The notes below the pieces were generated by a model, which saw nothing but the letters and a program-made list of their open reading frames with translations, was not told where the DNA came from and ran no database searches. Positions 1 to 64,000 of a stretch of 64,000 bases of DNA are shown here, in pieces. The position numbers were made by a program, and so were the translations under genes. The DNA is taken from the NCBI RefSeq assembly GCF_015169395.1, contig NZ_CP063458.1:992001-1056000 (forward strand), written 5' to 3'. Position 1 is the stretch's first letter. Each line of letters starts with the position of its first letter. Source of the stretch: Humisphaera borealis. GTDB taxonomy: Bacteria > Planctomycetota > Phycisphaerae > Tepidisphaerales > Tepidisphaeraceae.

Positions 1-228
1 GGAGTCTGGAACGACAAATGTAGACGAGTCGCAGTTCACCACGATTGGTGAGATCCTTTTCGATGGGGTCATGAGGGTCATGTGCCCCATCGTTTGGTAT
101 TCGCGGGCGACCACTCGGGCGTCGGGCTGCGGCGTGGATTGAGCGGGCGGCGACGGAGGAGACGGCCGCTCGGCCTTTTGCATACAACCCGGCGACGCCA
201 ATGCCAGAAGCAGGAGAGTGGTCCGCAT
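1..228 (-). CDS. N-terminal part of a probable lipoprotein, cut by the window edge
   Basis: The frame starts at an ATG (complement at 226-228) and stays open to base 1, so only the first 76 residues are visible and the stop is outside. The protein begins MRTTLLLLALASPGC: a short hydrophobic signal followed by Cys15, which could be lipidated, although the residue three before it is Ser rather than Leu, so the lipobox is weak. A Pro/Ser-rich linker (about residues 21-38) follows, as is common just after the anchor of planctomycete lipoproteins. No family is recognised. A secreted, membrane-anchored protein is inferred from the signal alone. Confidence 0.6.
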   Translation of the reverse strand, partial: MRTTLLLLALASPGCMQKAERPSPPSPPAQSTPQPDARVVAREYQTMGHMTLMTPSKRISPIVVNCDSSTFVVPDS

Positions 229-425
229 ATCGCGGGATTCTACCGGACATGGCGAGCGGGCGGGAACATCTCAGTGTCGGCAGTTGGTGGGGTTGGTCGG
301 GTGAGCTTCCCGCGAAATTGCGACCTCGCTGATGGGGTTGAGCCGGGCGCACGGGTCTCCGGAGTACCGGCGACCCGTGGCACCAACATTGACCTAAACG
401 TCGTCCGTTTTCGACCCCGGCGGCG

Positions 426-737
426 TCACGGGGACTCGCCGCGTTGAGCCGCAAGTGCCATTTGGACGTCGGCAGGTTGGACGAAACCAAGCCTCATGAT
501 CACTTCGCCCATCAAGCCGCCGTGCTTTCTTTGATACACCAACGCCATGACGACTTGCTCGCGTGAGACTTTGCCCATCCTGACCAGCACGCGTCCCAGC
601 GGACGACCCTTGAGCTGGTCGGGCGTCGAAATGTCGGATGAGACCGCGGGCCTTCCGAGAAGACTCCGGCCGGGTGATGGCCGGATGCCGACCGGGTTGT
701 CGGGATTGACGGGGTATTGGATGCGTTCCCAGAACAT
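426..737 (-). CDS. Small stand-alone GspE/MshE N-terminal-like domain protein
   Basis: A 103-residue protein. Its C-terminal 60 residues read LGRVLVRMGKVSREQV, then a segment with MGEVIMRLGFVQPADV, then ALAAQ. This is the repeated helical pattern of the N-terminal domain of type II secretion / type IV pilus ATPases (GspE, PilB, MshE), a family known in some members to bind c-di-GMP. The ATPase part is absent. The first 40 residues are polar and Pro-rich, without a signal peptide. No clear Shine-Dalgarno was seen before the ATG at 737. A cytoplasmic regulatory or adaptor role is inferred only from the domain. Confidence 0.65.
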   Translation of the reverse strand: MFWERIQYPVNPDNPVGIRPSPGRSLLGRPAVSSDISTPDQLKGRPLGRVLVRMGKVSREQVVMALVYQRKHGGLMGEVIMRLGFVQPADVQMALAAQRGESP

Positions 738-864
738 TGCTGCTGGATTGTAGCGATGATTCGAGTCTGAATGCCCTACTCGATTCCGCCCTGGTCGAAC
801 TTAACATAACATGGATTATCGGACGTGGCAGGGGGATTTGATCCGGGAAAAGGGGGCTTCGGCG

Positions 865-1344
865 TCATCCGCTGATCGGCCCTGGCCATTGCAGATTCCA
901 GCCGGTCTGCGTCAAAAACTCTCGCACCTTCCGACCCGTGAACAACTTGTACTCAATGTTGATCCCCACCTCGCCCGCACGCAGCCAGAGCAGATTGCTG
1001 AATCGCGGATGCACGATGACGTCGATCGCCGGGCGGCCCACCTTCACGACCATTCCGTAGTCTGACGGCTTGGTCACCGGCCAGTCAGGGTGCTCTCGGA
1101 TTTCGCTCGGAAGCGAAGCGTAGTTCGACGCAGTTCGCTTTTCTTCGAAGACGGCCGCCAGTTCAAAAACACCGATAATGAGGTCCAGCACACCGTTCGA
1201 TGTAGTGCCTGTGCCACCCGGCAGGCTTGTATCGATGGTTGCATAACCCAGCAGATAGATTGCGTCGGCCGAGGCAATTACCAGACCCTTCCCCGGTACA
1301 CCCTTGAAGGCGTAGTTCTTCCCGATCGCCATGAACTTCTTCAC
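865..1344 (-). CDS. Hypothetical protein, 159 residues
   Basis: The frame starts with GTG at 1344, preceded at good spacing by AAAGGTG, which supports this start. The protein (MKKFMAIGKNYAFKGV...) has no signal peptide or clear membrane segment and no motif I recognise. The middle (about 50-70) is hydrophobic with an Ile/Leu/Val stretch, and the C-terminal part has alternating hydrophobic residues suggestive of beta structure. It is transcribed away from the ABC importer that follows. Codon use is like its neighbours. The function is unknown. Confidence 0.6.
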   Translation of the reverse strand: MKKFMAIGKNYAFKGVPGKGLVIASADAIYLLGYATIDTSLPGGTGTTSNGVLDLIIGVFELAAVFEEKRTASNYASLPSEIREHPDWPVTKPSDYGMVVKVGRPAIDVIVHPRFSNLLWLRAGEVGINIEYKLFTGRKVREFLTQTGWNLQWPGPISG

Positions 1345-1535
1345 GCTGCACCTTTAAGCTGGATATCCCCGTCAATCCGGATGCCTGTCGAAGATAACCG
1401 CGGGTTGACATCGCACCAAACAGAATCGGAACGAGCCGCGCGGGGCGGGATGAGCCAATTTCCCCCGCTTGTCGCCGCTGCAATTCCCGTTACCCTCTCC
1501 AGACCACCCGCCGCCGCCCGCTGGAGTCTGAAATC

Positions 1536-3038
1536 ATGTACACCCTCGTCTGCCCAGCCAGTCCGCGTCTGCGGCTGCTGGCGATCACGCTGTTGGTCCT
1601 GGCGACGGCATCTGCATGCGACCGCCCGCCCACCGGGTCGACCACTCAGCCGGCGGCTCGCACCTTGGTTGTCGGCACCGAGCCGACGTTTCCGCCGTTC
1701 GAGGCCCGTGGCGAAAAGGGCGACTTTGTCGGGTTCGACATCGACCTGGTCCGTGCCATCGGCGCCAAGGCTGGTTTCAACGTCCAGTTCAAGGACCTGG
1801 GGTTTGACGCGCTGATCCCGGCCCTGAACGCCGGCCAGATCGATGTCATCGCGTCGGCGATGTCCATTACAGACGAACGCAAGAACGCCGTCGATTTCTC
1901 GGACCCGTACGTGGAGGCGGGCCTGGTGATCGCGGTGCGGCAAAACGAGCAGGGCGTTCGCAACGCCGAAACGCTGGTCGGCAAGACGCTCGCCGTGCAA
2001 CAGGGATCGACCGGGGCCGAGGCGGCCGACAAGCTTAAGGCGGCGGGGAAGGTCAAAGAGATCAAGTACTTCCAGACGGTGCCGCTGGCGATGATGGAGC
2101 TGACCAAGGGGGGCGCCGATGCGGTGATCAACGACCGCCCCACCGCTGAAAATTACGTTGCGAGTAATCCCAACCAGGTGCGGGTGTTACCGGAACCGGT
2201 GCAGAGCGACAGCTACGGGCTGGCGATCAAGAAAGGCAACGCCGACCTGCTGGCGAAGATCAACACGGCGCTGAAAGAGCTTAAAGCCGAAGGATTCCTG
2301 AAGCAGCTCGAGGACAAGCACTTCGCCGGCAAGACGGTCGCGGGGACGTCGGCCGAAGCGCCCAAGGGTTTCTCGGGCCATATGGTGGCCGTGCTGCCCG
2401 ACCTGGTGAAAGGCGCCGGCATTGCCGTGCTGGTGGTGCTGATCGCCGAGGTGATGGGAACAGTGCTGGGGCTGGGACTGGCGCTGATGCGGTTATCGGG
2501 CAGCGGGGTGTTGTCGGTGGTCGCGGCGGTGTACGTGGACCTGATTCGCGGCACGCCGATGCTGGTGCAGATCCTGTTCGTTTACTTCGGCGTGCCGAGC
2601 CTGATCAGTTCGTTGACGGGGTCGCCGTTCAACCCCGATCCAATCATTGCCGGCACGCTGGCGCTGGGGTTCAACAGTGCGGCGTACGTGTCGGAAATCT
2701 ACCGGGCGACGCTGGGCTCGATCGATCGCGGGCAGAACGAAGCCGCGTGTGCACTGGGGTTGTCGCCAGTGCAGCGGTTCCGGTACGTGATCTTCCCGCA
2801 GGCGTTCCGGATCGCGATTCCGCCGTTGGGCAATGAGTTCGTCACACTGTTGAAGGACACATCGCTGCTGTCGGTGATCGCGGTGATGGAAATCGTCAAG
2901 GCGGGGCAGTTGTACATGTCGCGCACGTACGCCGTCTTCCCGACGTATCTCGCGATCGCGCTGGTGTATGTCATCCTGACGCTGGCGATCACGAACATCC
3001 TGCGGGTGGTCGAGCGGCGGATGAAACTGCCGACGTGA
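1536..3038 (+). CDS. Polar amino acid ABC transporter, fused binding protein and permease
   Basis: A 500-residue fusion. Residues 1-28 are a lipoprotein signal ([10 protein letters not shown] lipobox). Residues 40-270 are a family 3 extracellular solute-binding domain of the GlnH/HisJ type, with typical segments [20 protein letters not shown] and the AMSIT/R-type ligand loop. Residues about 285-500 are a HisM/GlnP-type permease with several membrane helices and the EAA-type loop [20 protein letters not shown]-like region (about 400-420). The ATPase follows at 3170. Fused binding-protein/permeases of this layout are known in the family. The substrate is inferred to be a polar amino acid; the exact one cannot be read from sequence. 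Confidence 0.93.
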
Positions 3039-3169
3039 TGACGAAGGATTGGCCGGGATGGCTGCCGCCGCCCCGCCGTCGAATCCCCAACCGCCCCGCC
3101 GTTAACCCGCCACTTTTTTGCTTCTGTCACTTTCGCCGCGATACGAACAACCGAACTTACGGACCATCC

Positions 3170-3898
3170 ATGATTGAAGTTAAAGGCCTTAAAAAATCGT
3201 TCGGGGCACTGGACGTGCTCAAAGGCGTGGACCTGGAGGTCCCCGCGAACCAGGTGGTTTGTTTGCTGGGCCCGAGCGGGTCGGGCAAGAGCACGCTGCT
3301 GCGGTGCCTGAACCTGCTCGAACGCCCCACCGCCGGGCAGATCATCGTCGCGGGTCAGGAGATCACCCGTGCCGACGCGGATTTGTCGAAGATCCGCGCC
3401 GAGGTGGGGATGGTGTTTCAGCATTTCAACCTGTTCCCGCACATGACGGTGCTGCAGAACATCACGCTGGCGCCGATCAAGGTGCGCGGAGAATCGCCCG
3501 AGGCCGCGGAGAAACGCGGGCTGGAACTGCTGGCCAGGGTCGGGCTGTCGGACAAGCCGGCGGTTTACCCGGGGCAACTGTCGGGCGGCCAGAAGCAGCG
3601 CGTGGCGATCGCGCGGGCACTGGCAATGCAGCCGAAGGTGATGCTGTTCGACGAGCCGACCAGCGCGCTCGACCCGGAGATGGTCGGCGAAGTGCTGGCG
3701 GTGATGAAGTCGCTGGCGCACCAGATGACCATGCTCGCCGTCACGCACGAGATGGCGTTCGCGAGGGATGTCGCCGACCGGGTGTTGTTCATGGACGGCG
3801 GCGTCGTCGCCGAGGACGCCCCGCCGGCCGAGTTCTTCACACGACCGAAGACCGAGCGGGCACGGGCGTTTCTGGACATGACGCCGGCTTCAGTGTGA
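3170..3898 (+). CDS. Amino acid ABC transporter ATP-binding protein (GlnQ type)
   Basis: A 242-residue ATPase. Walker [10 protein letters not shown] is at residues 34-42. The Q-loop ([16 protein letters not shown]), the signature [15 protein letters not shown], Walker [13 protein letters not shown] and the switch His in VTHEMAFA are all present. The upstream ATG at 3035 would add 45 non-conserved residues, so the start at 3170 ([12 protein letters not shown]) is preferred. It lies 131 bases after the fused binding-protein/permease gene on the same strand, and together they make a complete two-gene importer acting at the inner membrane. Confidence 0.95.
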
Positions 3899-3931
3899 TG
3901 GGGTGCAACGCAAAGTACGCGGAAGAAATAC

Positions 3932-4107
3932 CACCACGGAGGAACGGAGACACACTCGGCGGCTCGAGAATCTTGTCGTGAAGGAAGACCGCATTTCATG
4001 TCGTTCCACGACATCCATTCGGTTTTAGCCTGAGCCGGATCGCTAGTGAATTGGCTGCAACGCGTCGCACTCGAGTTACCCTCCGTGTCTCTGTGCCTCC
4101 GTGGTGC
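3932..4107. repeat. Inverted pair of the ACCACGGAGG...GAGACAC repeat
   Basis: The left arm at 3932-3953 (caccacggaggaacggag...) is nearly complementary to the right arm at 4084-4107 (cgtgtctctgtgcctccgtg...). The roughly 130 bases between them hold no gene. This sequence type recurs between genes in many environmental bacterial genomes. The pair fills most of the intergenic space after the ABC importer. It could form a long stem, but no terminator T-tract is evident. Confidence 0.6.
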
Positions 4108-4183
4108 TCTCTGTCTTCGGGCGTGATGGCGTCAAATCGTTCTTATTATATGTTTTTGCAACCGGACGCTACCATAACGGCCA

Positions 4184-5062
4184 ATGCGGGACCTTTCGGG
4201 CAAGCGGGTTGTCATCACGGGAGCGGCGGGCGGAATCGGTAAGGCGATTGCGCTGGAGTTCTGCCGTGCCGGCAGCCGGTTGATCCTGCTGGACGTCAAC
4301 CAGCCGGCCCTTGAGGCGGCCGTTGCGGATTGCCGGGCGACGGGGGCCGATGCCGTCGGCGTTCACTGCGATCTTGCCGACGCCGACGCCATTGCGCTTG
4401 CGGCCGACCGTTGTCTGGCCGCGTTCGGCGGGGTGGACGTGCTGGTCAATAACGCCGGCATCGCGTTCTACGGACCGACGCACGAGATGCGCCTCGATCA
4501 GTGGGAAAAGCTGATGGCGGTCAATCTGCTGGCGCCGATACGGCTCATCCACGCCCTGCTGCCGTCGCTCCGAGAACAGCCCGAGGCGCACATCCTGAAC
4601 ATCGCCAGCATCACCGGGCTGGTGCCGAAACGAAGGATCGCCGCGTATCAGGCGAGCAAGTTCGGGCTGGTGGGGTTGAGCCAGTCGCTTCGTGCCGAGT
4701 ACAGCCCGTACGGCATCGGCGTGACCGCGGTCTGCTGCGGGTTCGCCCGGACGGAACTGATCGCGACCGCCCATCGCGACGGCATGGCGGCAAAGCCCAG
4801 GGCGATGCGGTCGTGGTGGTCGGTGTCGCCGGAGTATGTGGCCCGGCGGGCGGTGGCCGGCGTTCGTGCCAACCGGGGGCTTGTGGTGGTGCCCTTCCTG
4901 GCGCGGCTGTTCTGGTGGGTGCAACGGCTCTCGCCGGCCATTCTCGATCTGCACGGCCACTGGGTGCACTGGCGGTCCAACCGCCGGCGGCGGGCGAAGG
5001 CACGCCGACTGCGGTCGAACACGCCGAGCATGCCTCAGCCGGTGCCGGCCGGGGCTAAATGA
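4184..5062 (+). CDS. SDR family NAD(P)-dependent oxidoreductase
   Basis: A 292-residue classical short-chain dehydrogenase. It has the cofactor motif TGAAGGIG at residues 12-19, NNAG in the middle, the catalytic Ser in NIASITG and the YxxxK pair in YQASK. After the Rossmann core, the last 60 residues contain an amphipathic or membrane-associated stretch (VVVPFLARLFWWVQRL) and a very basic tail, as in SDRs that attach to membranes and act on lipids or sterol-like substrates. The substrate is not identifiable. The gene stands alone, convergent with the propeller gene, with an AT-rich leader upstream. Confidence 0.9.
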   Translation: MRDLSGKRVVITGAAGGIGKAIALEFCRAGSRLILLDVNQPALEAAVADCRATGADAVGVHCDLADADAIALAADRCLAAFGGVDVLVNNAGIAFYGPTHEMRLDQWEKLMAVNLLAPIRLIHALLPSLREQPEAHILNIASITGLVPKRRIAAYQASKFGLVGLSQSLRAEYSPYGIGVTAVCCGFARTELIATAHRDGMAAKPRAMRSWWSVSPEYVARRAVAGVRANRGLVVVPFLARLFWWVQRLSPAILDLHGHWVHWRSNRRRRAKARRLRSNTPSMPQPVPAGAK

Positions 5063-5100
5063 TCTGGCGACATGATCGGGCTAAGTCATCAAACGCCCGA

Positions 5101-7542
5101 TCAGAGAGCCTTCTTCGCCCCCGGCTTGTTGATGGTGTTGTAGATCTCCCACTTGCCCTCCTTGCCCGTAGCGTCTTTGACATTTCCCCTGATGCGCATC
5201 TGGTTCGCCGCGACGAGCGGCTCTGCGGTTTCCAGGAAGACGGTCTTGCCGTCTTCCGACAGCGTCACCTTCTTCACCTCGACGACGTCGTGCTTGGCCT
5301 TGGTCGGGTCTTTCACCGAGAACTCCGGCGATCCGTAGTTGCCGGTCCACTTGTAGTTCCACTGTTCGATGTCCCAGTTCTCGACATCCGTCGCCGACGC
5401 CTTGTCGAGCGCCGTGCCGAACGTGATCGAAAGCCCGTTCACGTGGGCGTGGAACTCGACCGGCATGCGCGTCGGCTGGCCGGTATGGCGGACGCGGTGC
5501 AGAGCGCCTTCGCGGCCGGCGTTGGTCTGCCAGCCCTTCAGGCCGGTGACGTAAAGCTGGCCGTCGCCGGGATTGAAGCGGGCCCGCATCAGGCTGCTGT
5601 CGAACTTGAGCGGGAACTGCACGAACGCCCCCTGCATGACGCCGTCTACGGTTTCGGTCATGCAGTTGAAGAGCGTGCTCTTGCCGTAGGACATGTGGAG
5701 CATGGTGCCGTTCAGCGGGCCCCATTTGCCGGCCTTGGGCGCGAACGCCTGCCCGCCGGAACTGTTGTCCATGCTCATCGGGATCCAGAAGATGGGCTGT
5801 TCGAAAGCGGTCGGTGCTTTGCGATCGGGCGTGTGGGCGGCGGGGACCATGCCGTAGAACAGGCCCGGCCGAATCCAGCTCACCTTGCACGCCGGCTCCC
5901 AATGGCCCTGGTTGTCGCTGGCGGTGAGCAGGCGACCGTCGTCGCTCATGCCGGTGCCGTTGGGCGCGCGCAGGCCGGTTGCGATCACTTCCATTTTCGA
6001 ACCGTCGCGGCTCACCTTGATCATGGTGCCCTGGTGGTCGCTCTTGACGTTCGGCGGCCAGGGGGAGCCCTTGGGATAGTAGAAGTTGCCCTGCGGATCA
6101 GTCTGCAGGTCGAGGCAGAACTCGTGGTAGTTGTTGGTGACCTGCGCCTCGTTGTTGATGTTCTCGTAGAAGTCGGCCTCGCCGTCGCCGTTGAGATCGG
6201 TCAGGCGGGTCAGCCCGTCGCGGCCGATGACGTAGATCTTGTCGTCGATGATGCGCAACCCCAGCGGCTGAAACAGCCCGGTCGCGAAGCGCTTCCACTG
6301 GATGTCTTCGAGTTTCTCGTCGATGCCTGAAACCACCCACACGTCGCCGCCGATGGTGGACAGCGCGGCGCGGGTGCCGTCGGCGAAGAAGTCGAGCCCG
6401 GCGAACCGCGGGAGCGCCTTCCAGGGGTTGTCCTCGGGCGCGGGAATGGTGTCGACGACGTAGGCGTCGTCGGCCTTGCCGGAGGTCATCAGCTTGCCGG
6501 TCGCCTTGAGGGGCGAGCCCCAGATCGCCGGGCCGCCTTTGGTGATTACCGCGGGGTCGGCTGGTTCGAGGGTCTTCGAGGCCGAGCGGTGCAGCGCGGT
6601 GAAGCTGCCGGCTTCGGCCTTGGGCCCGGCCCAGACCCACGCCTGGAACACGTACGCCGTTTTGCTCGCCGGAAGGTGCGCGACGAGGCGTCCCTTCTCG
6701 TTGTCGAGCGTCGCACCGGCGGGGGTCTTGACCAATCCCGCCATCACGACGGATTCGGCCGGCTGCTTCGCTGCCACGCCGACCAGCGCCGTGCCTTCGG
6801 TCCGCACGGCGACGCTGGCGGCATCGGCGGCGACATCAACGTCCGCCAGCAGCAACGTCAGCGGGCCTTCGTGGGCGGCGACGTGGAAGGTGCGGGTGTA
6901 CACCGGGTTGGGCCCCCCCGCCGCCAGACCGGGTTGTTCGAAGACGTGTGTCTTGCCGACCGTGTAGCTGAACACCACCTGGTCGCCGTGGCGGTACAGG
7001 CCGTTCCAGCGGGCCTGATCTTTGGGGAGCGGTCCGAGCGTCAGGTTCTTGTCGTATTTCGATGGCGAGCGCGGGTCGTCGAGCGATCCGCCGCTTGACC
7101 AGCCGGGGCCGACCTTCGTCGCCACGCGGGCCTGGGGTTCCACCTTCGGCCCGGGCTTGCCCTTTTCGAGTTTCTTTCCGGTGTAGACGCCGATCGTCGG
7201 CGGGCCGCCGTGCGAGGCGGTGAAGGAGGTGCTGTTGCGCGGATCGACCAGGCCGGCCCAGCCGTCGTAGGACTGGCCGTCGGCGGTGGCTTTGACCCAG
7301 CCGACGCTCATGCGGAGCAGTTCGGTGTCGAAGCACATCGCCGCCTCGTCGCCCTTGCCCAGCTTCACGATGACGCCCTTGTAGGTGAGGTTGCCGTTGG
7401 GCGCCTCGAGCGTGTTGATCATGAACGAGCCGTGCTCGGACTGCTCCAGCGTCTGCGCGATCGCCCCCGGCGCCGCCACCATCGCCAACAAGTAAACGAA
7501 CGTCGATTTGAACGAAGAGAGCCGGCGTGCCGAGAATTGCAT
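5101..7542 (-). CDS. Large secreted DUF6797-like / sorbosone-dehydrogenase-like propeller protein
   Basis: An 813-residue protein with an N-terminal signal peptide (about 12-29, ending AIAQ). Residues 40-190 look like the planctomycete DUF6797 region (CFDTELLRMSVGW, HGGPPTIGVYTG). Residues about 375-640 form a propeller of the sorbosone/glucose dehydrogenase type (FADGTRAALSTIGGDVWVV, GLRAPNGTGMSDDGRL). No CxxCH haem motif is present. It is the third gene of a minus-strand operon after the cytochrome c and DUF1501 genes. Periplasmic carbohydrate or alcohol oxidation is inferred. PQQ or metal dependence cannot be decided here. Confidence 0.8.
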   Translation of the reverse strand: MQFSARRLSSFKSTFVYLLAMVAAPGAIAQTLEQSEHGSFMINTLEAPNGNLTYKGVIVKLGKGDEAAMCFDTELLRMSVGWVKATADGQSYDGWAGLVDPRNSTSFTASHGGPPTIGVYTGKKLEKGKPGPKVEPQARVATKVGPGWSSGGSLDDPRSPSKYDKNLTLGPLPKDQARWNGLYRHGDQVVFSYTVGKTHVFEQPGLAAGGPNPVYTRTFHVAAHEGPLTLLLADVDVAADAASVAVRTEGTALVGVAAKQPAESVVMAGLVKTPAGATLDNEKGRLVAHLPASKTAYVFQAWVWAGPKAEAGSFTALHRSASKTLEPADPAVITKGGPAIWGSPLKATGKLMTSGKADDAYVVDTIPAPEDNPWKALPRFAGLDFFADGTRAALSTIGGDVWVVSGIDEKLEDIQWKRFATGLFQPLGLRIIDDKIYVIGRDGLTRLTDLNGDGEADFYENINNEAQVTNNYHEFCLDLQTDPQGNFYYPKGSPWPPNVKSDHQGTMIKVSRDGSKMEVIATGLRAPNGTGMSDDGRLLTASDNQGHWEPACKVSWIRPGLFYGMVPAAHTPDRKAPTAFEQPIFWIPMSMDNSSGGQAFAPKAGKWGPLNGTMLHMSYGKSTLFNCMTETVDGVMQGAFVQFPLKFDSSLMRARFNPGDGQLYVTGLKGWQTNAGREGALHRVRHTGQPTRMPVEFHAHVNGLSITFGTALDKASATDVENWDIEQWNYKWTGNYGSPEFSVKDPTKAKHDVVEVKKVTLSEDGKTVFLETAEPLVAANQMRIRGNVKDATGKEGKWEIYNTINKPGAKKAL

Positions 7543-7600
7543 ACCGCTCTTACCCGGGCCATCGGCGACTGTTGTGTTCGCTGCCGGGTTGAACCCTCAT

Positions 7601-8884
7601 TCAGCCCCAAAGCCCCTGAAGCAGCTCCTTTTCCGGTACGCCGAGCGGGAACTTCTTACTCAGCGGATGATCGGCGATCCCCGCGAACTGTCGCAGGGCG
7701 GCGTGGATGTGTTCCGGCCGCACGCGAACGCCCTTCTCCTTGTCGCACGCGAGCGATTTGGGGTCGAGCGGCACCAGGAACTGCTTCTCGTCGGTCGCGC
7801 CCAGCACCCGGTTGCCGCGGATTCCGGCTCCCAGGAACATGATCGACCCGATCGACCAGTGGTCCTTGCCGTTGCCCTTGTTGTAGTTCGGCGTTCGGCC
7901 CATTTCGCTCTGCACGACCACGACCAGCTTGTCGCGAATCTTGAGCTCCTCCGCCCGCCGCAACACGTACGCGACGCCCGCGAGAAACTCGGGGATCAGC
8001 TTCATCTGGTCAACGTCGTTGTTGGCGTGGCTGTCGAACTGGCCGATTGACAGGTTCGCCGACACGCACACCCCGGCCTTGAACGATGCCAGCGCGATCT
8101 CCGCCTGCTGGGCCAGCCGGTCTTTCGGCACGTTGGACGGAATGTGCGGCGTGACCCGCTGCAGGGCCTTGGAGTTCACCTGCGCCGCGTACAGCATGTT
8201 TTCCGTCCGCTCCTGGCGCGGCAGGCGGGCCTGCGCGGCCCGCGCCACGTTCGATTCGCGCAGCGACTGCTCGATACGGCTGAGCGCGAAGTCGTCGTGG
8301 TACGGCGACCGCACGTTGCCCTCGATCGCGTCGGCGTTGGCGATCTTCTGGAGCGACGGCAGGTACGGCACGCGCGACATCGCGACGACATTCCCCGTCG
8401 CCGAGTAGTTGCCGAACGTCAGGAACGACAGCGGGCAGGTCGGCCCTTTGCACGCGGCGACCAACGCGGCGAAGGTCGGATACGCCAGGCTGTCGAGCTT
8501 GCCGGTCGCCATGTAGCGGGCACCCGGCGAATGGTTGTTCACCGAGTAGTCCAGGCCGTTCATCACCAGCAGTTCGCTGCCGAACGCGGCGTAGAAGTCC
8601 TCGTTGCTCATCCCGCCGTTGATGTGCTTGGCGTTGGGCGCGTACTTGTGCCGGCCCTGGGTCAGGATGTCGTCTTCCTGATAGAGCCGGTTGATGCCGC
8701 CGATGCCCTTGGGGTCCATCAGGTAGGTGGTGTCCCACCCGCCGGAGGCGTTGAAGACGATATAGAACGGGCCTTCGTAAGGAGGCTCTTCCTTCGTCGC
8801 CGCCCGCAACAACGAACCCGCCCCGCCGGGACACGCCAGTCCCAGGCCGACCATGCCGCAGAGTTTGAGGAAGTCGCGTCTCAT
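7601..8884 (-). CDS. DUF1501 family secreted protein with Tat-like signal
   Basis: A 427-residue protein starting MRRDFLKLCGMVGLGLACPG, a twin-arginine-like leader. The body carries the landmarks of planctomycete/proteobacterial DUF1501 proteins: FNASGGWDTTYLMDP, LVMNGLDYSVNNHSPGARYM, FDSHANNDVDQM and VVVVQSEMGRTPNYN, the last resembling sulfatase/phosphatase-fold metal sites. The start lies two bases after the stop of the cytochrome c gene, so the two are surely co-transcribed. Members of this family pair almost always with a haem protein of the neighbouring type. The activity is unproven in the family. Confidence 0.9.
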   Translation of the reverse strand: MRRDFLKLCGMVGLGLACPGGAGSLLRAATKEEPPYEGPFYIVFNASGGWDTTYLMDPKGIGGINRLYQEDDILTQGRHKYAPNAKHINGGMSNEDFYAAFGSELLVMNGLDYSVNNHSPGARYMATGKLDSLAYPTFAALVAACKGPTCPLSFLTFGNYSATGNVVAMSRVPYLPSLQKIANADAIEGNVRSPYHDDFALSRIEQSLRESNVARAAQARLPRQERTENMLYAAQVNSKALQRVTPHIPSNVPKDRLAQQAEIALASFKAGVCVSANLSIGQFDSHANNDVDQMKLIPEFLAGVAYVLRRAEELKIRDKLVVVVQSEMGRTPNYNKGNGKDHWSIGSIMFLGAGIRGNRVLGATDEKQFLVPLDPKSLACDKEKGVRVRPEHIHAALRQFAGIADHPLSKKFPLGVPEKELLQGLWG

Positions 8885-8886
8885 GG

Positions 8887-11235
8887 TTACTCGTACAAAA
8901 ACTCATGCTGTCGCAGCAGGTAGGTCACCACCGTACGCCACGCACGCACGGTGTATTTCGGATCGGGCACCGGCTTTTCCAGGTTCTGCCGGCAGGAATA
9001 GGTCTCCTGCTTCTCGATCCCCTTCCGCTCGGCCGCATCGGTGACGACGCCGGCGAACAACTGGTACGTCCGATCGACTTCCGGCGAGTCGGCGGCGTCG
9101 AACCGGCCGAGGATCTGCTGGTGCAGATAGACGATCGCCTGGCGAATCTTCGCATCGGCCTCGGCGGATGACCCGGGCACGACATCGGGCTCGATCTTCG
9201 GGAACAGCCGGCGGTCCTGCGGATCGCGGCTGAAGTCGAGCGCCACCTGTTTGCACGCGACATCGTTCGCGAGAATGCGCTGGATCGCGCCCATCGCCCC
9301 GCTGGGGTCGGTCGCGCGTTCGGTCACTTCCTTGGAATCGATCCCGCCGTACAGCATCGCGAGCTGGTCGTTCAATCGTCCCCACGGCCTGCCGAAGATT
9401 GCTTTGACCTTGCGCTCGATCTGCTCGGGCGCCAGCATGCGACAGACGCCGACGTCATCCAGTTCCGCCCGCCGCTGCGGGTTGGCCAGCACCGTGGCAA
9501 CGCCATCCGCCCGGTAAAACTCCGACTCGATCAGGTCCTTGAACACGTTCTTGAGGTTGAAGTTCCCCCTGGCGAACCGGACCGCGATCGCTTCGATCTG
9601 CCGGCGCTGCTCGGTGTAGGCCCGGCGTCGGGCGGCGAACATGGGGTCGTCGATATCCTTCGGCGCCAGCAACGGTCGGCGGCCGGTCAGGATGTACTGC
9701 ACGTGCTCCACCATCGCGACGGCAAAGCGCGGGTCCTTTGCCGTCCGCTCTCCGAGCCATTGCAGTGCCCGCCAGCGGTCGGCCGTCGGCAGGTCTTCCC
9801 CTTCGAAGCCGGGGCCGAACATGTCCTTGAACCAGCCCCCCTTCCGCTTGCCGTAGACGCCTTCGAACTTCCAGTAGTCCTGGAACAGCCCGGCGACCGG
9901 ATCGAGCGTGCGATGACACACGGCACATTCCGACGCCTGCATGGTGGGGACTTCAAACTTCGCCGTCACTGCGGCCGCATCCGACACGCGGGCGGCCAAT
10001 TCCAGCACGTCTACACCAAGGAAGTGCTGGTAGTACATCCGCGCCCGCAATCGATTGCGGTTCGTCTCGGTCGTCGGGTACCGCTTGAGATACTGAAACG
10101 TGCTGAGAATGCCGGCGTGCGGATAAAAACCGGTCGCCGAATCCTGATCGTCGTCCCGCGTGCGGGCGACGAGTTGCTTGAGCTTGAGGGGGATGTACTC
10201 GAACGGGTCGTCGGGGTTCTTGAACCGCGACTTGATGTCGTCGAACACGCCATACCCGCGGGCGGTGTACGGCGTCACCATGATGTAATCGGCGGTCACG
10301 ATTTCCGTGAACGGGCGGTCGTTTCGAACGATGTGCTCGATGAGCTTCATTGGCTCGCCGAACATCGCCTCGCGGTAGTCCGCCGCCAGCTTGTAGCGGG
10401 CCTGCGTCTGGGCCTTGGCGTCGCCGGCGGCAGACAGATCGTACTTCTGATACCAAAGCCGGCTCTTGCTGAAGTGCTCGTAAGAGAGCGCCAGCTCCGC
10501 GCCGCCGTCGTAACCGACGGTAAGAAAGACGTCGTTGAATCCCTCGCGCAGGCGGGCGTAGAACGCGTCCTCATTCATCACCGCGTCGAGCAGCGCGGGC
10601 AATGCCTTACGACCGTCTTTAGTGATCGCGGCAAGCTCTGTCTCAGTCGGCAGGCGCCCCGCCAGCGACAGCGTGACCCGCCTGAGCAGCTTTCGATCAT
10701 CAAGCATGATGACGCCGTCGAAGAACGGCGTGGCATCCCGGTCCACAATCGCGGCACGCTCGGCCGTCGCCCGCGCCATCGCCGCAGGGTCGGCGGTTCG
10801 GCGGACGTACTCGGCCAGGATGCGGTAGCCGGTCGAGTCCGGTTTCAGCACGCCCTTGCCGCCATGCTTAAGCTTGCCCACCACCTTCAGCAGCATCCGA
10901 GACTGATCGCCGTCCTTAACGATCGCCATCTTCGCGAACTGGTCGCGGTTGTAGCGAAGCGTCTCACCGCGCGAGGCGGCCTGCGTCTTGACTGGGTCTT
11001 TCAGGACGAACTTGCTGTCCTCGGCGTCGCCGCCGGCCTTATGGCACTCGAGGCAGGTTTGGGCCCCCACCTTGGCCCAGACTTCATTCTCGAAGTAGCC
11101 GTCCACCGGCGCGGCGCAGCCGGCACCGGTGTAGGCCTTGGTGTCCTCCGCGGGTTGTGCCGGCACCCTGCCGGGCAACAGCACGGCCGCGAACAGGAAC
11201 ACGCTGATTGCGTTCAGTCGAGCACGAGATGACAT
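8887..11235 (-). CDS. Planctomycete-type cytochrome c protein (DUF1592/DUF1588-like)
   Basis: A 782-residue protein. The start is set at 11235, where MSSRARLNAISVFLFAAVLL gives a clean signal peptide. The longer frame to 11841 would overlap the divergent gene. Two CxxCH haem sites are seen: CLECH about 45 residues after the signal, with the spacing of planctomycete cytochrome c domains, and CAVCHRTLDP near residue 430, as in DUF1588. The rest is helical, with repeated LARG/DLIESEFYR-type segments. It is first in the operon with the DUF1501 and propeller genes. A periplasmic electron-accepting partner is inferred. Confidence 0.85.
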   Translation of the reverse strand: MSSRARLNAISVFLFAAVLLPGRVPAQPAEDTKAYTGAGCAAPVDGYFENEVWAKVGAQTCLECHKAGGDAEDSKFVLKDPVKTQAASRGETLRYNRDQFAKMAIVKDGDQSRMLLKVVGKLKHGGKGVLKPDSTGYRILAEYVRRTADPAAMARATAERAAIVDRDATPFFDGVIMLDDRKLLRRVTLSLAGRLPTETELAAITKDGRKALPALLDAVMNEDAFYARLREGFNDVFLTVGYDGGAELALSYEHFSKSRLWYQKYDLSAAGDAKAQTQARYKLAADYREAMFGEPMKLIEHIVRNDRPFTEIVTADYIMVTPYTARGYGVFDDIKSRFKNPDDPFEYIPLKLKQLVARTRDDDQDSATGFYPHAGILSTFQYLKRYPTTETNRNRLRARMYYQHFLGVDVLELAARVSDAAAVTAKFEVPTMQASECAVCHRTLDPVAGLFQDYWKFEGVYGKRKGGWFKDMFGPGFEGEDLPTADRWRALQWLGERTAKDPRFAVAMVEHVQYILTGRRPLLAPKDIDDPMFAARRRAYTEQRRQIEAIAVRFARGNFNLKNVFKDLIESEFYRADGVATVLANPQRRAELDDVGVCRMLAPEQIERKVKAIFGRPWGRLNDQLAMLYGGIDSKEVTERATDPSGAMGAIQRILANDVACKQVALDFSRDPQDRRLFPKIEPDVVPGSSAEADAKIRQAIVYLHQQILGRFDAADSPEVDRTYQLFAGVVTDAAERKGIEKQETYSCRQNLEKPVPDPKYTVRAWRTVVTYLLRQHEFLYE

Positions 11236-11437
11236 GCAGCGTACCTTCCATGGAAGTGTCAGCCTTGCATACCGGGCAAACTGCTTCGTGATGGCGCGCG
11301 GACGGGATTCTGAGTACGCCCGGTCCGCCGGATGGCTCGGCAACATAACGCATAACGTTCGCTCCGGATCGTGGTAACATTCGGTAACGCGGCTTCGCGG
11401 ATGCCGCAGAACTCGATCATTGTGACCCACCCCTGCC

Positions 11438-12796
11438 ATGACCTTTCGCAAACCCAATCGCCGTGACGTCCTTCGTGCCAGCCTCGGACTCGGCGCGGGC
11501 CTGGCCCTGCCGAACTGGTTCATCGAAGAGACGATGGCCGCCGACGAGGCCGTCAAGCCGGTGAAAGCGGCGAACGACCGCCCCCGGGTGCTTTGGATCG
11601 GTTGCGGCGGGCGAGGGAACTCCGTATCGCGCGAGGTCAAGCCGTTCGGCGATATCGTCGCCGTGTGCGATGTCGATTCCAAGCATGCCGCCAACGCGAT
11701 CGCCGAGTTCCCCAAGGCCGAGAGCTTTTCCGACTTCCGCAAGGCGATGGACGAGACCAAGTTCGACATCGTCCTCAACGCCACCCCCGACCACTGGCAC
11801 ACGCTGATCAACATCGCTTCGGCCCGGCGCGGGAAGGACATCTACAGCGAAAAGCCGCTGACGCTGACCATCGATGAAGGCAAGCACCTGATCAAAGAGA
11901 TTCGCGGCAACAAGCGCATCCTGCAGACCGGCAGCCAGCAGCGGTCGGACGCCAAGTTCCGGCTGGCGTGCGAGCTGGTCCGCAACGGGCGGCTCGGCAA
12001 GATGAAGCATGTCGATGTCGTTCTGCCCGCCGGCCGGACTGACGGCCCGCTGGCCACCAAGCCGGTGCCGGAGAACCTGGACTGGAATTTCTGGCAGGGG
12101 CAGACCAAGGCGACCGACTACGTTCCCGAGCGCTGCCACCAGTGGTTCCGTTTCTGGCTCGACTACTCCGGCGGCACCAACACCGACTGGGGCGCCCACC
12201 ACAACGACATCGCGCTCTGGGCCCTCAACGAGATCGCCCCCGTCGAGATCGAAGGCAAGAAGCTCTCGACCAACGTCCCCGGCGGCTTCACCACGCCCGG
12301 CGACTACGAAGTGAAGTTCACCTACGCCAGCGGTGTGACGCAGACGGTCCGCAGCCATCCGAACTACATGTGGAACGGCAGCCGCAAGCCCGGCGCCCCG
12401 CCGTATGCCAAGCCCGATGCCGGCAAGCCCCCGCACGATACGCACGGCGTCACCTTCCACGGCAGCGACGGCTGGCTGTTCATCACCCGCGGCAAGATCG
12501 AGGCGAGCAACCCGGACATTCTGAAGTACGAGTTCCCGGCGTCGGCCGAGCGGCTCTATGTCAGCACGAATCACGCCGCCAACTTCTTCGACTCCGTCAA
12601 GTCGCGTAAGGACAGCATCTGCCCGGTCGAGGTCGGCCATCGTTCGGCCTCGGCGTGCCACCTGGCGGTCATCGGCACGCTACTGGGCCGCAAGCTCAAG
12701 TGGGACCCGCAGGCCGAGCAGTTCGTCGGCGACGACGAGGCCAACAAGATGCTGTCGCGGGAGATGCGCAAGCCCTGGGGTTACGACGCGGTGTGA
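11438..12796 (+). CDS. Tat-exported Gfo/Idh/MocA family oxidoreductase
   Basis: A 452-residue protein. The N-terminus has a twin-arginine motif (NRRDVLRASLG) and a hydrophobic stretch up to about residue 30. The NAD(P)-binding Rossmann fold begins at about residue 49 (WIGCGGRGN). The conserved EKP motif (YSEKPLTL) and the C-terminal domain with HWFRFWLDYSGG and DWGAHHNDIALW match secreted planctomycete members of the family. These commonly act on sugars or sugar derivatives with tightly bound cofactor. It is divergent from the cytochrome operon with about 200 bases between starts, so a shared control region is plausible. Confidence 0.92.
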   Translation: MTFRKPNRRDVLRASLGLGAGLALPNWFIEETMAADEAVKPVKAANDRPRVLWIGCGGRGNSVSREVKPFGDIVAVCDVDSKHAANAIAEFPKAESFSDFRKAMDETKFDIVLNATPDHWHTLINIASARRGKDIYSEKPLTLTIDEGKHLIKEIRGNKRILQTGSQQRSDAKFRLACELVRNGRLGKMKHVDVVLPAGRTDGPLATKPVPENLDWNFWQGQTKATDYVPERCHQWFRFWLDYSGGTNTDWGAHHNDIALWALNEIAPVEIEGKKLSTNVPGGFTTPGDYEVKFTYASGVTQTVRSHPNYMWNGSRKPGAPPYAKPDAGKPPHDTHGVTFHGSDGWLFITRGKIEASNPDILKYEFPASAERLYVSTNHAANFFDSVKSRKDSICPVEVGHRSASACHLAVIGTLLGRKLKWDPQAEQFVGDDEANKMLSREMRKPWGYDAV

Positions 12797-12842
12797 GCGA
12801 TGGCATTCCGGTCCCCGGTTTTACCCGGTCCGTCCGGCGATG

Positions 12843-13153
12843 CTACGGGCGTCGACGCCGGAAGAATCCGTCAAGGTCCCGCGCCCCATGTACCACCGCG
12901 ATCACCTTGATGGGTGTGACTTGCCACCGGTAGACGATGACGTACGAATAGACCGACCAGAAGCGGAATTGGTGATCGAGCAGATCGTCGCGAAAGTGTC
13001 CAGGCCGGGCATCTCGCCGAGCTTCTGGCACTCATCGTATATCGACGCGATGACGCGGTCGGCCGTCGATTCGGATGCCTCGTCGGCTAGATACTCCCCT
13101 ATCGCCAGAGTGTCGGCCGCCGAATCGTCAGTAAAGACGAAACTGCGTGTCAT
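12843..13153 (-). pseudogene. parE: ParE/RelE-type toxin gene, split by a one-base frameshift
   Basis: The N-terminal half (from ATG at 13153: TRSFVFTDDSAADTLAIGEY...QKLGEMPGL) and the C-terminal half in another frame (GHFRDDLLDHQFRFW...VIAVVHGARDL) together make one ordinary ParE toxin of about 100 residues. The frames meet at about 13000-13001, where restoring one C (a G on the coding strand) rejoins them. Read as is, the protein goes out of frame and ends after 83 residues, losing the R..V..Y.I.Y and HGARDL core. The gene overlaps the ParD gene by four bases (ATGA). It is either inactivated or a sequencing slip in a short homopolymer. Confidence 0.8.
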
Positions 13154-13434
13154 GCCGTCCGCCCCGCGCGACGGCGCTTGGAGGCTTCGATTCGTTTCAG
13201 CACTTCATCCGGGTCAATGACCGGCCCGCTCTCCGAACGCTCCGCTGCCGATCGAAGCTTCGACTGAAGAACACGGAATGCTTCGTCACGATCCCGCTCC
13301 TGAAGTTCGAGCAAGCGGAGTCCTTCACGTACCACTTCGCTGGCGGTTTGATAACGGCCGCTCGCCACGCGTTGCTCAACAAACCGTTCCAGTTCTGCGG
13401 TTAACGACACATTCAAACTGCTTCGGGAGGGCAT
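13150..13434 (-). CDS. parD: ParD-type ribbon-helix-helix antitoxin
   Basis: A 94-residue protein starting MPSRSSLNVSLTAELERFVE. The N-terminal 45 residues fit the ribbon-helix-helix DNA-binding fold of ParD (SLNVSLT strand, then VASGRYQTASEVVREGLRLLE). The C-terminal half is charged and helical and would wrap the toxin. The start at 13434 is preferred over 13479 because the extra residues are not family-like. It is the first gene of the toxin-antitoxin pair and would repress its own promoter. It is intact while the toxin is frameshifted. Confidence 0.9.
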   Translation of the reverse strand: MPSRSSLNVSLTAELERFVEQRVASGRYQTASEVVREGLRLLELQERDRDEAFRVLQSKLRSAAERSESGPVIDPDEVLKRIEASKRRRAGRTA

Positions 13435-13491
13435 GACCTCATTGTGCAATCTGGGGCAATGGGTGTCAATTTGTGACACCCGATCCTTTTT

Positions 13492-13857
13492 CTATCGGCC
13501 CACCCCGCACCGAGCGCATCGGCGACCGGTAACCCCCAGCCGTGTGCCGCAAGAACTGCAATGGCCCGGCGACCGCCGAAGTGTTCGCTGAATGATCCAC
13601 CAGCCGGCCAGGGCGGCCAGATAGCCCGTGGCCGCCCAAATGCCCAGGATCAGAAGCTCAGATGTCCGGCACGGCACAGGTGCCGACATGCCGGCCATAA
13701 CAAAGGTCTCCAGCTTCCGACTGATGAGCCAGATCCAGGTCGCGTAGAACAGGAACGTGACGGCGAGCGTGGCAATCCATGTCGAGAGTCGGAACGTCAT
13801 CGTTGCCACCGATGAATCGTTCGCCGCGTCCAGTTTGGCTTGGAAAAGTTCAACCAT
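13492..13857 (-). CDS. Small membrane protein with C-terminal zinc ribbon
   Basis: A 121-residue protein from ATG at 13857, with AGGAGG eleven bases upstream; a GTG at 13869 is a less likely start. Two membrane segments are visible (about residues 21-43, IATLAVTFLFYATWIWLI, and about 64-86, LLILGIWAATGYLAALAG). The tail reads CSSCGTRLGVTGRRCARCG, two CxxC pairs of a zinc ribbon. This layout of helices plus terminal zinc ribbon recurs at 21903-22805 and 38715-39350. The function is unknown. Its start is 23-35 bases from the divergent sugar kinase gene. Confidence 0.7.
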   Translation of the reverse strand: MVELFQAKLDAANDSSVATMTFRLSTWIATLAVTFLFYATWIWLISRKLETFVMAGMSAPVPCRTSELLILGIWAATGYLAALAGWWIIQRTLRRSPGHCSSCGTRLGVTGRRCARCGVGR

Positions 13858-13892
13858 CGTCGAACTCACCTCCTCGCGGTATGGTTCACGCC

Positions 13893-14783
13893 ATGGCGCC
13901 TCGCATACTCGCCGTCGGCGAAATCCTCTTTGACGTTTTCCCCGACCGGCGGGTGCTCGGCGGAGCCCCGGCGAACTTTGCCTACATGGCCCATCGGCTC
14001 GGGGCCGATTCGCACCTGATCTCCCGCGTCGCCGACGACGCCGACGGCAAACGGGCACTGGCGGAACTGACCGAGATCGGGCTTTCCATCAAAGGCGTTC
14101 AGGTCGCGCCGTCACCGCCGCCCACGGGCCTGGTCGATGTCACCGTCGCCGGCGGCCAGCCGTCGTACGTCATCAAGACCAACACCGCCTGGGACGAGAT
14201 CGCGGTCGATGAGACGGCGATCGCCTTGGCCCGCTCCTGCAACGTCCTTTGTTTTGGCACGCTCGCCCAGCGGAAGGAACCATCGGCATCATCCATCCGG
14301 CAGATCGTCGCGGCGGCCTCGCCTTACACGCTACGCATCCTTGATATCAACCTTCGCAAGCCGATGGTGAGTGCCGAGATCATCCAGCAATCGTTGCAAC
14401 TGGCCGTCGCACTGAAGCTCAACAGCGACGAACTGCCTGTGCTGGCCGAGATGCTCTCGCTGACGTCGTTCACTGAGAAAGGCCAGATCGCCGAGCTGGC
14501 CGAAAGGTACGGCTTTCAACTGGTCGTCCTCACCCGCGGCGACGCCGGCAGTTTGCTCTATTCCAACCGGCAGGTCGATGAACATCCCGGCGTGAAAGTG
14601 AAGATCGTGGATGCCGTCGGTGCCGGCGACGCCTTCACCGCCGCCACGACGATCGGCTTCCTGCGGGGCTGGCGGCTGTCCAAGATCAACGAGATCGCCA
14701 ACCAGATCGCTGCGTACGTGTGTACCCAGCCCGGCGCGACCCCGCCGATCCCGCCGGAGCTGCGGAAGCACTTTGAGGGTTGA
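13893..14783 (+). CDS. PfkB family sugar kinase (fructokinase-like)
   Basis: A 296-residue kinase. The N-terminus MAPRILAVGEILFDVFP followed by LGGAPANFAYMAHRLGADSHL is typical of bacterial fructokinases in the PfkB/ribokinase fold. The catalytic signature GAGDAFTAATTIGFL, holding the base Asp and the anion hole, lies near residue 245. An in-frame ATG at 13881 is an alternative start, and neither has a good Shine-Dalgarno. It phosphorylates a sugar, fructose being the best guess, in the cytoplasm. No transporter gene is adjacent. Confidence 0.9.
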   Translation: MAPRILAVGEILFDVFPDRRVLGGAPANFAYMAHRLGADSHLISRVADDADGKRALAELTEIGLSIKGVQVAPSPPPTGLVDVTVAGGQPSYVIKTNTAWDEIAVDETAIALARSCNVLCFGTLAQRKEPSASSIRQIVAAASPYTLRILDINLRKPMVSAEIIQQSLQLAVALKLNSDELPVLAEMLSLTSFTEKGQIAELAERYGFQLVVLTRGDAGSLLYSNRQVDEHPGVKVKIVDAVGAGDAFTAATTIGFLRGWRLSKINEIANQIAAYVCTQPGATPPIPPELRKHFEG

Positions 14784-14830
14784 AGAGGGAGAGAGAAAGT
14801 TCGAGAGCCGGGATGGACGAAGGGGGAATT

Positions 14831-14902
14831 GCGATTTCAGATTTGAGATTTGAGATTTGATTCGAGATTCGCGATCCCAATCTCAAATCTGAAATTTCAA
14901 AT
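14831..14902. repeat. AT-rich inverted repeat with GATTTGA units
   Basis: The left arm 14831-14858 (gcgatttcagatttgag, then two further tgagattt units) is complementary to the right arm 14881-14902 (tctcaaatctgaaatttc...). It is markedly AT-rich against the GC-rich background, with three tandem copies of a 7-base unit in the left arm. It lies between the sugar kinase stop and the sodA promoter region and could act as a terminator-like stem. There is no protein-coding content. Confidence 0.6.
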
Positions 14903-14962
14903 CCGACATCGACCCCTCCCCTTCATCTCCCTAATTGCCCCACGAAGTCCCCACTTCCCCCG

Positions 14963-14991
14963 TTGACGGTCACCGGCGCGAGGCATAGTCT
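14963..14991 (+). promoter_or_regulatory. Possible sigma70-type promoter of the superoxide dismutase gene
   Basis: TTGACG at 14963-14968 and TAGTCT at 14986-14991 are 17 bases apart, about 80 bases before the start codon. The -35 is good (5/6) and the -10 is poor (3/6), so this is only a candidate. Confidence 0.25.
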
Positions 14992-15072
14992 TGCCATAGC
15001 CGCAGACGCCTCGGCGTGACAGCCGATCGCTTCGCCGTTGCCGCAGGCGCATCTGTGTGACCAGGAGAAACC

Positions 15073-15690
15073 ATGCCCATCGAACACAAGCCGCTCCCGT
15101 ATCCTTCCGACGCCCTCGAACCCCACTTCGACAAGCAGACGATGGAGATCCATCACGGCAAGCATTACAAGACCTACGTCGACACCTACAACGGCATGCT
15201 CGCCAAGGCCCCGTCGCTCGAAGGCAAGCCCCTGCACGAGGTGCTGGCCAACAACTGCGCCATCGCCCCGGATGACGTGAAGACCGTCGTCCGCAATCAC
15301 GGCGGCGGCGCTCACAACCACGCGCTGTTCTGGGAGATCCTCGGCGGTGCAGGCCATGGCGGCGGCAAGCCGACCGGCAACCTCGCCAAGGCGATCGACG
15401 CCGCGTTCGGCTCGTTCGACGCCTTCAAGGAGAAGTTCGAAACCGCCGCCAAGACCCGCTTCGGCTCCGGCTGGGCGTGGCTGGTGAAGAAGGGCGACAA
15501 GCTGGAAGTCACCAGCACCGCCAACCAGGACAGCCCGCTGATGGAAGGCGCATTCCCGGTGATCGGCCTGGACGTGTGGGAACACGCGTACTACCTGAAG
15601 TACCAGAACAAGCGCCCGGACTACGTGTCGGCGTTCTGGAACGTGGTCAATTGGTCGGCCGCCGAGGACCGGTACAACCGGGCGAAGTAA
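15073..15690 (+). CDS. sodA: Superoxide dismutase, Fe/Mn family, probably Mn type
   Basis: A 205-residue enzyme. Metal ligands are visible: His27 in EIHHGKHY, a second His in HNHALFW, and Asp and His in DVWEHAYY. The Gln in TANQDSPL is the second-sphere residue seen in Mn enzymes, whereas Fe enzymes usually carry it earlier, so Mn or cambialistic use is inferred. It converts superoxide to peroxide and oxygen and has no signal peptide, so it is cytoplasmic. The start has a good GGAG-type site (accaggagaaacc). It is monocistronic, with a hairpin repeat 18 bases after the stop. Confidence 0.97.
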
Positions 15691-15708
15691 CTTTTGATTC
15701 CCGACGCA

Positions 15709-15756
15709 CCGCAGGCCTGTGACGCGCTTCTCGCGAGGCGCGGCACAGGCCTGTGG
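15709..15756. repeat. CAGGCCTGTG inverted repeat after sodA
   Basis: Arms ccgcaggcctgtg (15709-15721) and cacaggcctgtgg (15744-15756) pair with one mismatch around a GC-rich loop that can itself pair (gcgc...gcgc). No T-tract follows, so it is a REP-like stem rather than a clear terminator. Confidence 0.6.
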
Positions 15757-15783
15757 CATTGGACGGGGGAATTGCATCGGGTC

Positions 15784-16287
15784 ATGAGCATCTGGATACG
15801 TACATTCTCGCCGCGACCACTCGGCCCGCTTAACGCGGAAGCGTTGCAGTCAGGTATTCGAAAGCGATTGTTGGCGGCACCGTTCAATCCCGACGAGGAG
15901 GAGGATCCCGAGGTCGTCTTATCGCGTCTTCGCATTTCGCCACGCAGTGCTGACCTCCTTGAACTCTACTATCGGGCCGACGCGAAACGATTCATTCCCG
16001 TCGAGCGGTGGGTAGGCGACGCCGCGGCCGAAGAGGTCGAGGAAGCATTGGAAGACTTGGAAGATGCCCTGGACCCCGGCGCGGCGAAGGTTCGGGCCAT
16101 TCTCAATCGGACGGTCGAGACTGTGGCATTCGAACTGAAACTCAGCGATGCACAAGGAATGGGCTGGCCTCTGGCCATTGCTGCGGCGGCGACATTTGCC
16201 GAGCAATGCAGCGGGGTGATTTACGCGGAGGATTCCGGCTGGATGGTGCCGAGTGGTAACGAAGTAGAATTTCTCGTCCAAGAGTAG
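15784..16287 (+). CDS. Hypothetical protein, 167 residues
   Basis: The start is put at MSIWIRTFSPRPLGPL (15784); the longer frame from 15694 would read through the hairpin repeat after sodA. The sequence is acidic and helical, with a Glu-rich run (about 80-95, AAAEEVEEALEDLEDAL), and ends with a beta-rich part (GVIYAEDSGWMVPSGNEVEFLVQ). There is no signal peptide or membrane segment, and I recognise no family. The shape is like small cytoplasmic proteins of unknown function. It is followed by a repeat at 16295. Confidence 0.6.
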   Translation: MSIWIRTFSPRPLGPLNAEALQSGIRKRLLAAPFNPDEEEDPEVVLSRLRISPRSADLLELYYRADAKRFIPVERWVGDAAAEEVEEALEDLEDALDPGAAKVRAILNRTVETVAFELKLSDAQGMGWPLAIAAAATFAEQCSGVIYAEDSGWMVPSGNEVEFLVQE

Positions 16288-16294
16288 CCGGTTT

Positions 16295-16355
16295 GTGTGC
16301 CATGCCCACGCCGCCCACCGGCTCTCGAACCTCGCTGCGTACTCCCGCGTGGGCA
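16295..16355. repeat. Dispersed 61-base repeat, copy 1
   Basis: Runs from gtgtgccatgcccacgc to ctcccgcgtgggca. It is a direct, diverged copy of 17431-17491 of identical length, with the same ends (gtgtgccatg / cccgcgtgggca) and the same core (ggctctcg). The ends are inverted complements (tgccatgcccacg / cgtgggca), so each copy can fold into a hairpin. Confidence 0.55.
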
Positions 16356-16428
16356 TGCGATTCGGCGGTACTCGCGACGTTCGCCACATGCCCACGCACA
16401 TCGCAATTCATTTGAGACATTCTTGCAT

Positions 16429-17016
16429 ATGCGACCGCTGACCATCCTCGGCTCCGATACCTCGGTGGGTTGTCGCATCGGAGGCATCTGCCCGTTGGGA
16501 TTGGAGTCCCATCTGGGTCGTCCCAACGGCCAATACTTTGGCACGTTTCCATTACTCGCTCAAATCGGCACGGAATTCTCACTCTTTCACCGGTTCGACC
16601 CGGCCGGTCATGACCCGGCGCGTGATCTGATACCGTTCAATAACCAGATTCTTGAACCTAGTGATCTCATCTGGGTTGTCGTCCACCCTTCCTCCGTAAG
16701 GGCTCCGGCGTCGCCATCTTCATTTAGGGGGCGAGCGCTAGCGCTCGGGCCGGAATCTGCCGACGACGTGGACGACGCTTGCGGCGGGCTGATGCGATAC
16801 TCGGGCAACAAATTGGGTGGACTGTGTTACTTCGAACGATATCAGGTAGCGGACGATGTTCCGTCGCTGGAAAGAGAAGGGTTCGAACACCTTTTGCAAA
16901 TTGGCATGGAGGGCTGCGGCGTAATCGATGGCTTTCCATGGGATCCCGGCACGTTGAACGTGTGGGCTCGGAACGCATCGGATTCGCGCACCTACCGGTT
17001 CTGCGTTCAGCAGTGA
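16429..17016 (+). CDS. Hypothetical protein, 195 residues, flanked by repeats
   Basis: Starts at MRPLTILGSDTSVGCRIGG and has no signal peptide or known motif. Residues about 101-107 (RGRALALG) are encoded by the near-perfect palindrome cgagcgctagcgctcg at 16731-16746, which may be an inserted repeat read in frame. The second half (GGLMRYSGNKLGGLCYFERYQ...) looks folded and ordinary. The gene lies between two copies of a 61-base repeat. No Shine-Dalgarno is evident, so expression is uncertain, but codon use and length support a real gene. Confidence 0.5.
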   Translation: MRPLTILGSDTSVGCRIGGICPLGLESHLGRPNGQYFGTFPLLAQIGTEFSLFHRFDPAGHDPARDLIPFNNQILEPSDLIWVVVHPSSVRAPASPSSFRGRALALGPESADDVDDACGGLMRYSGNKLGGLCYFERYQVADDVPSLEREGFEHLLQIGMEGCGVIDGFPWDPGTLNVWARNASDSRTYRFCVQQ

Positions 17017-17100
17017 TTGGTCTCCGGTTGCGGCGTTCGGCATACGTCCACGCTCGCCATCGCCCGCAAGTTCGAACGCCGCCTGAAGGCGTGGGCACAC

Positions 17101-17370
17101 GGCCCCGGCGGGGCCGACGCCGCTTGCCACGGGTGGAGCGAGGTCGGCGAAGCCGGCACGCGGAACCCGTGGTACAGAAATCGCCCGCGCCCCGCCCCGG
17201 ATGGGGCGGACGAAGGGTTGTGAGACGTGACGCGTCGCTCGGCGGAAGACGATTCGTCCGCCCCGCCGGGGGCGGCACAACGGGGGTGAAGTTGTCCACG
17301 GGTTTCGCGGCGTCGGCTTCGCCGGCACCGCTCCACCCGTGGCAAGCATCGCCGGCCCCGGCGGGGCCGA
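17101..17370. repeat. Large palindromic element, family II, copy 1
   Basis: The left arm 17101-17172 (ggccccggcggggccga, then cttgccacgggtgg and gtcggcgaagccggc, ending ggaacccgtgg) returns inverted as the right arm 17294-17370. The core carries further GC hairpins (cgccccggatggggcg). The copy at 18842-19104 has the same order of blocks. No transposase frame is inside, so it is non-autonomous or a structural repeat. With 17431-17491 and 17495-17681 it fills the 588-base stretch 17017-17604, in which no gene is seen. Confidence 0.7.
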
Positions 17371-17430
17371 AGGCAGGATCAAACGATCATCGCCGGACGG
17401 TGCGTATCGCTTGCATGTCAATGGGATCTC

Positions 17431-17491
17431 GTGTGCCATGCTCACGCTGCTCAATGGCTCTCGCATTTCGTGGCGTTCTCCCGCGTGGGCA
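17431..17491. repeat. Dispersed 61-base repeat, copy 2
   Basis: A direct copy of the unit at 16295-16355 with the same length and end sequences (gtgtgccatg...cccgcgtgggca) and scattered substitutions. Confidence 0.55.
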
Positions 17492-17494
17492 ATT

Positions 17495-17681
17495 CAGCCG
17501 CATTGCGGCGGCTCAGCCATAGCCTGGGGCGTAAGCGCCAGGACAAGTGAAACGCCGAGCCCTGAAGGGGCGACTCAGCCGGTCGTTCGCGATTGAGCCG
17601 CCCTTCAGGGCTCACCTTTGATATCGATGATGACCTGGGGCTCGCGCCCCAGGCTATAGCTGAGCCGCCGCGTTGCGGCTG
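17495..17681. repeat. Palindromic element, family III, overlapping the metalloprotease 3' end
   Basis: Nested inverted arms: outer 17495-17541 (agccgcattgcggcgg, then catagcctggggcg) with 17633-17681, and inner 17557-17573 (agccctgaaggggcg) with 17596-17613. Similar stems (cctggggc..gccccagg, gccctgaaggggc) are recurrent in planctomycete genomes. The right half is the coding end of the metalloprotease gene on the minus strand, giving it 25 extra residues and its stop. Confidence 0.7.
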
Positions 17682-18753
17682 ATTGCCTTCGCCGCCCCGC
17701 TGACCACAACAGTCCCACCGCGCCCAGCGCCGCCGCCGTTGACGGTTCGGGGACGACCCGGTCGTAACCGATGACATCGAACGCGCGCTGGTCGATGGTG
17801 GTGAACGGCAGCAGGTTTCCCGCGCCGGCCGTCGGGTCCATGATGCCGATGCCCAGGCCGTTCTTCCAATGCGACTCTTCGTAGATCGCACCCGTCGAGA
17901 AGTCGGCGATCGATGACGTGCCGCCGTTGACGGAGAAATACTTCCGCGTGCCGTCGGCGGTCCAGTCGATCACGCCGATGCCGCCGCCGGTTCCGATGCT
18001 GCGGGACGAGAACCGAAACAGGTCGAGAGGGGTGACGAACTTAAGCTGGTTGTCGTTCAGGCCCGGCGCGGCTCCGTTGCCGGCGAGGATGTCTACGCCG
18101 CTGACGAAGCCGAGCATGTGGCCGATCTCGTGGGCGGCCGCGCCGACGAAATCCACCTGGCCGGCTGTGATGCCGTCGCTGCGGTCAAAGTCGAACGCCA
18201 CCGCGTTGCCGAAGGTGATGATGCCATCCGGACCCGTGCCGTGAGCCGGGTAGAGGCCCAGCGCCTTGGCATTGGCCGACGACATGCGGATGGTGCTGTT
18301 GTTCTCCGGCCCCGCCTGCCCCGCGCCGCCGAGGCCTGTATCGAAGTACGGCGTGGTGCTGACGACGCCGTTGGGGTTGTTCGCCGTCCGGTTGATCAGC
18401 ATTGCGAATGCGGCCCCAGCCTGCAGGTTGCTTGAACTGGCGTTGTCGTCGGCGGTCTTCTTGTCGGCCAGCATCGCGTTGCGGACGGCGGTGTAGCTGT
18501 AGGGGTCGTAGAAGGTTTCGGTGTGGCCGATACCCCCCGGCGGCAGGCTGACCGCGTTGATGTGGATGTTGACCGTGATGGGGTCGTTAAACCGCGCCGA
18601 CCACATCGCGCCCGCCTCGGCGAAGCCGGCCATCATTTGCGGCGTCGCCGCGCCGTCGTTGGTGATGTTGAAGATCAGCTCTGCGGACGCGGGTTTGACG
18701 CAAAGGCCGAGCGCACCGAGAGCGACTGCGGCATGAAACATGCGGCGGAACAT
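17605..18753 (-). CDS. PEP-CTERM metalloprotease (NF038122-like), C-terminus from a repeat
   Basis: A 382-residue secreted protein. The signal peptide is about residues 1-24 (ending ASA). The zinc site HEIGHMLGF near residue 210 places it among metzincin-like proteases of the PEP-CTERM NF038122 type. A sorting signal, VPEPSTAAALGAVGLL followed by RRR, lies at about 334-357. Such signals normally end the protein, but here 25 more residues (SAATRRLSYSLGREP...) follow, all encoded by the family III palindrome. An exported, envelope-processed protease is inferred. The tail may hinder exosortase processing. Confidence 0.85.
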   Translation of the reverse strand: MFRRMFHAAVALGALGLCVKPASAELIFNITNDGAATPQMMAGFAEAGAMWSARFNDPITVNIHINAVSLPPGGIGHTETFYDPYSYTAVRNAMLADKKTADDNASSSNLQAGAAFAMLINRTANNPNGVVSTTPYFDTGLGGAGQAGPENNSTIRMSSANAKALGLYPAHGTGPDGIITFGNAVAFDFDRSDGITAGQVDFVGAAAHEIGHMLGFVSGVDILAGNGAAPGLNDNQLKFVTPLDLFRFSSRSIGTGGGIGVIDWTADGTRKYFSVNGGTSSIADFSTGAIYEESHWKNGLGIGIMDPTAGAGNLLPFTTIDQRAFDVIGYDRVVPEPSTAAALGAVGLLWSAGRRRQSAATRRLSYSLGREPQVIIDIKGEP

Positions 18754-18841
18754 CTTGAACTCCTTGGGAATGGTGAGGGTTTAAAGCCGATTCAGGCTGT
18801 GTTGTTCACTACGGATGACACGGAAAACACGGAAGGTTCTC

Positions 18842-19104
18842 GTCCCCGAAGGGGTCGGTGATGCTTGCCACGGGTGAAGCGAGGTCGGCGCAGCCGGCGT
18901 TGCGGAACCCGTGGATCAGTGCGTCTTCGCAACTGCCCCGGCCGGGGCAGAGGAAGCGTGACGCTGCAAACCGTACGGGCCTCGCGAGCCTCCTCCGCCC
19001 CGTTCGGGGCGGCTCGCGATGGAATCTCCACCCACGGGTTCCGCGACATCGGCTTCGCAGACGCCACTCCACCCGTGGCCAGCGTCCTCGACCCCTTCGG
19101 GGTC
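18842..19104. repeat. Large palindromic element, family II, copy 2
   Basis: Same block order as 17101-17370: an outer hairpin gtccccgaaggggtc, then gatgcttgccacgggtg, gcgaggtcggcg and ggaacccgtgg in the left arm (18842-18914), returning inverted in 19028-19104. The core has gccccggccggggc and ccccgttcggggcgg stems. It fills most of the 390-base space 18754-19143 between the metalloprotease start and the sigma factor stop, where no gene is seen. Confidence 0.7.
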
Positions 19105-19143
19105 AAAACGGTCGGATGATTAGGGCCCTTGAACTGGAACTCT

Positions 19144-20484
19144 TCAAGGCGGCGTAAGAACGCCCCGCGAGTAGGCCCGAATCTCCGTCGCGGGCTTGTC
19201 GTCGGCGTAGAACACGCCAACGCTCATCCCGACCGCAAGTTCCGGCGCGGCGGCGAGGCGGTCGTTGACCTTCACCCGCGTCGTGCCGTCAAACGCCACG
19301 GTGATTGCCGGGCCGATCTGCGGCTGGATGACGATCGACGCCGCCGTCACCTGGCTGACGAGGCCCGTCACTACCTTCGGCGGCGCGGGTGGCGGCGGAG
19401 GGGCGGGCGGCGCTTTGGGCGAGTAGGCGCGGACTTCCGTCGCCGGCTTGTCACCCTCCACGAACGCCGCGGTGGACATGCCGACCTTCAGCGCGTCGGC
19501 CGTTGCGACGGCGTCATCCACCTTGATGACGGTCGCCTTGTCGATGGCGACGGTCACTTCGCCCGTCCGCCGTCTGAGGGTGATCTGTCCGTCCTGCAGT
19601 TTGGTGATGACGCCGGTGATCGCCGTCGGCGCGGCGGCGACAGCTTCGTTGGCATGGAGCATCGTTCCCACCACGCCGCCGACGGTCAGCACGATCGCCA
19701 GTGCGGTCGCGACGGCCTTTGTCTTTGCCCAGTACAGCATGTTGATCGCTCCTCGGGTAAGTGCCAGGGTCTGTCCGGAAACTGCCGCCGCCGATGCCAG
19801 TTCTCCCGCCAGGGCAGCGCTGGCGGCGTGAGAGGTTGTCGCCACGAACGCCGGCGTGACCTCGGCCGACGCCGCCGACCCCCACGCCCCGGCGAGCACG
19901 GCTGCCGATGCTACTGCGCCGCGCCGATCGAGACGGCCCAGGCGGTCGCGCAGCATGTCGCGGGCGCGGTGCAGCCGGACGGCGATCGCATCGACACTGC
20001 AACCGAGCAACGCCGCCGTCTCGGCCTGCGAGCGCCCTTCCAGGTGATGAAGGATGAGCGGCACGCGGTACTTTTCCGAAAGCCGGTTGAGGGCCGCGTG
20101 CAGCGCATCGAGCCGGAGGGGTTCCTCGTGGGAGGCAAGGATCTCATTCCGCATCCGGGTGGCCTCCTCTTCATGACGGCGGCGGATCGCCCGCGCCTTG
20201 GCCCCGCGGGCGGCCACGTACCACGCCACCCGATGCAGCCAGCCGACCAGGTGCTTGCGGACGGACGAATGGCCGGCCTTCTGCGCCAGCGTCAGGAAGA
20301 CGGCCTGTGCGGCGTCCTCGGCGTCGGGCGTGTTGCCCAGCACCGACCGGCAGACCGCCAGAACCATCCCGCCATGCCGCCGCACCACTTCGGCGAACGC
20401 CGGCTCGTACCGGTGGTCGATGAACTCGACCAGCAGTTCGCTGTCAGTTCGCGTGGGGGCGGTTGGGTCGTCCGGCGGGGTCAT
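19144..20484 (-). CDS. ECF sigma factor fused to a membrane segment and two repeated domains
   Basis: A 446-residue protein. Residues about 16-70 are sigma region 2 (ELLVEFIDHRYEPAFAEVV, NTPDAEDAAQAVFLTLAQ). Residues about 123-182 are region 4 (LSEKYRVPLILHHLEG, QAETAALLGCSVDAI, VRLHRARDMLRD). An Ala-rich linker and one membrane helix (about 255-275, AVATALAIVLTVGGVV) lead to two tandem copies of a roughly 70-residue beta domain (about 290-356 and 373-442), each ending PATE(V/I)RAYS. The repeated domain resembles DUF5666-like beta barrels. The tail is probably periplasmic and could control sigma activity in place of a separate anti-sigma factor; none is adjacent. Confidence 0.88.
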   Translation of the reverse strand: MTPPDDPTAPTRTDSELLVEFIDHRYEPAFAEVVRRHGGMVLAVCRSVLGNTPDAEDAAQAVFLTLAQKAGHSSVRKHLVGWLHRVAWYVAARGAKARAIRRRHEEEATRMRNEILASHEEPLRLDALHAALNRLSEKYRVPLILHHLEGRSQAETAALLGCSVDAIAVRLHRARDMLRDRLGRLDRRGAVASAAVLAGAWGSAASAEVTPAFVATTSHAASAALAGELASAAAVSGQTLALTRGAINMLYWAKTKAVATALAIVLTVGGVVGTMLHANEAVAAAPTAITGVITKLQDGQITLRRRTGEVTVAIDKATVIKVDDAVATADALKVGMSTAAFVEGDKPATEVRAYSPKAPPAPPPPPAPPKVVTGLVSQVTAASIVIQPQIGPAITVAFDGTTRVKVNDRLAAAPELAVGMSVGVFYADDKPATEIRAYSRGVLTPP

Positions 20485-20605
20485 CTATGGGGTAATCCTT
20501 CGCGGTGCGGCAGACCTTACAGAAAATTCGGAGGATTTTTCGGCGGGATTGGAACTGGGTAAACCTTTGCAGTTTGGTAAGTGTTTATCGCCTACATGAG
20601 ATTGC

Positions 20606-20611
20606 TATACT
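20606..20611 (+). promoter_or_regulatory. Possible -10 box for the DUF433/DUF5615 pair
   Basis: TATACT lies six bases before the ATG at 20618, with TTTATC 16 bases further upstream. If used, transcription would start at or next to the A of the start codon, giving a leaderless mRNA. There is also no Shine-Dalgarno before this ATG. Confidence 0.3.
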
Positions 20612-20617
20612 GCCAGC

Positions 20618-20851
20618 ATGGTTTCCCCACTTGCACGCGTAACGATCGATCCCGGCATCTGCCACGGGAAGCCCTGCATTCGGGGTCTGCGGTATCCCGT
20701 GGAGTTACTTCTGGAACTCCTTAGTGGCGGAATGACGTTTGACGAGATCCTGTCGGATTACCCGGACCTCGAGCGTGAAGACATCCTCGCCGCGCTGGCC
20801 TACGCAGCGAAGGTCGTCCACTCGGGGCGTTTGGGCCCGGTGGCGTCGTGA
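20618..20851 (+). CDS. DUF433 domain antitoxin
   Basis: A 77-residue protein. The sequence ITIDPGICHGKPCIRG-like (here VTIDPGICHGKPCIRGLRYP) followed by LLELLSGGMTFDEILSDYPDL and EDILAALAYAA is the DUF433 signature, a small winged-helix-type domain found in antitoxins of VapB-like systems. It overlaps the next gene by four bases (GTGA), as toxin-antitoxin pairs usually do. It would bind DNA and its partner DUF5615 protein. Confidence 0.9.
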   Translation: MVSPLARVTIDPGICHGKPCIRGLRYPVELLLELLSGGMTFDEILSDYPDLEREDILAALAYAAKVVHSGRLGPVAS

Positions 20852-21201
20852 GATTTCTTATTGATGCACAATTGCCACGTCGCGCCGTTGCCTGGTTCGC
20901 GGCAGCCGGCTGCGAGGCGCGGCACTGCGAGGCGCTGGTCGACGGCAACCGAACGGGCGACTTGGATCTCGCTCGTCAGGCCGACCGCGATGACATGATC
21001 GTTGTGACGAAGGATTCTGACTACGTCGATGGACACCTCCTGCGCGGGTGTCCCAAGCGACTGCTGCTGATTTCGACCGGGAACATAGGCAATCAGCAGC
21101 TTCAATTGCTTTTGACAAAGCATCTGGCATCGATCGTCCAAGCATTTGTGACCAGCGTTTTTCTTGAACTTGATGCGAGTGGTGTTTCCGTGCGTGGTTG
21201 A
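20848..21201 (+). CDS. DUF5615 PIN-like toxin
   Basis: A 117-residue protein starting at GTG (20848): MRFLIDAQLPRRAVAWFAAAG. The N-terminal FLIDAQLP and the later VVTKDSDY carry the acidic residues of the PIN-like DUF5615/Mut7-C fold, implying a metal-dependent RNase. It is translationally coupled to the DUF433 gene upstream. Pairs of these two families are described as toxin-antitoxin modules. The RNA target cannot be told from the sequence. Confidence 0.88.
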   Translation: MRFLIDAQLPRRAVAWFAAAGCEARHCEALVDGNRTGDLDLARQADRDDMIVVTKDSDYVDGHLLRGCPKRLLLISTGNIGNQQLQLLLTKHLASIVQAFVTSVFLELDASGVSVRG

Positions 21202-21255
21202 AGTGACTCCGATCGCGCAATTTTGATCCGCCGCAGTGAACCTTCCGCCCCGCCG

Positions 21256-21870
21256 ATGCGCTTCATCTTGCGTATGGCACCCTCAAATCCAACGCGCGTC
21301 TTCCTTGGCTTTGCCGTCGCCCTGTTCGCCCTGACGTCGGCCGGCTGCTTCTATGTCCCGCTCGCCCGATCGCCGGTCGACAAGCAGTCCGTAGACCCGC
21401 CGACGCTTATCGGCGACGGCGAATCGAAGAAGCCGATCCAGCCGAGCCTGGCCACGAAGCAACAGGTCGTCCGGCTGATCGGCGAGCCCGATCGCGTCTC
21501 GGCCGACGGCAAGGTGCTCGGATATTTCCGGCAATACACGGGCGGCGCATGGGTCGCCCCGCTCTTCCTGTACGCCTGGCGGCAACGCGTCGACGAGGCG
21601 TATCGGCTGGAGTTTGACGCGCAGGACATCCTCATCCGGCATCGTTCGGTGGAGGCCGTCGCATCGGACGGATTGCTGAGCCCCGGGTATGGACCGGCGC
21701 GGGATGTGGTGGCGTTTCTCGATCAGATCGGTCCGCCGGCACCGCCGCCCGCGGGGCCCTTCCCGCAGCCGATGCCGCCACCGATGCCACCCGTACCGCC
21801 CTACCCGCCGGCGGTGTCGTCGCCCTATCGGAACTCGGTCCCCGACGGGCAGTGGTATGAGACGAGGTAA
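21256..21870 (+). CDS. Lipoprotein with a BamE/SmpA-like segment and Pro-rich tail
   Basis: About 204 residues from ATG at 21256; 21274 is an alternative, and the TTG-initiated frame from 21223 is less likely. The signal VFLGFAVALFALTSAGC ends in a lipobox. Residues about 60-100 (LATKQQVVRLIGEPDRVSAD...) follow the pattern of SmpA/OmlA-type proteins, in which a short helix is followed by LGxPxxV. The C-terminal 50 residues are a Pro-rich run (PPAPPPAGPFPQPMPPPMPP) of the kind that spans the wall or periplasm. An envelope role is inferred. Confidence 0.7.
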   Translation: MRFILRMAPSNPTRVFLGFAVALFALTSAGCFYVPLARSPVDKQSVDPPTLIGDGESKKPIQPSLATKQQVVRLIGEPDRVSADGKVLGYFRQYTGGAWVAPLFLYAWRQRVDEAYRLEFDAQDILIRHRSVEAVASDGLLSPGYGPARDVVAFLDQIGPPAPPPAGPFPQPMPPPMPPVPPYPPAVSSPYRNSVPDGQWYETR

Positions 21871-21902
21871 GGATCATCTGTCGGGCGGTATGATGCCGAG
21901 CG

Positions 21903-22805
21903 GTGCTTCGCCGCCTGTTGCCCATCGTCGCAGCCCTCTCATTGATTCTGTGTTTGGCGGTGGTCGTACTTTGGGTGCGAAGCTGGCACGCGCTCGACCA
22001 GTTTACAGAAGTAGTAGGCGGGCACCGGTACACGTTCACTTCAACAGAAGGGGTAGTATCCGTCATCGGTCCGCCGCCCGCGGCCAGCAATCCAGACACT
22101 CGAAAGTCCGCTGACGCGGCGGTCGCGAGCATCCGAAATAGCGACTTCACTTGGCTGGTGTGGTTGGACAATAGTCGTTTGCTCGTGAGCGTTGACTCCA
22201 TCTGCCCACCCAAGCGGCGCGCGGGATCGGGATCGGCTTATGCTGAGCAGGCGTTCACTGCCGCCGATCTCGCCCGCCCTCTTTTAAGTGCCTTGGACGA
22301 TCCGGCCCGGTTTGCGGCGGCCCACCTGCTTCTGTGCCGCGGATGGTCCACTTGGAGCAAGCGATTGGTCGCAAGCCAGCTTCCGGTTGATGAAGGGGCA
22401 GGCGTGCGCGAAGCACCATACGATGAGTTCCTGGACAGCGACGGCCAAGCGATTTGGGCGAGAGTCGTGCAGGACGGGTTGACGATTGATCTGCGGCTGC
22501 CTGCTGAAGATGGGGCGCCTGCGTTCAGCGGGTCGGTCGGGTACGACTTCGTCGGTTATCCTGATCCGAAGGATCTTCCAGCCATTCGCCAAAGATGGAC
22601 CCGGGAACTCGGCGTAACGATGGCGGTTGTTCCGTACCCCGCGGCAATGTGGGGCACGTTGGTGTTACCCGCCGTGTGGCTGTTGACACTCTTCTGGCGG
22701 GCGGGTGTTCGTCGCCGTCGTCGTTGGTCGAACCGTTGCCCCGCCTGCGGATACTACCTCCGCGCCACGCCCGACCGCTGCCCGGAGTGCGGGAGCGCGG
22801 CGTAG
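21903..22805 (+). CDS. Membrane protein with C-terminal CPACG...CPECG zinc ribbon
   Basis: A 300-residue protein from a GTG start. It has one N-terminal membrane segment (about 5-25), a soluble domain of about 220 residues without a known motif, a second membrane segment (about 247-267, WGTLVLPAVWLLTLFW), a basic stretch and the terminal zinc ribbon CPACGYYLRATPDRCPECG. This tail is a frequent planctomycete feature. Its stop TAG is formed by the first bases of the REP-type element at 22802. The function is unknown. Confidence 0.75.
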   Translation: MLRRLLPIVAALSLILCLAVVVLWVRSWHALDQFTEVVGGHRYTFTSTEGVVSVIGPPPAASNPDTRKSADAAVASIRNSDFTWLVWLDNSRLLVSVDSICPPKRRAGSGSAYAEQAFTAADLARPLLSALDDPARFAAAHLLLCRGWSTWSKRLVASQLPVDEGAGVREAPYDEFLDSDGQAIWARVVQDGLTIDLRLPAEDGAPAFSGSVGYDFVGYPDPKDLPAIRQRWTRELGVTMAVVPYPAAMWGTLVLPAVWLLTLFWRAGVRRRRRWSNRCPACGYYLRATPDRCPECGSAA

Positions 22806-22927
22806 GGTGGCGTTGACCCCACCGCGCCGCGTTCGAACACGGGTTGTGTTACCTGGCGTTCAAGGATGGACGGTTATCCACACACTTCGTCATCGCGAGC
22901 GGTGCGGTGGGATGAATCCCACCCTAC
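22802..22927. repeat. REPIN-type element A (GTAGGG termini)
   Basis: Ends are GTAGGGTGG (22802) and CCACCCTAC (22927). Each end carries a subterminal hairpin: ggtgg...ccacc on the left and ggtgggat-ga-atcccacc on the right. The arms match over about 29 bases with five mismatches. GTAG next to a hairpin, in inverted pairs, is the established layout of REP doublets. The left GTAG gives the TAG stop of the upstream gene, and the right arm encodes the last residues of PyrD. Confidence 0.8.
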
Positions 22928-23912
22928 TTAGGGCCGCCGCGAGGAACGGGCCTTGATACACCAACGCCGTGTAGAGCTGGATGAGGTCAGCGCCGGCGTC
23001 GAGCATGGCTCTGGCCGACTCGGCGTCGTTGATGCCGCCGCAACCGATGAGGGGGATGTTATCCCCTACGTGCTTGCGGATCTCGGCGACCCTGGCGCGG
23101 CTGATCTGGCGGAGGGGCTGGCCGCTGAGGCCGCCGTCCTCGCGCGGCTCGCCGGGCTGTTTGGCGAGGGTGTTGGTGGCGATGAACCCTGTCGCGCCGG
23201 CGCTCAGGCAGGCGTCCAGCACGCTGCGCAGCAGGTCCCCTTCCAGTTCAGGCGCGACCTTCACCAGGACAGGTTTGCCGGCCGCCGGTTCGAGGACGGC
23301 GCGGACGATCGCCGTCAGTTCCTGCGGGTTCTGCAACGCCCGCAGGCCGGGCGTGTTGGGGGAACTGACATTGATGGTCAGCACGTCCGCGTGCGGGGCG
23401 AGGCTGGTTGCGGCGAGGTTGTAATCTTCGGCGGCGCGGTCGTTCGGCGTCGTCGCGTTCTTACCAACGCTCAGCAGCAACGGCATGGCCGGCCGGAGCC
23501 CCGCCGCCTTCTGCTCGGCCAGCCGCTCGGCGACTCTTCTTGCGCCCTGGTTGTTGAAGCCCATGCGGTTGATCAGCGCCTGCCGCGCCGGCACGCGAAA
23601 CATGCGCGGCTTGGGTTTGCCCGATTGCGGTCGCGGCGTGACGGTGCCCAGCTCGGCAAAGCCGAACCCGAACGCCCACCACGCCAGCGGGGCCTCGGCG
23701 TTTTTGTCGAGGCCGGCGGCCAGGCCGACGCGGGTGGGGAAGGTAAGGCCCATCAGCTCAACGGGGCGAACGCTGGGCCTGGCGATGAAGTTGCGGACGA
23801 GCCGGCAACGCTCGGCGCGGCCGGCGAGCCAGCGGGCGGCACCGACGCCCAGATCGTGGGCTTCTTCGGGGTCTAGACGGAACAATAGCGTGCGGGCCAG
23901 GGCGTAGGACAT
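22890..23912 (-). CDS. pyrD: Dihydroorotate dehydrogenase (quinone), class 2
   Basis: A 340-residue enzyme of pyrimidine synthesis that oxidises dihydroorotate to orotate with FMN and membrane quinone. Class 2 features are the N-terminal helical extension (LLFRLDPEEAHDLGV), VGLAAGLDKNAEA, MGFNNQGA, the catalytic Ser in NVSSPNTPGLR, and the FMN-binding LIGCGGI and LIQLYTALVYQGP. The last 11 residues (RVGFIPPHRSR) and the stop are encoded by REPIN element A, so the native C-terminus has been replaced. It stands alone, without other pyr genes. Confidence 0.95.
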   Translation of the reverse strand: MSYALARTLLFRLDPEEAHDLGVGAARWLAGRAERCRLVRNFIARPSVRPVELMGLTFPTRVGLAAGLDKNAEAPLAWWAFGFGFAELGTVTPRPQSGKPKPRMFRVPARQALINRMGFNNQGARRVAERLAEQKAAGLRPAMPLLLSVGKNATTPNDRAAEDYNLAATSLAPHADVLTINVSSPNTPGLRALQNPQELTAIVRAVLEPAAGKPVLVKVAPELEGDLLRSVLDACLSAGATGFIATNTLAKQPGEPREDGGLSGQPLRQISRARVAEIRKHVGDNIPLIGCGGINDAESARAMLDAGADLIQLYTALVYQGPFLAAALSRVGFIPPHRSR

Positions 23913-24026
23913 GCAGAACCGTCTATAGCCATCGGCGCGGCGATCTCAAGGCCAGTGTCTCGATCCATCACACACAAAGTGCAGGATTCGAGATAAACCC
24001 GGAGCTTGGACGTTGCGGCAAGGTCG

Positions 24027-25088
24027 TCAGCCGGAGGTGGCGATGGCGGCGCGGCGGGTGCGTCGTCTTGCCTGAACGATGTGGACGAGCTGGTCGAGGA
24101 TGACCGCGATCAGGATGACCGACCCGATGATGATCATTTTCCAGTTCTCATCGGGCCGCCAGTCGCCGATGCGGAACATCTCGATACCGTTGACGATGAT
24201 CCGCATGATCGCCGACCCGATCAGCACGCCGATGACCGTTCCCTCTCCGCCGCGCAGCGATACCCCGCCCAGCACGACGGCGGCGATCGCCTGCAGCTCG
24301 TCGCCTTCGCCGACGGTGTGTTTCATTTCGCCCTGGTAGGCGGCGTACATCACACCGGCCACGCCGGCGAGAAACGCCGAGATGACGTAGGTGGAGCATT
24401 CGACGCGCTTGACGGGAATGCCGGAATAGCTCGCCGCGTCGCGATTGCCGCCGATCGCGAAGAGGTACCGGCCGTACACGCTGAAATGCAGCACGTATGC
24501 CGCCACCACGAGCACGCCGATCATGATGACGATCGGCCAGACGATGACTGGCGCGCCGTTGATTTCGAACAGGCCCTGGCGGACGAAGTCGCGGAATCCG
24601 GCCAGGCCCAGGTAGATGCTTTTGCCCTCGACGATGGTCTGGGAGACGCCTTTGAGAACAAGCATGCCACCGAGCGTGACGATGAACGGTTGCAGGTTCA
24701 GCCGGGTGATGAGCAGGCCCTGGGCCAGGCCCACCAGCAGTGCAACCGCCAATGCAACGGGGATGCCCGTCCAAAGGTCGAAGTTTAGCCCGCCGTAGTT
24801 CGTTGGAGCGGAGATCTTGGCGATGATGACGCCGGTCAGCCCGATGACGGAGCCGACCGACAGGTCGATGCCGCCGGTGATGATGACGAAGGCAATGCCG
24901 GTCGCGAAGACGGCGAGCATCGCGATCTGGCGCGACGTGTTGACCAGGTTATCCTGGCTGACAAAGCTGGGGTTGCTGAGCCAGAGGACGATGAACATCA
25001 GCGCAAAGGCGCTGAACATGCCACGTTCGCGCGCCCCCGACCGCCAGAGTGCCGCAAGTTTTCCGCTTCCCGCGATCGCTGCGCTCAT
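24027..25088 (-). CDS. rbsC: Ribose-type sugar ABC transporter permease
   Basis: A 353-residue membrane protein of the RbsC/BPD_transp_2 family. It starts at MSAAIAGSGKL (25088), overlapping the ATPase stop by four bases (ATGA). About nine hydrophobic helices are seen, with the family landmarks ITGGIDLSVGS, TLGGMLVLKGVS, YGRYLFAIGGN and AIAAVVLGGVSLRGGEGT. It forms the channel of a carbohydrate importer with the genes at 25085 and 26759. The large minus-strand frame running back to 26762 is an out-of-frame shadow. The exact sugar (ribose, xylose or other) is not determinable. Confidence 0.93.
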   Translation of the reverse strand: MSAAIAGSGKLAALWRSGARERGMFSAFALMFIVLWLSNPSFVSQDNLVNTSRQIAMLAVFATGIAFVIITGGIDLSVGSVIGLTGVIIAKISAPTNYGGLNFDLWTGIPVALAVALLVGLAQGLLITRLNLQPFIVTLGGMLVLKGVSQTIVEGKSIYLGLAGFRDFVRQGLFEINGAPVIVWPIVIMIGVLVVAAYVLHFSVYGRYLFAIGGNRDAASYSGIPVKRVECSTYVISAFLAGVAGVMYAAYQGEMKHTVGEGDELQAIAAVVLGGVSLRGGEGTVIGVLIGSAIMRIIVNGIEMFRIGDWRPDENWKMIIIGSVILIAVILDQLVHIVQARRRTRRAAIATSG

Positions 25089-26614
25089 GCCGCCAGTTCC
25101 TTTCCAGTCATCAACATTGCGACTCGTTCCTGCGTGAGGTCCTGGCGGGGCAGAATGCCGCGCAGTCGTCGCTCGTGCATGACGACCACCCGGTCGCTGA
25201 TGCCCAGAACCTCTTCCATGTCGGACGAGACCATCAGGATGGTCATGCCGGTGTCGGCCAGCGACTGCATATGGCGGTAAATCTCGGCCTTGGCGCCGAC
25301 ATCGATGCCACGCGTCGGTTCGTCGAGAATCAGCACCTTCGGCGACATCGCCAGCCACTTGCCCAGGACCACCTTCTGCTGGTTTCCGCCGGACAGATTG
25401 ACGACCTTCTGCCGGATGGTTGGCGTCTTGGTGTGGAGGCGGCGGACCTCGGCTTCGGCCGTTTCGCTTTCCCTGCGGCGATCGAGCCATCCCCAGCGGT
25501 TGTAGCTGCCGATGCCGGGGAGGGAGGTGTTCTGCGCGACGGTCATGGGCAGGACCAGCCCGTGCCGCTTGCGGTCCTCGGGGGCCAGGTAAACGCCACG
25601 GTCGATCGCGTCGCGCGGCTTGGCCGGCCGGAAGCGTTCGCCGTCCAAGACCATCTCGCCGCCGAGTGCGGGGGTGACGCCGAAGAGGGTTTGCATCAGT
25701 TCCGTACGCCCGGCCCCGACAAGGCCGGCAAATCCGAGGATTTCGCCGCGGAAGGCGGTAAAGCTGATGCTGGCGGGCGAGCCCGGGACGAGAAGGTCGC
25801 GGACCTCGAGCATCGGCAAGGGAGGTATGGCGGCGGCCGGCTTCTGCGGGAAGTAATGGGCGCTCAGCTCGCGGCCGACCATCATCGCCACCACGCGATC
25901 GTGGGTCGCCTCCGCCCGGCTCAGGTCGCCGACGTACCGGCCGTCGCGAAGGACCGTAATTCTGTCGGCCAGCGCCAGCACCTCTTCCATCCGGTGGGAG
26001 ATGTAGATGACGCCGATGCCGTCGGCTTTGAGCTGGCGAATGATCGCGAACAACTGTTCCGACTCGCCGGCGGTCAGGGACGACGTCGGCTCGTCCATGA
26101 TGATGACGCGGGCGCTGAGCGCCAGCGCCTTGGCGATTTCGACCATCTGCATCTGCCCCGCCGTCAGCCGGCCGACGAGCGTGGTCGCCGGCAACTTCAG
26201 CCCGACCCGGCGAAGGAGTTCCTCTGCCTTTTGACGCATCGCCGCCCCATCCAGCATCGCCAGGGGACCGAGCCTGCGTCGTTCGTTGCCGAGGAAGATG
26301 TTCGACGCGATGTCGAGCTGTGGAACGAGCATCAGCTCCTGGTGGATCAGGGCAATGCCGAGCTTCTTGGCATCGGAGACGCCGTCGAGGGCGATCGGCC
26401 GCCCGTCGATGCTGAGGGTTCCTTCGTCGGGGCGATAGGCTCCGCCGAGAATTTTCATCAGCGTGCTTTTGCCGGCGCCGTTCTCGCCCATCAGCGCAAG
26501 GACTTCGCCGGGGTGCAGGTGGAGGGAGACGTCCTGCAGCGCGACCACGCCGGGAAATCGCTTGGTGATGCCGGCCATCGCCAGGAGCGGAGGATTTGTC
26601 GCGGAGGAGGTCAT
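25085..26614 (-). CDS. rbsA: Ribose-type sugar ABC transporter ATP-binding protein, double domain
   Basis: A 509-residue protein with two ABC cassettes. The N-terminal cassette has Walker A GENGAGKST (about 43-51), a signature-like LTAGQMQMVEIAKAL and Walker B VIIMDEPTSSL. The C-terminal cassette has a degenerate Walker A (GLVGAGRTE), the signature LSGGNQQKVVLGKW and VLILDEPTRGID. This asymmetry is normal for RbsA/XylG/MglA ATPases. It lies between the binding protein (after a 144-base gap filled by repeats) and the permease (ATGA overlap), forming one operon. Confidence 0.95.
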   Translation of the reverse strand: MTSSATNPPLLAMAGITKRFPGVVALQDVSLHLHPGEVLALMGENGAGKSTLMKILGGAYRPDEGTLSIDGRPIALDGVSDAKKLGIALIHQELMLVPQLDIASNIFLGNERRRLGPLAMLDGAAMRQKAEELLRRVGLKLPATTLVGRLTAGQMQMVEIAKALALSARVIIMDEPTSSLTAGESEQLFAIIRQLKADGIGVIYISHRMEEVLALADRITVLRDGRYVGDLSRAEATHDRVVAMMVGRELSAHYFPQKPAAAIPPLPMLEVRDLLVPGSPASISFTAFRGEILGFAGLVGAGRTELMQTLFGVTPALGGEMVLDGERFRPAKPRDAIDRGVYLAPEDRKRHGLVLPMTVAQNTSLPGIGSYNRWGWLDRRRESETAEAEVRRLHTKTPTIRQKVVNLSGGNQQKVVLGKWLAMSPKVLILDEPTRGIDVGAKAEIYRHMQSLADTGMTILMVSSDMEEVLGISDRVVVMHERRLRGILPRQDLTQERVAMLMTGKELAA

Positions 26615-26623
26615 GATTGGATT

Positions 26624-26756
26624 CTCTCTCCCTGTACTCGGGGGAGAGGGTCAGGGTGAGGGGCTGAACGTCGAGCAGGCTTCGCAAAACAACGACGCCG
26701 CACGTTCGGCCCCTCACCCCAACCCTCTCCCCTTGAGTACAAGGGGAGAGGGGGCA
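26624..26756. repeat. Inverted pair of CTCTCCC-type repeats between rbsB and rbsA
   Basis: The arm at 26624-26666 (ctctctccctgtactcggg..., then gtgagggg) is inverted at 26709-26756 (cccctcaccccaaccctctc...gagtacaagg...). The unit is a hairpin around GTAC with a CCTCACCCC tail. It fills the gap between co-transcribed importer genes and may lower rbsA expression relative to rbsB. Further copies are at 27924-28139 and 46423-46450. Confidence 0.7.
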
Positions 26757-26758
26757 GG

Positions 26759-27829
26759 TCACTTCTTCATCTTTTCCAGCTCGGCCTTGAACTCTTTCAC
26801 GTTCTGCGTCTTTTCCGACGTCGCGCCGTTGGTGATCACCGTGACGCCGGTATCGACCTGATCGCTCTTGGGCATCGCCGCTTCGCCTTTGACGGCCAGT
26901 TCATGCAGCAGCTTGGACGACTGGTAGCCGAACTGGAACGGCTTCTGCACGACGGTGCACTGGATGAGCCCCTGCTCGACGCCTTCAAGGGTGGCATCGT
27001 TCTCGTCGAAGCAGGCGATCTTCAGCTCGGCCTTGCGCGGGCTCCCCTTGACCACGTCGGCAATCGCCGGGCCGTTATATGCCCAGAGGCCGATCAGCAG
27101 CTTGACGTCGGCCTGGCCGTTGATGACCGACTCGACATTGGTTCGGGCGACATCGCCCTTCTTGGCGTCTTCCTTGGCCTGGAGCAGTTCGATGCCGGCG
27201 GACTTCACGGCGTCCTGCACGCCGCGATAGCGCTCGCGGGCGTTGTCGGCCGACATCGTGCCGACAAAAACCGCGGCCTTGCCGCCGTTGGGCAGCAGTT
27301 TCATTGCAACGATCTGCTCGCCGAGTCGCTTGCCGGCTTCGTAGTTGTTGGTGCCGATGTAGACCAGGCGATTGCTCTTGGGGGCGTCGGAGTCGTGACA
27401 CAGAACGTTGGTCTTCTCCGCGGCCCGGTTGATTTCCGGAACTTGGGCGTCTGGGCTGAGCGCGGTCACCGCGATGCCGTGATACCCCTGGGCGACGAGC
27501 GATTCGAGGATCTGATTCTGCTCGCCGACTTCGCCTTTCTGCGGAATCTTGACATCGACCGTGACCTTTTCGCCGCGTGCCGTTGCTTCCTCGACGTACT
27601 TTCGCACACCGGCGGCCGCCAGGTTCCAGAACGGGTCGGGATTGTTGGTGACGAACGCGAGCTTGATCGCCGCGCCGTCGGGGGCCTTGTGGACCTTGGT
27701 GGCGCGGGCAGGGCTGGAGGCCGACGTATTGGCGGCGTCGTCGCGTTTGCAGCCGCAGACGCCCGAGCAGACCAGCGCGGCGACCGCAAGAAACGCGGGG
27801 AGTCGATTCAGAGACGATCGGAAAGTCAC
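26759..27829 (-). CDS. rbsB: Ribose-type sugar ABC transporter substrate-binding lipoprotein
   Basis: A 356-residue periplasmic-binding protein of the Peripla_BP_4 type. The start is GTG at 27829, chosen because AGGAGG lies five bases upstream and the lipoprotein signal (LAVAALVCSGVCGC) follows directly; the ATG-started longer frame to 27991 would run through repeats. Family features are KLAFVTNNPDPFWNLAAAGV, YHGIAVTALSPDAQVPEI, YIGTNNYEAGKRLGEQI and a C-terminal VDTGVTVITN. It captures the sugar and delivers it to the permease. It is first in the operon. Confidence 0.94.
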   Translation of the reverse strand: MTFRSSLNRLPAFLAVAALVCSGVCGCKRDDAANTSASSPARATKVHKAPDGAAIKLAFVTNNPDPFWNLAAAGVRKYVEEATARGEKVTVDVKIPQKGEVGEQNQILESLVAQGYHGIAVTALSPDAQVPEINRAAEKTNVLCHDSDAPKSNRLVYIGTNNYEAGKRLGEQIVAMKLLPNGGKAAVFVGTMSADNARERYRGVQDAVKSAGIELLQAKEDAKKGDVARTNVESVINGQADVKLLIGLWAYNGPAIADVVKGSPRKAELKIACFDENDATLEGVEQGLIQCTVVQKPFQFGYQSSKLLHELAVKGEAAMPKSDQVDTGVTVITNGATSEKTQNVKEFKAELEKMKK

Positions 27830-27923
27830 AGGTTCCTCCTCAATGGTGCCGGAACTTGTCCGGCAGACGTGTTCGTAGTGATCCAAAGAAATGTCATCGG
27901 AAAACGCGCAATTCCCATACTTC

Positions 27924-28139
27924 CTCGCCCCTGTACTCAGGAGAGTGCCGGTGTGAGGGCCTGTACGTAATGGGTTGTGGATCGCGAACACCGAGCATCA
28001 AAGTAGGTGTCGAACGCGGATACGTCGATCCGCCACGCGACGACGCGCCACTGCGTCGGAGTTCGGTGTTCGCTATCCATGTCCCTCACCGTTCGGCCCC
28101 TCACCCCAACCCTCTCCCCCGAGTACAGGGGAGAGGGAG
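27924..28139. repeat. CTCTCCC-type repeats and a nested inverted repeat upstream of rbsB
   Basis: A partial copy at 27924-27960 (cctcgcccctgtactcagg) and a full inverted copy at 28096-28139 (cccctcaccccaaccctctc). Between them, ggatcgcgaacaccga (about 27977-27992) pairs with tcggtgttcgctatcc (about 28063-28078). These occupy the 319-base gap 27830-28148. No gene is seen there. The transcription start of the importer is probably at its left end, close to rbsB, but no convincing promoter was found. Confidence 0.6.
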
Positions 28140-28148
28140 TCGCTCCCG

Positions 28149-29384
28149 TCACTTCTCCGTCGAGAACTTGTACACCGTCGTCGACTTGAAGGTTTCGCCG
28201 GGGCGAAGGACGACCGTCGGGAACTCCTTCTTGTTCACCGAGTCGGGATAGTGCTGCGTCTCGAGGCAGAACGCCGCGTGCTTCACGTAGGGCTTGCCGC
28301 TGGTGCCGCTGACGTCACCCTTCATGTGGTTCGAGGTGTAGAGCTGAACGCCGGGCTCAGTGGTCGTGACTTCCATCACCCGACCGCTTTTGGGGTCGGT
28401 CACCTTTGCCGCAGGACGAAGCGTGCCGGGCTTGCCGTCGACGACGAAGTTGTGGTCGTAGCCATCGAGAGCGCCGAACTGGTCGATCCGCGCACCGATC
28501 GCCTTGGGCTTGGTGAAGTCCAGAGGCGTACCGGCGACGGGGTCGATTTTGCCGGTGGGGATGAGTGTTTCGTCCGTCGGTGTGTAGTTGGCGGCGTTCA
28601 GCGTCAGCACCTGGTCGTGGATGGTGCCGTTGCCCTCGCCGGCGAGGTTGAAATAGCTGTGGTTGGTCAGGTTGACGATCGTCGGCTTGTCGGTGGTCGC
28701 CTTGTAATCGATCTTCAGCTCGTTCGCGTTGGTCCAGGAGTAGGCGACGGTGGTGTCGAGGTTGCCGGGATATCCCTCTTCGCCGTCCTTGCTGACGTAG
28801 TGCAGCGACAGTTGGACGCCGTCGGGGATGTCTTTGGTGGTCGCCTTCCAGACGCGTTTGTCGAAACCGACTTTCCCGCCGTGCAGCGAGTTGGGGCCGT
28901 TGTTGATCGCGAGGGTGTAGTCGGCGCCGTCGAGCGAGAACTTGCCGCCGGCGATGCGGTTGGCGACACGGCCGGTGATCGCCCCGAAGTAGGAGCTTTT
29001 CGTGAAGTAGGGTTCGAGCGATGCGAAGCCCAGGACAACGTTCTCGAGCCTGCCCTTGCGGTCGGGCACCAGGATTTCGGTGATGGTGCCGCCGTAGGTC
29101 GTGATCTTGACCTGGGCACCCTTGGCGTTGGTCAGCGTGTAAAGCTCGACGGCCTGGCCGTCGGTGGTTTTACCCCAGTCGGCCTTGGCGATGCCGGTCT
29201 TGGTCATATCGTTCGCGTCCTTTTTGACGGCCGATTTGCCGTCGGTGGAATTGTTGTCGCTGGTCTTGCATCCGACCAGACCGGATGAGAGTCCCAGAGC
29301 CGCTGCACAGGCCAGGGCAATGGCCGACAGAAATGTACCACGATGCCTGCTCTTGAGAGCCGACCCGTTCCTCGTTCCGCGCAT
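28149..29384 (-). CDS. galM: Aldose 1-epimerase (mutarotase), lipoprotein form
   Basis: A 411-residue protein. The start is at 29384 with AAAGGA upstream; the longer frame is rejected. The signal (FLSAIALACAAALGLSSGLVGC) ends in a lipobox, so the enzyme is exported and membrane-anchored, unlike the usual cytoplasmic GalM. Catalytic landmarks are GRVANRI, NNGPNSLHGG with the His, NLTNHSYFNL with the second His, GYDHNF, and the base Glu in FCLETQHYPDS. It interconverts alpha and beta sugars. Placed upstream of a sugar importer on the same strand, it likely prepares the preferred anomer. Confidence 0.93.
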   Translation of the reverse strand: MRGTRNGSALKSRHRGTFLSAIALACAAALGLSSGLVGCKTSDNNSTDGKSAVKKDANDMTKTGIAKADWGKTTDGQAVELYTLTNAKGAQVKITTYGGTITEILVPDRKGRLENVVLGFASLEPYFTKSSYFGAITGRVANRIAGGKFSLDGADYTLAINNGPNSLHGGKVGFDKRVWKATTKDIPDGVQLSLHYVSKDGEEGYPGNLDTTVAYSWTNANELKIDYKATTDKPTIVNLTNHSYFNLAGEGNGTIHDQVLTLNAANYTPTDETLIPTGKIDPVAGTPLDFTKPKAIGARIDQFGALDGYDHNFVVDGKPGTLRPAAKVTDPKSGRVMEVTTTEPGVQLYTSNHMKGDVSGTSGKPYVKHAAFCLETQHYPDSVNKKEFPTVVLRPGETFKSTTVYKFSTEK

Positions 29385-29529
29385 GGGTGGTTCCTTTCGA
29401 GATGCGTATGAGCGTCGGCGGTCGGCGCGAAGCCGTGAGACGCTGGTCACCGCCGACTGGTTGTAGCGCGCATGGTAACGCGATGCGGGCGGCGCGTCAT
29501 CTGGGGTATCGAGCAGCACTGGTGGAGGA

Positions 29530-30180
29530 TCAGGTTGTCGTCGCAACACCCCGCCGCCAGAGGTACCAGGTCGCGATCGACCGCCACGGCCGCCAGGGCT
29601 CGGCCAGCCGGGTGACCTCGATTGCCTTCGGACGCGCGGGAAGGTCGTAGATTTCTCGAACGCCTTCTCTCAGTCCCAGGTCGTCGACCGGCAGAACATC
29701 GGGGCGGTTCAGGACGAACATGAGAAACATCTCGGCCGTCCAGCGGCCGATGCCGTTGACCGCCGTCAGGGCGTCGATGACCTCTTCATCGCTCATCGCG
29801 GGCAGCTTGCGAACGGGAATCTTCCTGGCCACGAAATGGTCGGCGAGGTCGCGGATGTAGGCGTGCTTCTGGCGGCTCAGGCCGCACGCTTTGAGCTGCT
29901 CGAAAGGGGTTGTCTCGAAGAGCCTGACCACGGCCGCTGGCGTGGGCTTGCCGCCCCGGAAATGCTTGCGAAATCGGCCGAACAGCAATGTCGCGATGGC
30001 GGTCGAAATCTGTTGGGAGTAGATCGACTGGCACAGCGCGACGAACGGATCGCCGCGGGGTGCGAGCGTACAGGGTCCGACCCGGCGGATGACGGCGGCG
30101 AGGCGCGGGTCAGCTTTCTTCAAATGGCGCACCGCGACGGACCAGTCGGGCGCGGTGGGCGGCGGTTCGAACCACATCAT
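29530..30180 (-). CDS. DNA-3-methyladenine glycosylase II (AlkA-like, HhH-GPD)
   Basis: A 216-residue base-excision repair enzyme. The helix-hairpin-helix and catalytic region are visible: QSIYSQQISTAIATLL, GLSRQKHAYIRDLADH, LTAVNGIGRWTAEMFLMF (the hairpin), and the catalytic Asp in VLPVDDLGLREGV. The start is placed at MMWFEPPP (30180). The frame from 30294 would begin inside the terminator hairpin of the neighbouring gene. The last residues RPWRSIATWYLWR are typical of the family. It removes alkylated bases and acts as a monomer. Confidence 0.93.
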   Translation of the reverse strand: MMWFEPPPTAPDWSVAVRHLKKADPRLAAVIRRVGPCTLAPRGDPFVALCQSIYSQQISTAIATLLFGRFRKHFRGGKPTPAAVVRLFETTPFEQLKACGLSRQKHAYIRDLADHFVARKIPVRKLPAMSDEEVIDALTAVNGIGRWTAEMFLMFVLNRPDVLPVDDLGLREGVREIYDLPARPKAIEVTRLAEPWRPWRSIATWYLWRRGVATTT

Positions 30181-30252
30181 GCGGTATCTAGCACGCCTTG
30201 GCCTTACATGGAACGGGTGTTCCCGCGGCACCTCATCACCAGGCAGCGATGA

Positions 30253-30291
30253 CAAAGGAAAAGGAGCAGGCGCTGCGTGCACCTGCTCCTT
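30253..30291 (-). terminator. Rho-independent terminator of the phosphodiesterase gene
   Basis: On the minus strand an eight-base stem GGAGCAGG / CCTGCTCC (30289-30282 and 30270-30263) around an 11-base loop is followed by TTTTCCTTTG. It lies about 20 bases after the stop at 30310. Confidence 0.8.
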
Positions 30292-30309
30292 CAAGGTTAG
30301 CGGGAAAAC

Positions 30310-31368
30310 TTACTTGGCCGGCGCAACTTCGGTAAGCAGTTCGGCAACCGGCAGCGCAAAAGCCGCGGTCACCGGGCGACCATCGATCTTGCCGTGCGGG
30401 GCGTTGAGCAGCCAGCAGGCGGTCGCAAACGTGTCCTCGGTGCGGACGTTGAGTTCGTCGTCGGTGGTCAGGTCGAAGTTTTCGCGGACTCCGGGGCCGT
30501 TGGCGATCCAGGGGATGTGGCGCGACCGGGGATCGTCCGGGCCGTGGCCGAGTCCGGTGCCGCCGTGGTCGGCCGTGACGATCACGACAGTGTGCGAGAG
30601 CATCTCGGCATCGCGGTAGGCATCGAGCACGCGGCCGAGCGCATAATCCGCGGCAGCGACGGCCTTCATCTGCTCCGGCGACCCCCACTTGTAGCGATGG
30701 CCGGCGTTGTCCACGCCCGGCAGGTGAACGAACATTAGCTGCGGCTTGATGTCGCGGATGATCTTGCTCGCGGCGTGGGCCACGTCGTCGTCTTTGTCGG
30801 TCTTCTTGTCGGTGATTGCCGAGCCGTCCAGGGTGCCTTTGACATCGAGCACATCGAACTTGCTCTTGCCCGCGGCCATGCCGGTTTTATAGCCGGCTTT
30901 GCGGGCGTAAAAGAACACCGTTGGGACCTTGGGATACACCGGCTCGCTCAAAGGGAGGTCGGCATTCCATTCGATGCCGTGTTTCCGAGGATCTACGCCA
31001 GTCAGCATGCTCGTGTGCGACGGCAGCGTGATGGAGTTCGGCGTGGTTTTGGCCCAGAAGCTGAACGCGCCGGTCTTATACAGCCGGTGAACGTTCGGCA
31101 TCTCGCCCCGCAGCATGATGTCGGGACGGAGCCCGTCGATGCTCACGATCAAGACGTGATCGGCACCATCCACCGGGCGCGTGGCCGGACGAGTGGTCGG
31201 CGCAAGCGCCTCAGCTTCCTTGATCCATTTCGGCTTAGGGAACTTCTCGGCTTCGCCTGCATCGACCTTGGTTTTCGACGCCGGCGATTTGTCCGCAGCC
31301 ACGGCCACGGCAACGGTGAGTCCTGTCAGGCACAGCAGCATGACGCTGCATCGAATCCGGGGCGACAT
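30310..31368 (-). CDS. Exported alkaline phosphatase superfamily protein (phosphodiesterase type)
   Basis: A 352-residue protein with a signal peptide (about 1-25, ending AVAA). It belongs to the type I phosphodiesterase/nucleotide pyrophosphatase family. Metal ligands and nucleophile are visible: SIDGLRPD (first metal Asp), the Thr/Ser nucleophile region NSITLPSHTSMLTG, HLPGVDNAGHRY, and TADHGGTGLGHG with two metal ligands. It hydrolyses phosphate esters or diesters in the periplasm. A rho-independent terminator follows its stop. It is monocistronic. Confidence 0.9.
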   Translation of the reverse strand: MSPRIRCSVMLLCLTGLTVAVAVAADKSPASKTKVDAGEAEKFPKPKWIKEAEALAPTTRPATRPVDGADHVLIVSIDGLRPDIMLRGEMPNVHRLYKTGAFSFWAKTTPNSITLPSHTSMLTGVDPRKHGIEWNADLPLSEPVYPKVPTVFFYARKAGYKTGMAAGKSKFDVLDVKGTLDGSAITDKKTDKDDDVAHAASKIIRDIKPQLMFVHLPGVDNAGHRYKWGSPEQMKAVAAADYALGRVLDAYRDAEMLSHTVVIVTADHGGTGLGHGPDDPRSRHIPWIANGPGVRENFDLTTDDELNVRTEDTFATACWLLNAPHGKIDGRPVTAAFALPVAELLTEVAPAK

Positions 31369-31519
31369 TCATCCTCCGCGTCAGTGGGGTCCGGGCGACG
31401 GAAAACACAGTGGTTGCCCGAGGCCTCGCTTTTCGAGACTACCCTGCGAGAGTCGTTGGTCCAACCGATTTCGCGTCGCTAACGAAACCTTTACTTCAGT
31501 GGGCCTGTGACTCCAGAAT

Positions 31520-32401
31520 CTAGGACATCGTCGCGGGAGGGACGGCCCACCGTTCGAGAAGTTGCTCACGAGAGTCGCAGCCGATTCGCTGCAGTTCCGC
31601 CGCGATCGAACGGCGCAGGGCAGCCGCATTGCCGCGACGGCGCCGGATGATTGTCTCAATGTCGCTGCCGCCGACGAGCTCGCGCAGCAGTTGAAACGGC
31701 GTCTGGTCGGCCTTCAGCGGGTCGCCCGACTGCGATTCGGCATGGATTCTGGCCAGGTGCTGGTCGTGAGCGTACACCCAGGTGAATCGCGAATGGACGA
31801 GCGAGACCATGGCGCGGTGTGCGGGCGAGAACCTCGGCAACGCGCGGGGTCGAAAAAAGGTGATGCAGCCTGCGAGTTTCAGACCGTCCAGCCACGCGAA
31901 GTCGTCCAGGCAGGTTTCGGCGGCGCTCTCAGCGGCCATCGCGTCGGCGTAGGTGGAGCTCTCGATGACGAAATCCGGGTCCACAGCAGTGTTGATGTCG
32001 TCCGGTGACGGTTGCGTGGTGCGACGCGGGCGAGACTTGTGTCCGGTTGGTGTCGCCGGTCCCCCGCTGCCGCGCCGGTGGTGCCGCTCGGCGCCAGTAC
32101 TCGGGCGGTTCACCATCCGCACGGATAACGCCGACAAGATCGACTGCCTGCCAGACGCTAAGTCGGTACGCGTGACAACCGAGGTCGCCCGCTGGGCACT
32201 GACGAGTTGGCACAGACCCGTCAGAAGGCGTCGTTTACGCTCGACGGGATCGGTGCCGGCAGTATGCAGATAGCCGGCCAGTTGCAGTACCCTGCCGCAG
32301 GCGATCATGGTCGCCGACGGGGGCAAACCGAAGGGTTCCGACGTTCGTTTCGATGACGATGGGTCGTCGGACAGGACATTCGATTGGCGCTGTTGCAGCA
32401 T
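31520..32401 (-). CDS. Putative LuxR-type HTH regulator, planctomycete form
   Basis: A 293-residue protein. The last 55 residues (LLRELVGGSDIETIIRRRRG, then AALRRSIAAELQRIG and SREQLLERW) have the spacing of a LuxR helix-turn-helix, although the usual hydrophobic core of the turn is unusual (RRRRGNAA). The N-terminal 200 residues match no sensor domain I recognise. They resemble the helical upstream region of planctomycete LuxR proteins (LSPAHRAMVSLVHSRFTWVY-like). The start could also be the ATG at 32308. It is divergent from the bactofilin genes. Confidence 0.65.
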   Translation of the reverse strand: MLQQRQSNVLSDDPSSSKRTSEPFGLPPSATMIACGRVLQLAGYLHTAGTDPVERKRRLLTGLCQLVSAQRATSVVTRTDLASGRQSILSALSVRMVNRPSTGAERHHRRGSGGPATPTGHKSRPRRTTQPSPDDINTAVDPDFVIESSTYADAMAAESAAETCLDDFAWLDGLKLAGCITFFRPRALPRFSPAHRAMVSLVHSRFTWVYAHDQHLARIHAESQSGDPLKADQTPFQLLRELVGGSDIETIIRRRRGNAAALRRSIAAELQRIGCDSREQLLERWAVPPATMS

Positions 32402-32757
32402 GCGGAAACTCGCGTTCGAAGCTGTTCGGGCGATCGCTTCCCCGGCGACCGCCGCCGGTTGTTGATCCCGATCACGGAAGGGCAGGTTCGCGATCGTTCG
32501 GCGCTGTCGCCAGATCGCTTAAACGGGGGATCGCCGGTTTGGGGTAGGCGGTGTCGGAGCGCCAGGTCCGGGGCGAGATCAAATCTCTCGGGTTCTTCCC
32601 GTCACGGCTCTGTGTGCATGGCGCTACGACCGGTATAATCGCGTGGACTGCCGGGCTGGCGATGGGGCAAAGGTTGTTCCACGTTTCTGGAGGACTGTCG
32701 TTCATCCTCCCGGCCGGGCATCCAATCTCACATACCCGTGCGGAGGCACGAAACTTC
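32402..32757. other. 356-base intergenic region before the bactofilin gene
   Basis: No gene is supported. It holds a TATAAT at 32634-32639 and otherwise ordinary GC-rich sequence. A frame from 32551 reads into the bactofilin but its 69 extra residues are not family-like. Confidence 0.5.
32634..32639 (+). promoter_or_regulatory. Candidate -10 box of the bactofilin genes
   Basis: A perfect TATAAT in a GC-rich context. The -35 at 17-18 bases is weak (TGTGTG or CTGTGT). Transcription would begin near 32646, leaving a leader of about 110 bases. Confidence 0.4.
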
Positions 32758-33189
32758 ATGGCGGACAACGCGACCAATCAGGAATTCCCCACTGTGCTCG
32801 GGCCCGATGCCAGTTTCAAAGGAGAGTTGACGTTCGAAAAGGGAATGCGGTTGATGGGCAAGCTCGAAGGGAAGATCACCACCCCGGGCCGCATTCACGT
32901 CACCAAGGAAGCCAAGATGTCGGCCGACGTGGAAGCCGGCGCGATTATCGTCGAAGGCGACGTGCAGGGGAATCTGTCGGCGACCGACCGCATTGAACTG
33001 AAGAACTCGGCCCGCTACGAGGGAGACCTTCGCGCCAGCAAGCTGGTCGTCGACGAAGGCGCCGTGTTCAGCGGGCATGTCACGGTCGGACCCGACGCGG
33101 TCAAGAACGCACCGAAGATTCCGCCGCAGGACTTCAACAAGCAGAAAGCGCCGCAGAACCAGCCGAACCAGCCGCAGGGACAGAAGTGA
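32758..33189 (+). CDS. Bactofilin (polymer-forming cytoskeletal protein)
   Basis: A 143-residue protein, start at MADNATNQEFPTV with GGAGG eleven bases upstream. The central 95 residues follow the bactofilin beta-helix pattern: LGPDASFKGELTFEKGMRLM, GKLEGKITTPGRIHV, ADVEAGAIIVEGDVQGNLSA, GDLRASKLVVDEGAVFSGHV. A Gln/Asn/Pro-rich tail of about 25 residues follows. Bactofilins self-assemble into filaments at the membrane and position wall or stalk machinery. A second bactofilin follows 157 bases downstream on the same strand. Confidence 0.95.
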   Translation: MADNATNQEFPTVLGPDASFKGELTFEKGMRLMGKLEGKITTPGRIHVTKEAKMSADVEAGAIIVEGDVQGNLSATDRIELKNSARYEGDLRASKLVVDEGAVFSGHVTVGPDAVKNAPKIPPQDFNKQKAPQNQPNQPQGQK

Positions 33190-33346
33190 TGTCGTAAAAG
33201 GTCGTCGGTTGTGGATCGTCGACGGTCAGGTCGTTCGCGACTGACCCGCGGCGGTGGTTCGCTCCGGTCGAGGACGAAGCATCTCGCCGCGGCGCTGTCG
33301 CGGACTTCCGCCGGCGCTCCACAATCGACGGCCGACAATCAAACGA

Positions 33347-33850
33347 ATGCCTCCCGACCCGCCCAACCGGCCAGCCGTTGAGACGGTGACCATTGCTTGC
33401 CTGCATTGCGGCAAGCTGCAGGAAGTCCCGCGCAAAGCGCAAACCGTCACCTGCAAGCATTGTTACAAGCGGCTCGAACTCCAGGACGTGGTGATCCCGA
33501 AGTACGAGGCCCGGCGCGCGATCGAAACGCTCGGGATCGTCACCATCGAGAAAAAGGGCCAGGTTATCGCCGATCGGATTCACTGCGGCGGGCTCATCGT
33601 TCGGGGCAAGGTCAAGGCTGAGATCACCAGTCGCGGGCCGATCCTGGTCGGCCCCGAGGCAGACGTGATCGGCAACGTAACGGCACCGACCATGGCGATT
33701 GGTGCCGGGGCGGTTCTGAACGGGCATTACGAGGTCGGGAGGGTCCGCGCTACAACGCCCCCCGAGCCGACATCGCCCGAGCCGACATCGCCGGACCCCG
33801 GACCGCAGGAGCCGACACCCGATGAAGGCCCGATCGATCCGGAGGCGTGA
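33347..33850 (+). CDS. Bactofilin-like protein with N-terminal zinc ribbon
   Basis: A 167-residue protein. The N-terminus has a zinc ribbon (CLHCGKLQEV, then VTCKHCYKRLE; about residues 18-43). Residues about 60-130 repeat the beta-helix pattern of bactofilins (TIEKKGQVIADRIHCGGLIV, GKVKAEITSRGPILVGPEAD, VIGNVTAPTMAIGAGAVLNG). The tail is Pro/Glu-rich (PEPTSPEPTSPDPG). Zinc-ribbon bactofilins are less usual than the plain form and may link filaments to a partner. It likely works with the bactofilin immediately upstream. Confidence 0.88.
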   Translation: MPPDPPNRPAVETVTIACLHCGKLQEVPRKAQTVTCKHCYKRLELQDVVIPKYEARRAIETLGIVTIEKKGQVIADRIHCGGLIVRGKVKAEITSRGPILVGPEADVIGNVTAPTMAIGAGAVLNGHYEVGRVRATTPPEPTSPEPTSPDPGPQEPTPDEGPIDPEA

Positions 33851-33868
33851 GAACACCGAACGCTGCGC

Positions 33869-34795
33869 CTATCGGCCGAACTTCAGGGACATCACCCACT
33901 TGCGCCAGTCTTTCTCGAACGCTTCGAGTGTCTGTGGGGCGACGATTTTCTTGAGTGTTTCCAGCCCCGTCGGGTCGGTCTTGCGGTTGTCGCGGAACGC
34001 GACGTAATACTTCTGCAGAAGCCCCTTGTCCTGAAGGTAGAGCATGAGGTATCGCGCCTGGGCGTAGTTAATCCCGACGCGGTCGTCGCTGCGGAAATCG
34101 TCGTCGGCCGTCAACTCGGCCAGGGTTCGCAAGGTGTCGGCGGCGATCGCTTTCTGAAGGCCCGGCAGACGCCAGTTCGGCAGCCCGGTGATGGTCCGCC
34201 CCTCCGGCCCGAACTGCGACTGCTCATACAGGCTTGCGATCCCTTCATTGAACCAGTCGGGCACGTCAGGGAAATCGGGCGCGATCAATGCGTGCGTCAG
34301 TTCGTGGACCAGCGTTCCCAGGCCGGTGCTGACGTTCATCAGCATGGTCCGGTCGTGATGGCGGTAGAAGCCGAAATGGGGAACGTCGGCGTCGTCGAAC
34401 CACTTCTTTGCCAGGCGCTTGTAGGGCCCTTCGGATTCGAACAGCAGGATAAGAACCGGCTCGTCGGGCCTAGCCTTGAAGAATTGCGCCTGCAGCGCTG
34501 TGGTTGCCGCGGCGACAGTACCGTCACGATACCTGATGAGCTGCGCGGGCGTCCCATTTCCGGCGATGACGTAAGGCGGCGAGACGAGGTGATTGAACTT
34601 CTCCTCGGCGAATCGTGCCTCCCAGCGTTGGGCCAACTTTTGAGTCTTGGCCGCAATCTCAGGATCTGCCGCAGATGGGGCGCTACCGGGAGCCAAGGCG
34701 GGAGCCGTCGCCGGTCCGGCCGCGGATTGCGCGCTCCGACACCCGATCGCGAACGTAAGAACTATAACTGATGCGGTCACTTGAGATTGCGTCAT
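33869..34795 (-). CDS. Lipoprotein gluzincin metallopeptidase (DUF1570-like)
   Basis: A 308-residue protein starting at 34795 (MTQSQVTASVIVLTFAIGC, lipobox-like) with GAGGAG upstream; the frame to 34840 has no such support. The zinc site HELTHAL and, about 20 residues later, the Glu of WFNEGIASLYE form the HExxH...E pattern of gluzincins. Nearby PDWFNEGIA and YAQARYLMLYL are seen in DUF1570/peptidase MA-like proteins of planctomycetes. It probably acts on a periplasmic substrate, which is unknown. It is convergent with the second bactofilin, 18 bases apart. Confidence 0.82.
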   Translation of the reverse strand: MTQSQVTASVIVLTFAIGCRSAQSAAGPATAPALAPGSAPSAADPEIAAKTQKLAQRWEARFAEEKFNHLVSPPYVIAGNGTPAQLIRYRDGTVAAATTALQAQFFKARPDEPVLILLFESEGPYKRLAKKWFDDADVPHFGFYRHHDRTMLMNVSTGLGTLVHELTHALIAPDFPDVPDWFNEGIASLYEQSQFGPEGRTITGLPNWRLPGLQKAIAADTLRTLAELTADDDFRSDDRVGINYAQARYLMLYLQDKGLLQKYYVAFRDNRKTDPTGLETLKKIVAPQTLEAFEKDWRKWVMSLKFGR

Positions 34796-35043
34796 GTTGA
34801 ACTCCTCACCGAACGGAGGAAAGTTTATCCGAATCGACATCGTATCGGGATTGCCCTACTGGCGCAGAACTTGTTAAATCGGGAAAGGCCTGCCGCCTAT
34901 GACGAAGCGCGCTGCCCGCGTGCCGAACCCCGCGGGCGGAAAACTATCGGACAGTCGGCCAAGGGTTCGATACAGACTGACGGCGATTGATGTCGGAGCG
35001 CTTCGCCGTGAGATCCGTCCCGCTCTCAGGAGTTTAGAAACCG

Positions 35044-35913
35044 ATGGCCTACGTCGTTGTCAGCTTCAAGGACAAAGAAGTCGGTCGCTGGCCCCTGGGC
35101 AAGGCGCTATCCATTGGCCGGGCCGGGGAATGCGACATCATCGTCCGGGATATCCTCCTGTCACGGCGGCACTGCCAGTTCGAACCTTCCGGCGCGGGCT
35201 GGGTTGCGGTTGACCTCGGCAGCAAGAACGGGACACGTCGCGGACGGCAGCGCATCAACCGGCATGGTCTGGCCGACGGCGACGTGCTGACCATGGGCAA
35301 GACCACCGTTCGATTCGTGATCGGCCGGCTCCCGACAGAATATAAACCACCAGCCAAGCGACCGACCGACCCATTCGAGGCGTTGTCGGGCACGGTCAGC
35401 GATTTCGACCCGGTCGCCGCCGAGGCCTTCTGCCGCGAGAACGGCCTGCCCAAGCCCCAGCCCATTCCTCGAGAGCCGGCCGCCTACGCCAAGGACGACC
35501 TTTACGGCCTCCTGAACGAAATTGCCTCCAGCTCGTGGGATTCGATCTACGCCCAGGCATCGCAGCCGAAGCGGCCGATTCCCCGCAACGGCACCCGCGT
35601 CTCATCGACGGCCCGGGCTGGCGTCGATCTCCAGGAACCCGGTGTGGCGGTGGCTCCCCGAAAGCGGTCTCGACTGGCGTTTTCAGAGGAATTGCAGGTC
35701 AAGGATGCCCGTACGTCGCGTCCCATCCGCCCTGCCAGTCCGCTCGATCTTTCGACGCTGAGCCGCGCCGGCGGGACCTTAACGAGCCGATCCGCGGCAT
35801 CGAAAAACGCCGCCCGCCGAAGCCAGGTCGCGCTGACGTTCGGGGTCATCGCACGGCCATTTGTCGCGCTGCACCGCTGGATCGCGCCGGCGGGAAGAAT
35901 CCGGATGTTCTAG
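35044..35913 (+). CDS. FHA domain protein
   Basis: A 289-residue protein. The first 95 residues are a forkhead-associated domain: LSIGRAGECDIIVRD, LLSRRHCQFEP, DLGSKNGTRRGRQRI and LADGDVLTMGKTTVRF, with the conserved Gly-Arg, Ser-x-x-His and Asn-Gly that bind phosphothreonine. The remaining 190 residues are low in order, basic and Ser/Ala/Pro-rich, with no membrane segment. The domain suggests docking to a phosphorylated partner of a Ser/Thr kinase; no kinase gene is in the window. It lies upstream of atpG. Confidence 0.92.
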   Translation: MAYVVVSFKDKEVGRWPLGKALSIGRAGECDIIVRDILLSRRHCQFEPSGAGWVAVDLGSKNGTRRGRQRINRHGLADGDVLTMGKTTVRFVIGRLPTEYKPPAKRPTDPFEALSGTVSDFDPVAAEAFCRENGLPKPQPIPREPAAYAKDDLYGLLNEIASSSWDSIYAQASQPKRPIPRNGTRVSSTARAGVDLQEPGVAVAPRKRSRLAFSEELQVKDARTSRPIRPASPLDLSTLSRAGGTLTSRSAASKNAARRSQVALTFGVIARPFVALHRWIAPAGRIRMF

Positions 35914-36062
35914 AGCCGAACCGCCTCGCTTCGGTTCGTCTTCCAAATCCTCCGTTCCCACCTTGCAGGCCCGATCATTCTGGCCATAATCCGACCTCCC
36001 TCGGACCCCCATCGGTGGGGGATTCCAGAGAGTTTCTGCCGATCCCGTAGTGTAAATCCGCC

Positions 36063-37034
36063 ATGGCTAAGGCTCGCGCCATCCTCAAGCGTCGCAAGTC
36101 GCTCCGCAACATCCGCAAGATCACCAAGACGATGCAGATGATCGCGACGGCGAAGTTCCAGAAGTCGCTGAAGCGCGCCGTCGGCACCAAGCCATACACC
36201 CAGAAGGTGCGTGAACTGGTGCGCGAACTGGCGGCAAGCGTCGGCAATGTTGAGCACCCCCTGCTCCGCCGGCCCGATGCCACCACCCAGACCAACCGCA
36301 TTGGCGTGCTGGTGCTGACCAGCAATCGCGGTCTGGCCGGTGCTTACAACGGCAACGTCCTGCGGACGGCCAACATCTTCCTTCGCGAGCAGCAGGCGGC
36401 CGGCAAGACGATCGACCTCTACGTCGCCGGCAAGAAGGGCGTCACCAGCTTTAACTTCCAGAAGCGGGCGATCACCCAGAAGATCGAAGCGCTCGATACG
36501 CCGGCGTACGCCAGCGTCGAAGAACTTGCCAACGACCTGATGCACCGCTTCGAAAAGGGCGAACTCGACTCGGTGTCGGTCGTCTACATGAACTTCATCA
36601 GCACCGGCGTGCAGAAGCCCGATGTGATGACGCTGCTCCCCCTGGCCGGCGTGCAGGAGGCGGCCGACCACATCGGCCAGCAGGTCGCCGAGAAGGAGCA
36701 GCAGGCCAAGAGCGGCGCCCTCGATTCCAAGCGCAGCGGTGAAGGCGTGACGCACGAAGAGATCGCCCACAGCACAACCACCTACGACTTCTCTCCCGAC
36801 GCCAAGACGCTGCTGGACGAAGTCCTGCCGCTGACAGTGCGGACGGCGTTGTTCCAGACGTTCCTCGACGCAACGACGAGCGAGCACGTCGCCCGCATGG
36901 TGGCGATGAAGAGCGCGACCGACAACGCCGAGAAGATGGGCAAGATCCTCGCGATGCAGTACAACCGCGCCCGTCAGAGTCAGATCACGACCGAGCTCAT
37001 GGAAATCATGGGCGGCGTGGAAGCGATGAAGTGA
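36063..37034 (+). CDS. atpG: ATP synthase F1 gamma subunit, isolated gene
   Basis: A 323-residue subunit, longer than the usual 285-300. The N-terminal helix (RRKSLRNIRKITKTMQMIA) and the C-terminal helix (NAEKMGKILAMQYNRARQSQ, then ITTELMEIMGG) form the rotating coiled coil. VLVLTSNRGLAGAYNGNV is the family motif. The extra length is in a charged insertion at about 215-255 (EKEQQAKSGALDSKRSGEG). No other atp gene is within the window on either side, so the F-type operon is split here or this belongs to a second ATP synthase. Confidence 0.95.
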   Translation: MAKARAILKRRKSLRNIRKITKTMQMIATAKFQKSLKRAVGTKPYTQKVRELVRELAASVGNVEHPLLRRPDATTQTNRIGVLVLTSNRGLAGAYNGNVLRTANIFLREQQAAGKTIDLYVAGKKGVTSFNFQKRAITQKIEALDTPAYASVEELANDLMHRFEKGELDSVSVVYMNFISTGVQKPDVMTLLPLAGVQEAADHIGQQVAEKEQQAKSGALDSKRSGEGVTHEEIAHSTTTYDFSPDAKTLLDEVLPLTVRTALFQTFLDATTSEHVARMVAMKSATDNAEKMGKILAMQYNRARQSQITTELMEIMGGVEAMK

Positions 37035-37068
37035 CGCTTCGGTATGGGAGACTGAGTGACGAATGAAG

Positions 37069-37133
37069 AACGCTCCGCGTCGCGCCGCGGCTAACCACGA
37101 ACCCGGTTAGCCGCGACGCGGAGCGGAGCGTTT
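37069..37133 (+). terminator. Long GC-rich hairpin after atpG
   Basis: Imperfect arms aacgctccgcgtcgc...ggctaac (37069-37095) and gttagccgcgacgcgg...gagcgttt (37106-37133) around a 10-base loop. It ends in TTTG on the plus strand and lies between convergent genes, so it can stop atpG transcription. The arms also look like a dispersed planctomycete repeat. Confidence 0.55.
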
Positions 37134-37162
37134 GTCGTCGGTCGAGCGATAACGCGGTGATG

Positions 37163-38326
37163 TCACAGCGCGCTTCGGAGTATGTCCTGCAACGTTTGAT
37201 CACTCAGCAGCACCGGGTTGAACTTCATGCTGCTCGCCTTGCGGGCGAGGCTGACCATCGACTCGACCGCTCCTTCTTTGATGCCGTAGGTAGAGAGCTG
37301 GGGGATTCGCAGTTTCTGGTTCAGGTCCAGAACGGCATCGGCCGCCGCCAAGTGCAGTTCCTCAGCAGGGCGGTCGGTCTGCAGGGCGATGATGCCGCCC
37401 AGGACAATGCACTTCAGCCGCGTGACACTGTTGCCCTTGGCCGCGGCCACCGAGGCGTTAGCCTTCAGGACGTGCGGCAGCAGCGCCGCGCAGACGACGC
37501 CGTGCGGCACGGGATAGTTCGCCCCGGTCGGCGCGGCGAAACCGTGGACCGCGCCCAGCCCGGCGTTGGTCAGACACACGCCGCTGATCAGCGCCGCCAA
37601 TGCCATGTCTGACCGGGCGGCGATGTCAGTGCCGTCGGCAACCGCCAGGGGCAGCGCCGACCATGCCAGCTCGACGCCCTTCAGCGCCAGCGCATCGGTC
37701 AGCGGACTAGCACCGGTCGACAGGTACGCTTCAATGCACTGGCACAGCGCGTCCATCCCGCTGGCGGCTGTCACGTCGGCCGGTACACCAACGCCCAGTT
37801 CAGGATCGACCAGCGCTACCCGCGGCAGCAAGAGCTCCGACCGGATGCTCGCCTTGAACTGCTTCGACGGCTCCCCGACGACGGCATTGCGTGTGACTTC
37901 CGCGCCGGTGCCGGCGGTGGTCGGAATCGCAATCCAGGGGGCGGCGGGTTGAGTGATCTTCTTTCCCGCGCCGATGACTTCCATGTAGTCCAGCGCCGTG
38001 CCGCCGTTGGTGAGCAGCCCGGCGATCGCCTTGGCGGCGTCGATCGCGCTGCCGCCGCCGACGCCGATGACGCCGGTGCAGCCGTCCACGCGCGCGACGT
38101 TCAGTCCGGCATCAATGTCGGCGACGGTCGGCTCGCCCTTCTGGCGATGGACGGTCGTGGCGACACCCGCCGCGGCCGTGCGGTCGCGCACCTTTGCCAG
38201 AGCGCTGTCGCCGCCGTTGTAGACGACCAACACACGTGGTCCCAGTGGCTGCAGTAGATCGCCGAGCACGGCGATCTTGCCGGGGCCGAAGCAGATGCGG
38301 GGGACAGAGAAGAAGTCGAACATCAT
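37163..38326 (-). CDS. Iron-type alcohol dehydrogenase with a metal-ligand substitution
   Basis: A 387-residue Fe-ADH family protein. NAD-binding GVGGGSAIDAAKAIA and the family segments IPTTAGTGAEVTRNAV, VHGFAAPTGANYPVPHG (two metal His) are clear. The usual DAxxHxxE motif is here DALCQCIEAY, with Gln in place of the first His ligand; a subgroup of the family shows this change. The ATG at 38326 overlaps the stop of the upstream LsrG-like gene (ATGA), so the two are coupled. The substrate is unknown. Confidence 0.9.
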   Translation of the reverse strand: MMFDFFSVPRICFGPGKIAVLGDLLQPLGPRVLVVYNGGDSALAKVRDRTAAAGVATTVHRQKGEPTVADIDAGLNVARVDGCTGVIGVGGGSAIDAAKAIAGLLTNGGTALDYMEVIGAGKKITQPAAPWIAIPTTAGTGAEVTRNAVVGEPSKQFKASIRSELLLPRVALVDPELGVGVPADVTAASGMDALCQCIEAYLSTGASPLTDALALKGVELAWSALPLAVADGTDIAARSDMALAALISGVCLTNAGLGAVHGFAAPTGANYPVPHGVVCAALLPHVLKANASVAAAKGNSVTRLKCIVLGGIIALQTDRPAEELHLAAADAVLDLNQKLRIPQLSTYGIKEGAVESMVSLARKASSMKFNPVLLSDQTLQDILRSAL

Positions 38327-38625
38327 TCGCCGTCGCCGTAGAAGATGGTGTGGTTCTTGGTCGCCTCGCGCGGCTTGGCCATCCAGTCGGTGACCGCGTC
38401 GCGCCAGCGGAAGTAGTGGGCCTGCTGCTGGTGGAACGCGAAGTCCTCCTTGGCCTTGTAGACCTCGTAGAGGAAGAACCGCGTCGGGTCGTCTTCGCCC
38501 TGGATGACATCGAACCGAAGGTTGCCCGGTTCCTTCCGCGTGTTGCGGGCGTTATCGAGAATGGCCGTCTTGAACAACTCGACGAACTCCGGCTTGACGT
38601 AAACGTAGACTGCGACCACGAACAT
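38323..38625 (-). CDS. LsrG/YgiN-like antibiotic biosynthesis monooxygenase fold protein
   Basis: A 100-residue ABM-fold protein from ATG at 38625 with GAGGAGA upstream. KEPGNLRFDVIQGEDDPTRF, FLYEVYKAKEDFAFHQQQAH and ATKNHTIFYGD line up with LsrG, the enzyme that isomerises phospho-AI-2, and with related quinol monooxygenases. The conserved His of HQQQAHY is present. It is coupled by four-base overlap to the iron alcohol dehydrogenase. Whether it handles AI-2 is uncertain because no lsrK, lsrF or lsrR gene is adjacent. The fold call is safer than the substrate. Confidence 0.82.
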   Translation of the reverse strand: MFVVAVYVYVKPEFVELFKTAILDNARNTRKEPGNLRFDVIQGEDDPTRFFLYEVYKAKEDFAFHQQQAHYFRWRDAVTDWMAKPREATKNHTIFYGDGE

Positions 38626-38714
38626 GGGATTCTCCTCGTAAGGCAGGGACGACCCGCCGATTTCATGGACACCTGTCTTATCAGAAGGACCTTCCCTGGC
38701 ACAGTCGTTAGCAT

Positions 38715-39350
38715 CTATGCGGTGGGATAAGTCAGAGGTGTCGGTTGGCCGCACTCGGGGCAGCGCTCGCTGCTTGATCGCAAGTCGTAGCCACAAGTGA
38801 GACACAGCCCGTTGGCCAATCGACGAAACCGAAGCATTCGCCGTCGCACAGTCAGTCCAAGCCAAATGATGGGAAGCGGGTACAGCGCCAGCACTAGCTT
38901 CCAGATGGCGACTTCACCCAGAATGTCATTCCCTCGTAAGTAGTAGTCCGGCGCGGCCTGTCCAGCCGTCCGCGTGTCCTTCAGGATTTCGCCTCGTCCA
39001 GCGTCGTCGCCCGAAGCCGCCGAAAGGACCCTCACGTTCCAATCACCCGGGAGCATGCGGCGTACCGGCGGGTTCTTCTCAAAGATGCGGAAGACCTCGT
39101 CCACTTCCATATATATCATGCCGGACGCAAACGAGACTGTGCGGGTGCGCACGATCGACCCCTTCGCGTCGGTAGCCGAACCGTACATCGCCTCCGAAAG
39201 GTCGTGCTCAGTGATGAGGCCGATCTCAAGCCAACGCCATGGGCTCATGATCCAGATAACGGTAAGACCGACCGCCACCGTCAGCAGGCAAACTGCGGTC
39301 GTTGTCCAGGCGAACTTAACCAGCTTTCGGAAACCCATGCCCGACAGCAT
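38715..39350 (-). CDS. Membrane protein with C-terminal CGYDLR...CPECG zinc ribbon
   Basis: A 211-residue protein with a membrane segment at about 15-37 (TAVCLLTVAVGLTVIWIM), a 110-residue soluble domain, a second membrane segment at about 145-165 (LVLALYPLPIIWLGL) and the zinc ribbon CLTCGYDLRSSSERCPECG near the end. It has the same architecture as the protein at 21903-22805, without recognisable similarity in the middle domain. Starts at 39350 or 39338 are possible. It is divergent from the SDR gene. The function is unknown. Confidence 0.75.
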   Translation of the reverse strand: MLSGMGFRKLVKFAWTTTAVCLLTVAVGLTVIWIMSPWRWLEIGLITEHDLSEAMYGSATDAKGSIVRTRTVSFASGMIYMEVDEVFRIFEKNPPVRRMLPGDWNVRVLSAASGDDAGRGEILKDTRTAGQAAPDYYLRGNDILGEVAIWKLVLALYPLPIIWLGLTVRRRMLRFRRLANGLCLTCGYDLRSSSERCPECGQPTPLTYPTA

Positions 39351-39485
39351 ATGACTGTGGCCGGATACGAGGCACCCTCATTTGTCGGCGACTGTGATGA
39401 ACTGTGTTGGGCCGACAAGCGTGACCTGTTGGCCTGACAGGCACAATTCGTTGACCGGCGAGCAGAACAGTTTACGCTCCGCACT

Positions 39486-40280
39486 GTGGCTGATGCACTT
39501 CACGGTAAATCCATCGTCATCATCGGCGGCACGACCGGCCTGGGCCTGTCGGCTGCGCGGGCGTGTATTGCCGAGGGGGCGCGGGTTGTCGTCGTCGGTC
39601 GCAATGCCGAGAGCGCCCACAGGGCGCAGGTCGAGCTGGGCTCATCGTGCGTTGCACTCGCCGCCGACGCCACCGACCCCACCACCGCACCGCGGGCCAT
39701 CGAGCAGGCCGTTACGCATTTCGGCGGGTTTCACGCCCTGTATCACGTCGCCGGCGGCAGCGGCCGCAAAATGGGCGACGGCCCGCTGCACGAAATCACA
39801 GACGAGGGCTGGCGGTTCACGCTCGACCTGAACCTGACGTCCCTGTTCAATTCCAACCGCGCCGCCGCGAGACAGTTCCTGAAGCAGGGTTCCGGCGGCA
39901 GTGTGCTGAACATGGGATCGGTCCTCGGTTGGTCGCCGTCGCCGGCGTTCTTCACCACTCATGCGTACGCCGCGACCAAGAGCGCGATCGTCGGGTTCAC
40001 GAAAAGCTGCGCCGCGTATTACGCCACGCACGATATTCGGTTTAACGTTCTCGCCCCCGCGCTGGTTGAAACCCCCATGGCCCAGCGGGCGGCGAGTGAC
40101 GAGCGGATCCAGAGCTTCATCCGCACCAAACAGCCGCTCGACGGCGGCAGGATTGGCCGACCCGACGACTTGGACGCGGCGGCCGTCTACTTCCTGTCGG
40201 ACGGTTCGAAGTTCGTTACTGGGCAAGTGCTGGCGGTCGACGGAGGCTGGTGCGTGAGCGAAGGACAGACGGACGAGTGA
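39486..40280 (+). CDS. SDR family oxidoreductase
   Basis: A 264-residue classical SDR from a GTG start. It has the cofactor motif GGTTGLG at 14-20, HVAGGSG in place of NNAG, the catalytic Ser in MGSVLGWSPS, YAATK, and C-terminal VTGQVLAVDGGW. Such enzymes act on sugars, polyols or hydroxy acids; no substrate can be assigned. It precedes the ROK kinase by about 200 bases on the same strand, which hints at sugar metabolism. No clear promoter was seen. Confidence 0.92.
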   Translation: MADALHGKSIVIIGGTTGLGLSAARACIAEGARVVVVGRNAESAHRAQVELGSSCVALAADATDPTTAPRAIEQAVTHFGGFHALYHVAGGSGRKMGDGPLHEITDEGWRFTLDLNLTSLFNSNRAAARQFLKQGSGGSVLNMGSVLGWSPSPAFFTTHAYAATKSAIVGFTKSCAAYYATHDIRFNVLAPALVETPMAQRAASDERIQSFIRTKQPLDGGRIGRPDDLDAAAVYFLSDGSKFVTGQVLAVDGGWCVSEGQTDE

Positions 40281-40484
40281 ACGGAGGTCGGTCCGCCCCT
40301 TTTGGCGCCTCGCCCGAAGGGCAGGGAGTCGCGCGGAGAATGTGAACTGTCGGTCGCTTCTCAACCGCACTGGAAGTGTTGGAGAACGGAATAGAGTGCA
40401 CCTTCGGTGCGACCGCTAAACATCACCGTCGTGCAGGAAGCGTTACCCAGGATCGCGAACCCAACGAACAGACAGGCACGAACC

Positions 40485-41390
40485 ATGCCGCATGCCATCG
40501 GTCTCGACATTGGCGGAACGAGTCTTAAATGCGTGGTGGTAACTCATGACGGCCATGTGGCCGATCGTGTCAGCGTTGCCCTGGACATTTCCGATCCGCA
40601 ATGGCCGGCATTCGTGCGATCGACGTTTGAGTCGCGGAGACGCTACGCCGAGATCATGGATGACTATCCCGACTCGATCCGAGTCGGCGTCTCAGCCCCG
40701 GGCATCGCCCGCCCGGACGGATTGTCCATCTGGTGGATGCAGGGGCGGCTGGCCGAACTGGAGACGATCGACTGGCGAACGTACCTCGGCAGCGAGATTG
40801 CGGTTCCGGTTTTGAACGACGCACAGGCCGCACTGCTGGGCGAGACCTGGCTCGGCGCCGCCGCGGGACAACGCAACGTCGCCCTGCTGACCCTGGGCAC
40901 CGGTGTCGGCGGTGCGGCGATGGTCGACGGACACCTGCTGAAGGGCGCGATCGGTCGCGCGGGACACCTGGGGCATATCAGTCTCGACCCCGGCGGATCG
41001 CCGGACATCACCAATTGCCCGGGAAGTCTTGAGAACGCGATCGGCAACTGCACGGTCGCCGAGCGGACAAAGGGTGCATTTGATTCCACGCTGGCCCTCG
41101 CGGCCGCCGCGTCGCGCGGCGATCCGGCGGCACTTGAAGCTTGGTCCCGCTCGATCCGCGCCTTGGCCGCCGGGATTGCCTCGATCGTCAATGTGCTCGA
41201 CCCCGAAACGGTGATCATCGGCGGCGGCATCGCGACGGCGGACGATGCGCTGTTCTTGCCCCTTTCTTCCGAACTCGACCGATTCGAATGGCGGCCGCAC
41301 GGTCACCGGGTGAAGGTCGTCGCTGCGGCGCTCGGCGAGTACGCCGGCGCGATCGGCGCGGCACGGAACGCGATGCTTTGCGATAAGTAG
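40485..41390 (+). CDS. ROK family sugar kinase
   Basis: A 301-residue kinase. The start is at MPHAIGLDIGGTSLKCVVV (40485); the frame from 40407 adds non-family residues. The ATP-binding DIGGTSLK, VLNDAQAALLGE with the catalytic Asp, TLGTGVGGAAM and C-terminal VIIGGGIA are all present. The usual ROK zinc motif CxCGxxGC is reduced to NCPGSLE, so the metal site is lost. It phosphorylates a sugar such as an N-acetylhexosamine or glucose. Its TAG stop is the first part of REPIN element B. A SIS protein follows. Confidence 0.92.
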   Translation: MPHAIGLDIGGTSLKCVVVTHDGHVADRVSVALDISDPQWPAFVRSTFESRRRYAEIMDDYPDSIRVGVSAPGIARPDGLSIWWMQGRLAELETIDWRTYLGSEIAVPVLNDAQAALLGETWLGAAAGQRNVALLTLGTGVGGAAMVDGHLLKGAIGRAGHLGHISLDPGGSPDITNCPGSLENAIGNCTVAERTKGAFDSTLALAAAASRGDPAALEAWSRSIRALAAGIASIVNVLDPETVIIGGGIATADDALFLPLSSELDRFEWRPHGHRVKVVAAALGEYAGAIGAARNAMLCDK

Positions 41391-41496
41391 GGCGGGCACT
41401 GCCCGCCGGAGACAGTGACGATTGCCGAGGCGTGTTTAAATGGTGCGGCTTGCCCTGCCGCCGAACGCTCCTTTCGGCGGGCAGTGCCCGCCCTAC
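41387..41496. repeat. REPIN-type element B (GTAGGG termini)
   Basis: Arms of 22 bases are perfectly complementary: gtagggcgggcactgcccg... (41387-41408) and its inverse ending cccgccctac (41475-41496). Each arm holds a hairpin ggcgggc...gcccgcc. It lies between the ROK kinase and SIS genes. GTAG supplies the kinase stop codon. Same architecture as elements A, C and D with a different stem sequence. Confidence 0.85.
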
Positions 41497-41552
41497 GAAT
41501 CTGACGTCGGTCGTTGACCCGCGGCGGGACCTTCCTCGACAATCCCGAGCAC

Positions 41553-42335
41553 ATGACCCCAGCCGAAGACTATCTCGCAAAAAGTGAAGGCCTGATCGCC
41601 GCCGTTCGCGCGCAGCTGCCGCAGATTCGTCAGGCCGCCGACTGGTTCAGCCAGACGATACTTAAGGGGCGGATGGTGCACGTGTTCGCTTCCGGCCACA
41701 GCCGGATCATGGTGGAAGAGATGTGGCCGCGCTACGGCTCGTTCCCCGGCTTCAACCCGATCGTGGAACTGTCGTTGACGTTCCACAACCTCGTCGTCGG
41801 CGCCAACGGCCAGCGGCAGGCGATGTTCCTTGAGAACGTCAGCGGCCTGGCCGAACGCATCCTGCGGAACTTCGACCTGTCGCGGGACGACGCGGCGCTG
41901 GTGATCTCTTCCAGCGGCTGCAATGTGGTGCCCATCGAGATGGGTGAGCTGTTCCAGGCGCGCGGGATCAGGACGGTGGCGATCATCAGTCGCGAACACA
42001 GCGAAGCCAGTCGCAGCAATGACCCCCGCGGGAAGAAGCTGCAGGATTTCGCCGACCTGACGCTGGACACCGGCGCCCCGCCGGGCGATGCGATGGTGAA
42101 GGTGGAAGGACTTGATACCGCCGTCGCGCCAGGCTCGACCGTGGGCGGATGCCTGCTGATCAACAGTATCAAGGCCGAAGTCGCCCTGCGTCTGACCGCC
42201 GCCGGCCAGCCGCCGAAGGTGCTGAGCGGCGGGTGCGTCGTGGGCGCCGAGCGGGCCAAGGAACTGTTCGAAGCGGCCTATGACGAGCACGGGCGTCGGC
42301 TGGCGAAGCTGTATCAATCGCTCGGCGCAGTTTGA
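41553..42335 (+). CDS. SIS domain sugar isomerase-like protein (UPF0309 type)
   Basis: A 260-residue SIS protein starting at 41553. The phosphosugar-binding motifs VHVFASGHSRIM (about 43-54) and LVISSSGCNVVPIEMGEL (about 124-141) are clear, with the C-terminal domain SIKAEVAL...GCVVGAE. The UPF0309 group acts on phosphorylated sugars and is often next to ROK kinases. Together with the kinase gene it suggests amino-sugar or hexose phosphate breakdown. REPIN B lies in the gap between the two genes. Confidence 0.9.
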   Translation: MTPAEDYLAKSEGLIAAVRAQLPQIRQAADWFSQTILKGRMVHVFASGHSRIMVEEMWPRYGSFPGFNPIVELSLTFHNLVVGANGQRQAMFLENVSGLAERILRNFDLSRDDAALVISSSGCNVVPIEMGELFQARGIRTVAIISREHSEASRSNDPRGKKLQDFADLTLDTGAPPGDAMVKVEGLDTAVAPGSTVGGCLLINSIKAEVALRLTAAGQPPKVLSGGCVVGAERAKELFEAAYDEHGRRLAKLYQSLGAV

Positions 42336-42372
42336 CGCGTGAACCCAATTCGAGATTGGCCAGAAGGATCCC

Positions 42373-43419
42373 ATGCAACCCATCCCCCTCCGAACCACCG
42401 TCATTGGCTCCTACCCCTTCCCCTCCTGGCTCGAGTTCGCCGCCGCGCATCTCGATCGCTTCGGCCCGGCCGACGTGGCCGAGCTTCAAGATGATGCCAC
42501 CGTGGTCGCGATGACCGACCAGATCATGTCGGGGCTGGATGTCATTACTGACGGCGAGCAGTCGCGGCTGGACTTTAATCTTTCGTTCTATGGCTTCATC
42601 GAAGGGATCGATCTGGAGGCAGCTCCGCCCCGCCGTTTCGGGCCGCCGGCCCATGACCAGCGGGGCAAGCACAAGGTGGTCGGGGAGCTTCAAGCGCCAC
42701 GAGGACTGGGAGCGGTCGAGGAGTTCAAGCGGCTGCAGCGGCTGTCGCCCCCTCCCGAGGCGAAGGGACCGACGCTCAAGGCGAGTGTGCCGGGGCCCTA
42801 TACGCTCGCCGGCAGGCTGTTGCCCAACGCCCAGTACAGGGATCGATGGGCACTCACCGAGGCGCTGCTGCCGCTGGTTCGTAAAGAGCTGGAAGATCTC
42901 GTCGCCGCCGGCTGCAGGGAGCTGACCGTCGATGAACCCTCGATGAGTTGCTACGCCCACAAGGAAGACCCGAAGCGGTTTGTCGAGATATTCAATCGCA
43001 CGGTCGAGCCGATCGTCGGCAAGTGCCGCTTGAGCACGCACCTTTGTTTCGGAAACTATAAGGCACGCGCCGTCGGGCCTCGACGGTACGCACCGATGTT
43101 CCCCGCGTTTCTCGACATGTCGCTCGACGAGATTCATGTCGAGATGGCGAGTCGCGAATTCGCGGAGATCGAAATCATCGCCCAGATCGCCAGGCGGCGG
43201 GACGTGGCCGTGGGGATCATCGACGTCAAAAGCTACTACATCGAAACGCCCGCCGATGTCGCGGACCGGGTACGACTTTGCCTGAAGCACGCGCCTGCGG
43301 ACCGCCTGTCATTCGCCCCGGATTGCGGCCTGTCGCAGACGGCGCGCTGGGCGGCGAAGCAGAAGCTGGTCAACATGGTGGCTGGCGTAGGGCGGGTACG
43401 GAAGGAACTGGGCTTGTAG
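42373..43419 (+). CDS. Cobalamin-independent methionine synthase (MetE C-terminal) family protein
   Basis: A 348-residue protein covering only the catalytic half of MetE; full-length enzymes have about 750 residues. VIGSYPFP, the internal DGEQSRLDF, VPGPYTLA, ELTVDEPSM and the zinc ligands THLCFGN (His, Cys) and PDCGL (Cys) are visible. Short MetE-like proteins of this type transfer a methyl group from unknown donors, often corrinoid or methylated compounds, or synthesise methionine. The site AGAAGGA precedes the ATG. It lies between the SIS and RuvB genes with no metabolic link visible. Confidence 0.88.
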   Translation: MQPIPLRTTVIGSYPFPSWLEFAAAHLDRFGPADVAELQDDATVVAMTDQIMSGLDVITDGEQSRLDFNLSFYGFIEGIDLEAAPPRRFGPPAHDQRGKHKVVGELQAPRGLGAVEEFKRLQRLSPPPEAKGPTLKASVPGPYTLAGRLLPNAQYRDRWALTEALLPLVRKELEDLVAAGCRELTVDEPSMSCYAHKEDPKRFVEIFNRTVEPIVGKCRLSTHLCFGNYKARAVGPRRYAPMFPAFLDMSLDEIHVEMASREFAEIEIIAQIARRRDVAVGIIDVKSYYIETPADVADRVRLCLKHAPADRLSFAPDCGLSQTARWAAKQKLVNMVAGVGRVRKELGL

Positions 43420-43499
43420 GGGCCGCAATGCGAGCCGCACGTTCGCGGTTTGTCAGGATAAGTCCTTGTCGTCCTTCCAGCGATCGCTAAAACATCTTT

Positions 43500-44558
43500 A
43501 TGGCACGCGATCGCATCGTAGGCGTCGGCTCGACGGGCGAAGAGGAAGAGCGCCTCAACTTCGCGCTTCGCCCGCAAAACTTCGCACAGTACGTCGGGCA
43601 GGAATCGCTGATCCGCAAACTGCGGATCGCCGTCGAAGCCGCCAAGAGCCGTAAGGAGCCGGTCGATCACGTGCTGCTGCACGGCCCGCCGGGGCTGGGC
43701 AAGACAACGCTCGCGCACGTGGTCGCCAACGAAGTCGGCGCCCAAGTCCATGTCACCAATGGGCCGGCCCTGACCAAAGGTGCCGATCTGGTCGGCATCC
43801 TCACTAAGCTCTCTTTCGGCGACGTGCTGTTCATTGACGAAATCCACCGCCTGTCGGCGGTCGTCGAAGAGTACCTTTATCCAGCGATGGAGGACTTTCG
43901 GGTCGATATCACCATCGATCAGGGCGCGCATGCCCGCACGATGACCATCCCGATTCAGCCGTTCACCCTGATCGGCGCGACGACGCGTCTGGGCCTTCTC
44001 ACCGGTCCGATGCGCGGCCGGTTCGGCATCAGCGAGCATCTCGATTTTTACGCGCCCGAAGCGCTTCACGAAATCCTCAAAGCCAACGCCCGGCAGTTGA
44101 AGACCGTCGCCGACGACAAGGCGCTGTGGGAGTTGGCCCGCCGAAGCCGCGGAACGCCACGTGTCGCCAATCGCCTTCTTCGGCGGACCCGCGATTACGC
44201 CACCGTGGAGGGCGACGGCAAGATCAATCTAGAAAGTACCAAGCTCGCCCTCGAACTGGCGGCGATCGACGACCGCGGCTTGGACGAACAGGATCGCGTA
44301 TTCATGAAGACCATGATTGACGTCTACGACGGCGGTCCGGTCGGGATTGAAGCGATCGCCGCCACCATGGGCGAAGAGCGGGACACGCTGGAAGATGTCA
44401 TTGAGCCGTACCTGCTGCAGAACGCGTTCATCACCCGAACGCGTCAGGGCCGCCGGGCAACAAAACTGGCCTACGAACACCTGAAGCTGAAGTGGCGTCC
44501 GCCAAAAGATGAAAACGGCGGTCAGCCTACGTTCTTTGATGGCGATGCAAACTCGTGA
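43500..44558 (+). CDS. ruvB: Holliday junction branch migration helicase RuvB
   Basis: A 352-residue AAA+ ATPase. Walker A HGPPGLGKTT lies at 61-70, Walker B FIDEIHRLS at about 113-121, sensor 1 LIGATTRLG at about 158-166, followed by TGPMRGRFGI, and the winged-helix C-terminal domain with GPVGIEAIAATMGEE and TRQGRRAT. It forms hexameric motors with RuvA on four-way junctions. RuvA is coded about 19 kb away at 62670 on the other strand. No ruvC gene was seen nearby. No Shine-Dalgarno is visible before the ATG. Confidence 0.98.
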   Translation: MARDRIVGVGSTGEEEERLNFALRPQNFAQYVGQESLIRKLRIAVEAAKSRKEPVDHVLLHGPPGLGKTTLAHVVANEVGAQVHVTNGPALTKGADLVGILTKLSFGDVLFIDEIHRLSAVVEEYLYPAMEDFRVDITIDQGAHARTMTIPIQPFTLIGATTRLGLLTGPMRGRFGISEHLDFYAPEALHEILKANARQLKTVADDKALWELARRSRGTPRVANRLLRRTRDYATVEGDGKINLESTKLALELAAIDDRGLDEQDRVFMKTMIDVYDGGPVGIEAIAATMGEERDTLEDVIEPYLLQNAFITRTRQGRRATKLAYEHLKLKWRPPKDENGGQPTFFDGDANS

Positions 44559-44573
44559 ATCAGGAGGGATCCC

Positions 44574-45005
44574 ATGTCGAACGTATCCGCCGGTCCTTCG
44601 ACCATCATTCCCTGCCTGCGTTACCGAAAAGCACCAGCCGCGATCGACTGGCTCTGCCAGGTCTTTGGCTTTCAGAAGCAGGCGGTCTACGGCGACGGTG
44701 AGATCGTCCATCATGCCCAACTCACGCTCGGCGGCGGCATGGTCATGCTGGGATCGGTGATCGAATCGGAATGGGGGAAGCTGATGAAGCAACCCGACGA
44801 GATCGGCGGGTTCGAAACCCAGGCCGTGTCCCTCGTCGTCTCCGACGCCGACGCGGTATATCAGCGGGCAACGCAGGCCGGCGCGGCGATTGTCATCGAC
44901 ATCAGAGACGAGTCCTACGGCGGTCGCAGCTTTACGTGCCGTGACTTGGAAGGACACGTCTGGAATGTCGGAACCTATAATCCGTGGAAGGTTTCCGCGG
45001 GCTGA
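44574..45005 (+). CDS. VOC family (glyoxalase/bleomycin resistance-like) protein
   Basis: A 143-residue protein with AGGAGG directly before the ATG and only 15 bases after ruvB. IIPCLRYRKAPAAIDWLCQV, GGMVMLGS, VSLVVSDADAVYQRATQAGA and FTCRDLEGHVWNVGTY mark a VOC domain of the PhnB/ectoine-like type. It probably binds a metal with His and Glu. The substrate is unknown. It could be cotranscribed with ruvB, or may have its own promoter. It converges with the TIM-barrel gene. Confidence 0.9.
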   Translation: MSNVSAGPSTIIPCLRYRKAPAAIDWLCQVFGFQKQAVYGDGEIVHHAQLTLGGGMVMLGSVIESEWGKLMKQPDEIGGFETQAVSLVVSDADAVYQRATQAGAAIVIDIRDESYGGRSFTCRDLEGHVWNVGTYNPWKVSAG

Positions 45006-45065
45006 CACTGTTAGGGGCGGCAGCACCAACATTGGTGCAGAGCTTGCCGGCGCGTGCCACCATTG

Positions 45066-45977
45066 CTAGCCCGGCAGCTTGTCGAACAGTTCGAAGGCGA
45101 CGACCGCGGCCCGAGTGCGGTCGGGGAGTTCCGTGGGATCAATGGTCATCGCACCGTGGTATCCGGAAGCTTCCAGGCGGGCGAGCAGTTCGGGCCAGCT
45201 CGTGTCACCCTGTCCGACGATGGCCGGCCGGGTGCGACCGCCTGAACCGCCGACGGCGTCGCGGACGCGGACGTGTCGAATCAGTTCTCCCAGGCGACTG
45301 AAGACCTCATCGGGTTCCCATTCATCCCGAAGGAGCGCGACCGGGTCAAGATCGATCCCGAACCAGGGGCAGCTCGCCGCCTTAAGGGCCCGTTCTAATG
45401 CCGCGTAGGACGACAGATCGCATCGCAATGCGAGGGTAACGCCGGTGCGATCGGCCATCCGGCCGAGCTCGACGAGAGCGGCGTCAACTTGGGAGAAGAA
45501 CGCCGAATCGGTGGTCGCCGGCGGTGCTTCGCGTTTCTCGATCGCGGCCAGTTCGCTCGCGGTCGGGAGCAGGATCAGCCCCGCCATCCCGGGTTCGACC
45601 TTGGGCGCGGGCTTGGCCGCTCGTTCGGGTTGCGGAAGCGGGCCGAGATCGACCGTCAGCAGGCCGGCGGTCAGACCGCGGGCCACCTGCATCGCGTCGG
45701 CCAGGCGCTTGAGCAGCCGATCGACATCCGCGCCGGGGCCAAAGCCCTTTGGCCCCAGATCGGCCGAGATCGCGACGAGCTGCTGTTCGTGCGTCGCCAG
45801 CAGTTGGCGGACATCGCGCAGGCCCGTTCCGGAAAGCTGGGTCAGGTCGACACTGCCAAAAACCAGCGGGAGTTGCAGGCCGGTAAAGCCGAGTTGGCGG
45901 GCGACCTTGGGAGCCAGCCGAAGATCGTTGGCGATGGCGGTAGCGACGACGGACAGGGTTCGAGTGCTTGCAGACAT
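45066..45977 (-). CDS. Sugar phosphate isomerase/epimerase family protein
   Basis: A 303-residue TIM-barrel protein of the xylose isomerase-like (AP_endonuc_2) family. The start is at MSASTRTLSVVATAIAND (45977). Barrel strands and loops are seen: LGFTGLQLPLVFG, GLLTVDLGPLPQ, LALRCDLSSY, WFGIDLDPVAL, IRHVRVRDAVGG and GYHGAMTIDPTEL. Metal-ligand positions are partly lost compared with typical members (GTDLDHG is DLDPVA). A catalytic role is possible but a degenerate, non-enzymatic one cannot be excluded. A second family member lies at 61657. Confidence 0.8.
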   Translation of the reverse strand: MSASTRTLSVVATAIANDLRLAPKVARQLGFTGLQLPLVFGSVDLTQLSGTGLRDVRQLLATHEQQLVAISADLGPKGFGPGADVDRLLKRLADAMQVARGLTAGLLTVDLGPLPQPERAAKPAPKVEPGMAGLILLPTASELAAIEKREAPPATTDSAFFSQVDAALVELGRMADRTGVTLALRCDLSSYAALERALKAASCPWFGIDLDPVALLRDEWEPDEVFSRLGELIRHVRVRDAVGGSGGRTRPAIVGQGDTSWPELLARLEASGYHGAMTIDPTELPDRTRAAVVAFELFDKLPG

Positions 45978-46071
45978 CCTGCATAGTGTAGCGAAGCGCG
46001 TGTTCTGAATGTGAGTTCGGCGCGATACGATAACGTCCGACTGCTTCGCCGAACCGTCCAGGAGTGTACCG

Positions 46072-46416
46072 ATGTCCAAGCGTTTTATGATCGCCCAGCT
46101 CGATGAGATCAAGCCGGTCCCCTGCCCCTGCGGCCAGGCCCGCCGAGCGTTCGCCGAGGAAGGCAACACGCTGGCCACCATGCACCTGACCGACATCTGG
46201 GCCGACGCCAAGACGCATTACCACAAGAAGATGACCGAGATTTACCTGGTGCTGGAAGGCACCGGCGAGATCGAGCTCGACGGCGAGCGTTACCCTGTGA
46301 AACCGATGACCGCGATCTTCATCCGCCCCGGTTGCCGTCACCGGGCGATCGGGAATATCAAGATCGTGAACGTACCGATCCCGGCGTTCGATGTGGAAGA
46401 TGAGTATTTCGATTGA
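46072..46416 (+). CDS. Cupin domain protein
   Basis: A 114-residue single cupin. Motif 1 is HYHKKMTEIYLVLEGTGEIE, with His, His, Glu as metal ligands; motif 2 is AIFIRPGCRHRAIGN. The first 35 residues include CPCG, unusual in simple cupins. No signal peptide. It could be a sugar isomerase-type or regulatory cupin. It is divergent from the TIM-barrel gene (about 95 bases between starts) and convergent with valS. Confidence 0.9.
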   Translation: MSKRFMIAQLDEIKPVPCPCGQARRAFAEEGNTLATMHLTDIWADAKTHYHKKMTEIYLVLEGTGEIELDGERYPVKPMTAIFIRPGCRHRAIGNIKIVNVPIPAFDVEDEYFD

Positions 46417-46422
46417 TTGGTT

Positions 46423-46450
46423 CCCTCTCCCCTGTACGAGGGGGAGAGGG
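46423..46450. repeat. CTCTCCC-type hairpin between the cupin gene and valS
   Basis: Arms ccctctcccc and gggggagaggg around tgtacga, the same unit as at 26624 and 27924. Lying between convergent genes, it may act as a two-way terminator. Confidence 0.6.
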
Positions 46451-46457
46451 AGTGAAA

Positions 46458-49400
46458 TCAGCCGAGCCTCTCCAGCTCCGCCTTCATGGCCGCCATCTGG
46501 TCCTTGGTCTGCTGAACAAGTTTCGGCGGCGCCTTGGCCAGGTACTGTTCGTTCGACAGCCGCCCTTCCATGCCGGCGATCAGCTTGGTGAGCTCTTCCC
46601 GCCGCTTTTCGATGCGCACCTTTTCAGCCGCCTCATCGACCAGGCCCTCGACATAGATCTCACACCCCGCCGAAAGCAGCTTGGCTGCGCCGGCGGGCGG
46701 TTGAACGTCGGGGCCGACTTCCTTCAGCGTGCAGAGGGACAGGCCTTCTATCACCTCGCGGTTCATCTCGACGGACCGTGCCCGTTCGGACGGGCAGTTG
46801 ATGCTGACGGCGACCACCTGCTTGGGGTTTACCTGCCGCTCGTTGCGGATCTGCCGGATGCCGGTGATCAGTTCCTGGACCTTCGGGAAAATGTGCTCGG
46901 CGGCTTCCGAGACGTCGCCAACTTTCGGCCAGGCCGCCGTCACGAGCCGGGGGCTCGGCGGGCAGTCGATCCTGCCGGGCAAGCCACGCTGCGGGCGGAC
47001 CTCGTTCAGTTTCCACCAGATCGTCTCGGTGATGAACGGAATCGCCGGGTGCATGAGACGCAATGAGCCGTCGAGCAGCGACGCGAGGATGTTCGCCGTC
47101 TGCGGCGCGCGGGCGGAATCCCTCATCGCCGGCTTGATTGCTTCCAGGTACCAGTCGCATAAATCCCGCCAGAAGAAGTCGTAGAGACTCTTGGCGTAGA
47201 CGTCGAACCGGTAGTCGGCGATCGCCTGGTTGCATTCGGCAACGGTCCGGTTGAACCGGCTGACGATCCAGCGGTCGGTCATGGACCATTTGCTCTCATC
47301 GACGCCCGTCGGGTCCGCCAGGGTGGACCCAATTGCCTCCAGACTTCCCAGCGCGTACCGAGCCGCGTTCCAGATCTTGTTGCAGAAGTTCCGACCGAGG
47401 TCGAACTTGCTGCTCGTGTTCTTCGCCACCGGCATGTCGGCGGTGGGCTTGGCCTGGCCGCTGGCGTAACCGTAGCTGCTGACGATCTTCTTCTTGGGGT
47501 CGCTCGGGCAAGATTGAATCGGTGCGGCGACCTTGTATCCGCCGCTGATGGTCGTCATCTGCGGCTTGAAGGTTTCGCCGGTGTGCGGGCAGACCAGGTC
47601 CACGGGCATCCGCAGGTCCTGCGTATGCGTGGTCATCGCGGCGAGCGTGTAACGCATCGCATCCGCGCCGTGGGACTGGATGATGTCCAAAGGATCGACG
47701 CCGTTGCCCAGCGTCTTGGACATCTTCTGGCCTTCGCCGTCCTGGATCATGGCGTGGATGAAGACGTCCGTGAACGGCAGGCAGTCGCGCAGATAAAGGT
47801 TAAACATCACCATCCGGCTGACCCAGAGCGTGATGATTTCGCGTGCCGTCGTCAGCACGTTCGACGGGTTCCACTTGGCCAGTTCAGCCGTCTCGGTCGG
47901 CCAGTTGAGCGTGGACAGCGGCCAGAGGCCGGAGCTGAACCAGGTGTCGAGGACGTCGGGGTCCTGGGTGTAGCCGAGCTGGTTGAGGAGTTCCAGCGCC
48001 GGGCGGTCGTCTTCCTCGCGGACGCAGATGAAACTGTGCTGAAGATCGATCGGTGCCAGTTCGTTGGTTCGGTCGGCATGGCGAATCGCCACGCGGCCGT
48101 CGTTCTTCAGGCGGATCAGTTGCTCGATGAGGCCTGAGAGCTGCTCGTCGGTCTTGCTGTCGACGGCGTCGTGATTCGTGAATCCCCAGACCGGGATGCG
48201 ATGCCCCCACCAGAGCTGCCGGCTGATGCACCAGTCGCGGATGTTCTCGTGCCAGGTCTGGAAGGTCTTTGCATACCGCGCGGGATAGAAGCGGAGCGTT
48301 CCGTCCGCTTTGGGCGACGATTCTCGCTGCTCGAACTGCTCCGGCGCCATCGCCCGGAGCGCTGCACCCGCCAACCGGTCATCCGTCACCTTGCAGTACC
48401 ACTGATCGCTCAGGTACGGCTCGATCGGCACGTGGCTGCGGTAGCTGTGGCCGACCGCGTGCTTGTAGGGCTTCATCTCTTCCAGCAGGCCCTGCTCCTT
48501 GAACCATTTGACGATGAGCTTGCGGGCCTCTTCGCGGCTCTTGCCGAGAACGAAGCCGGCTTCGCCGACGTCGGTCCAGCCGTGCTTGTCGGAGATGCTG
48601 GCATCCGGCGCCATCACGTTGATGACGGCCAGATTGTGCCGCCGGCCGATCTCGTAGTCGTTGGGATCATGGGCCGGCGTAACCTTCAGGAAGCCGGTGG
48701 CGAACTGCGCCTTGGAGTCTTCCGGATCGCCGCCGTGGGCGACCGACAAGACGACATAGTCGTCTTCCACGATGGGGATAATGCGATTGACGATCGGGAG
48801 TTTGATGAACTTGCCGCGCAGCGAAGCGGCTCGCGGGTCCTTCGGATTGATCGCGACGGCGGTATCGCCGAGCATGGTCTCGGGGCGGGTCGTGGCGACA
48901 ACCACATACGTAGGGTCCGCCTTGGCGGACGCGTCGGCTGACACGTTGGTGTTGGCGTCGGAAGCGTTGTCGCCGTTCGCCGCGTCCGCCAAGGCGGACC
49001 CTACAGAGGCGCCTTCTGCGTCCACGAGAGGATAACGCAGGTAATAGAACTGCCCGTCGACATCCTCCATCTCGACTTCGTCGTCGGCGAGCGCGGTTTG
49101 GGTGACCGGGTCCCAGTTCACCAGGCGTTTGCCGCGGTAGATCAGGCCGTCTTTGAACAGCCGGTAGAACGCTTCGCGGACTGCCTTAGCGCGTGGCGGA
49201 TCCATGGTGAACGCCTGGCGTTCCCAGTCGCAGGAACAGCCCATCGCCTTTAGCTGATCGGTGATCTTGAGTTCGTATTCATCTTTCCACGCCTGGACTT
49301 TCGTGAGGAACTGCTCGCGGCCGGGACCGCCTTCGGCTTCCATCCGCTTGAAGTCCTTGAGCGCGGGCTGGCCTTCGGCCTGGAGCCGGCGGTCGACGAT

Positions 49401-49676
49401 CGTCTGCGTGGCGATGCCGGCGTGGTCGGTGCCGGGCAGCCAACAGGTGTTGTCGCCGGCCATGCGGTGGTAACGGGTCAGGATGTCCTGGATCGTGTTG
49501 TTCAGCGCGTGGCCGAGGTGCAGCGCAGCAGTCACGTTGGGCGGCGGAATGACGATCGCATATGGGTTGCCCGGGTTGGCCGGCTCGGCATGGAAGCAGC
49601 CTTCCTTCAGCCAGACGGCGTAAGCTTCGGACTCGACGGCGGAAGGCTCGTACGTCTTGGAAAGTTCGGTTGGCAT
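46458..49676 (-). CDS. valS: Valyl-tRNA synthetase with an in-frame repeat insertion
   Basis: A 1072-residue class I synthetase, start at MPTELSKTYEP (49676). It has the HIGH-like motif PPNVTAALHLGHAL, a KMSKS motif (GQKMSKTLGNGVDP), LPGTDHAGIATQ, the anticodon domain and a C-terminal coiled-coil (about 1005-1072, RIEKRREELTKLIAGMEGRL). Two insertions are noted. The first, about 32 residues near 220-252 (VGSALADAANGDNAS, then SAKADPT), is encoded by REPIN element C. The second, about 60 residues near 720-780 with CPHTGETFKP and CPSDPKKK, resembles an insertion known in planctomycete ValS. It charges tRNA-Val. Confidence 0.97.
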   Translation of the reverse strand: MPTELSKTYEPSAVESEAYAVWLKEGCFHAEPANPGNPYAIVIPPPNVTAALHLGHALNNTIQDILTRYHRMAGDNTCWLPGTDHAGIATQTIVDRRLQAEGQPALKDFKRMEAEGGPGREQFLTKVQAWKDEYELKITDQLKAMGCSCDWERQAFTMDPPRAKAVREAFYRLFKDGLIYRGKRLVNWDPVTQTALADDEVEMEDVDGQFYYLRYPLVDAEGASVGSALADAANGDNASDANTNVSADASAKADPTYVVVATTRPETMLGDTAVAINPKDPRAASLRGKFIKLPIVNRIIPIVEDDYVVLSVAHGGDPEDSKAQFATGFLKVTPAHDPNDYEIGRRHNLAVINVMAPDASISDKHGWTDVGEAGFVLGKSREEARKLIVKWFKEQGLLEEMKPYKHAVGHSYRSHVPIEPYLSDQWYCKVTDDRLAGAALRAMAPEQFEQRESSPKADGTLRFYPARYAKTFQTWHENIRDWCISRQLWWGHRIPVWGFTNHDAVDSKTDEQLSGLIEQLIRLKNDGRVAIRHADRTNELAPIDLQHSFICVREEDDRPALELLNQLGYTQDPDVLDTWFSSGLWPLSTLNWPTETAELAKWNPSNVLTTAREIITLWVSRMVMFNLYLRDCLPFTDVFIHAMIQDGEGQKMSKTLGNGVDPLDIIQSHGADAMRYTLAAMTTHTQDLRMPVDLVCPHTGETFKPQMTTISGGYKVAAPIQSCPSDPKKKIVSSYGYASGQAKPTADMPVAKNTSSKFDLGRNFCNKIWNAARYALGSLEAIGSTLADPTGVDESKWSMTDRWIVSRFNRTVAECNQAIADYRFDVYAKSLYDFFWRDLCDWYLEAIKPAMRDSARAPQTANILASLLDGSLRLMHPAIPFITETIWWKLNEVRPQRGLPGRIDCPPSPRLVTAAWPKVGDVSEAAEHIFPKVQELITGIRQIRNERQVNPKQVVAVSINCPSERARSVEMNREVIEGLSLCTLKEVGPDVQPPAGAAKLLSAGCEIYVEGLVDEAAEKVRIEKRREELTKLIAGMEGRLSNEQYLAKAPPKLVQQTKDQMAAMKAELERLG
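48910..49004. repeat. REPIN-type element C inside valS
   Basis: Two perfect 24-base inverted arms, gtagggtccgccttggcgg... (48910-48933) and its complement ending cggaccctac (48981-49004). Each arm is a hairpin (gtccgcc-tt-ggcggac). The whole 95-base element is within the valS reading frame without any stop and is translated as about 32 residues. Same stem type as element D at 60590. Confidence 0.9.
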
Positions 49677-49811
49677 GGCGGCAGTGGGTCGCGGTTCTCG
49701 ACGAATGCAAAAATGCGAAACAGGCAATGAAAAAAGCAAAACGGCCTGACGCTACGGCGAATCGGGGAGTCTACGGCGGGGTCACAACGGGGGCAAACGC
49801 GTGGCCGTCGG

Positions 49812-50912
49812 CTAGGCGACGAGCCTGATCGGCTTGCCCGACCTTACGCCCACCGCCGACAGCAGCCGACGCCAAAGCTTGGCGCGGAGCTTCTTGGGAT
49901 TGTGGGGGACTTCGGGCGCAAAGCGGATGAAGCCTCCGGCCTTGGTGCGGTGGCCGCCGCCCTCGCCAAGGCGGGCGATGATCTTGTGCATCACATCCGC
50001 GGCGGATCGCTCTTTGGCCCGCGTGCGGAGACTCAGGACGACGCCGTTGTCGGTTTCGGCAGTGACCAGGGCCCACTCGGCCTGGTCGAACCGCAGCAGC
50101 ATGTCGGCCATGATCGCCGGTTGTTCCATCGACTCGATGTTGTCGAGATGGCTCATCAGGGCGTTGCCCTGAAACTCGGCGTTACCGAGCGCTTGTGCGT
50201 AGGCGCGGAAATAGGCCTGCGGGAGCGGCGTGAACCTCATCTGGTAGAGCTTCCGCGGATCGGCCGACAGCGTCAGGCTGGATAATGCGATGTTGTCGAG
50301 ATCACCCGGCGTACCGGCGGCACCGGCCAGGTCAGTCTCGATGGCGTAGAGCATCGCAGCCGCCAGGTCGGCGGGAATCGACTGCTCCAGATCCATGAAG
50401 TAACTGAAGATGATCGAGCAGGTCGCCCCCACTTCCGGACGGACATCCCAGAGGGGTAGCTTTGATTTCCGACCGCGGCCACGGTGATGATCAATCACCA
50501 CCGTGGGAAGCAATCCTGGCGGCAGCGGACTTGATGAAAACTGCGGCTGCGTATCGACCATCACAATGGCATCAAACGATGCAGGGTCGATCTCTTCCCA
50601 GTTCTTGAGCTTCCCATTGGCGACGCGGAGGAAGGCGTCATTGATGCCGCCGCCGATCCGCCCCTTGGCGGCCAGGGTGATCGAGGGCCGGTCCTGCGTC
50701 ATTCCGAGGCATTTGGACAGCAGGTACGCGAGCGCGACTGCCGAGCCCAAGGCGTCGGGGTCGGGGTGGATATGCGTTGTGACGAGGATATTCCTTCGCG
50801 TGGCCAGCACACGGAGGAACTTGCCGGCGCGGGGCCGCGCGCGGCTTCGGCGTTCTGCCGCCGAAGCCGACCCGGCCAGGGTCTGCACGCATGAATCCAC
50901 AAACGCCGTCAT
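49812..50912 (-). CDS. DHH family phosphoesterase (NrnA/RecJ-like)
   Basis: A 366-residue protein. The DHH domain has HIHPDPDALGSAVALAYLL (metal ligands), IVMVDTQPQ and the family DHH in VIDHHRGRG. The DHHA1 domain ends with GGHRTKAGGFI near residue 330. It resembles oligoribonuclease/pAp phosphatase (NrnA) more than RecJ in length. It hydrolyses short nucleic acids or phosphoadenosine compounds in the cytoplasm. An Ala/Arg-rich tract of about 25 residues precedes the core. Adjacent genes are not related. Confidence 0.88.
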   Translation of the reverse strand: MTAFVDSCVQTLAGSASAAERRSRARPRAGKFLRVLATRRNILVTTHIHPDPDALGSAVALAYLLSKCLGMTQDRPSITLAAKGRIGGGINDAFLRVANGKLKNWEEIDPASFDAIVMVDTQPQFSSSPLPPGLLPTVVIDHHRGRGRKSKLPLWDVRPEVGATCSIIFSYFMDLEQSIPADLAAAMLYAIETDLAGAAGTPGDLDNIALSSLTLSADPRKLYQMRFTPLPQAYFRAYAQALGNAEFQGNALMSHLDNIESMEQPAIMADMLLRFDQAEWALVTAETDNGVVLSLRTRAKERSAADVMHKIIARLGEGGGHRTKAGGFIRFAPEVPHNPKKLRAKLWRRLLSAVGVRSGKPIRLVA

Positions 50913-51207
50913 CGTTCCCTATCTTAGGCCCGCGCGCAACCGATCTGACGACCGGCAGTCCGCCGATGCAGGAATCGGCAAGAAGTCAGGGTGGCGTGAG
51001 GCAAGGGTTTGGACGCCGATAATGACGGGGAGCAGAAACCAGAAGCACCTTACGTTGCGCGTTGTTTACGGACGACGAGCGCCAGTTTCGGCCACGCTTC
51101 GGGAAATCCGTCGCCGCTCCCGATTCGACAAGGATCGACGAGCGAGTCTTTGCTTTCAATTGACGGCTCGTCTACGGCATAATGACGAGGCATGAGGTGC
51201 ACGAAAC

Positions 51208-51615
51208 ATGGCTGACACGAACGACACACCAGAGGGTGGGACCAGCAAGTCGACCGAAGGCGGCGAACCGGCAGGAGGAGGTTCGGGCACAGCGACGAAA
51301 GTTCGACCTCGTCCCAAGAATAAATCGACCACCAAGCAACTACCGCCGTGGAACGTCATCCTGCTGGACGATGACGATCACAGTTACGACTACGTTATCG
51401 AGATGCTGGGCAAGGTCTGCGCTCACCCAGTGGAGCGAGCCATGCAGATGGCCAAAGAGGTTGACAGCACCGGCCGGGTCATTGTGCTGACCACTCACAA
51501 GGAACGGGCCGAACTGAAACGGGACCAGATCCTGTCTTACGGCCCGGACCAGCGGATCGCCCGCAGCAGCCAGAGCATGAAGGCCGTCATCGAACCGGCT
51601 GAAGATGCCGGTTGA
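51208..51615 (+). CDS. clpS: ATP-dependent Clp protease adaptor ClpS
   Basis: A 135-residue protein; the ClpS core is preceded by a long acidic, Gly/Ser-rich N-terminal extension (about 40 residues). PPWNVILLDDDDHSYDYVIEML is the classical ClpS N-degron pocket region with its Asp-Asp-Asp and Asn contacts; MAKEVDSTGRVIVLTTHKER and ELKRDQILSYGPD complete the fold. It brings N-end-rule substrates to ClpAP. No clpA is in the window. It lies 95 bases before the RluA-type gene on the same strand. Confidence 0.95.
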   Translation: MADTNDTPEGGTSKSTEGGEPAGGGSGTATKVRPRPKNKSTTKQLPPWNVILLDDDDHSYDYVIEMLGKVCAHPVERAMQMAKEVDSTGRVIVLTTHKERAELKRDQILSYGPDQRIARSSQSMKAVIEPAEDAG

Positions 51616-51710
51616 TGGGGTGACGAAGTGGTATGGTGACGTCGCGATCGCGGCGCACACGCACCAGGACGTCCCGCCACAACTCCAGCGAGTCAATACC
51701 CGACCCCGAA

Positions 51711-52775
51711 ATGCCCAGTGATCGTACCTACCACATCCGACCCGTCCTAAACGGACAGACCCTAGCAGCAGGGCTGCGCGGCCTCGACAGTGATTTGTCC
51801 TGGAACGACGCCCGGAAGCTGGTCCAGCAACGGCGTATTCAGATTAATGGGAACCTGGTCCTGGATGACACGAGACGGCTCAAGACCGGCGACGTGGTCA
51901 AGATCTTCGAACAACCGCGAACGCCTCCCCCGGCCGAGCGGGACGTTCCCGTGCTGCACATCGACCAGGACCTCATCGTGATCGACAAACCGGCGGGCAT
52001 CACAACCCTCCGGCACGCCGAAGAGAAGGAATGGGACGACGCGCGCAAGCAGCGTCAGCCGACACTCGACGAAGTGGTACAGCGGCTGTTGCCGACGGTC
52101 TGGCCTCCGAAGGCGACGCAGCCAGACTCCAATCGCCCGCAGAAGAACACCGATCCGCCAGGGGTGATGCGTCGTCCCGGCGGAAGACCGGTGGGGTTGC
52201 CTGCGATCGGACTGCCGAAGGTCCGGGCGGTGCACCGACTGGACCGCGATACGAGCGGGCTGATGCTGTTTGCCCTTTCGCCTCGCGGCGAGACGGCATT
52301 GGTCAAACTTTTCAAAGAGCATTCCATTCGGCGGGTGTACCGGGCCGTCGTTCACGGCTTGGTCACGCAGGAGCAGACCATCGAAAGCTGGTTCGTCCGC
52401 GATCGCGGCGACGGTATTCGCGGCAGTTCACCGAAGGGGCAGGCGGCTTCGGACGGCCAACATGCGGAGACTTATGTCCGACCGATCGAGGCCCTGGGCA
52501 GGTACACGATTGTAGAATGCCGGCTCAAGACTGGCCGCACGCACCAGATCCGAATCCACCTCGCCGAGGCGGGCCACATGCTCTGTGGCGAAAAGACATA
52601 CCTCCGCCCCAAGCCCGAAGCCGACGCCGTGCACGACAAGAGTGGCGCTCCGCGGCAGGCGTTGCATTCGGCATCGCTGGAGCTTGAGCATCCCTTCTCA
52701 GGGAAAACGCTTCAGTTCGAATCCCCGATGGCGAGGGATCTTGAAACGTGGTTGAAGAAGATCCGCACAACGTAA
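51711..52775 (+). CDS. RluA family 23S rRNA/tRNA pseudouridine synthase
   Basis: A 354-residue enzyme. The start is at MPSDRTYHIRPVL (51711); the longer frame from 51633 overlaps little but has no family support. Residues about 24-70 are the S4 RNA-binding domain (WNDARKLVQQRRIQINGNLV). The catalytic HRLDRDTSGLML with the Asp lies at about 180-191. The characteristic VIDKPAGITT, RVYRAVVHG and TGRTHQIRIHLAEAGHML are present. It isomerises uridine in rRNA or tRNA. The RluA/C/D subgroup cannot be fixed. Confidence 0.93.
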   Translation: MPSDRTYHIRPVLNGQTLAAGLRGLDSDLSWNDARKLVQQRRIQINGNLVLDDTRRLKTGDVVKIFEQPRTPPPAERDVPVLHIDQDLIVIDKPAGITTLRHAEEKEWDDARKQRQPTLDEVVQRLLPTVWPPKATQPDSNRPQKNTDPPGVMRRPGGRPVGLPAIGLPKVRAVHRLDRDTSGLMLFALSPRGETALVKLFKEHSIRRVYRAVVHGLVTQEQTIESWFVRDRGDGIRGSSPKGQAASDGQHAETYVRPIEALGRYTIVECRLKTGRTHQIRIHLAEAGHMLCGEKTYLRPKPEADAVHDKSGAPRQALHSASLELEHPFSGKTLQFESPMARDLETWLKKIRTT

Positions 52776-52819
52776 CGCGACGACCGAATTCAGCGGTCAT
52801 CCCATCAACGCGCACAAAC

Positions 52820-54679
52820 CTACTCGTCCGTCGGCTCTTGATCCGGCTTTTGCGGATGAATGGTCACAACGATCGTCCCGGCGGCGGCATCACCGGCGCG
52901 CTGGCGAAGGGGGGAAAATGGAATCAGAAGCAGGGGAAACAGCTGCAGCAGGACATCGATCAGTCGGAGGAGGTTTCGTGTGGCGAGCTGTCCTTTGGTT
53001 GCAGGCTGCCCGGTGACCGAAATGACGCGAAGCCCACAGATCATCTTTCCGAACGACCGACCCGCGAATACCTCGGTCACCAGCGTGACGAAAAGGTAGA
53101 TTGCGAACCCGCCAGCCATGATCAGGTTGGCTTGGGCCAGTTCCCGGCTGTCGGGGTCGGATCCGTGCCAGCTGAAACCCACGAAGAATCCGGTGATAAG
53201 CGGGACGGCATCGATCATGCCGGCGAGCAGCCGCTGGCCCAGGGGTGCCAGGGGAAGGTCGTCCGGGTCGATCTCCAGGTCGCTCAGTTCAGCCCGCCGA
53301 CGGAGCGACGACATGATCGCAAACGCCATCGCTGCGGCGACCAGCCCGTACCGAATGATTTCGAAGTACGGGAGTCCGACAGGCTCAAACGTTTGAGCGC
53401 GAGGCGTCTCAACAGGGGCGAAGCTGACGCCGTCGTACGCCTGCTCCGACATCGCGTTGTCTTTGAACGTGATCGAGCGGAAGTAGTTGAATGCGAACGC
53501 GGCAGAACGAAGATTGGGAGCCACTCCGGCCGTGGATGCCAGCTTCATGTCGTTCACGAGTCCGGCGGGCGCGAGGTCCACCGCCGGGGACGACGTCGGT
53601 CGGGTGCCCGCGGCAGCGGTCGCCGGACCACCGACCACCCGGGAACCGTCGCCGATACGAGGGACTGAGCGGCTCGCGCCGAGTCCGGCGGCGTCGAACA
53701 CCAGGACGTGATCCGGTTCGCCGGGTGATTCGATGGCAGGCGAAAGCCACACCGTCGGCTTCGCCCCGCCGGGCACAAGCCTTGCCATCCGGGTGCTTTC
53801 CGGGATCCGGGCGCTTCCGACTTCACGCCACTTCGTGCCGTCCAGCCGCCAAAGCCGCAACTGCGCCGGCGCTTCTCTAACCAATAGAATCGGGGTTCGA
53901 TCGTGGATGATCAGCGAGACGGCGTCGATCGGACGGGCGACGTCGAAAGGTACATCGCCGACCGGCTGCCAGGTTCCGCCACCGTAAACGACGATCGAAA
54001 GCATCTCCGGCAGGTTCTGCAGGGGCCGCGAGCTGGCGGTCGTGGTGGCCGACGTGGAGGGCGTCGTGGCAGGCGCCTGGGAAGGTACGCGAGTTGAAGT
54101 TGCCGTGGCGGGCGAGGTGGCGGTTGCCGGTGAATGCGGAACGGTCGCCGGGGCAGTTGCCGGCGTGGCGAAACGAACCACGCCACCGCGGACCCGGGCC
54201 ACCGCGTAGAGCCCGTCACGGTCGGACGCGAGATCGACCAGTCGGGCGTCTGGCAGCGCCAGCGGCATGCCGAGGATCGCTCCGTCTTCGGACTGCAAAA
54301 GCCAGTTGCCGTCGTCGGTGAGAACGGCCAACTGTTCGCCCAAAGGGGTAATGGCGAGCACTCGGCGGGGAATGCTCTTGCCGAACTCGCGGAAATTGCG
54401 GCTGAGGTTACGGCGGTAGATCTGTGTCGAAACCGCCGGCGGATCGATCGAGGAGGATCCGGTTGCCGAAGGTGTTGATGCCACCGTCGTGCGGGCGAAG
54501 TAGAGCCATTCGGAGCTGCTCCAGAGCGGCCCGACGGCAAAAACGTCGTGCCGCGGCGCGTCCTGAGCGACTGCCGATACGGTCACCAGTGCGCACAGAG
54601 CCAGAAGGGTGGCCAGCGCGGCCGGCGAGGAGCCGGCGCGAGAGGTCCGGACGGTGTCAATCTTTGCAGTCTTGATCAA
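52820..54679 (-). CDS. RDD membrane protein with N-terminal beta-rich extracellular domain
   Basis: About 619 residues. The start is taken as TTG at 54679, inside the upstream gene, because the signal peptide (ALATLLALCALVTVSAVAQ) follows within 40 residues; an exact start is uncertain. Residues about 50-400 look like a beta-propeller-type domain of repeated short strands (LAVLTDDGNWLLQ, WQPVGDVPFDVARP, LWRLDGTKWREVG), with a Thr/Pro/Ala-rich linker (about 175-215). The last 160 residues are an RDD domain (RLLAGMIDAVPLITGF, GRSFGKMICGLRVI) with several membrane helices. Function unknown; a membrane sensor or transporter-like role is inferred. Confidence 0.8.
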   Translation of the reverse strand: MIKTAKIDTVRTSRAGSSPAALATLLALCALVTVSAVAQDAPRHDVFAVGPLWSSSEWLYFARTTVASTPSATGSSSIDPPAVSTQIYRRNLSRNFREFGKSIPRRVLAITPLGEQLAVLTDDGNWLLQSEDGAILGMPLALPDARLVDLASDRDGLYAVARVRGGVVRFATPATAPATVPHSPATATSPATATSTRVPSQAPATTPSTSATTTASSRPLQNLPEMLSIVVYGGGTWQPVGDVPFDVARPIDAVSLIIHDRTPILLVREAPAQLRLWRLDGTKWREVGSARIPESTRMARLVPGGAKPTVWLSPAIESPGEPDHVLVFDAAGLGASRSVPRIGDGSRVVGGPATAAAGTRPTSSPAVDLAPAGLVNDMKLASTAGVAPNLRSAAFAFNYFRSITFKDNAMSEQAYDGVSFAPVETPRAQTFEPVGLPYFEIIRYGLVAAAMAFAIMSSLRRRAELSDLEIDPDDLPLAPLGQRLLAGMIDAVPLITGFFVGFSWHGSDPDSRELAQANLIMAGGFAIYLFVTLVTEVFAGRSFGKMICGLRVISVTGQPATKGQLATRNLLRLIDVLLQLFPLLLIPFSPLRQRAGDAAAGTIVVTIHPQKPDQEPTDE

Positions 54680-55574
54680 GCTTGATGACCTCTCGAACGC
54701 CTGCGTCCGCGGGCAATACGCCGGGGAACACGATGCCCCGACGCGTCGGCACGCCTTTGTTTTCCAGTCTGACATCCTCGAGCTTGATCGACATCGTCGA
54801 GCCGCTGTCGGGGAAATACAGCTTGTACTCCGTGGCAATTCTCGGCCAGTTGGCCGGCGGGGTGTCCGCGACCTCGACGGGCTTGTGGCCGGAAAGGTTC
54901 GCCCTGAGCACCGGCCGGCCGTCGCGGTCGAACAGGACGACCAGTTTCGGCAACTTCGTTCGCCGGTCGTACCAGACCTCGCGCTGCGCCGCCAGTCGCT
55001 GGGGCCCTGCGCCCGCCCCGCCGGCGGTGGCGACCCAGAGCATCATGTAGGCGTCGGCGTCGGGGTTGAACCGCATCACCGGGCTGGGCATCTGCGTGAA
55101 ATCCGTCCCGATGGTGCCAATTCCCAGAACTTCCATCACCAGGTTCGGCTGGATCGGCACGCGCCTCACGCACGGTTTGCCCGCATTCCGATGCTCGCCG
55201 AACCACATTCGGTCCGCCTCGGGAACCAGTTTCAGCCAGTAGTACTCGTCGGTGCTGCCGACCTCGAATACGTCGCCGATGAGATCCTTCTTCCCTACCA
55301 GGCGGAAACCCATGGGCGCCTTGTAGAGCATTGCTCCGGTGCCGTTGACGAAGTTCTTCTTTCCCGTCTCCGGATCGACCACGTTCGCTTCGTAATAGTG
55401 AGTCGACCAGATCGTCGGCAGTTGCGCGTTGTTCTGATTGATGTCCTGGACGACTTTGACCAGCGTATCGGTCGGGCCCGAATAGCGATCGGGAACGACA
55501 CCGACCGGCTTGTTGCAACCGACGGCAGCAAACGTGGCGCAGACGGCCCACAACATGGTCTTGTGAAGTTTCAT
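54657..55574 (-). CDS. Lipoprotein, planctomycete unknown family
   Basis: A 305-residue protein with signal MLWAVCATFAAVGC ending in a lipobox (Cys20). The mature domain has repeated TTKLPKLVVLFDRDG-like and LVGKKDLIGDVFEVGS segments with beta character, similar in overall shape to LolA-type lipoprotein carrier proteins (REVWYDRRTKLPKLVVLFD), although the match is loose. It overlaps the RDD gene downstream, suggesting the two act together at the envelope. No family is firmly recognised. Confidence 0.75.
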   Translation of the reverse strand: MKLHKTMLWAVCATFAAVGCNKPVGVVPDRYSGPTDTLVKVVQDINQNNAQLPTIWSTHYYEANVVDPETGKKNFVNGTGAMLYKAPMGFRLVGKKDLIGDVFEVGSTDEYYWLKLVPEADRMWFGEHRNAGKPCVRRVPIQPNLVMEVLGIGTIGTDFTQMPSPVMRFNPDADAYMMLWVATAGGAGAGPQRLAAQREVWYDRRTKLPKLVVLFDRDGRPVLRANLSGHKPVEVADTPPANWPRIATEYKLYFPDSGSTMSIKLEDVRLENKGVPTRRGIVFPGVLPADAGVREVIKLDQDCKD

Positions 55575-55666
55575 AACTCTGAAGCCCGCCGGGGCCGACG
55601 AAAGTTCATCGCGTCTTCCATGCAAACGGCATCACGTTCCTCGCAACTTTCGGGGCTCGACGCCAT

Positions 55667-56239
55667 CTACAACTCTTCATTCAGGATCTGCCCCATCTGC
55701 TGGCTGACCTCCAAAGTCTGTTCGGCGTTGAGCTTCGGATCAATCAGTTCGAGCGTGTCCTGTCGGCCCTTCATGCGGACGACCCAGATATCGCGTCCTT
55801 CCTCCCGGCGCGTCTGGTCATAAATCACCATTCGCTTGCGCATCAGGATCAGACCCAGCACGAATCGAAAGTTCTGTTTCGCCGGCTCGGTGGCGTCTGC
55901 AAGCCGCTCGAAAAGGGTGCAGAGGACTTCGTCGTCGACCAGCAGTTTCCGCTTTTCTTCGGCCCGGGGCATGACCGACTGCCAACTCGCCAGAAGGTCT
56001 GTCTTGTCGGCCTGGTCCCAGCAGCCGAGCGAAACGTCAATCCGCTCGATACCTGCGAGGGTTTCACGGACGCCTGCCATGAACTTCTCGCCGGGAGCAA
56101 TGGCCTGACCGGAAACACAACAGATTCCCGCGGGCTTGGGAACGGCCCATTGGCCGGGTTTCGAGGGCGCGTTGGAAACAGGTTGATCCGCTGGTGCGGC
56201 GGATGGTGGGGATTCAGTCGGGCCGGCGGCCTGCGGCAT
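55667..56239 (-). CDS. Hypothetical protein, 190 residues, CCVSGxxIxPGE type
   Basis: Starts at MPQAAGPTESPPSA (56239) with GGAGG upstream. The first 40 residues are Pro/Ala-rich. The core has GICCVSGQAIAPGEKFMAGV, SLGCWDQADKTDL, LADATEPAKQNFRFVLGLIL and MRKRMVIYDQTRREEG, a pattern I associate with a planctomycete family of unknown function. The Cys-Cys near residue 41 may bind metal. It probably belongs with the upstream lipoprotein and RDD genes on the same strand. Confidence 0.7.
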   Translation of the reverse strand: MPQAAGPTESPPSAAPADQPVSNAPSKPGQWAVPKPAGICCVSGQAIAPGEKFMAGVRETLAGIERIDVSLGCWDQADKTDLLASWQSVMPRAEEKRKLLVDDEVLCTLFERLADATEPAKQNFRFVLGLILMRKRMVIYDQTRREEGRDIWVVRMKGRQDTLELIDPKLNAEQTLEVSQQMGQILNEEL

Positions 56240-56389
56240 TGAGGGACCTCCGTGTCGGGATGTGCCGGTCAGGAATCGGTCGTTAACGGCACATTCGCGC
56301 GGCGCATGGTAGCGGATCAACGCCGTCATGCGAAGGCGTCCGGGAGGCCCATGGCGGAATGGGGCGCGGGGTGGCTGGCTGACCCGCGG

Positions 56390-56647
56390 TCAGAGCGCGG
56401 TAAACGAACGGGAGCTGGTGCCGTCCGGACCGACGGCAAACCGCACGGGCCTGGCGCAACGGGGACAGTGGCCGGCATAGCGGGTGCCATCGGCCGACCG
56501 ATAGATCCGCTGATAGACACCGCAGCAGGCGAAATGGATGCTGAGGAAGGGTCGGGAGTTAGTGGGCGTGCTCGGCGCCGAGTGGGAGGCGGGCGTCTCG
56601 GCCGTAACTGAAAGATCAATTCGATAGTCGCGCGGGTCGCCCGGCAT
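56390..56647 (-). CDS. Small conserved planctomycete zinc-ribbon protein
   Basis: An 85-residue protein, ATG at 56647 with AAAGGAG upstream. The C-terminal half reads FLSIHFACCGVYQRIY, then GTRYAGHCPRCARPVRFAVG, with two Cys pairs (CC and CPRC) forming a zinc ribbon. I recognise the pattern as a widespread planctomycete protein of unknown function, usually close to this length. The first 40 residues are Ser/Thr/Pro-rich. No signal peptide. It has its own promoter-sized gap from the neighbours. Confidence 0.8.
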   Translation of the reverse strand: MPGDPRDYRIDLSVTAETPASHSAPSTPTNSRPFLSIHFACCGVYQRIYRSADGTRYAGHCPRCARPVRFAVGPDGTSSRSFTAL

Positions 56648-56738
56648 CGCCGCTCCTTTCAGTACTTGAGAGGCGCACGAAGCATCGTCCGGAAGACACC
56701 GATTACTTGAAAGATTATTGCCGACGATGATTGCCGAA

Positions 56739-57365
56739 TCAGCCAGTCGTCTGTTGCAGGCGATCCCAAACGCGGGGCGCGACCTGGCGAATGAGCGCGG
56801 CGGAGCGGGTGAGGACCTGACCGATCGTCGCCTCGATCTGATGCCTCTCAGCGGGGTCCTTGACGTCGGCAAGATTGACGCGGACGTTGTAGATCGCGCA
56901 GCGTGCCGTCGCCATCGCCAGATCGGCGCAGACGGCCAGGTCGCTCAGGAGATAGGGGTTCACGAAGTTGATGACCCGGTCGCACACTTCGAGAATGCCG
57001 ACCGCGGCGGCGGCCATGTCCTGTGGGGCCCGGATGCACGCTTTGAGTGCGGCCTTGATCTTGGCGGCGCGTTCCGGCGATTCCGGGAGTTTTCGTGCCG
57101 CCGTCAGCGCGGCGTAACTGGCCTGATCGTCCACCATCGCCTTGGTGAGCGCGAGCCGGTGCTGGTGCAGGCTCGCCAGGGCCGGGACCAGTTCGCCTTC
57201 GAACGCTTCCAGGCCCTTCTTGCCGATCGAATAGTTCATGACCATCTCGCCGATTGCAGCGGCAAGGGCACCGGTCAGCGCAGTAACCGCCCCGCCGCCG
57301 GGCGTGGGACTTCTGGCAGCGGTCGCGTCGAGGAAGGTGGCGATCGGGGTGGATGGGTCGTGCAT
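56739..57365 (-). CDS. Cyclodeaminase/cyclohydrolase family protein (FTCD C-terminal type)
   Basis: A 208-residue all-helical protein from ATG at 57365. SPTPGGGAVTALTGALAAAIGEMV is the folate-binding Gly-rich motif of formimidoyltetrahydrofolate cyclodeaminase (FTCD C-terminal domain) and serine cycle enzymes. The helices VDDQASYAALTAARKLP and AVGILEVCDRVINFVNPYLLSDLAV complete it. It interconverts formimino-, methenyl- or formyl-folates, or is a small-molecule sensor related to them. No histidine-degradation gene is adjacent. Confidence 0.9.
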   Translation of the reverse strand: MHDPSTPIATFLDATAARSPTPGGGAVTALTGALAAAIGEMVMNYSIGKKGLEAFEGELVPALASLHQHRLALTKAMVDDQASYAALTAARKLPESPERAAKIKAALKACIRAPQDMAAAAVGILEVCDRVINFVNPYLLSDLAVCADLAMATARCAIYNVRVNLADVKDPAERHQIEATIGQVLTRSAALIRQVAPRVWDRLQQTTG

Positions 57366-57571
57366 GTCGGACAGTTTCGAGGGGCGACGGATCTCAGGTC
57401 GATCGGGTTTTCGCAAGATGGCACTCGTGCCACGATCTGGGCGGTAGTCAGTCGAACTCACATCATCGACTACGAATGGGATCAACCCGGGTTCACGCCG
57501 ACCATGAAAATGTGCAAAATACTACGACCGATATATCGACCCTGTTTCGACCGCCGCCGTGTACCGGGCGC

Positions 57572-60500
57572 CTACTTCCCTGCGTCGTGCTGGATGCCTC
57601 GCGGTGTTAACTCGACGGCACTAAAGGCTTTGTACTCCCGGGTGCCTTCCCGGGTGGTCACCAGGTCCGGTTTAGGCGTCGAAACCGTTACAACGCATCG
57701 GGAAAGGCGGCGGGCGGCGATGTCCCGAACATCGTCCAGCTTTACCGCCCTGATGTTATCGGCAAATCGTTGATGCCAGGTGTAGCCCAAGCCGTAGAGT
57801 TCGTCCAACGCGGCCTGCGTCGCCTGCTGGGCAGGTGTCTGGTTGTCCAGCGCCTCGGCCACGACGATCAATTCCTTGGATCGGTTGAACCAGTCCACGT
57901 TGACGTCCTGCGGCGAACCCTGCAGGCGCGCGATGTTCTCGAGGATGACGTCGATCACCTCGTTGACCTTGTCGGGCTCGCACCCGGCATACACCATGAA
58001 TGTGCCGGGGAGCGAATCGTTCAGGCCCGGCGAGTTCTGCCCGTGGACGACATACACCAATCCGCGACCTCGCAGGATTTCGTAGAGGTAGCCCGAACCA
58101 TACTGGTAGCCGCTGGCCATCGTGTCGCCGACGGCGATGGGAAAGTTTTCGGGTTTGCCGACGACCGACTCGGCGTTGTACCCCACCACCACGCCCGCCA
58201 GCGCCTGCTCGGTCTTGTTGAGCGCCACTTTCTCTACCGTCACGCCGGGAACCTTGGGCGCAGCCCCTTTGCCGGGAGCATTGGCAGCGACCCCGGGACG
58301 ATTCGGCACAATCTTTTCGGTCCGGGCGAGCGGCGTCTTGCGGACGATCGCCTCGACCCCTTTTGGATCGATATCGCCAAACACGGCGATCACTTTCTTC
58401 CGGGGCGTCACTTGGCTGGCGTACCAGCTCTTCACCTGTTCCGCTGTGAACGCCTCGACATTCGCGGCGGTACCCGTCGCCATGAACTGGTAAGGCGAGT
58501 TGCTCGGACCGTAATAAGTCTTCTTGAAGTACCGAAACGCCTGGTTGGTCCAGTCGGCATCCTGCCCCTGAATCTGGGCCAGCACGCGCTTCTTCATGGG
58601 CTGCAACTCGGCATCCGGAAAGGTCGGGTTGTTCACCAGGTCGGCAAATGCGTCGTACGCCTTGGCAAAGTCCTCCCTCATGCAGCTGGCCGTCCAGGAC
58701 CAACTGTTGTTGCCGCAGGAGGCATCGAAATCGCCGCCGATGGAATCCCAGAACTCCGCGACCTGCTGCGCGGACCTGGCCTTGGTGCCGCGGGAGACCA
58801 TCTGCATGGTCAGGTTGCCCAGGCCATTGGTCTTCTCGTCCTCCGCGGTCAGTCCGCCGAGGGTGTAGAGTTGCATCACGACCAGCGGCGTCGTGGTGAT
58901 CCGCCTGGCGAGAAGAACGGTATTCTCGTCGAGGTCGATCTTGACGATCTGGCCGTCCGACGCCTTTTCCGACGGCTGCGTAGTGGCCGGGCTGACCGGA
59001 CGCAGGAGTTGCTCGGCCTTGGGCAGCGTGGGGGCAAACTCCGTCGGCAGGAGCGCTGTCGTCAGCAGCCGCTGGCCGTTGAAGTACTTTTTCGCGACGG
59101 CCTTCACCTGATCGGCATTCACCTTTTCAATCCGCTCGACATAGTGCGATGCAAAGTGAGGATCGCCCGTGGTGATAAAGTCGGTCGCCATCAGAGAGGC
59201 GACAGCCTCGGCGGTCTGCATGTTCCTGATGTGATTGGCCCGCAGCTGCGTCTTGGCGCGGACTAGTCGCTGCTCGTCGATGCCGTCGGACTTCACCTTC
59301 TCCAGCAACTCAAGGGCGGCCTCGGTCGCTTGCGGAACTTTGGCGGCGTCCAGCTCGATATCGATCTGGAACGAGCCGTCGGTGTAGCTGGGCGTCCAGG
59401 ACATGACCGAGACACTGCTGACCAGTTCCTTTTTGTCCCGGAGCACCTCGGTGAAGATCGAACTTTCGCCCCCGCCCAGGGCGGTGGCGAGCAGGTCCAG
59501 GGCGTAAAGGTCTTCGTGCTGAAGCTGGACGGTGGGCATCGCCAGTTGCAGCTTGGCCTGGCCGAGGCCTGGGAAGGTGCCGACCATCGAGCGGGGAGAA
59601 ACCACCTTTGGCTCGGCGGGAATGTCGCGGCTGAAATCACGGCCCGGCTTGGCGTGCTTCACCTGTTGCTTGACCGCCGCGAGCATCTTCTCCGGATCGA
59701 TGTCCCCCGCGACCGAAAAGACCAGGTTGTTCGGCACGTACGCGAGCTTGAAGTAGTTGTAGACGTCATCCCGGCTGAGGCCCTGGATAACTTCCTGATA
59801 GCCGATGACCGGAATGCGGGCCGGGCTCACTCGGAAGCGGTTGGCCGCGGTCATGTAGTAAAAGACGCTGTCTGGTTCCCCTTTGCCCATCTCCAGTTCG
59901 CGCTGAACGACCAGATATTCGCGCCGATACTCCTCCGGAGTGATCTTTGCGCCCAGCATCCAGTTGCAGACCAAGTCCACCGCCGACTCCATGTGCTCAG
60001 TGGTCGTGTTGATGAAGTAGGCGGTGTGATCGTCGGTGGTGTAGGCGTTGGAGTCGTTGCCGATTTTCTGGAGCAGGTCGCGGTTTTCGGCTTCGGTGCG
60101 CTTCTCGTTCGACCCACCGGCGACGAGGTGTTCCAGAAGGTGAGAGAGCCCACCGCCGAGCCATTTACCTTCGAAAACGCCACCGGTGTAGCAGTAACCA
60201 CGAACCGAGACCGCCGGCGAACTGACGCGCTTGCAGATGACCGTCGTGCCGTTGGAGAGGACGGCGATGACTTCGTCCGGAGAGGAAACGATCCGGAACC
60301 GCTCGACGCCGTAACCGGCCATGTCGGCGGTCGACTGGAGGAGTTCGGGCGATGCGGCGGTCGCAGCGGCGGGGGCAGTCGCGGCGGCACTGGAGGGGCT
60401 TGCAGATTTTGCTACTGCTGCCTCTTCCGCGGGCGGCACATCAAGCGCTTTAGACGGCTTCCCCACAGCCTTTGTCTCGGCGGGCGGGAGCTTCGCGGCG

Positions 60501-60580
60501 CTCCGCGATTTGGAGCCTGCGTTCTGACAGCTTGCGGAAAACGCGACGGCCAGCGCCAGGCAAACGATGCGAGTATTCAT
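57572..60580 (-). CDS. Double-domain M16 metallopeptidase, lipoprotein
   Basis: A 1002-residue protein, start at MNTRIVCLALAVAFSASC (60580; lipobox), preceded by REPIN element D rather than a clear ribosome site. Ala-rich linker to about 85. The first M16 unit has the inverted zinc motif HLLEH near residue 145 (GGLSHLLEHLVAGG) and the downstream Glu region (EYLVVQRELEMG). The second unit (about 550-990) has no HxxEH and is the usual inactive partner. It cleaves peptides in the periplasm, as other fused M16 (pitrilysin/PqqL-like) peptidases do. An exported double M16 lipoprotein is common in planctomycetes. Confidence 0.92.
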   Translation of the reverse strand: MNTRIVCLALAVAFSASCQNAGSKSRSAAKLPPAETKAVGKPSKALDVPPAEEAAVAKSASPSSAAATAPAAATAASPELLQSTADMAGYGVERFRIVSSPDEVIAVLSNGTTVICKRVSSPAVSVRGYCYTGGVFEGKWLGGGLSHLLEHLVAGGSNEKRTEAENRDLLQKIGNDSNAYTTDDHTAYFINTTTEHMESAVDLVCNWMLGAKITPEEYRREYLVVQRELEMGKGEPDSVFYYMTAANRFRVSPARIPVIGYQEVIQGLSRDDVYNYFKLAYVPNNLVFSVAGDIDPEKMLAAVKQQVKHAKPGRDFSRDIPAEPKVVSPRSMVGTFPGLGQAKLQLAMPTVQLQHEDLYALDLLATALGGGESSIFTEVLRDKKELVSSVSVMSWTPSYTDGSFQIDIELDAAKVPQATEAALELLEKVKSDGIDEQRLVRAKTQLRANHIRNMQTAEAVASLMATDFITTGDPHFASHYVERIEKVNADQVKAVAKKYFNGQRLLTTALLPTEFAPTLPKAEQLLRPVSPATTQPSEKASDGQIVKIDLDENTVLLARRITTTPLVVMQLYTLGGLTAEDEKTNGLGNLTMQMVSRGTKARSAQQVAEFWDSIGGDFDASCGNNSWSWTASCMREDFAKAYDAFADLVNNPTFPDAELQPMKKRVLAQIQGQDADWTNQAFRYFKKTYYGPSNSPYQFMATGTAANVEAFTAEQVKSWYASQVTPRKKVIAVFGDIDPKGVEAIVRKTPLARTEKIVPNRPGVAANAPGKGAAPKVPGVTVEKVALNKTEQALAGVVVGYNAESVVGKPENFPIAVGDTMASGYQYGSGYLYEILRGRGLVYVVHGQNSPGLNDSLPGTFMVYAGCEPDKVNEVIDVILENIARLQGSPQDVNVDWFNRSKELIVVAEALDNQTPAQQATQAALDELYGLGYTWHQRFADNIRAVKLDDVRDIAARRLSRCVVTVSTPKPDLVTTREGTREYKAFSAVELTPRGIQHDAGK

Positions 60581-60589
60581 AGGTTGTCC

Positions 60590-60743
60590 GTAGGGTCCGC
60601 CTTGGCGGACGGGCGAAAGCCGACTGGAAGCAGCCCGCGGGGTCCGCCTTGGCGGACACGCGAAAGCCAATGGGAAGCAGCAAATCCGGTAAACACTCGA
60701 GCGTGCCGTCAGCCCGAGACGCGTCCGCCAAGGCGGACCCTAC
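60590..60743. repeat. REPIN/BIME-type element D (GTAGGG termini, three hairpins)
   Basis: The left end gtagggtccgccttggcggac... (60590) and right end ...gcggaccctac (60743) are inverted. A further direct copy of the stem (ggtccgccttggcggac) starts at 60641, 47 bases after the first, with the adjacent cgaaagcc and ggaagcagc also repeated. So the element is two direct REPs plus one inverted REP. It lies between the response regulator stop and the M16 gene start, only ten bases from the start codon. Confidence 0.85.
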
Positions 60744-60749
60744 GGGCAC

Positions 60750-61364
60750 TCAGTCCTTGGCGACCAGCTTGGTTCCGCAGATCGGGCAGGTGCCGGGCAT
60801 GTCCTGCACGACATCATGATGTGCCGGGCAGGTGTAGAACGTGACGTCCTCTTCGACTTCACTGAGGTAGGTGAGTGCGCGTTCCAGTTCGCTCTTGAGA
60901 TGCCGAACCCGCAGCAGGCTTTTGACGCGTGTCAGTAGCTCAAACTTGTTGACCGGCTTGCTGACGAAGTCGTCGGTACCGACCTCGGTCGCCTGCTCGA
61001 TGTCGCCGAGTTCATTGAGCGCGGTCACCATCAGGATCTGAATATCCTTGGTCTTCGGATCGCTCTTGAGTTTGCGACAAACCTGGAAGCCGCTGATCTG
61101 GGGCATCATGACGTCGAGCAGGATCAGGTCGGGGTTGTGCTCCGCGACACTCTCAAGGGCTTCGGCACCGTCAAACGCGGTGATGATGCGAACCGGCAAC
61201 GACTCGAGGAACGCCTGCAGGAGCTCCACGTTCTGCGGGTTGTCGTCGACGATCAGGATGGTGGACTGCGGCAGGAATGATTCGGTGTTGGGCAAAACGC
61301 GCGGCTCCTCGCCGCCGGTGGCGGATGGCGTCAATCGCAGGCGGGGAGGATCGTTATCTGTCAT
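60750..61364 (-). CDS. Response regulator with C-terminal heavy-metal-binding domain
   Basis: A 204-residue protein from ATG at 61364. Residues about 35-155 are a receiver domain: ILIVDDNPQNVEL (acidic pair), DLILLDVMMPQISGFQV (phosphoacceptor Asp), ILMVTALNE (Thr), SKPVNKFEL (Lys-Pro). There is no DNA-binding output domain. The last 35 residues (YTCPAHHDVVQDMPGTCPIC) match the heavy-metal-binding domain seen in efflux systems (YxCPMHP...PGxCPxCGM), with two CxxC/CPxH-type sites. It links phosphorylation to metal binding. A good promoter lies upstream. Confidence 0.9.
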   Translation of the reverse strand: MTDNDPPRLRLTPSATGGEEPRVLPNTESFLPQSTILIVDDNPQNVELLQAFLESLPVRIITAFDGAEALESVAEHNPDLILLDVMMPQISGFQVCRKLKSDPKTKDIQILMVTALNELGDIEQATEVGTDDFVSKPVNKFELLTRVKSLLRVRHLKSELERALTYLSEVEEDVTFYTCPAHHDVVQDMPGTCPICGTKLVAKD

Positions 61365-61461
61365 ATGTGAGTGGGTCCGATCTCGGGTACGTCGCATCCA
61401 GACGGCAATCGCTCGGACCAGCGGCAAAACGTTGCAACCGTCTGCCGGCTCGGCATATGTA

Positions 61462-61490
61462 GTTATATTCGTGGGGTCCGCGGCTGTAAA
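61462..61490 (-). promoter_or_regulatory. Sigma70-type promoter of the response regulator gene
   Basis: On the minus strand TTTACA (61490-61485) and TATAAC (61467-61462) are separated by 17 bases, each matching consensus at five of six positions. Transcription would start near 61455, giving a leader of about 90 bases. Confidence 0.6.
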
Positions 61491-61656
61491 GGAATGACGG
61501 GCGATCACATGCCCCGCCGTCCCCGACTCATGTCCGGCACCTCACGACGTTATGTCTTAACCCGAACGAACGGTCGCGATCCGGCTCCCGAGCGGTTCGG
61601 CAGGCTCGGCCGCGTGCCAGAATAGACGCACGCAGCGGAAACGCGGTCGAGGGCGT

Positions 61657-62496
61657 TCATTTGAACATACTGCTCAGGAACGCAAAGCTCTTGTCGGCAG
61701 CCGTCTGTGGCTCTGCGGTATGGGTGTAGAGTTCGACCGTCAAGAACCGGTCGTACTTCGCGGCCTGCAGAGATCGCTTGAGCGTTGCCCAGTCGAACGA
61801 TCCTTCCCCCGGGATCATGTGGTAGTGCTTTCGGCCGGGCAGGTCCTCGACGTGCAGATTCCAGATCCTCCCCGCCAGCAACCCGACGGCGTCCTCGATC
61901 GACTCGCCCATGACCACGCTGTGTCCGATGTCGAGGTTGGCGCCGAACTTCGGGTGGCCTAGGCGGTCGATCCATTCTCGCAATTCCGAGGCCCACTCGA
62001 GAAACAGTCCGGGTTCGCACTCGATACCGACTTCTACGCCGACCTTGTCGGCATGGTCGAGCACGGGCTTGATCGACTCGGCAAACTGCGCCGCCGCCTT
62101 GTCCGGGGGCATGCCGCCTATGCACCGCCCGCTCGTGATGCTGATGTTCCTAGCCCCCACCGCAGCCGCGAAATCGAGCGTGGTCTTGATCATCGCCGTG
62201 CGGTCGGCACGGTACTTCGCGATCGGACTGATCAGGCTGGGCTCGAAATAGGGTTCGGGCGGCGCGTCTTTCCAGTAACCGAACGAGCAGTTGCAGTTGA
62301 TGTTGCTGACCGCCAGACCCGTCTCGTCGAGCACCCGGCGGACTTCATCGGTCAGAGCGGCGTTGATCTTCGGCGGATATGCGTGCGGCTCATCGGCGAG
62401 AATCTCCACCCCTTCGAATCCGGCTTTGCGAATCCCACGGAGTGCATCGACAAGTGGGAAACGTGTGTAGGCGTTGGTGGAGAAGGCGAGTTTCAT
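61657..62496 (-). CDS. Sugar phosphate isomerase/epimerase (TIM barrel) family protein
   Basis: A 279-residue protein; the start is set at MKLAFSTNAYTRFPLVDAL (62496). Barrel features include GFEGVEILADEPHAY, ISITSGRCIGG, EVGIECEPGLF (Glu ligand), FGANLDIGHSVVMGE (Asp, His), NLHVEDLPGRKHYH (His-x-Asp) and TVELYTH (Glu). All metal ligands of xylose-isomerase-like enzymes are kept, unlike the paralogue at 45066. It may isomerise or epimerise sugars or inositol derivatives. The substrate is not predictable. Confidence 0.88.
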   Translation of the reverse strand: MKLAFSTNAYTRFPLVDALRGIRKAGFEGVEILADEPHAYPPKINAALTDEVRRVLDETGLAVSNINCNCSFGYWKDAPPEPYFEPSLISPIAKYRADRTAMIKTTLDFAAAVGARNISITSGRCIGGMPPDKAAAQFAESIKPVLDHADKVGVEVGIECEPGLFLEWASELREWIDRLGHPKFGANLDIGHSVVMGESIEDAVGLLAGRIWNLHVEDLPGRKHYHMIPGEGSFDWATLKRSLQAAKYDRFLTVELYTHTAEPQTAADKSFAFLSSMFK

Positions 62497-62510
62497 CGAG
62501 GGAATGTTAC

Positions 62511-62663
62511 TGGTCACTTGTCACTTGTCACTGGTCACTGGTTAGTTGTTAGTTGTTAGTTGTTAGTTGTTAGTTGTTACCTGCCTGTCCACGGGACGCC
62601 GACCGATTGCACGATCCCGTAACCGCGATGAACAAGTGACCAGTGACAAGTGACCAGTGACAA
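62511..62663. repeat. Inverted repeat with a heptamer tandem array
   Basis: Arms tggtcacttgtcacttgtca... (62511-62541) and aacaagtgaccagtgacaag... (62631-62663) are complementary. Between them lie 5.7 copies of the heptamer gttagtt (62541-62580). It fills the gap between the TIM-barrel gene and ruvA, where no gene is seen. Confidence 0.75.
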
Positions 62664-62669
62664 AAGTCG

Positions 62670-63308
62670 TCACCTCGACGTTCGCAGTCGCAGCATTTCC
62701 CGAACCAGATCGTTGCTCGTCTTGACCTCGCCGACCACCACGCCCTGTGCCCTTTCCAGCAGCGCCTCGGCATCGGTCCGGCGTTCGCCCAAGGCCATCA
62801 GGGCGGCGATCGCGTCTTCCTCCAGCGCGCTGCGCCGGGTGACGGCCTTGTCGATGCTCGGCGTCTTGTGGTCGTAGCTGGTTGCGAACGCAGCCACCTT
62901 GCCGGCAAGTTCCGCGACAATCTGCTCGGCAAGCCGCTTGCCGATCTGCGGGAGTTTGACCAGGAATCGTGCGTCCTTCTCCTCGATCGCCCGGGCGATT
63001 TCGCCAGTGGGCGAGATCAGCGCCTTGAGCGCCTTTTTCGGGCCGATTCCCTTTACCGTGATGAACTTCTCGAAGAAACGCTTGTCTTCTTTGCGGAGGA
63101 AAGCGATCAGGCGCGGCTCCATGTTGCCGCCGGAACTATCGCCTTCGAAGTAGAGGATGGTCTGGAAGGTCATCTCCTGACCCACGCCCGTCGCAAGAAA
63201 CGCGACGTCAGAAGCCGGCACGAGCGCTTCGTATACGATGTGCCCGGCGCGGAGGTGAATGCGGTCTTCGTCGACCTGGGCGAGGGTACCGGTAAGAGAT
63301 GAGATCAT
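62670..63308 (-). CDS. ruvA: Holliday junction branch migration protein RuvA
   Basis: A 212-residue protein with the three RuvA domains: an N-terminal OB fold (ISSLTGTLAQVDEDRIHL), two helix-hairpin-helix motifs (ITVKGIGPKKALKAL and LPQIGKRLAEQIVAEL), and the C-terminal mobile domain (ALMALGERRTDAEALLERA) that contacts RuvB. It binds four-way junctions as tetramers. ruvB is about 19 kb away on the opposite strand. The stop is close to the heptamer repeat array. Confidence 0.97.
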   Translation of the reverse strand: MISSLTGTLAQVDEDRIHLRAGHIVYEALVPASDVAFLATGVGQEMTFQTILYFEGDSSGGNMEPRLIAFLRKEDKRFFEKFITVKGIGPKKALKALISPTGEIARAIEEKDARFLVKLPQIGKRLAEQIVAELAGKVAAFATSYDHKTPSIDKAVTRRSALEEDAIAALMALGERRTDAEALLERAQGVVVGEVKTSNDLVREMLRLRTSR

Positions 63309-63437
63309 GGCGCGGGTTCGCGGATGACGAACGGGGAAGTTCGAATGGCGAAGGGGCGGTCAATCAGACAGGAGCAGCGTGCGTTTGTGAATTGAACCTT
63401 CGCGCTTCGCTCGTCATTCGCGTTTCGTCATGCACCA

Positions 63438-64000
63438 TCACCGCATCACCCACTTCGACCCCTTCTTCTCGATCGGATCGACACCCGGGGCGACGTCGTC
63501 GCCGAGAATGCGGTAGGTCACCGAGTACTGCTTGCGAAGCAGCAGGCGGTCTTCGTCCTTGACGTCCTTCAGTTCTTCGGCGGCTTTCTTGGGGTCAACG
63601 GCGACATACTGCGCGCCGACCTTCTTCATGATGACCGTCTCGCCGGACAGGCCCGCGGCGAAAATTGAAAACGTGCCCATTTCCTTCAACGGCTCCGGCC
63701 AGATCGCTACGCCGTCCTTGGCCTGCTCAGGGCCGGGCTTGATGATGCCGGTGATCTGCTTCGGCGATTCCAGCAGCTTGATGCCTTCCTTCTTCTTGAT
63801 CGCTTCAAAGACATCGTTGGGGATCGCGCGATTGGCCCGATAGGTCTTGCCGTTGTCGGCGAGCATCTCAAAGACCGGGTCAAACTCGGCCGCCTCGTTC
63901 CCGGCATTGCTAACGGTGTAGGTCATGTACCAGTAAGCCCGCGGCGACAGATCGCCGGGCGTGCGAGCGACGATCCGCTTGGGCGTCTGGTGGCGGAAGT
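63438..64000 (-). CDS. C-terminal part of a conserved planctomycete protein, cut by the window edge
   Basis: The frame is open to base 64000, so the N-terminus lies outside; at least 187 residues are visible. RAYWYMTYTVSNAGNEAAEF, then FEMLADNGKTYRANRAIP, DVFEAIKKKEG, GIIKPGPEQAKDGVAIWP and FAAGLSGET form a beta-rich secreted-type domain. I associate this pattern with planctomycete proteins of unknown function. An internal ATG at 63926 is not likely the start because the family-like sequence continues upstream of it. Confidence 0.75.
   Translation of the reverse strand, partial: FRHQTPKRIVARTPGDLSPRAYWYMTYTVSNAGNEAAEFDPVFEMLADNGKTYRANRAIPNDVFEAIKKKEGIKLLESPKQITGIIKPGPEQAKDGVAIWPEPLKEMGTFSIFAAGLSGETVIMKKVGAQYVAVDPKKAAEELKDVKDEDRLLLRKQYSVTYRILGDDVAPGVDPIEKKGSKWVMR

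Follow-up and report, generated by a model that had tools for sequence, protein, structure and literature searches.

A probable REPIN in frame in the valyl-tRNA synthetase gene of Humisphaera borealis, at a loop that holds whole REP-associated transposases in relatives

Results and discussion

The best explanation of our results, which as a whole we regard as very probable, is that the valyl-tRNA synthetase gene (valS) of Humisphaera borealis carries, inserted in frame, a REPIN, the non-autonomous mobile form of a REP/RAYT system, and that the ValS loop which it occupies takes up such DNA repeatedly, other REP families and REP-RAYT-REP cassettes having entered it independently. What lies beyond the original prediction, and is the surprising part, is that this loop is a recurrent target and that relatives carry a whole transposase there. 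The window, i.e. the whole stretch of DNA analyzed, comprises 64,000 nt of the forward strand of contig NZ_CP063458.1 (positions 992,001-1,056,000) in the 7.19-Mb, single-contig genome of H. borealis (G000), and the following features were located in it.

46461..49676, minus strand: valS, 1072 aa, the sole ValS detected, with the REPIN in frame (open frame and Pfam)
48910..49004, no strand assigned: REPIN made of an inverted pair of GTAG-class REP units, perfect 24-nt arms 47 nt apart, about 32 ValS residues
48910..48933, plus strand: REP unit GTAGGGTCCGCCTTGGCGGACGCG, left arm (inverted-repeat and core searches)
48981..49004, minus strand: second REP unit, inverted (inverted-repeat and core searches)
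48900..49028 (approximate), minus strand: loop of ValS leading into the CP1 editing domain (LVDAEGAS...TYVV), from alignment with 1GAX; REP/RAYT hot spot in relatives
60590..60743, no strand assigned: second site with this REP family (three arms), apparently intergenic, both flanking genes on the minus strand

A pair of inverted REP units in the valS reading frame

On the minus strand, the ATG at 49676 opens a frame that runs to 46461 without a stop or a shift, and its product matched the ValS domains PF00133, PF08264 and PF10458 of Pfam, being the only ValS match in the genome at E<=1e-30. Within this frame, the inverted-repeat search recovered the two perfect 24-base inverted arms that had been predicted (GTAGGGTCCGCCTTGGCGGACGCG / CGCGTCCGCCAAGGCGGACCCTAC), which form the outer part of a 27-nt inverted repeat at 96% (48910-48936 and 48978-49004). 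Each arm has its own hairpin, GTCCGCC-TT-GGCGGAC, behind a GTAGG foot, and folding of the REPIN RNA gave a 24-bp stem. The ValS stretch encoded by the REPIN, VGSALADAANGDNASDANTNVSADASAKADPT, lies between YPLVDAEGAS and TYVVVATTRPET, where the original prediction had put it, and the REP-encoded peptide obtained by conceptual translation is YPLVDAEGASVGSALADAANGDNASDANTNVSADASAK. Translation of the insert and function of the enzyme are inferred, no proteomic or activity data being at hand.

The assignment to the REP type was also borne out, by the GTAG foot followed by a palindrome, the inverted pairing and the high copy number. The 16-nt core gave 14 matches in the window (<=3 mismatches) against 1.84 expected (0 of 100 shuffles), and the 21-nt unit was observed in 266 copies (136 + 130) in the genome, with 0 in the reversed control; a chance palindrome was ruled out by this core excess and copy number. 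The consensus over 129 genomic copies was sharp from GTAG through GACGCG. GTAG directs TnpAREP cleavage in vitro (PMC8266576). No enrichment of a CT dinucleotide was found 5' of GTAG, the only side examined (8 of 129 copies), and this counts against our explanation because a simple TnpAREP cleavage rule might predict CT. The same stem had been expected at 60590-60743; it is present there, but as three arms, at 60590-60610 (plus), 60637-60657 (plus, with the variant foot GCGGG) and 60723-60743 (minus), and the intergenic status of the site rests on an inferred gene start.

Seventy-nine sites of this family, taken non-randomly from the first 100 sites listed, were sampled in the window and in further stretches of the genome. 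Since 38 of the 79 are inverted (+-) pairs, the REPIN in ValS is typical of the family. By codon-usage score, three sites were intragenic and in frame, namely ValS and the genes at genome positions 1916426, where a REPIN of the family lies in frame in a shikimate-dehydrogenase-like gene, and 3516490; the other 76 were not so scored, as befits a family that had been taken to be normally extragenic. The score is blind to out-of-frame insertions that ended a gene, and the proportion of 3 in 79 supports a putative strong counter-selection of the family inside genes. That the family is mobile, as predicted, agrees with its copy number and its absence from close relatives (see below), mobility itself being inferred. 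RAYTs are present in this genome, several of them flanked by REPs of their own that are not of the valS type; at none of the RAYT-like loci examined was the window's REP (GTAGGGTCC...) found within about 1.5 kb, and therefore the enzyme that mobilises it is unidentified.

Di Nocera et al. (2013; PMC3733652) described GTAG/CGTC REPs in genes, in frame, tRNA synthetases included, and for this reason the single in-gene REP of valS is not a first.

Position of the insert and its absence from relatives

Alignment with the ValS of T. thermophilus (1GAX) placed the insert after residue 204 and before residue 209, where the CP1 editing domain begins; we take these residues to flank a turn that connects two strands. 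In the window this loop numbers 43 residues. A same-genus relative (G001) has 21, another genus of the family 15 and T. thermophilus about 4, the usual size in Phycisphaerae being 9-16 residues; the loop of G018 reads QDGHAAGGITH. The predicted addition of about 32 residues thus holds for the encoded stretch and needed refinement for the loop as a whole: the REPIN is 95 nt, or 31.67 codons, and therefore the insert and an altered flanking loop together account for the difference in length. In alignments of Phycisphaerae ValS, the 32-residue segment was seen to be absent from the same-genus enzyme, which is 84% identical over the N-terminal part and has the short loop GPDGEGGERGEGGTPEY without a REPIN, and relatives lacked those residues. 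With this and the 266 genomic copies of the unit, neither of the two findings that would have refuted the original prediction was made. Judged from this absence, the insertion appears to be recent.

Other material was also found in this ValS loop. G-rich or tandem simple repeats, which are not REPs, fill it in four genomes (G001, G014, G004 and G015), and a conserved non-repeat insertion of 42-43 residues (SELAARGYP) is present in one family, f4 (G054, G037, G028, G217 and G262).

An ancestral, clade-specific expansion of the ValS loop that merely resembles a repeat could draw on the long non-repeat loop of family f4, which lies at the same place, and yet the f4 sequence (LVHAP...SELAARGYP) bears no relation to that of the window and lacks a long inverted repeat. 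An ancestral loop is refuted by the window's arms, which match hundreds of copies in the genome exactly, and by the absence from the congener, and we give this reading practically no weight beside insertion of a REPIN.

The same ValS loop is hit by other REPs and by whole RAYTs

Among 138 Phycisphaerae ValS loops, paired REP arms were observed in five (G000, G002, G016, G022 and G164), another inverted repeat in one (G005) and a whole RAYT in frame in 13. The REPIN loops read GTGGCATGGGCG... in G022 and G016, GTGGCACGGGTTT... in G002 and GTAGCACGGGCG... in G164; because the arms of G022/G016 and G164 share a similar core, the number of unrelated REP sequences is given as at least three, that of the window included. 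Genome-wide, the arm families numbered 535 (G016), 363 (G022), 86 (G002) and 30 (G164), with 0 in the reversed control, each being counted by one degenerate pattern that includes close variants. Within genus g52, the REPIN was found in G164, and G063, G150 and G160 had a short loop without it. The insert ended, at its right edge, 7-10 nt ahead of VATTRPET in each of the five REPIN loops that were measured.

Nine ValS sequences that were at first unparsable each proved to have a complete RAYT in frame in the loop, and four more were then found. Seven of the first nine ORFs were full length (1218-1359 aa); of the other two, one is truncated at an ambiguous base and one at the end of a contig. 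Those ValS-RAYT genomes that were among the genomes listed in the ValS search had a single ValS match each at E<=1e-30. As an internal control, the Y1 transposase matches of ten genomes were compared, and only the nine in ValS lay in frames of more than 900 aa, the others being in frames of 50-255 aa. Draft genomes, mostly assembled from metagenomes, are the source of nearly all the RAYT fusions; those in DinG and ThiD2-ThiE of the single-contig G000 (see below) are the exceptions. The predicted structure of the RAYT within CP1 was poor (pLDDT 49) and was not used. At locus L261, a ValS that already carries a RAYT has a second translated REP (HGQDGRDTNHGQDARAT) in another editing-domain loop.

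It may be that the REPIN is a neutral decoration, a chance in-frame insertion in a tolerant loop that is linked to the RAYT cassettes by nothing more than the permissiveness of that loop. We keep this as a serious possibility without leaning towards it. Intragenic REPs are already known (PMC3733652), the three in-frame sites of G000 are in unrelated genes, and embedded RAYTs are found in numerous proteins and loops, all of which would suit it. However, several unrelated REP families, and RAYTs too, have entered one ValS loop. A tolerant loop might by itself be enough to explain this, and further evidence on the point comes from the age of the cassettes, considered below. Recurrent landing at the ValS loop remains the reading that we prefer.

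Identity and conservation of the embedded domain

On the combined evidence of profile, catalytic residues, predicted fold and flanking REPs, the domains embedded in the relatives are RAYT (TnpAREP) domains. They matched PF01797 (Y1_Tnp) above the cut-off and scored 64-77 bits with NF047646, the REP-associated transposase profile, just under its cut-off of 80. TnpAREP 4ER8 was the only match in a PDB sequence search with an embedded RAYT, and also the first structural match (E 1.4e-07, TMq 0.55) of a model predicted from 59 sequences (pLDDT 93.6). The HUH motif (His120, His122) and Tyr180 were kept in all of the 60 embedded copies, a set for which the search pattern had pre-selected HUH, not Tyr. 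In every RAYT pair measured dN was less than dS, the division into embedded and free copies in part of this analysis being blurred by duplicates of embedded loci. Inverted flanking arms of >=12 nt were present in 36 of 57 embedded RAYTs (largest null 12), and single or decayed REPs in others; only the embedded count is given, as the 'free' group held duplicates of embedded loci (e.g. L034, L242 and L270).

RAYTs in other enzymes and their inferred movement

With a ValS-embedded RAYT as query against 198 Phycisphaerae genomes, 35 of the 61 matches lay in frames of more than 500 aa. The hosts identified by profile were DinG/YoaA (in G000), EtfB, DUF1156 methylase, Eco57I-type methylase, AlaS, IspG, FabZ, TsaC/Sua5, MetH, GH38, type ISP methylase, CCA-transferase and adenosine deaminase. 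A second RAYT subfamily was found in ValS at another place, in one IleS-like and three LeuS-like synthetases, in RdgB/Ham1 and at the C-terminal end of ThiD2-ThiE (in G000); at several of these loci Pfam gave the host domains but no Y1_Tnp match, and the RAYT call is based on the profile of A1. In the H. borealis genome itself, a RAYT lies in frame inside the DinG/YoaA helicase, between perfect 28-nt REP arms (C1:3416017-3416586), and a RAYT of the other subfamily extends the ThiD2-ThiE frame at its C-terminal end (C1:930395-930697), with a similar case in G023. In a Lentisphaerae MAG (L266), a RAYT near a methylase-like frame is interrupted or ended by an in-frame stop, and the locus was excluded from the RAYT tree and counts.

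In the RAYT tree, host-specific clades were obtained for MetH (SH-aLRT 99), IspG (87) and FabZ (82), and the ValS and DinG copies did not form single clades, each having four label changes of which strongly supported branches force only one; several origins of the ValS and DinG RAYTs are thus likely but not proven from these sequences. For the ValS pair G287/G129, pS was about 0.2 across the RAYT, and most ValS windows to its left and right gave 0.6-1.0. The RAYT of the Eco57I methylase pair from G114 and G047 was likewise less diverged at synonymous sites than its host, less sharply than in the ValS pair. Only a single ValS pair and some of the methylases give the signal of a young cassette, the other pairs being saturated or equally diverged. 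A RAYT less diverged than its host in two host genes suggests horizontal, homing-like re-entry at an old site, as far as can be inferred from synonymous divergence; alternatively, the RAYT may have been replaced through gene conversion by a copy that was not seen. Together with the recurrence at the ValS loop, this signal amounts to more than one chance event, which argues against neutral decoration.

The host-specific clades, together with the purifying selection and the invariant catalytic residues, could also be taken to mean that the embedded RAYT has been domesticated, serving the host enzyme and being inherited vertically. We think this unlikely, for the ValS and DinG RAYTs are not single clades, the presence of RAYTs is patchy within families, the cassette is younger than the gene in two hosts, and unrelated enzymes carry it.

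Removal of the insert before or after translation, in the manner of an intron or an intein, would leave a normal enzyme; it would account for the tolerance by essential enzymes, and the 24-bp RNA stem of the REPIN could be cited for it. But the linkers and the RAYT are open in frame throughout, which splicing would not need. A scan of six fusion loci matched no Rfam family, group I and II introns included, and no Hint/intein domain was found in the fusions scanned with Pfam; on these two results an intron and an intein, respectively, were rejected. We regard removal as very improbable, and retention of the insert in the protein, as an unspliced segment, is the reading adopted below.

Proposed mechanism

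A RAYT would cut and join single-stranded REP hairpins; REP or RAYT insertions that break a gene would be lost, and the survivors would be in-frame, stop-free insertions in an exposed loop. In H. borealis, the single valS detected may have taken up the REPIN at the tip of the beta-turn that precedes its CP1 editing domain. The REPIN would then be translated, giving a hydrophilic linker some 32 residues long, and it would persist because the CP1-entry loop tolerates inserts. In the REP-RAYT-REP cassettes of relatives, the HUH/Tyr transposase would be read as an internal, unspliced domain of ValS. A cassette in frame in an essential enzyme would gain the expression of its host, and its loss by frameshift or nonsense mutation would be hard; at least some cassettes may have spread again into the same site of orthologous genes. 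Transposition and homing are inferred. By a bolder proposal, which we advance only tentatively and to which we would not yet commit ourselves, REP-RAYT-REP is an unrecognised class of protein-embedded, unspliced homing or transposable element, i.e. an HUH transposase without its own start or stop that would use enzymes as expression vehicles and re-enter the same loop in orthologues, REPINs, that of the window included, being its non-autonomous form.

Relation to known systems

The single translated REP is of a kind already known, and for the RAYTs in enzymes no earlier report was found in the open-access literature. We know of no transposase gene carried by the palindromic elements of Rickettsia. 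These elements, which are cited in PMC3733652, are likewise palindromes translated within genes, and the comparison is an analogy only. The REPs of the same paper share with the window the GTAG foot, the palindrome, in-frame inverted dimers and inserts of 20-30 residues, and those in recB of Xanthomonas are at about one site; however, the accessible part deals with REPs only, with no RAYT within a host gene and no recurrent ValS site used by several families. REPINs as set out in the available portion of Bertels and Rainey (2011; PMC3116915) are also mobile inverted REP pairs of high copy number in genomes having RAYT genes, whereas in the window one unit is translated in an essential gene and the cognate RAYT is unidentified.

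In a survey of TnpAY1/TnpAREP (PMC6006769), unexpectedly long proteins were put aside as fusions of genes or mistakes of annotation, frame-preserving REP insertions were described within tnpA itself, and REPtrons were stated not to transpose as a unit. The embedded RAYTs have the RAYT fold, HUH and Tyr in common with those proteins, but here the whole REP-RAYT-REP is in frame in enzymes. Inteins, IStrons (PMC4227781) and the yeast WHO elements (PMC7282813) are likewise selfish DNA in conserved genes with re-entry at one site, and the WHO elements also function without protein splicing; unlike these systems, the embedded RAYTs had no splicing domain or ribozyme that we could find, encode a Y1 HUH transposase, and are inferred to be retained in the protein.

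These observations suggest that mobile DNA can live inside essential proteins. If many genera do carry in-frame transposases at a common loop of essential enzymes, the view of how RAYTs persist would change, and these transposases would provide natural domain-insertion experiments in aminoacyl-tRNA synthetases and other enzymes. They would also explain the unusually long conserved enzymes of planctomycetes and verrucomicrobia.
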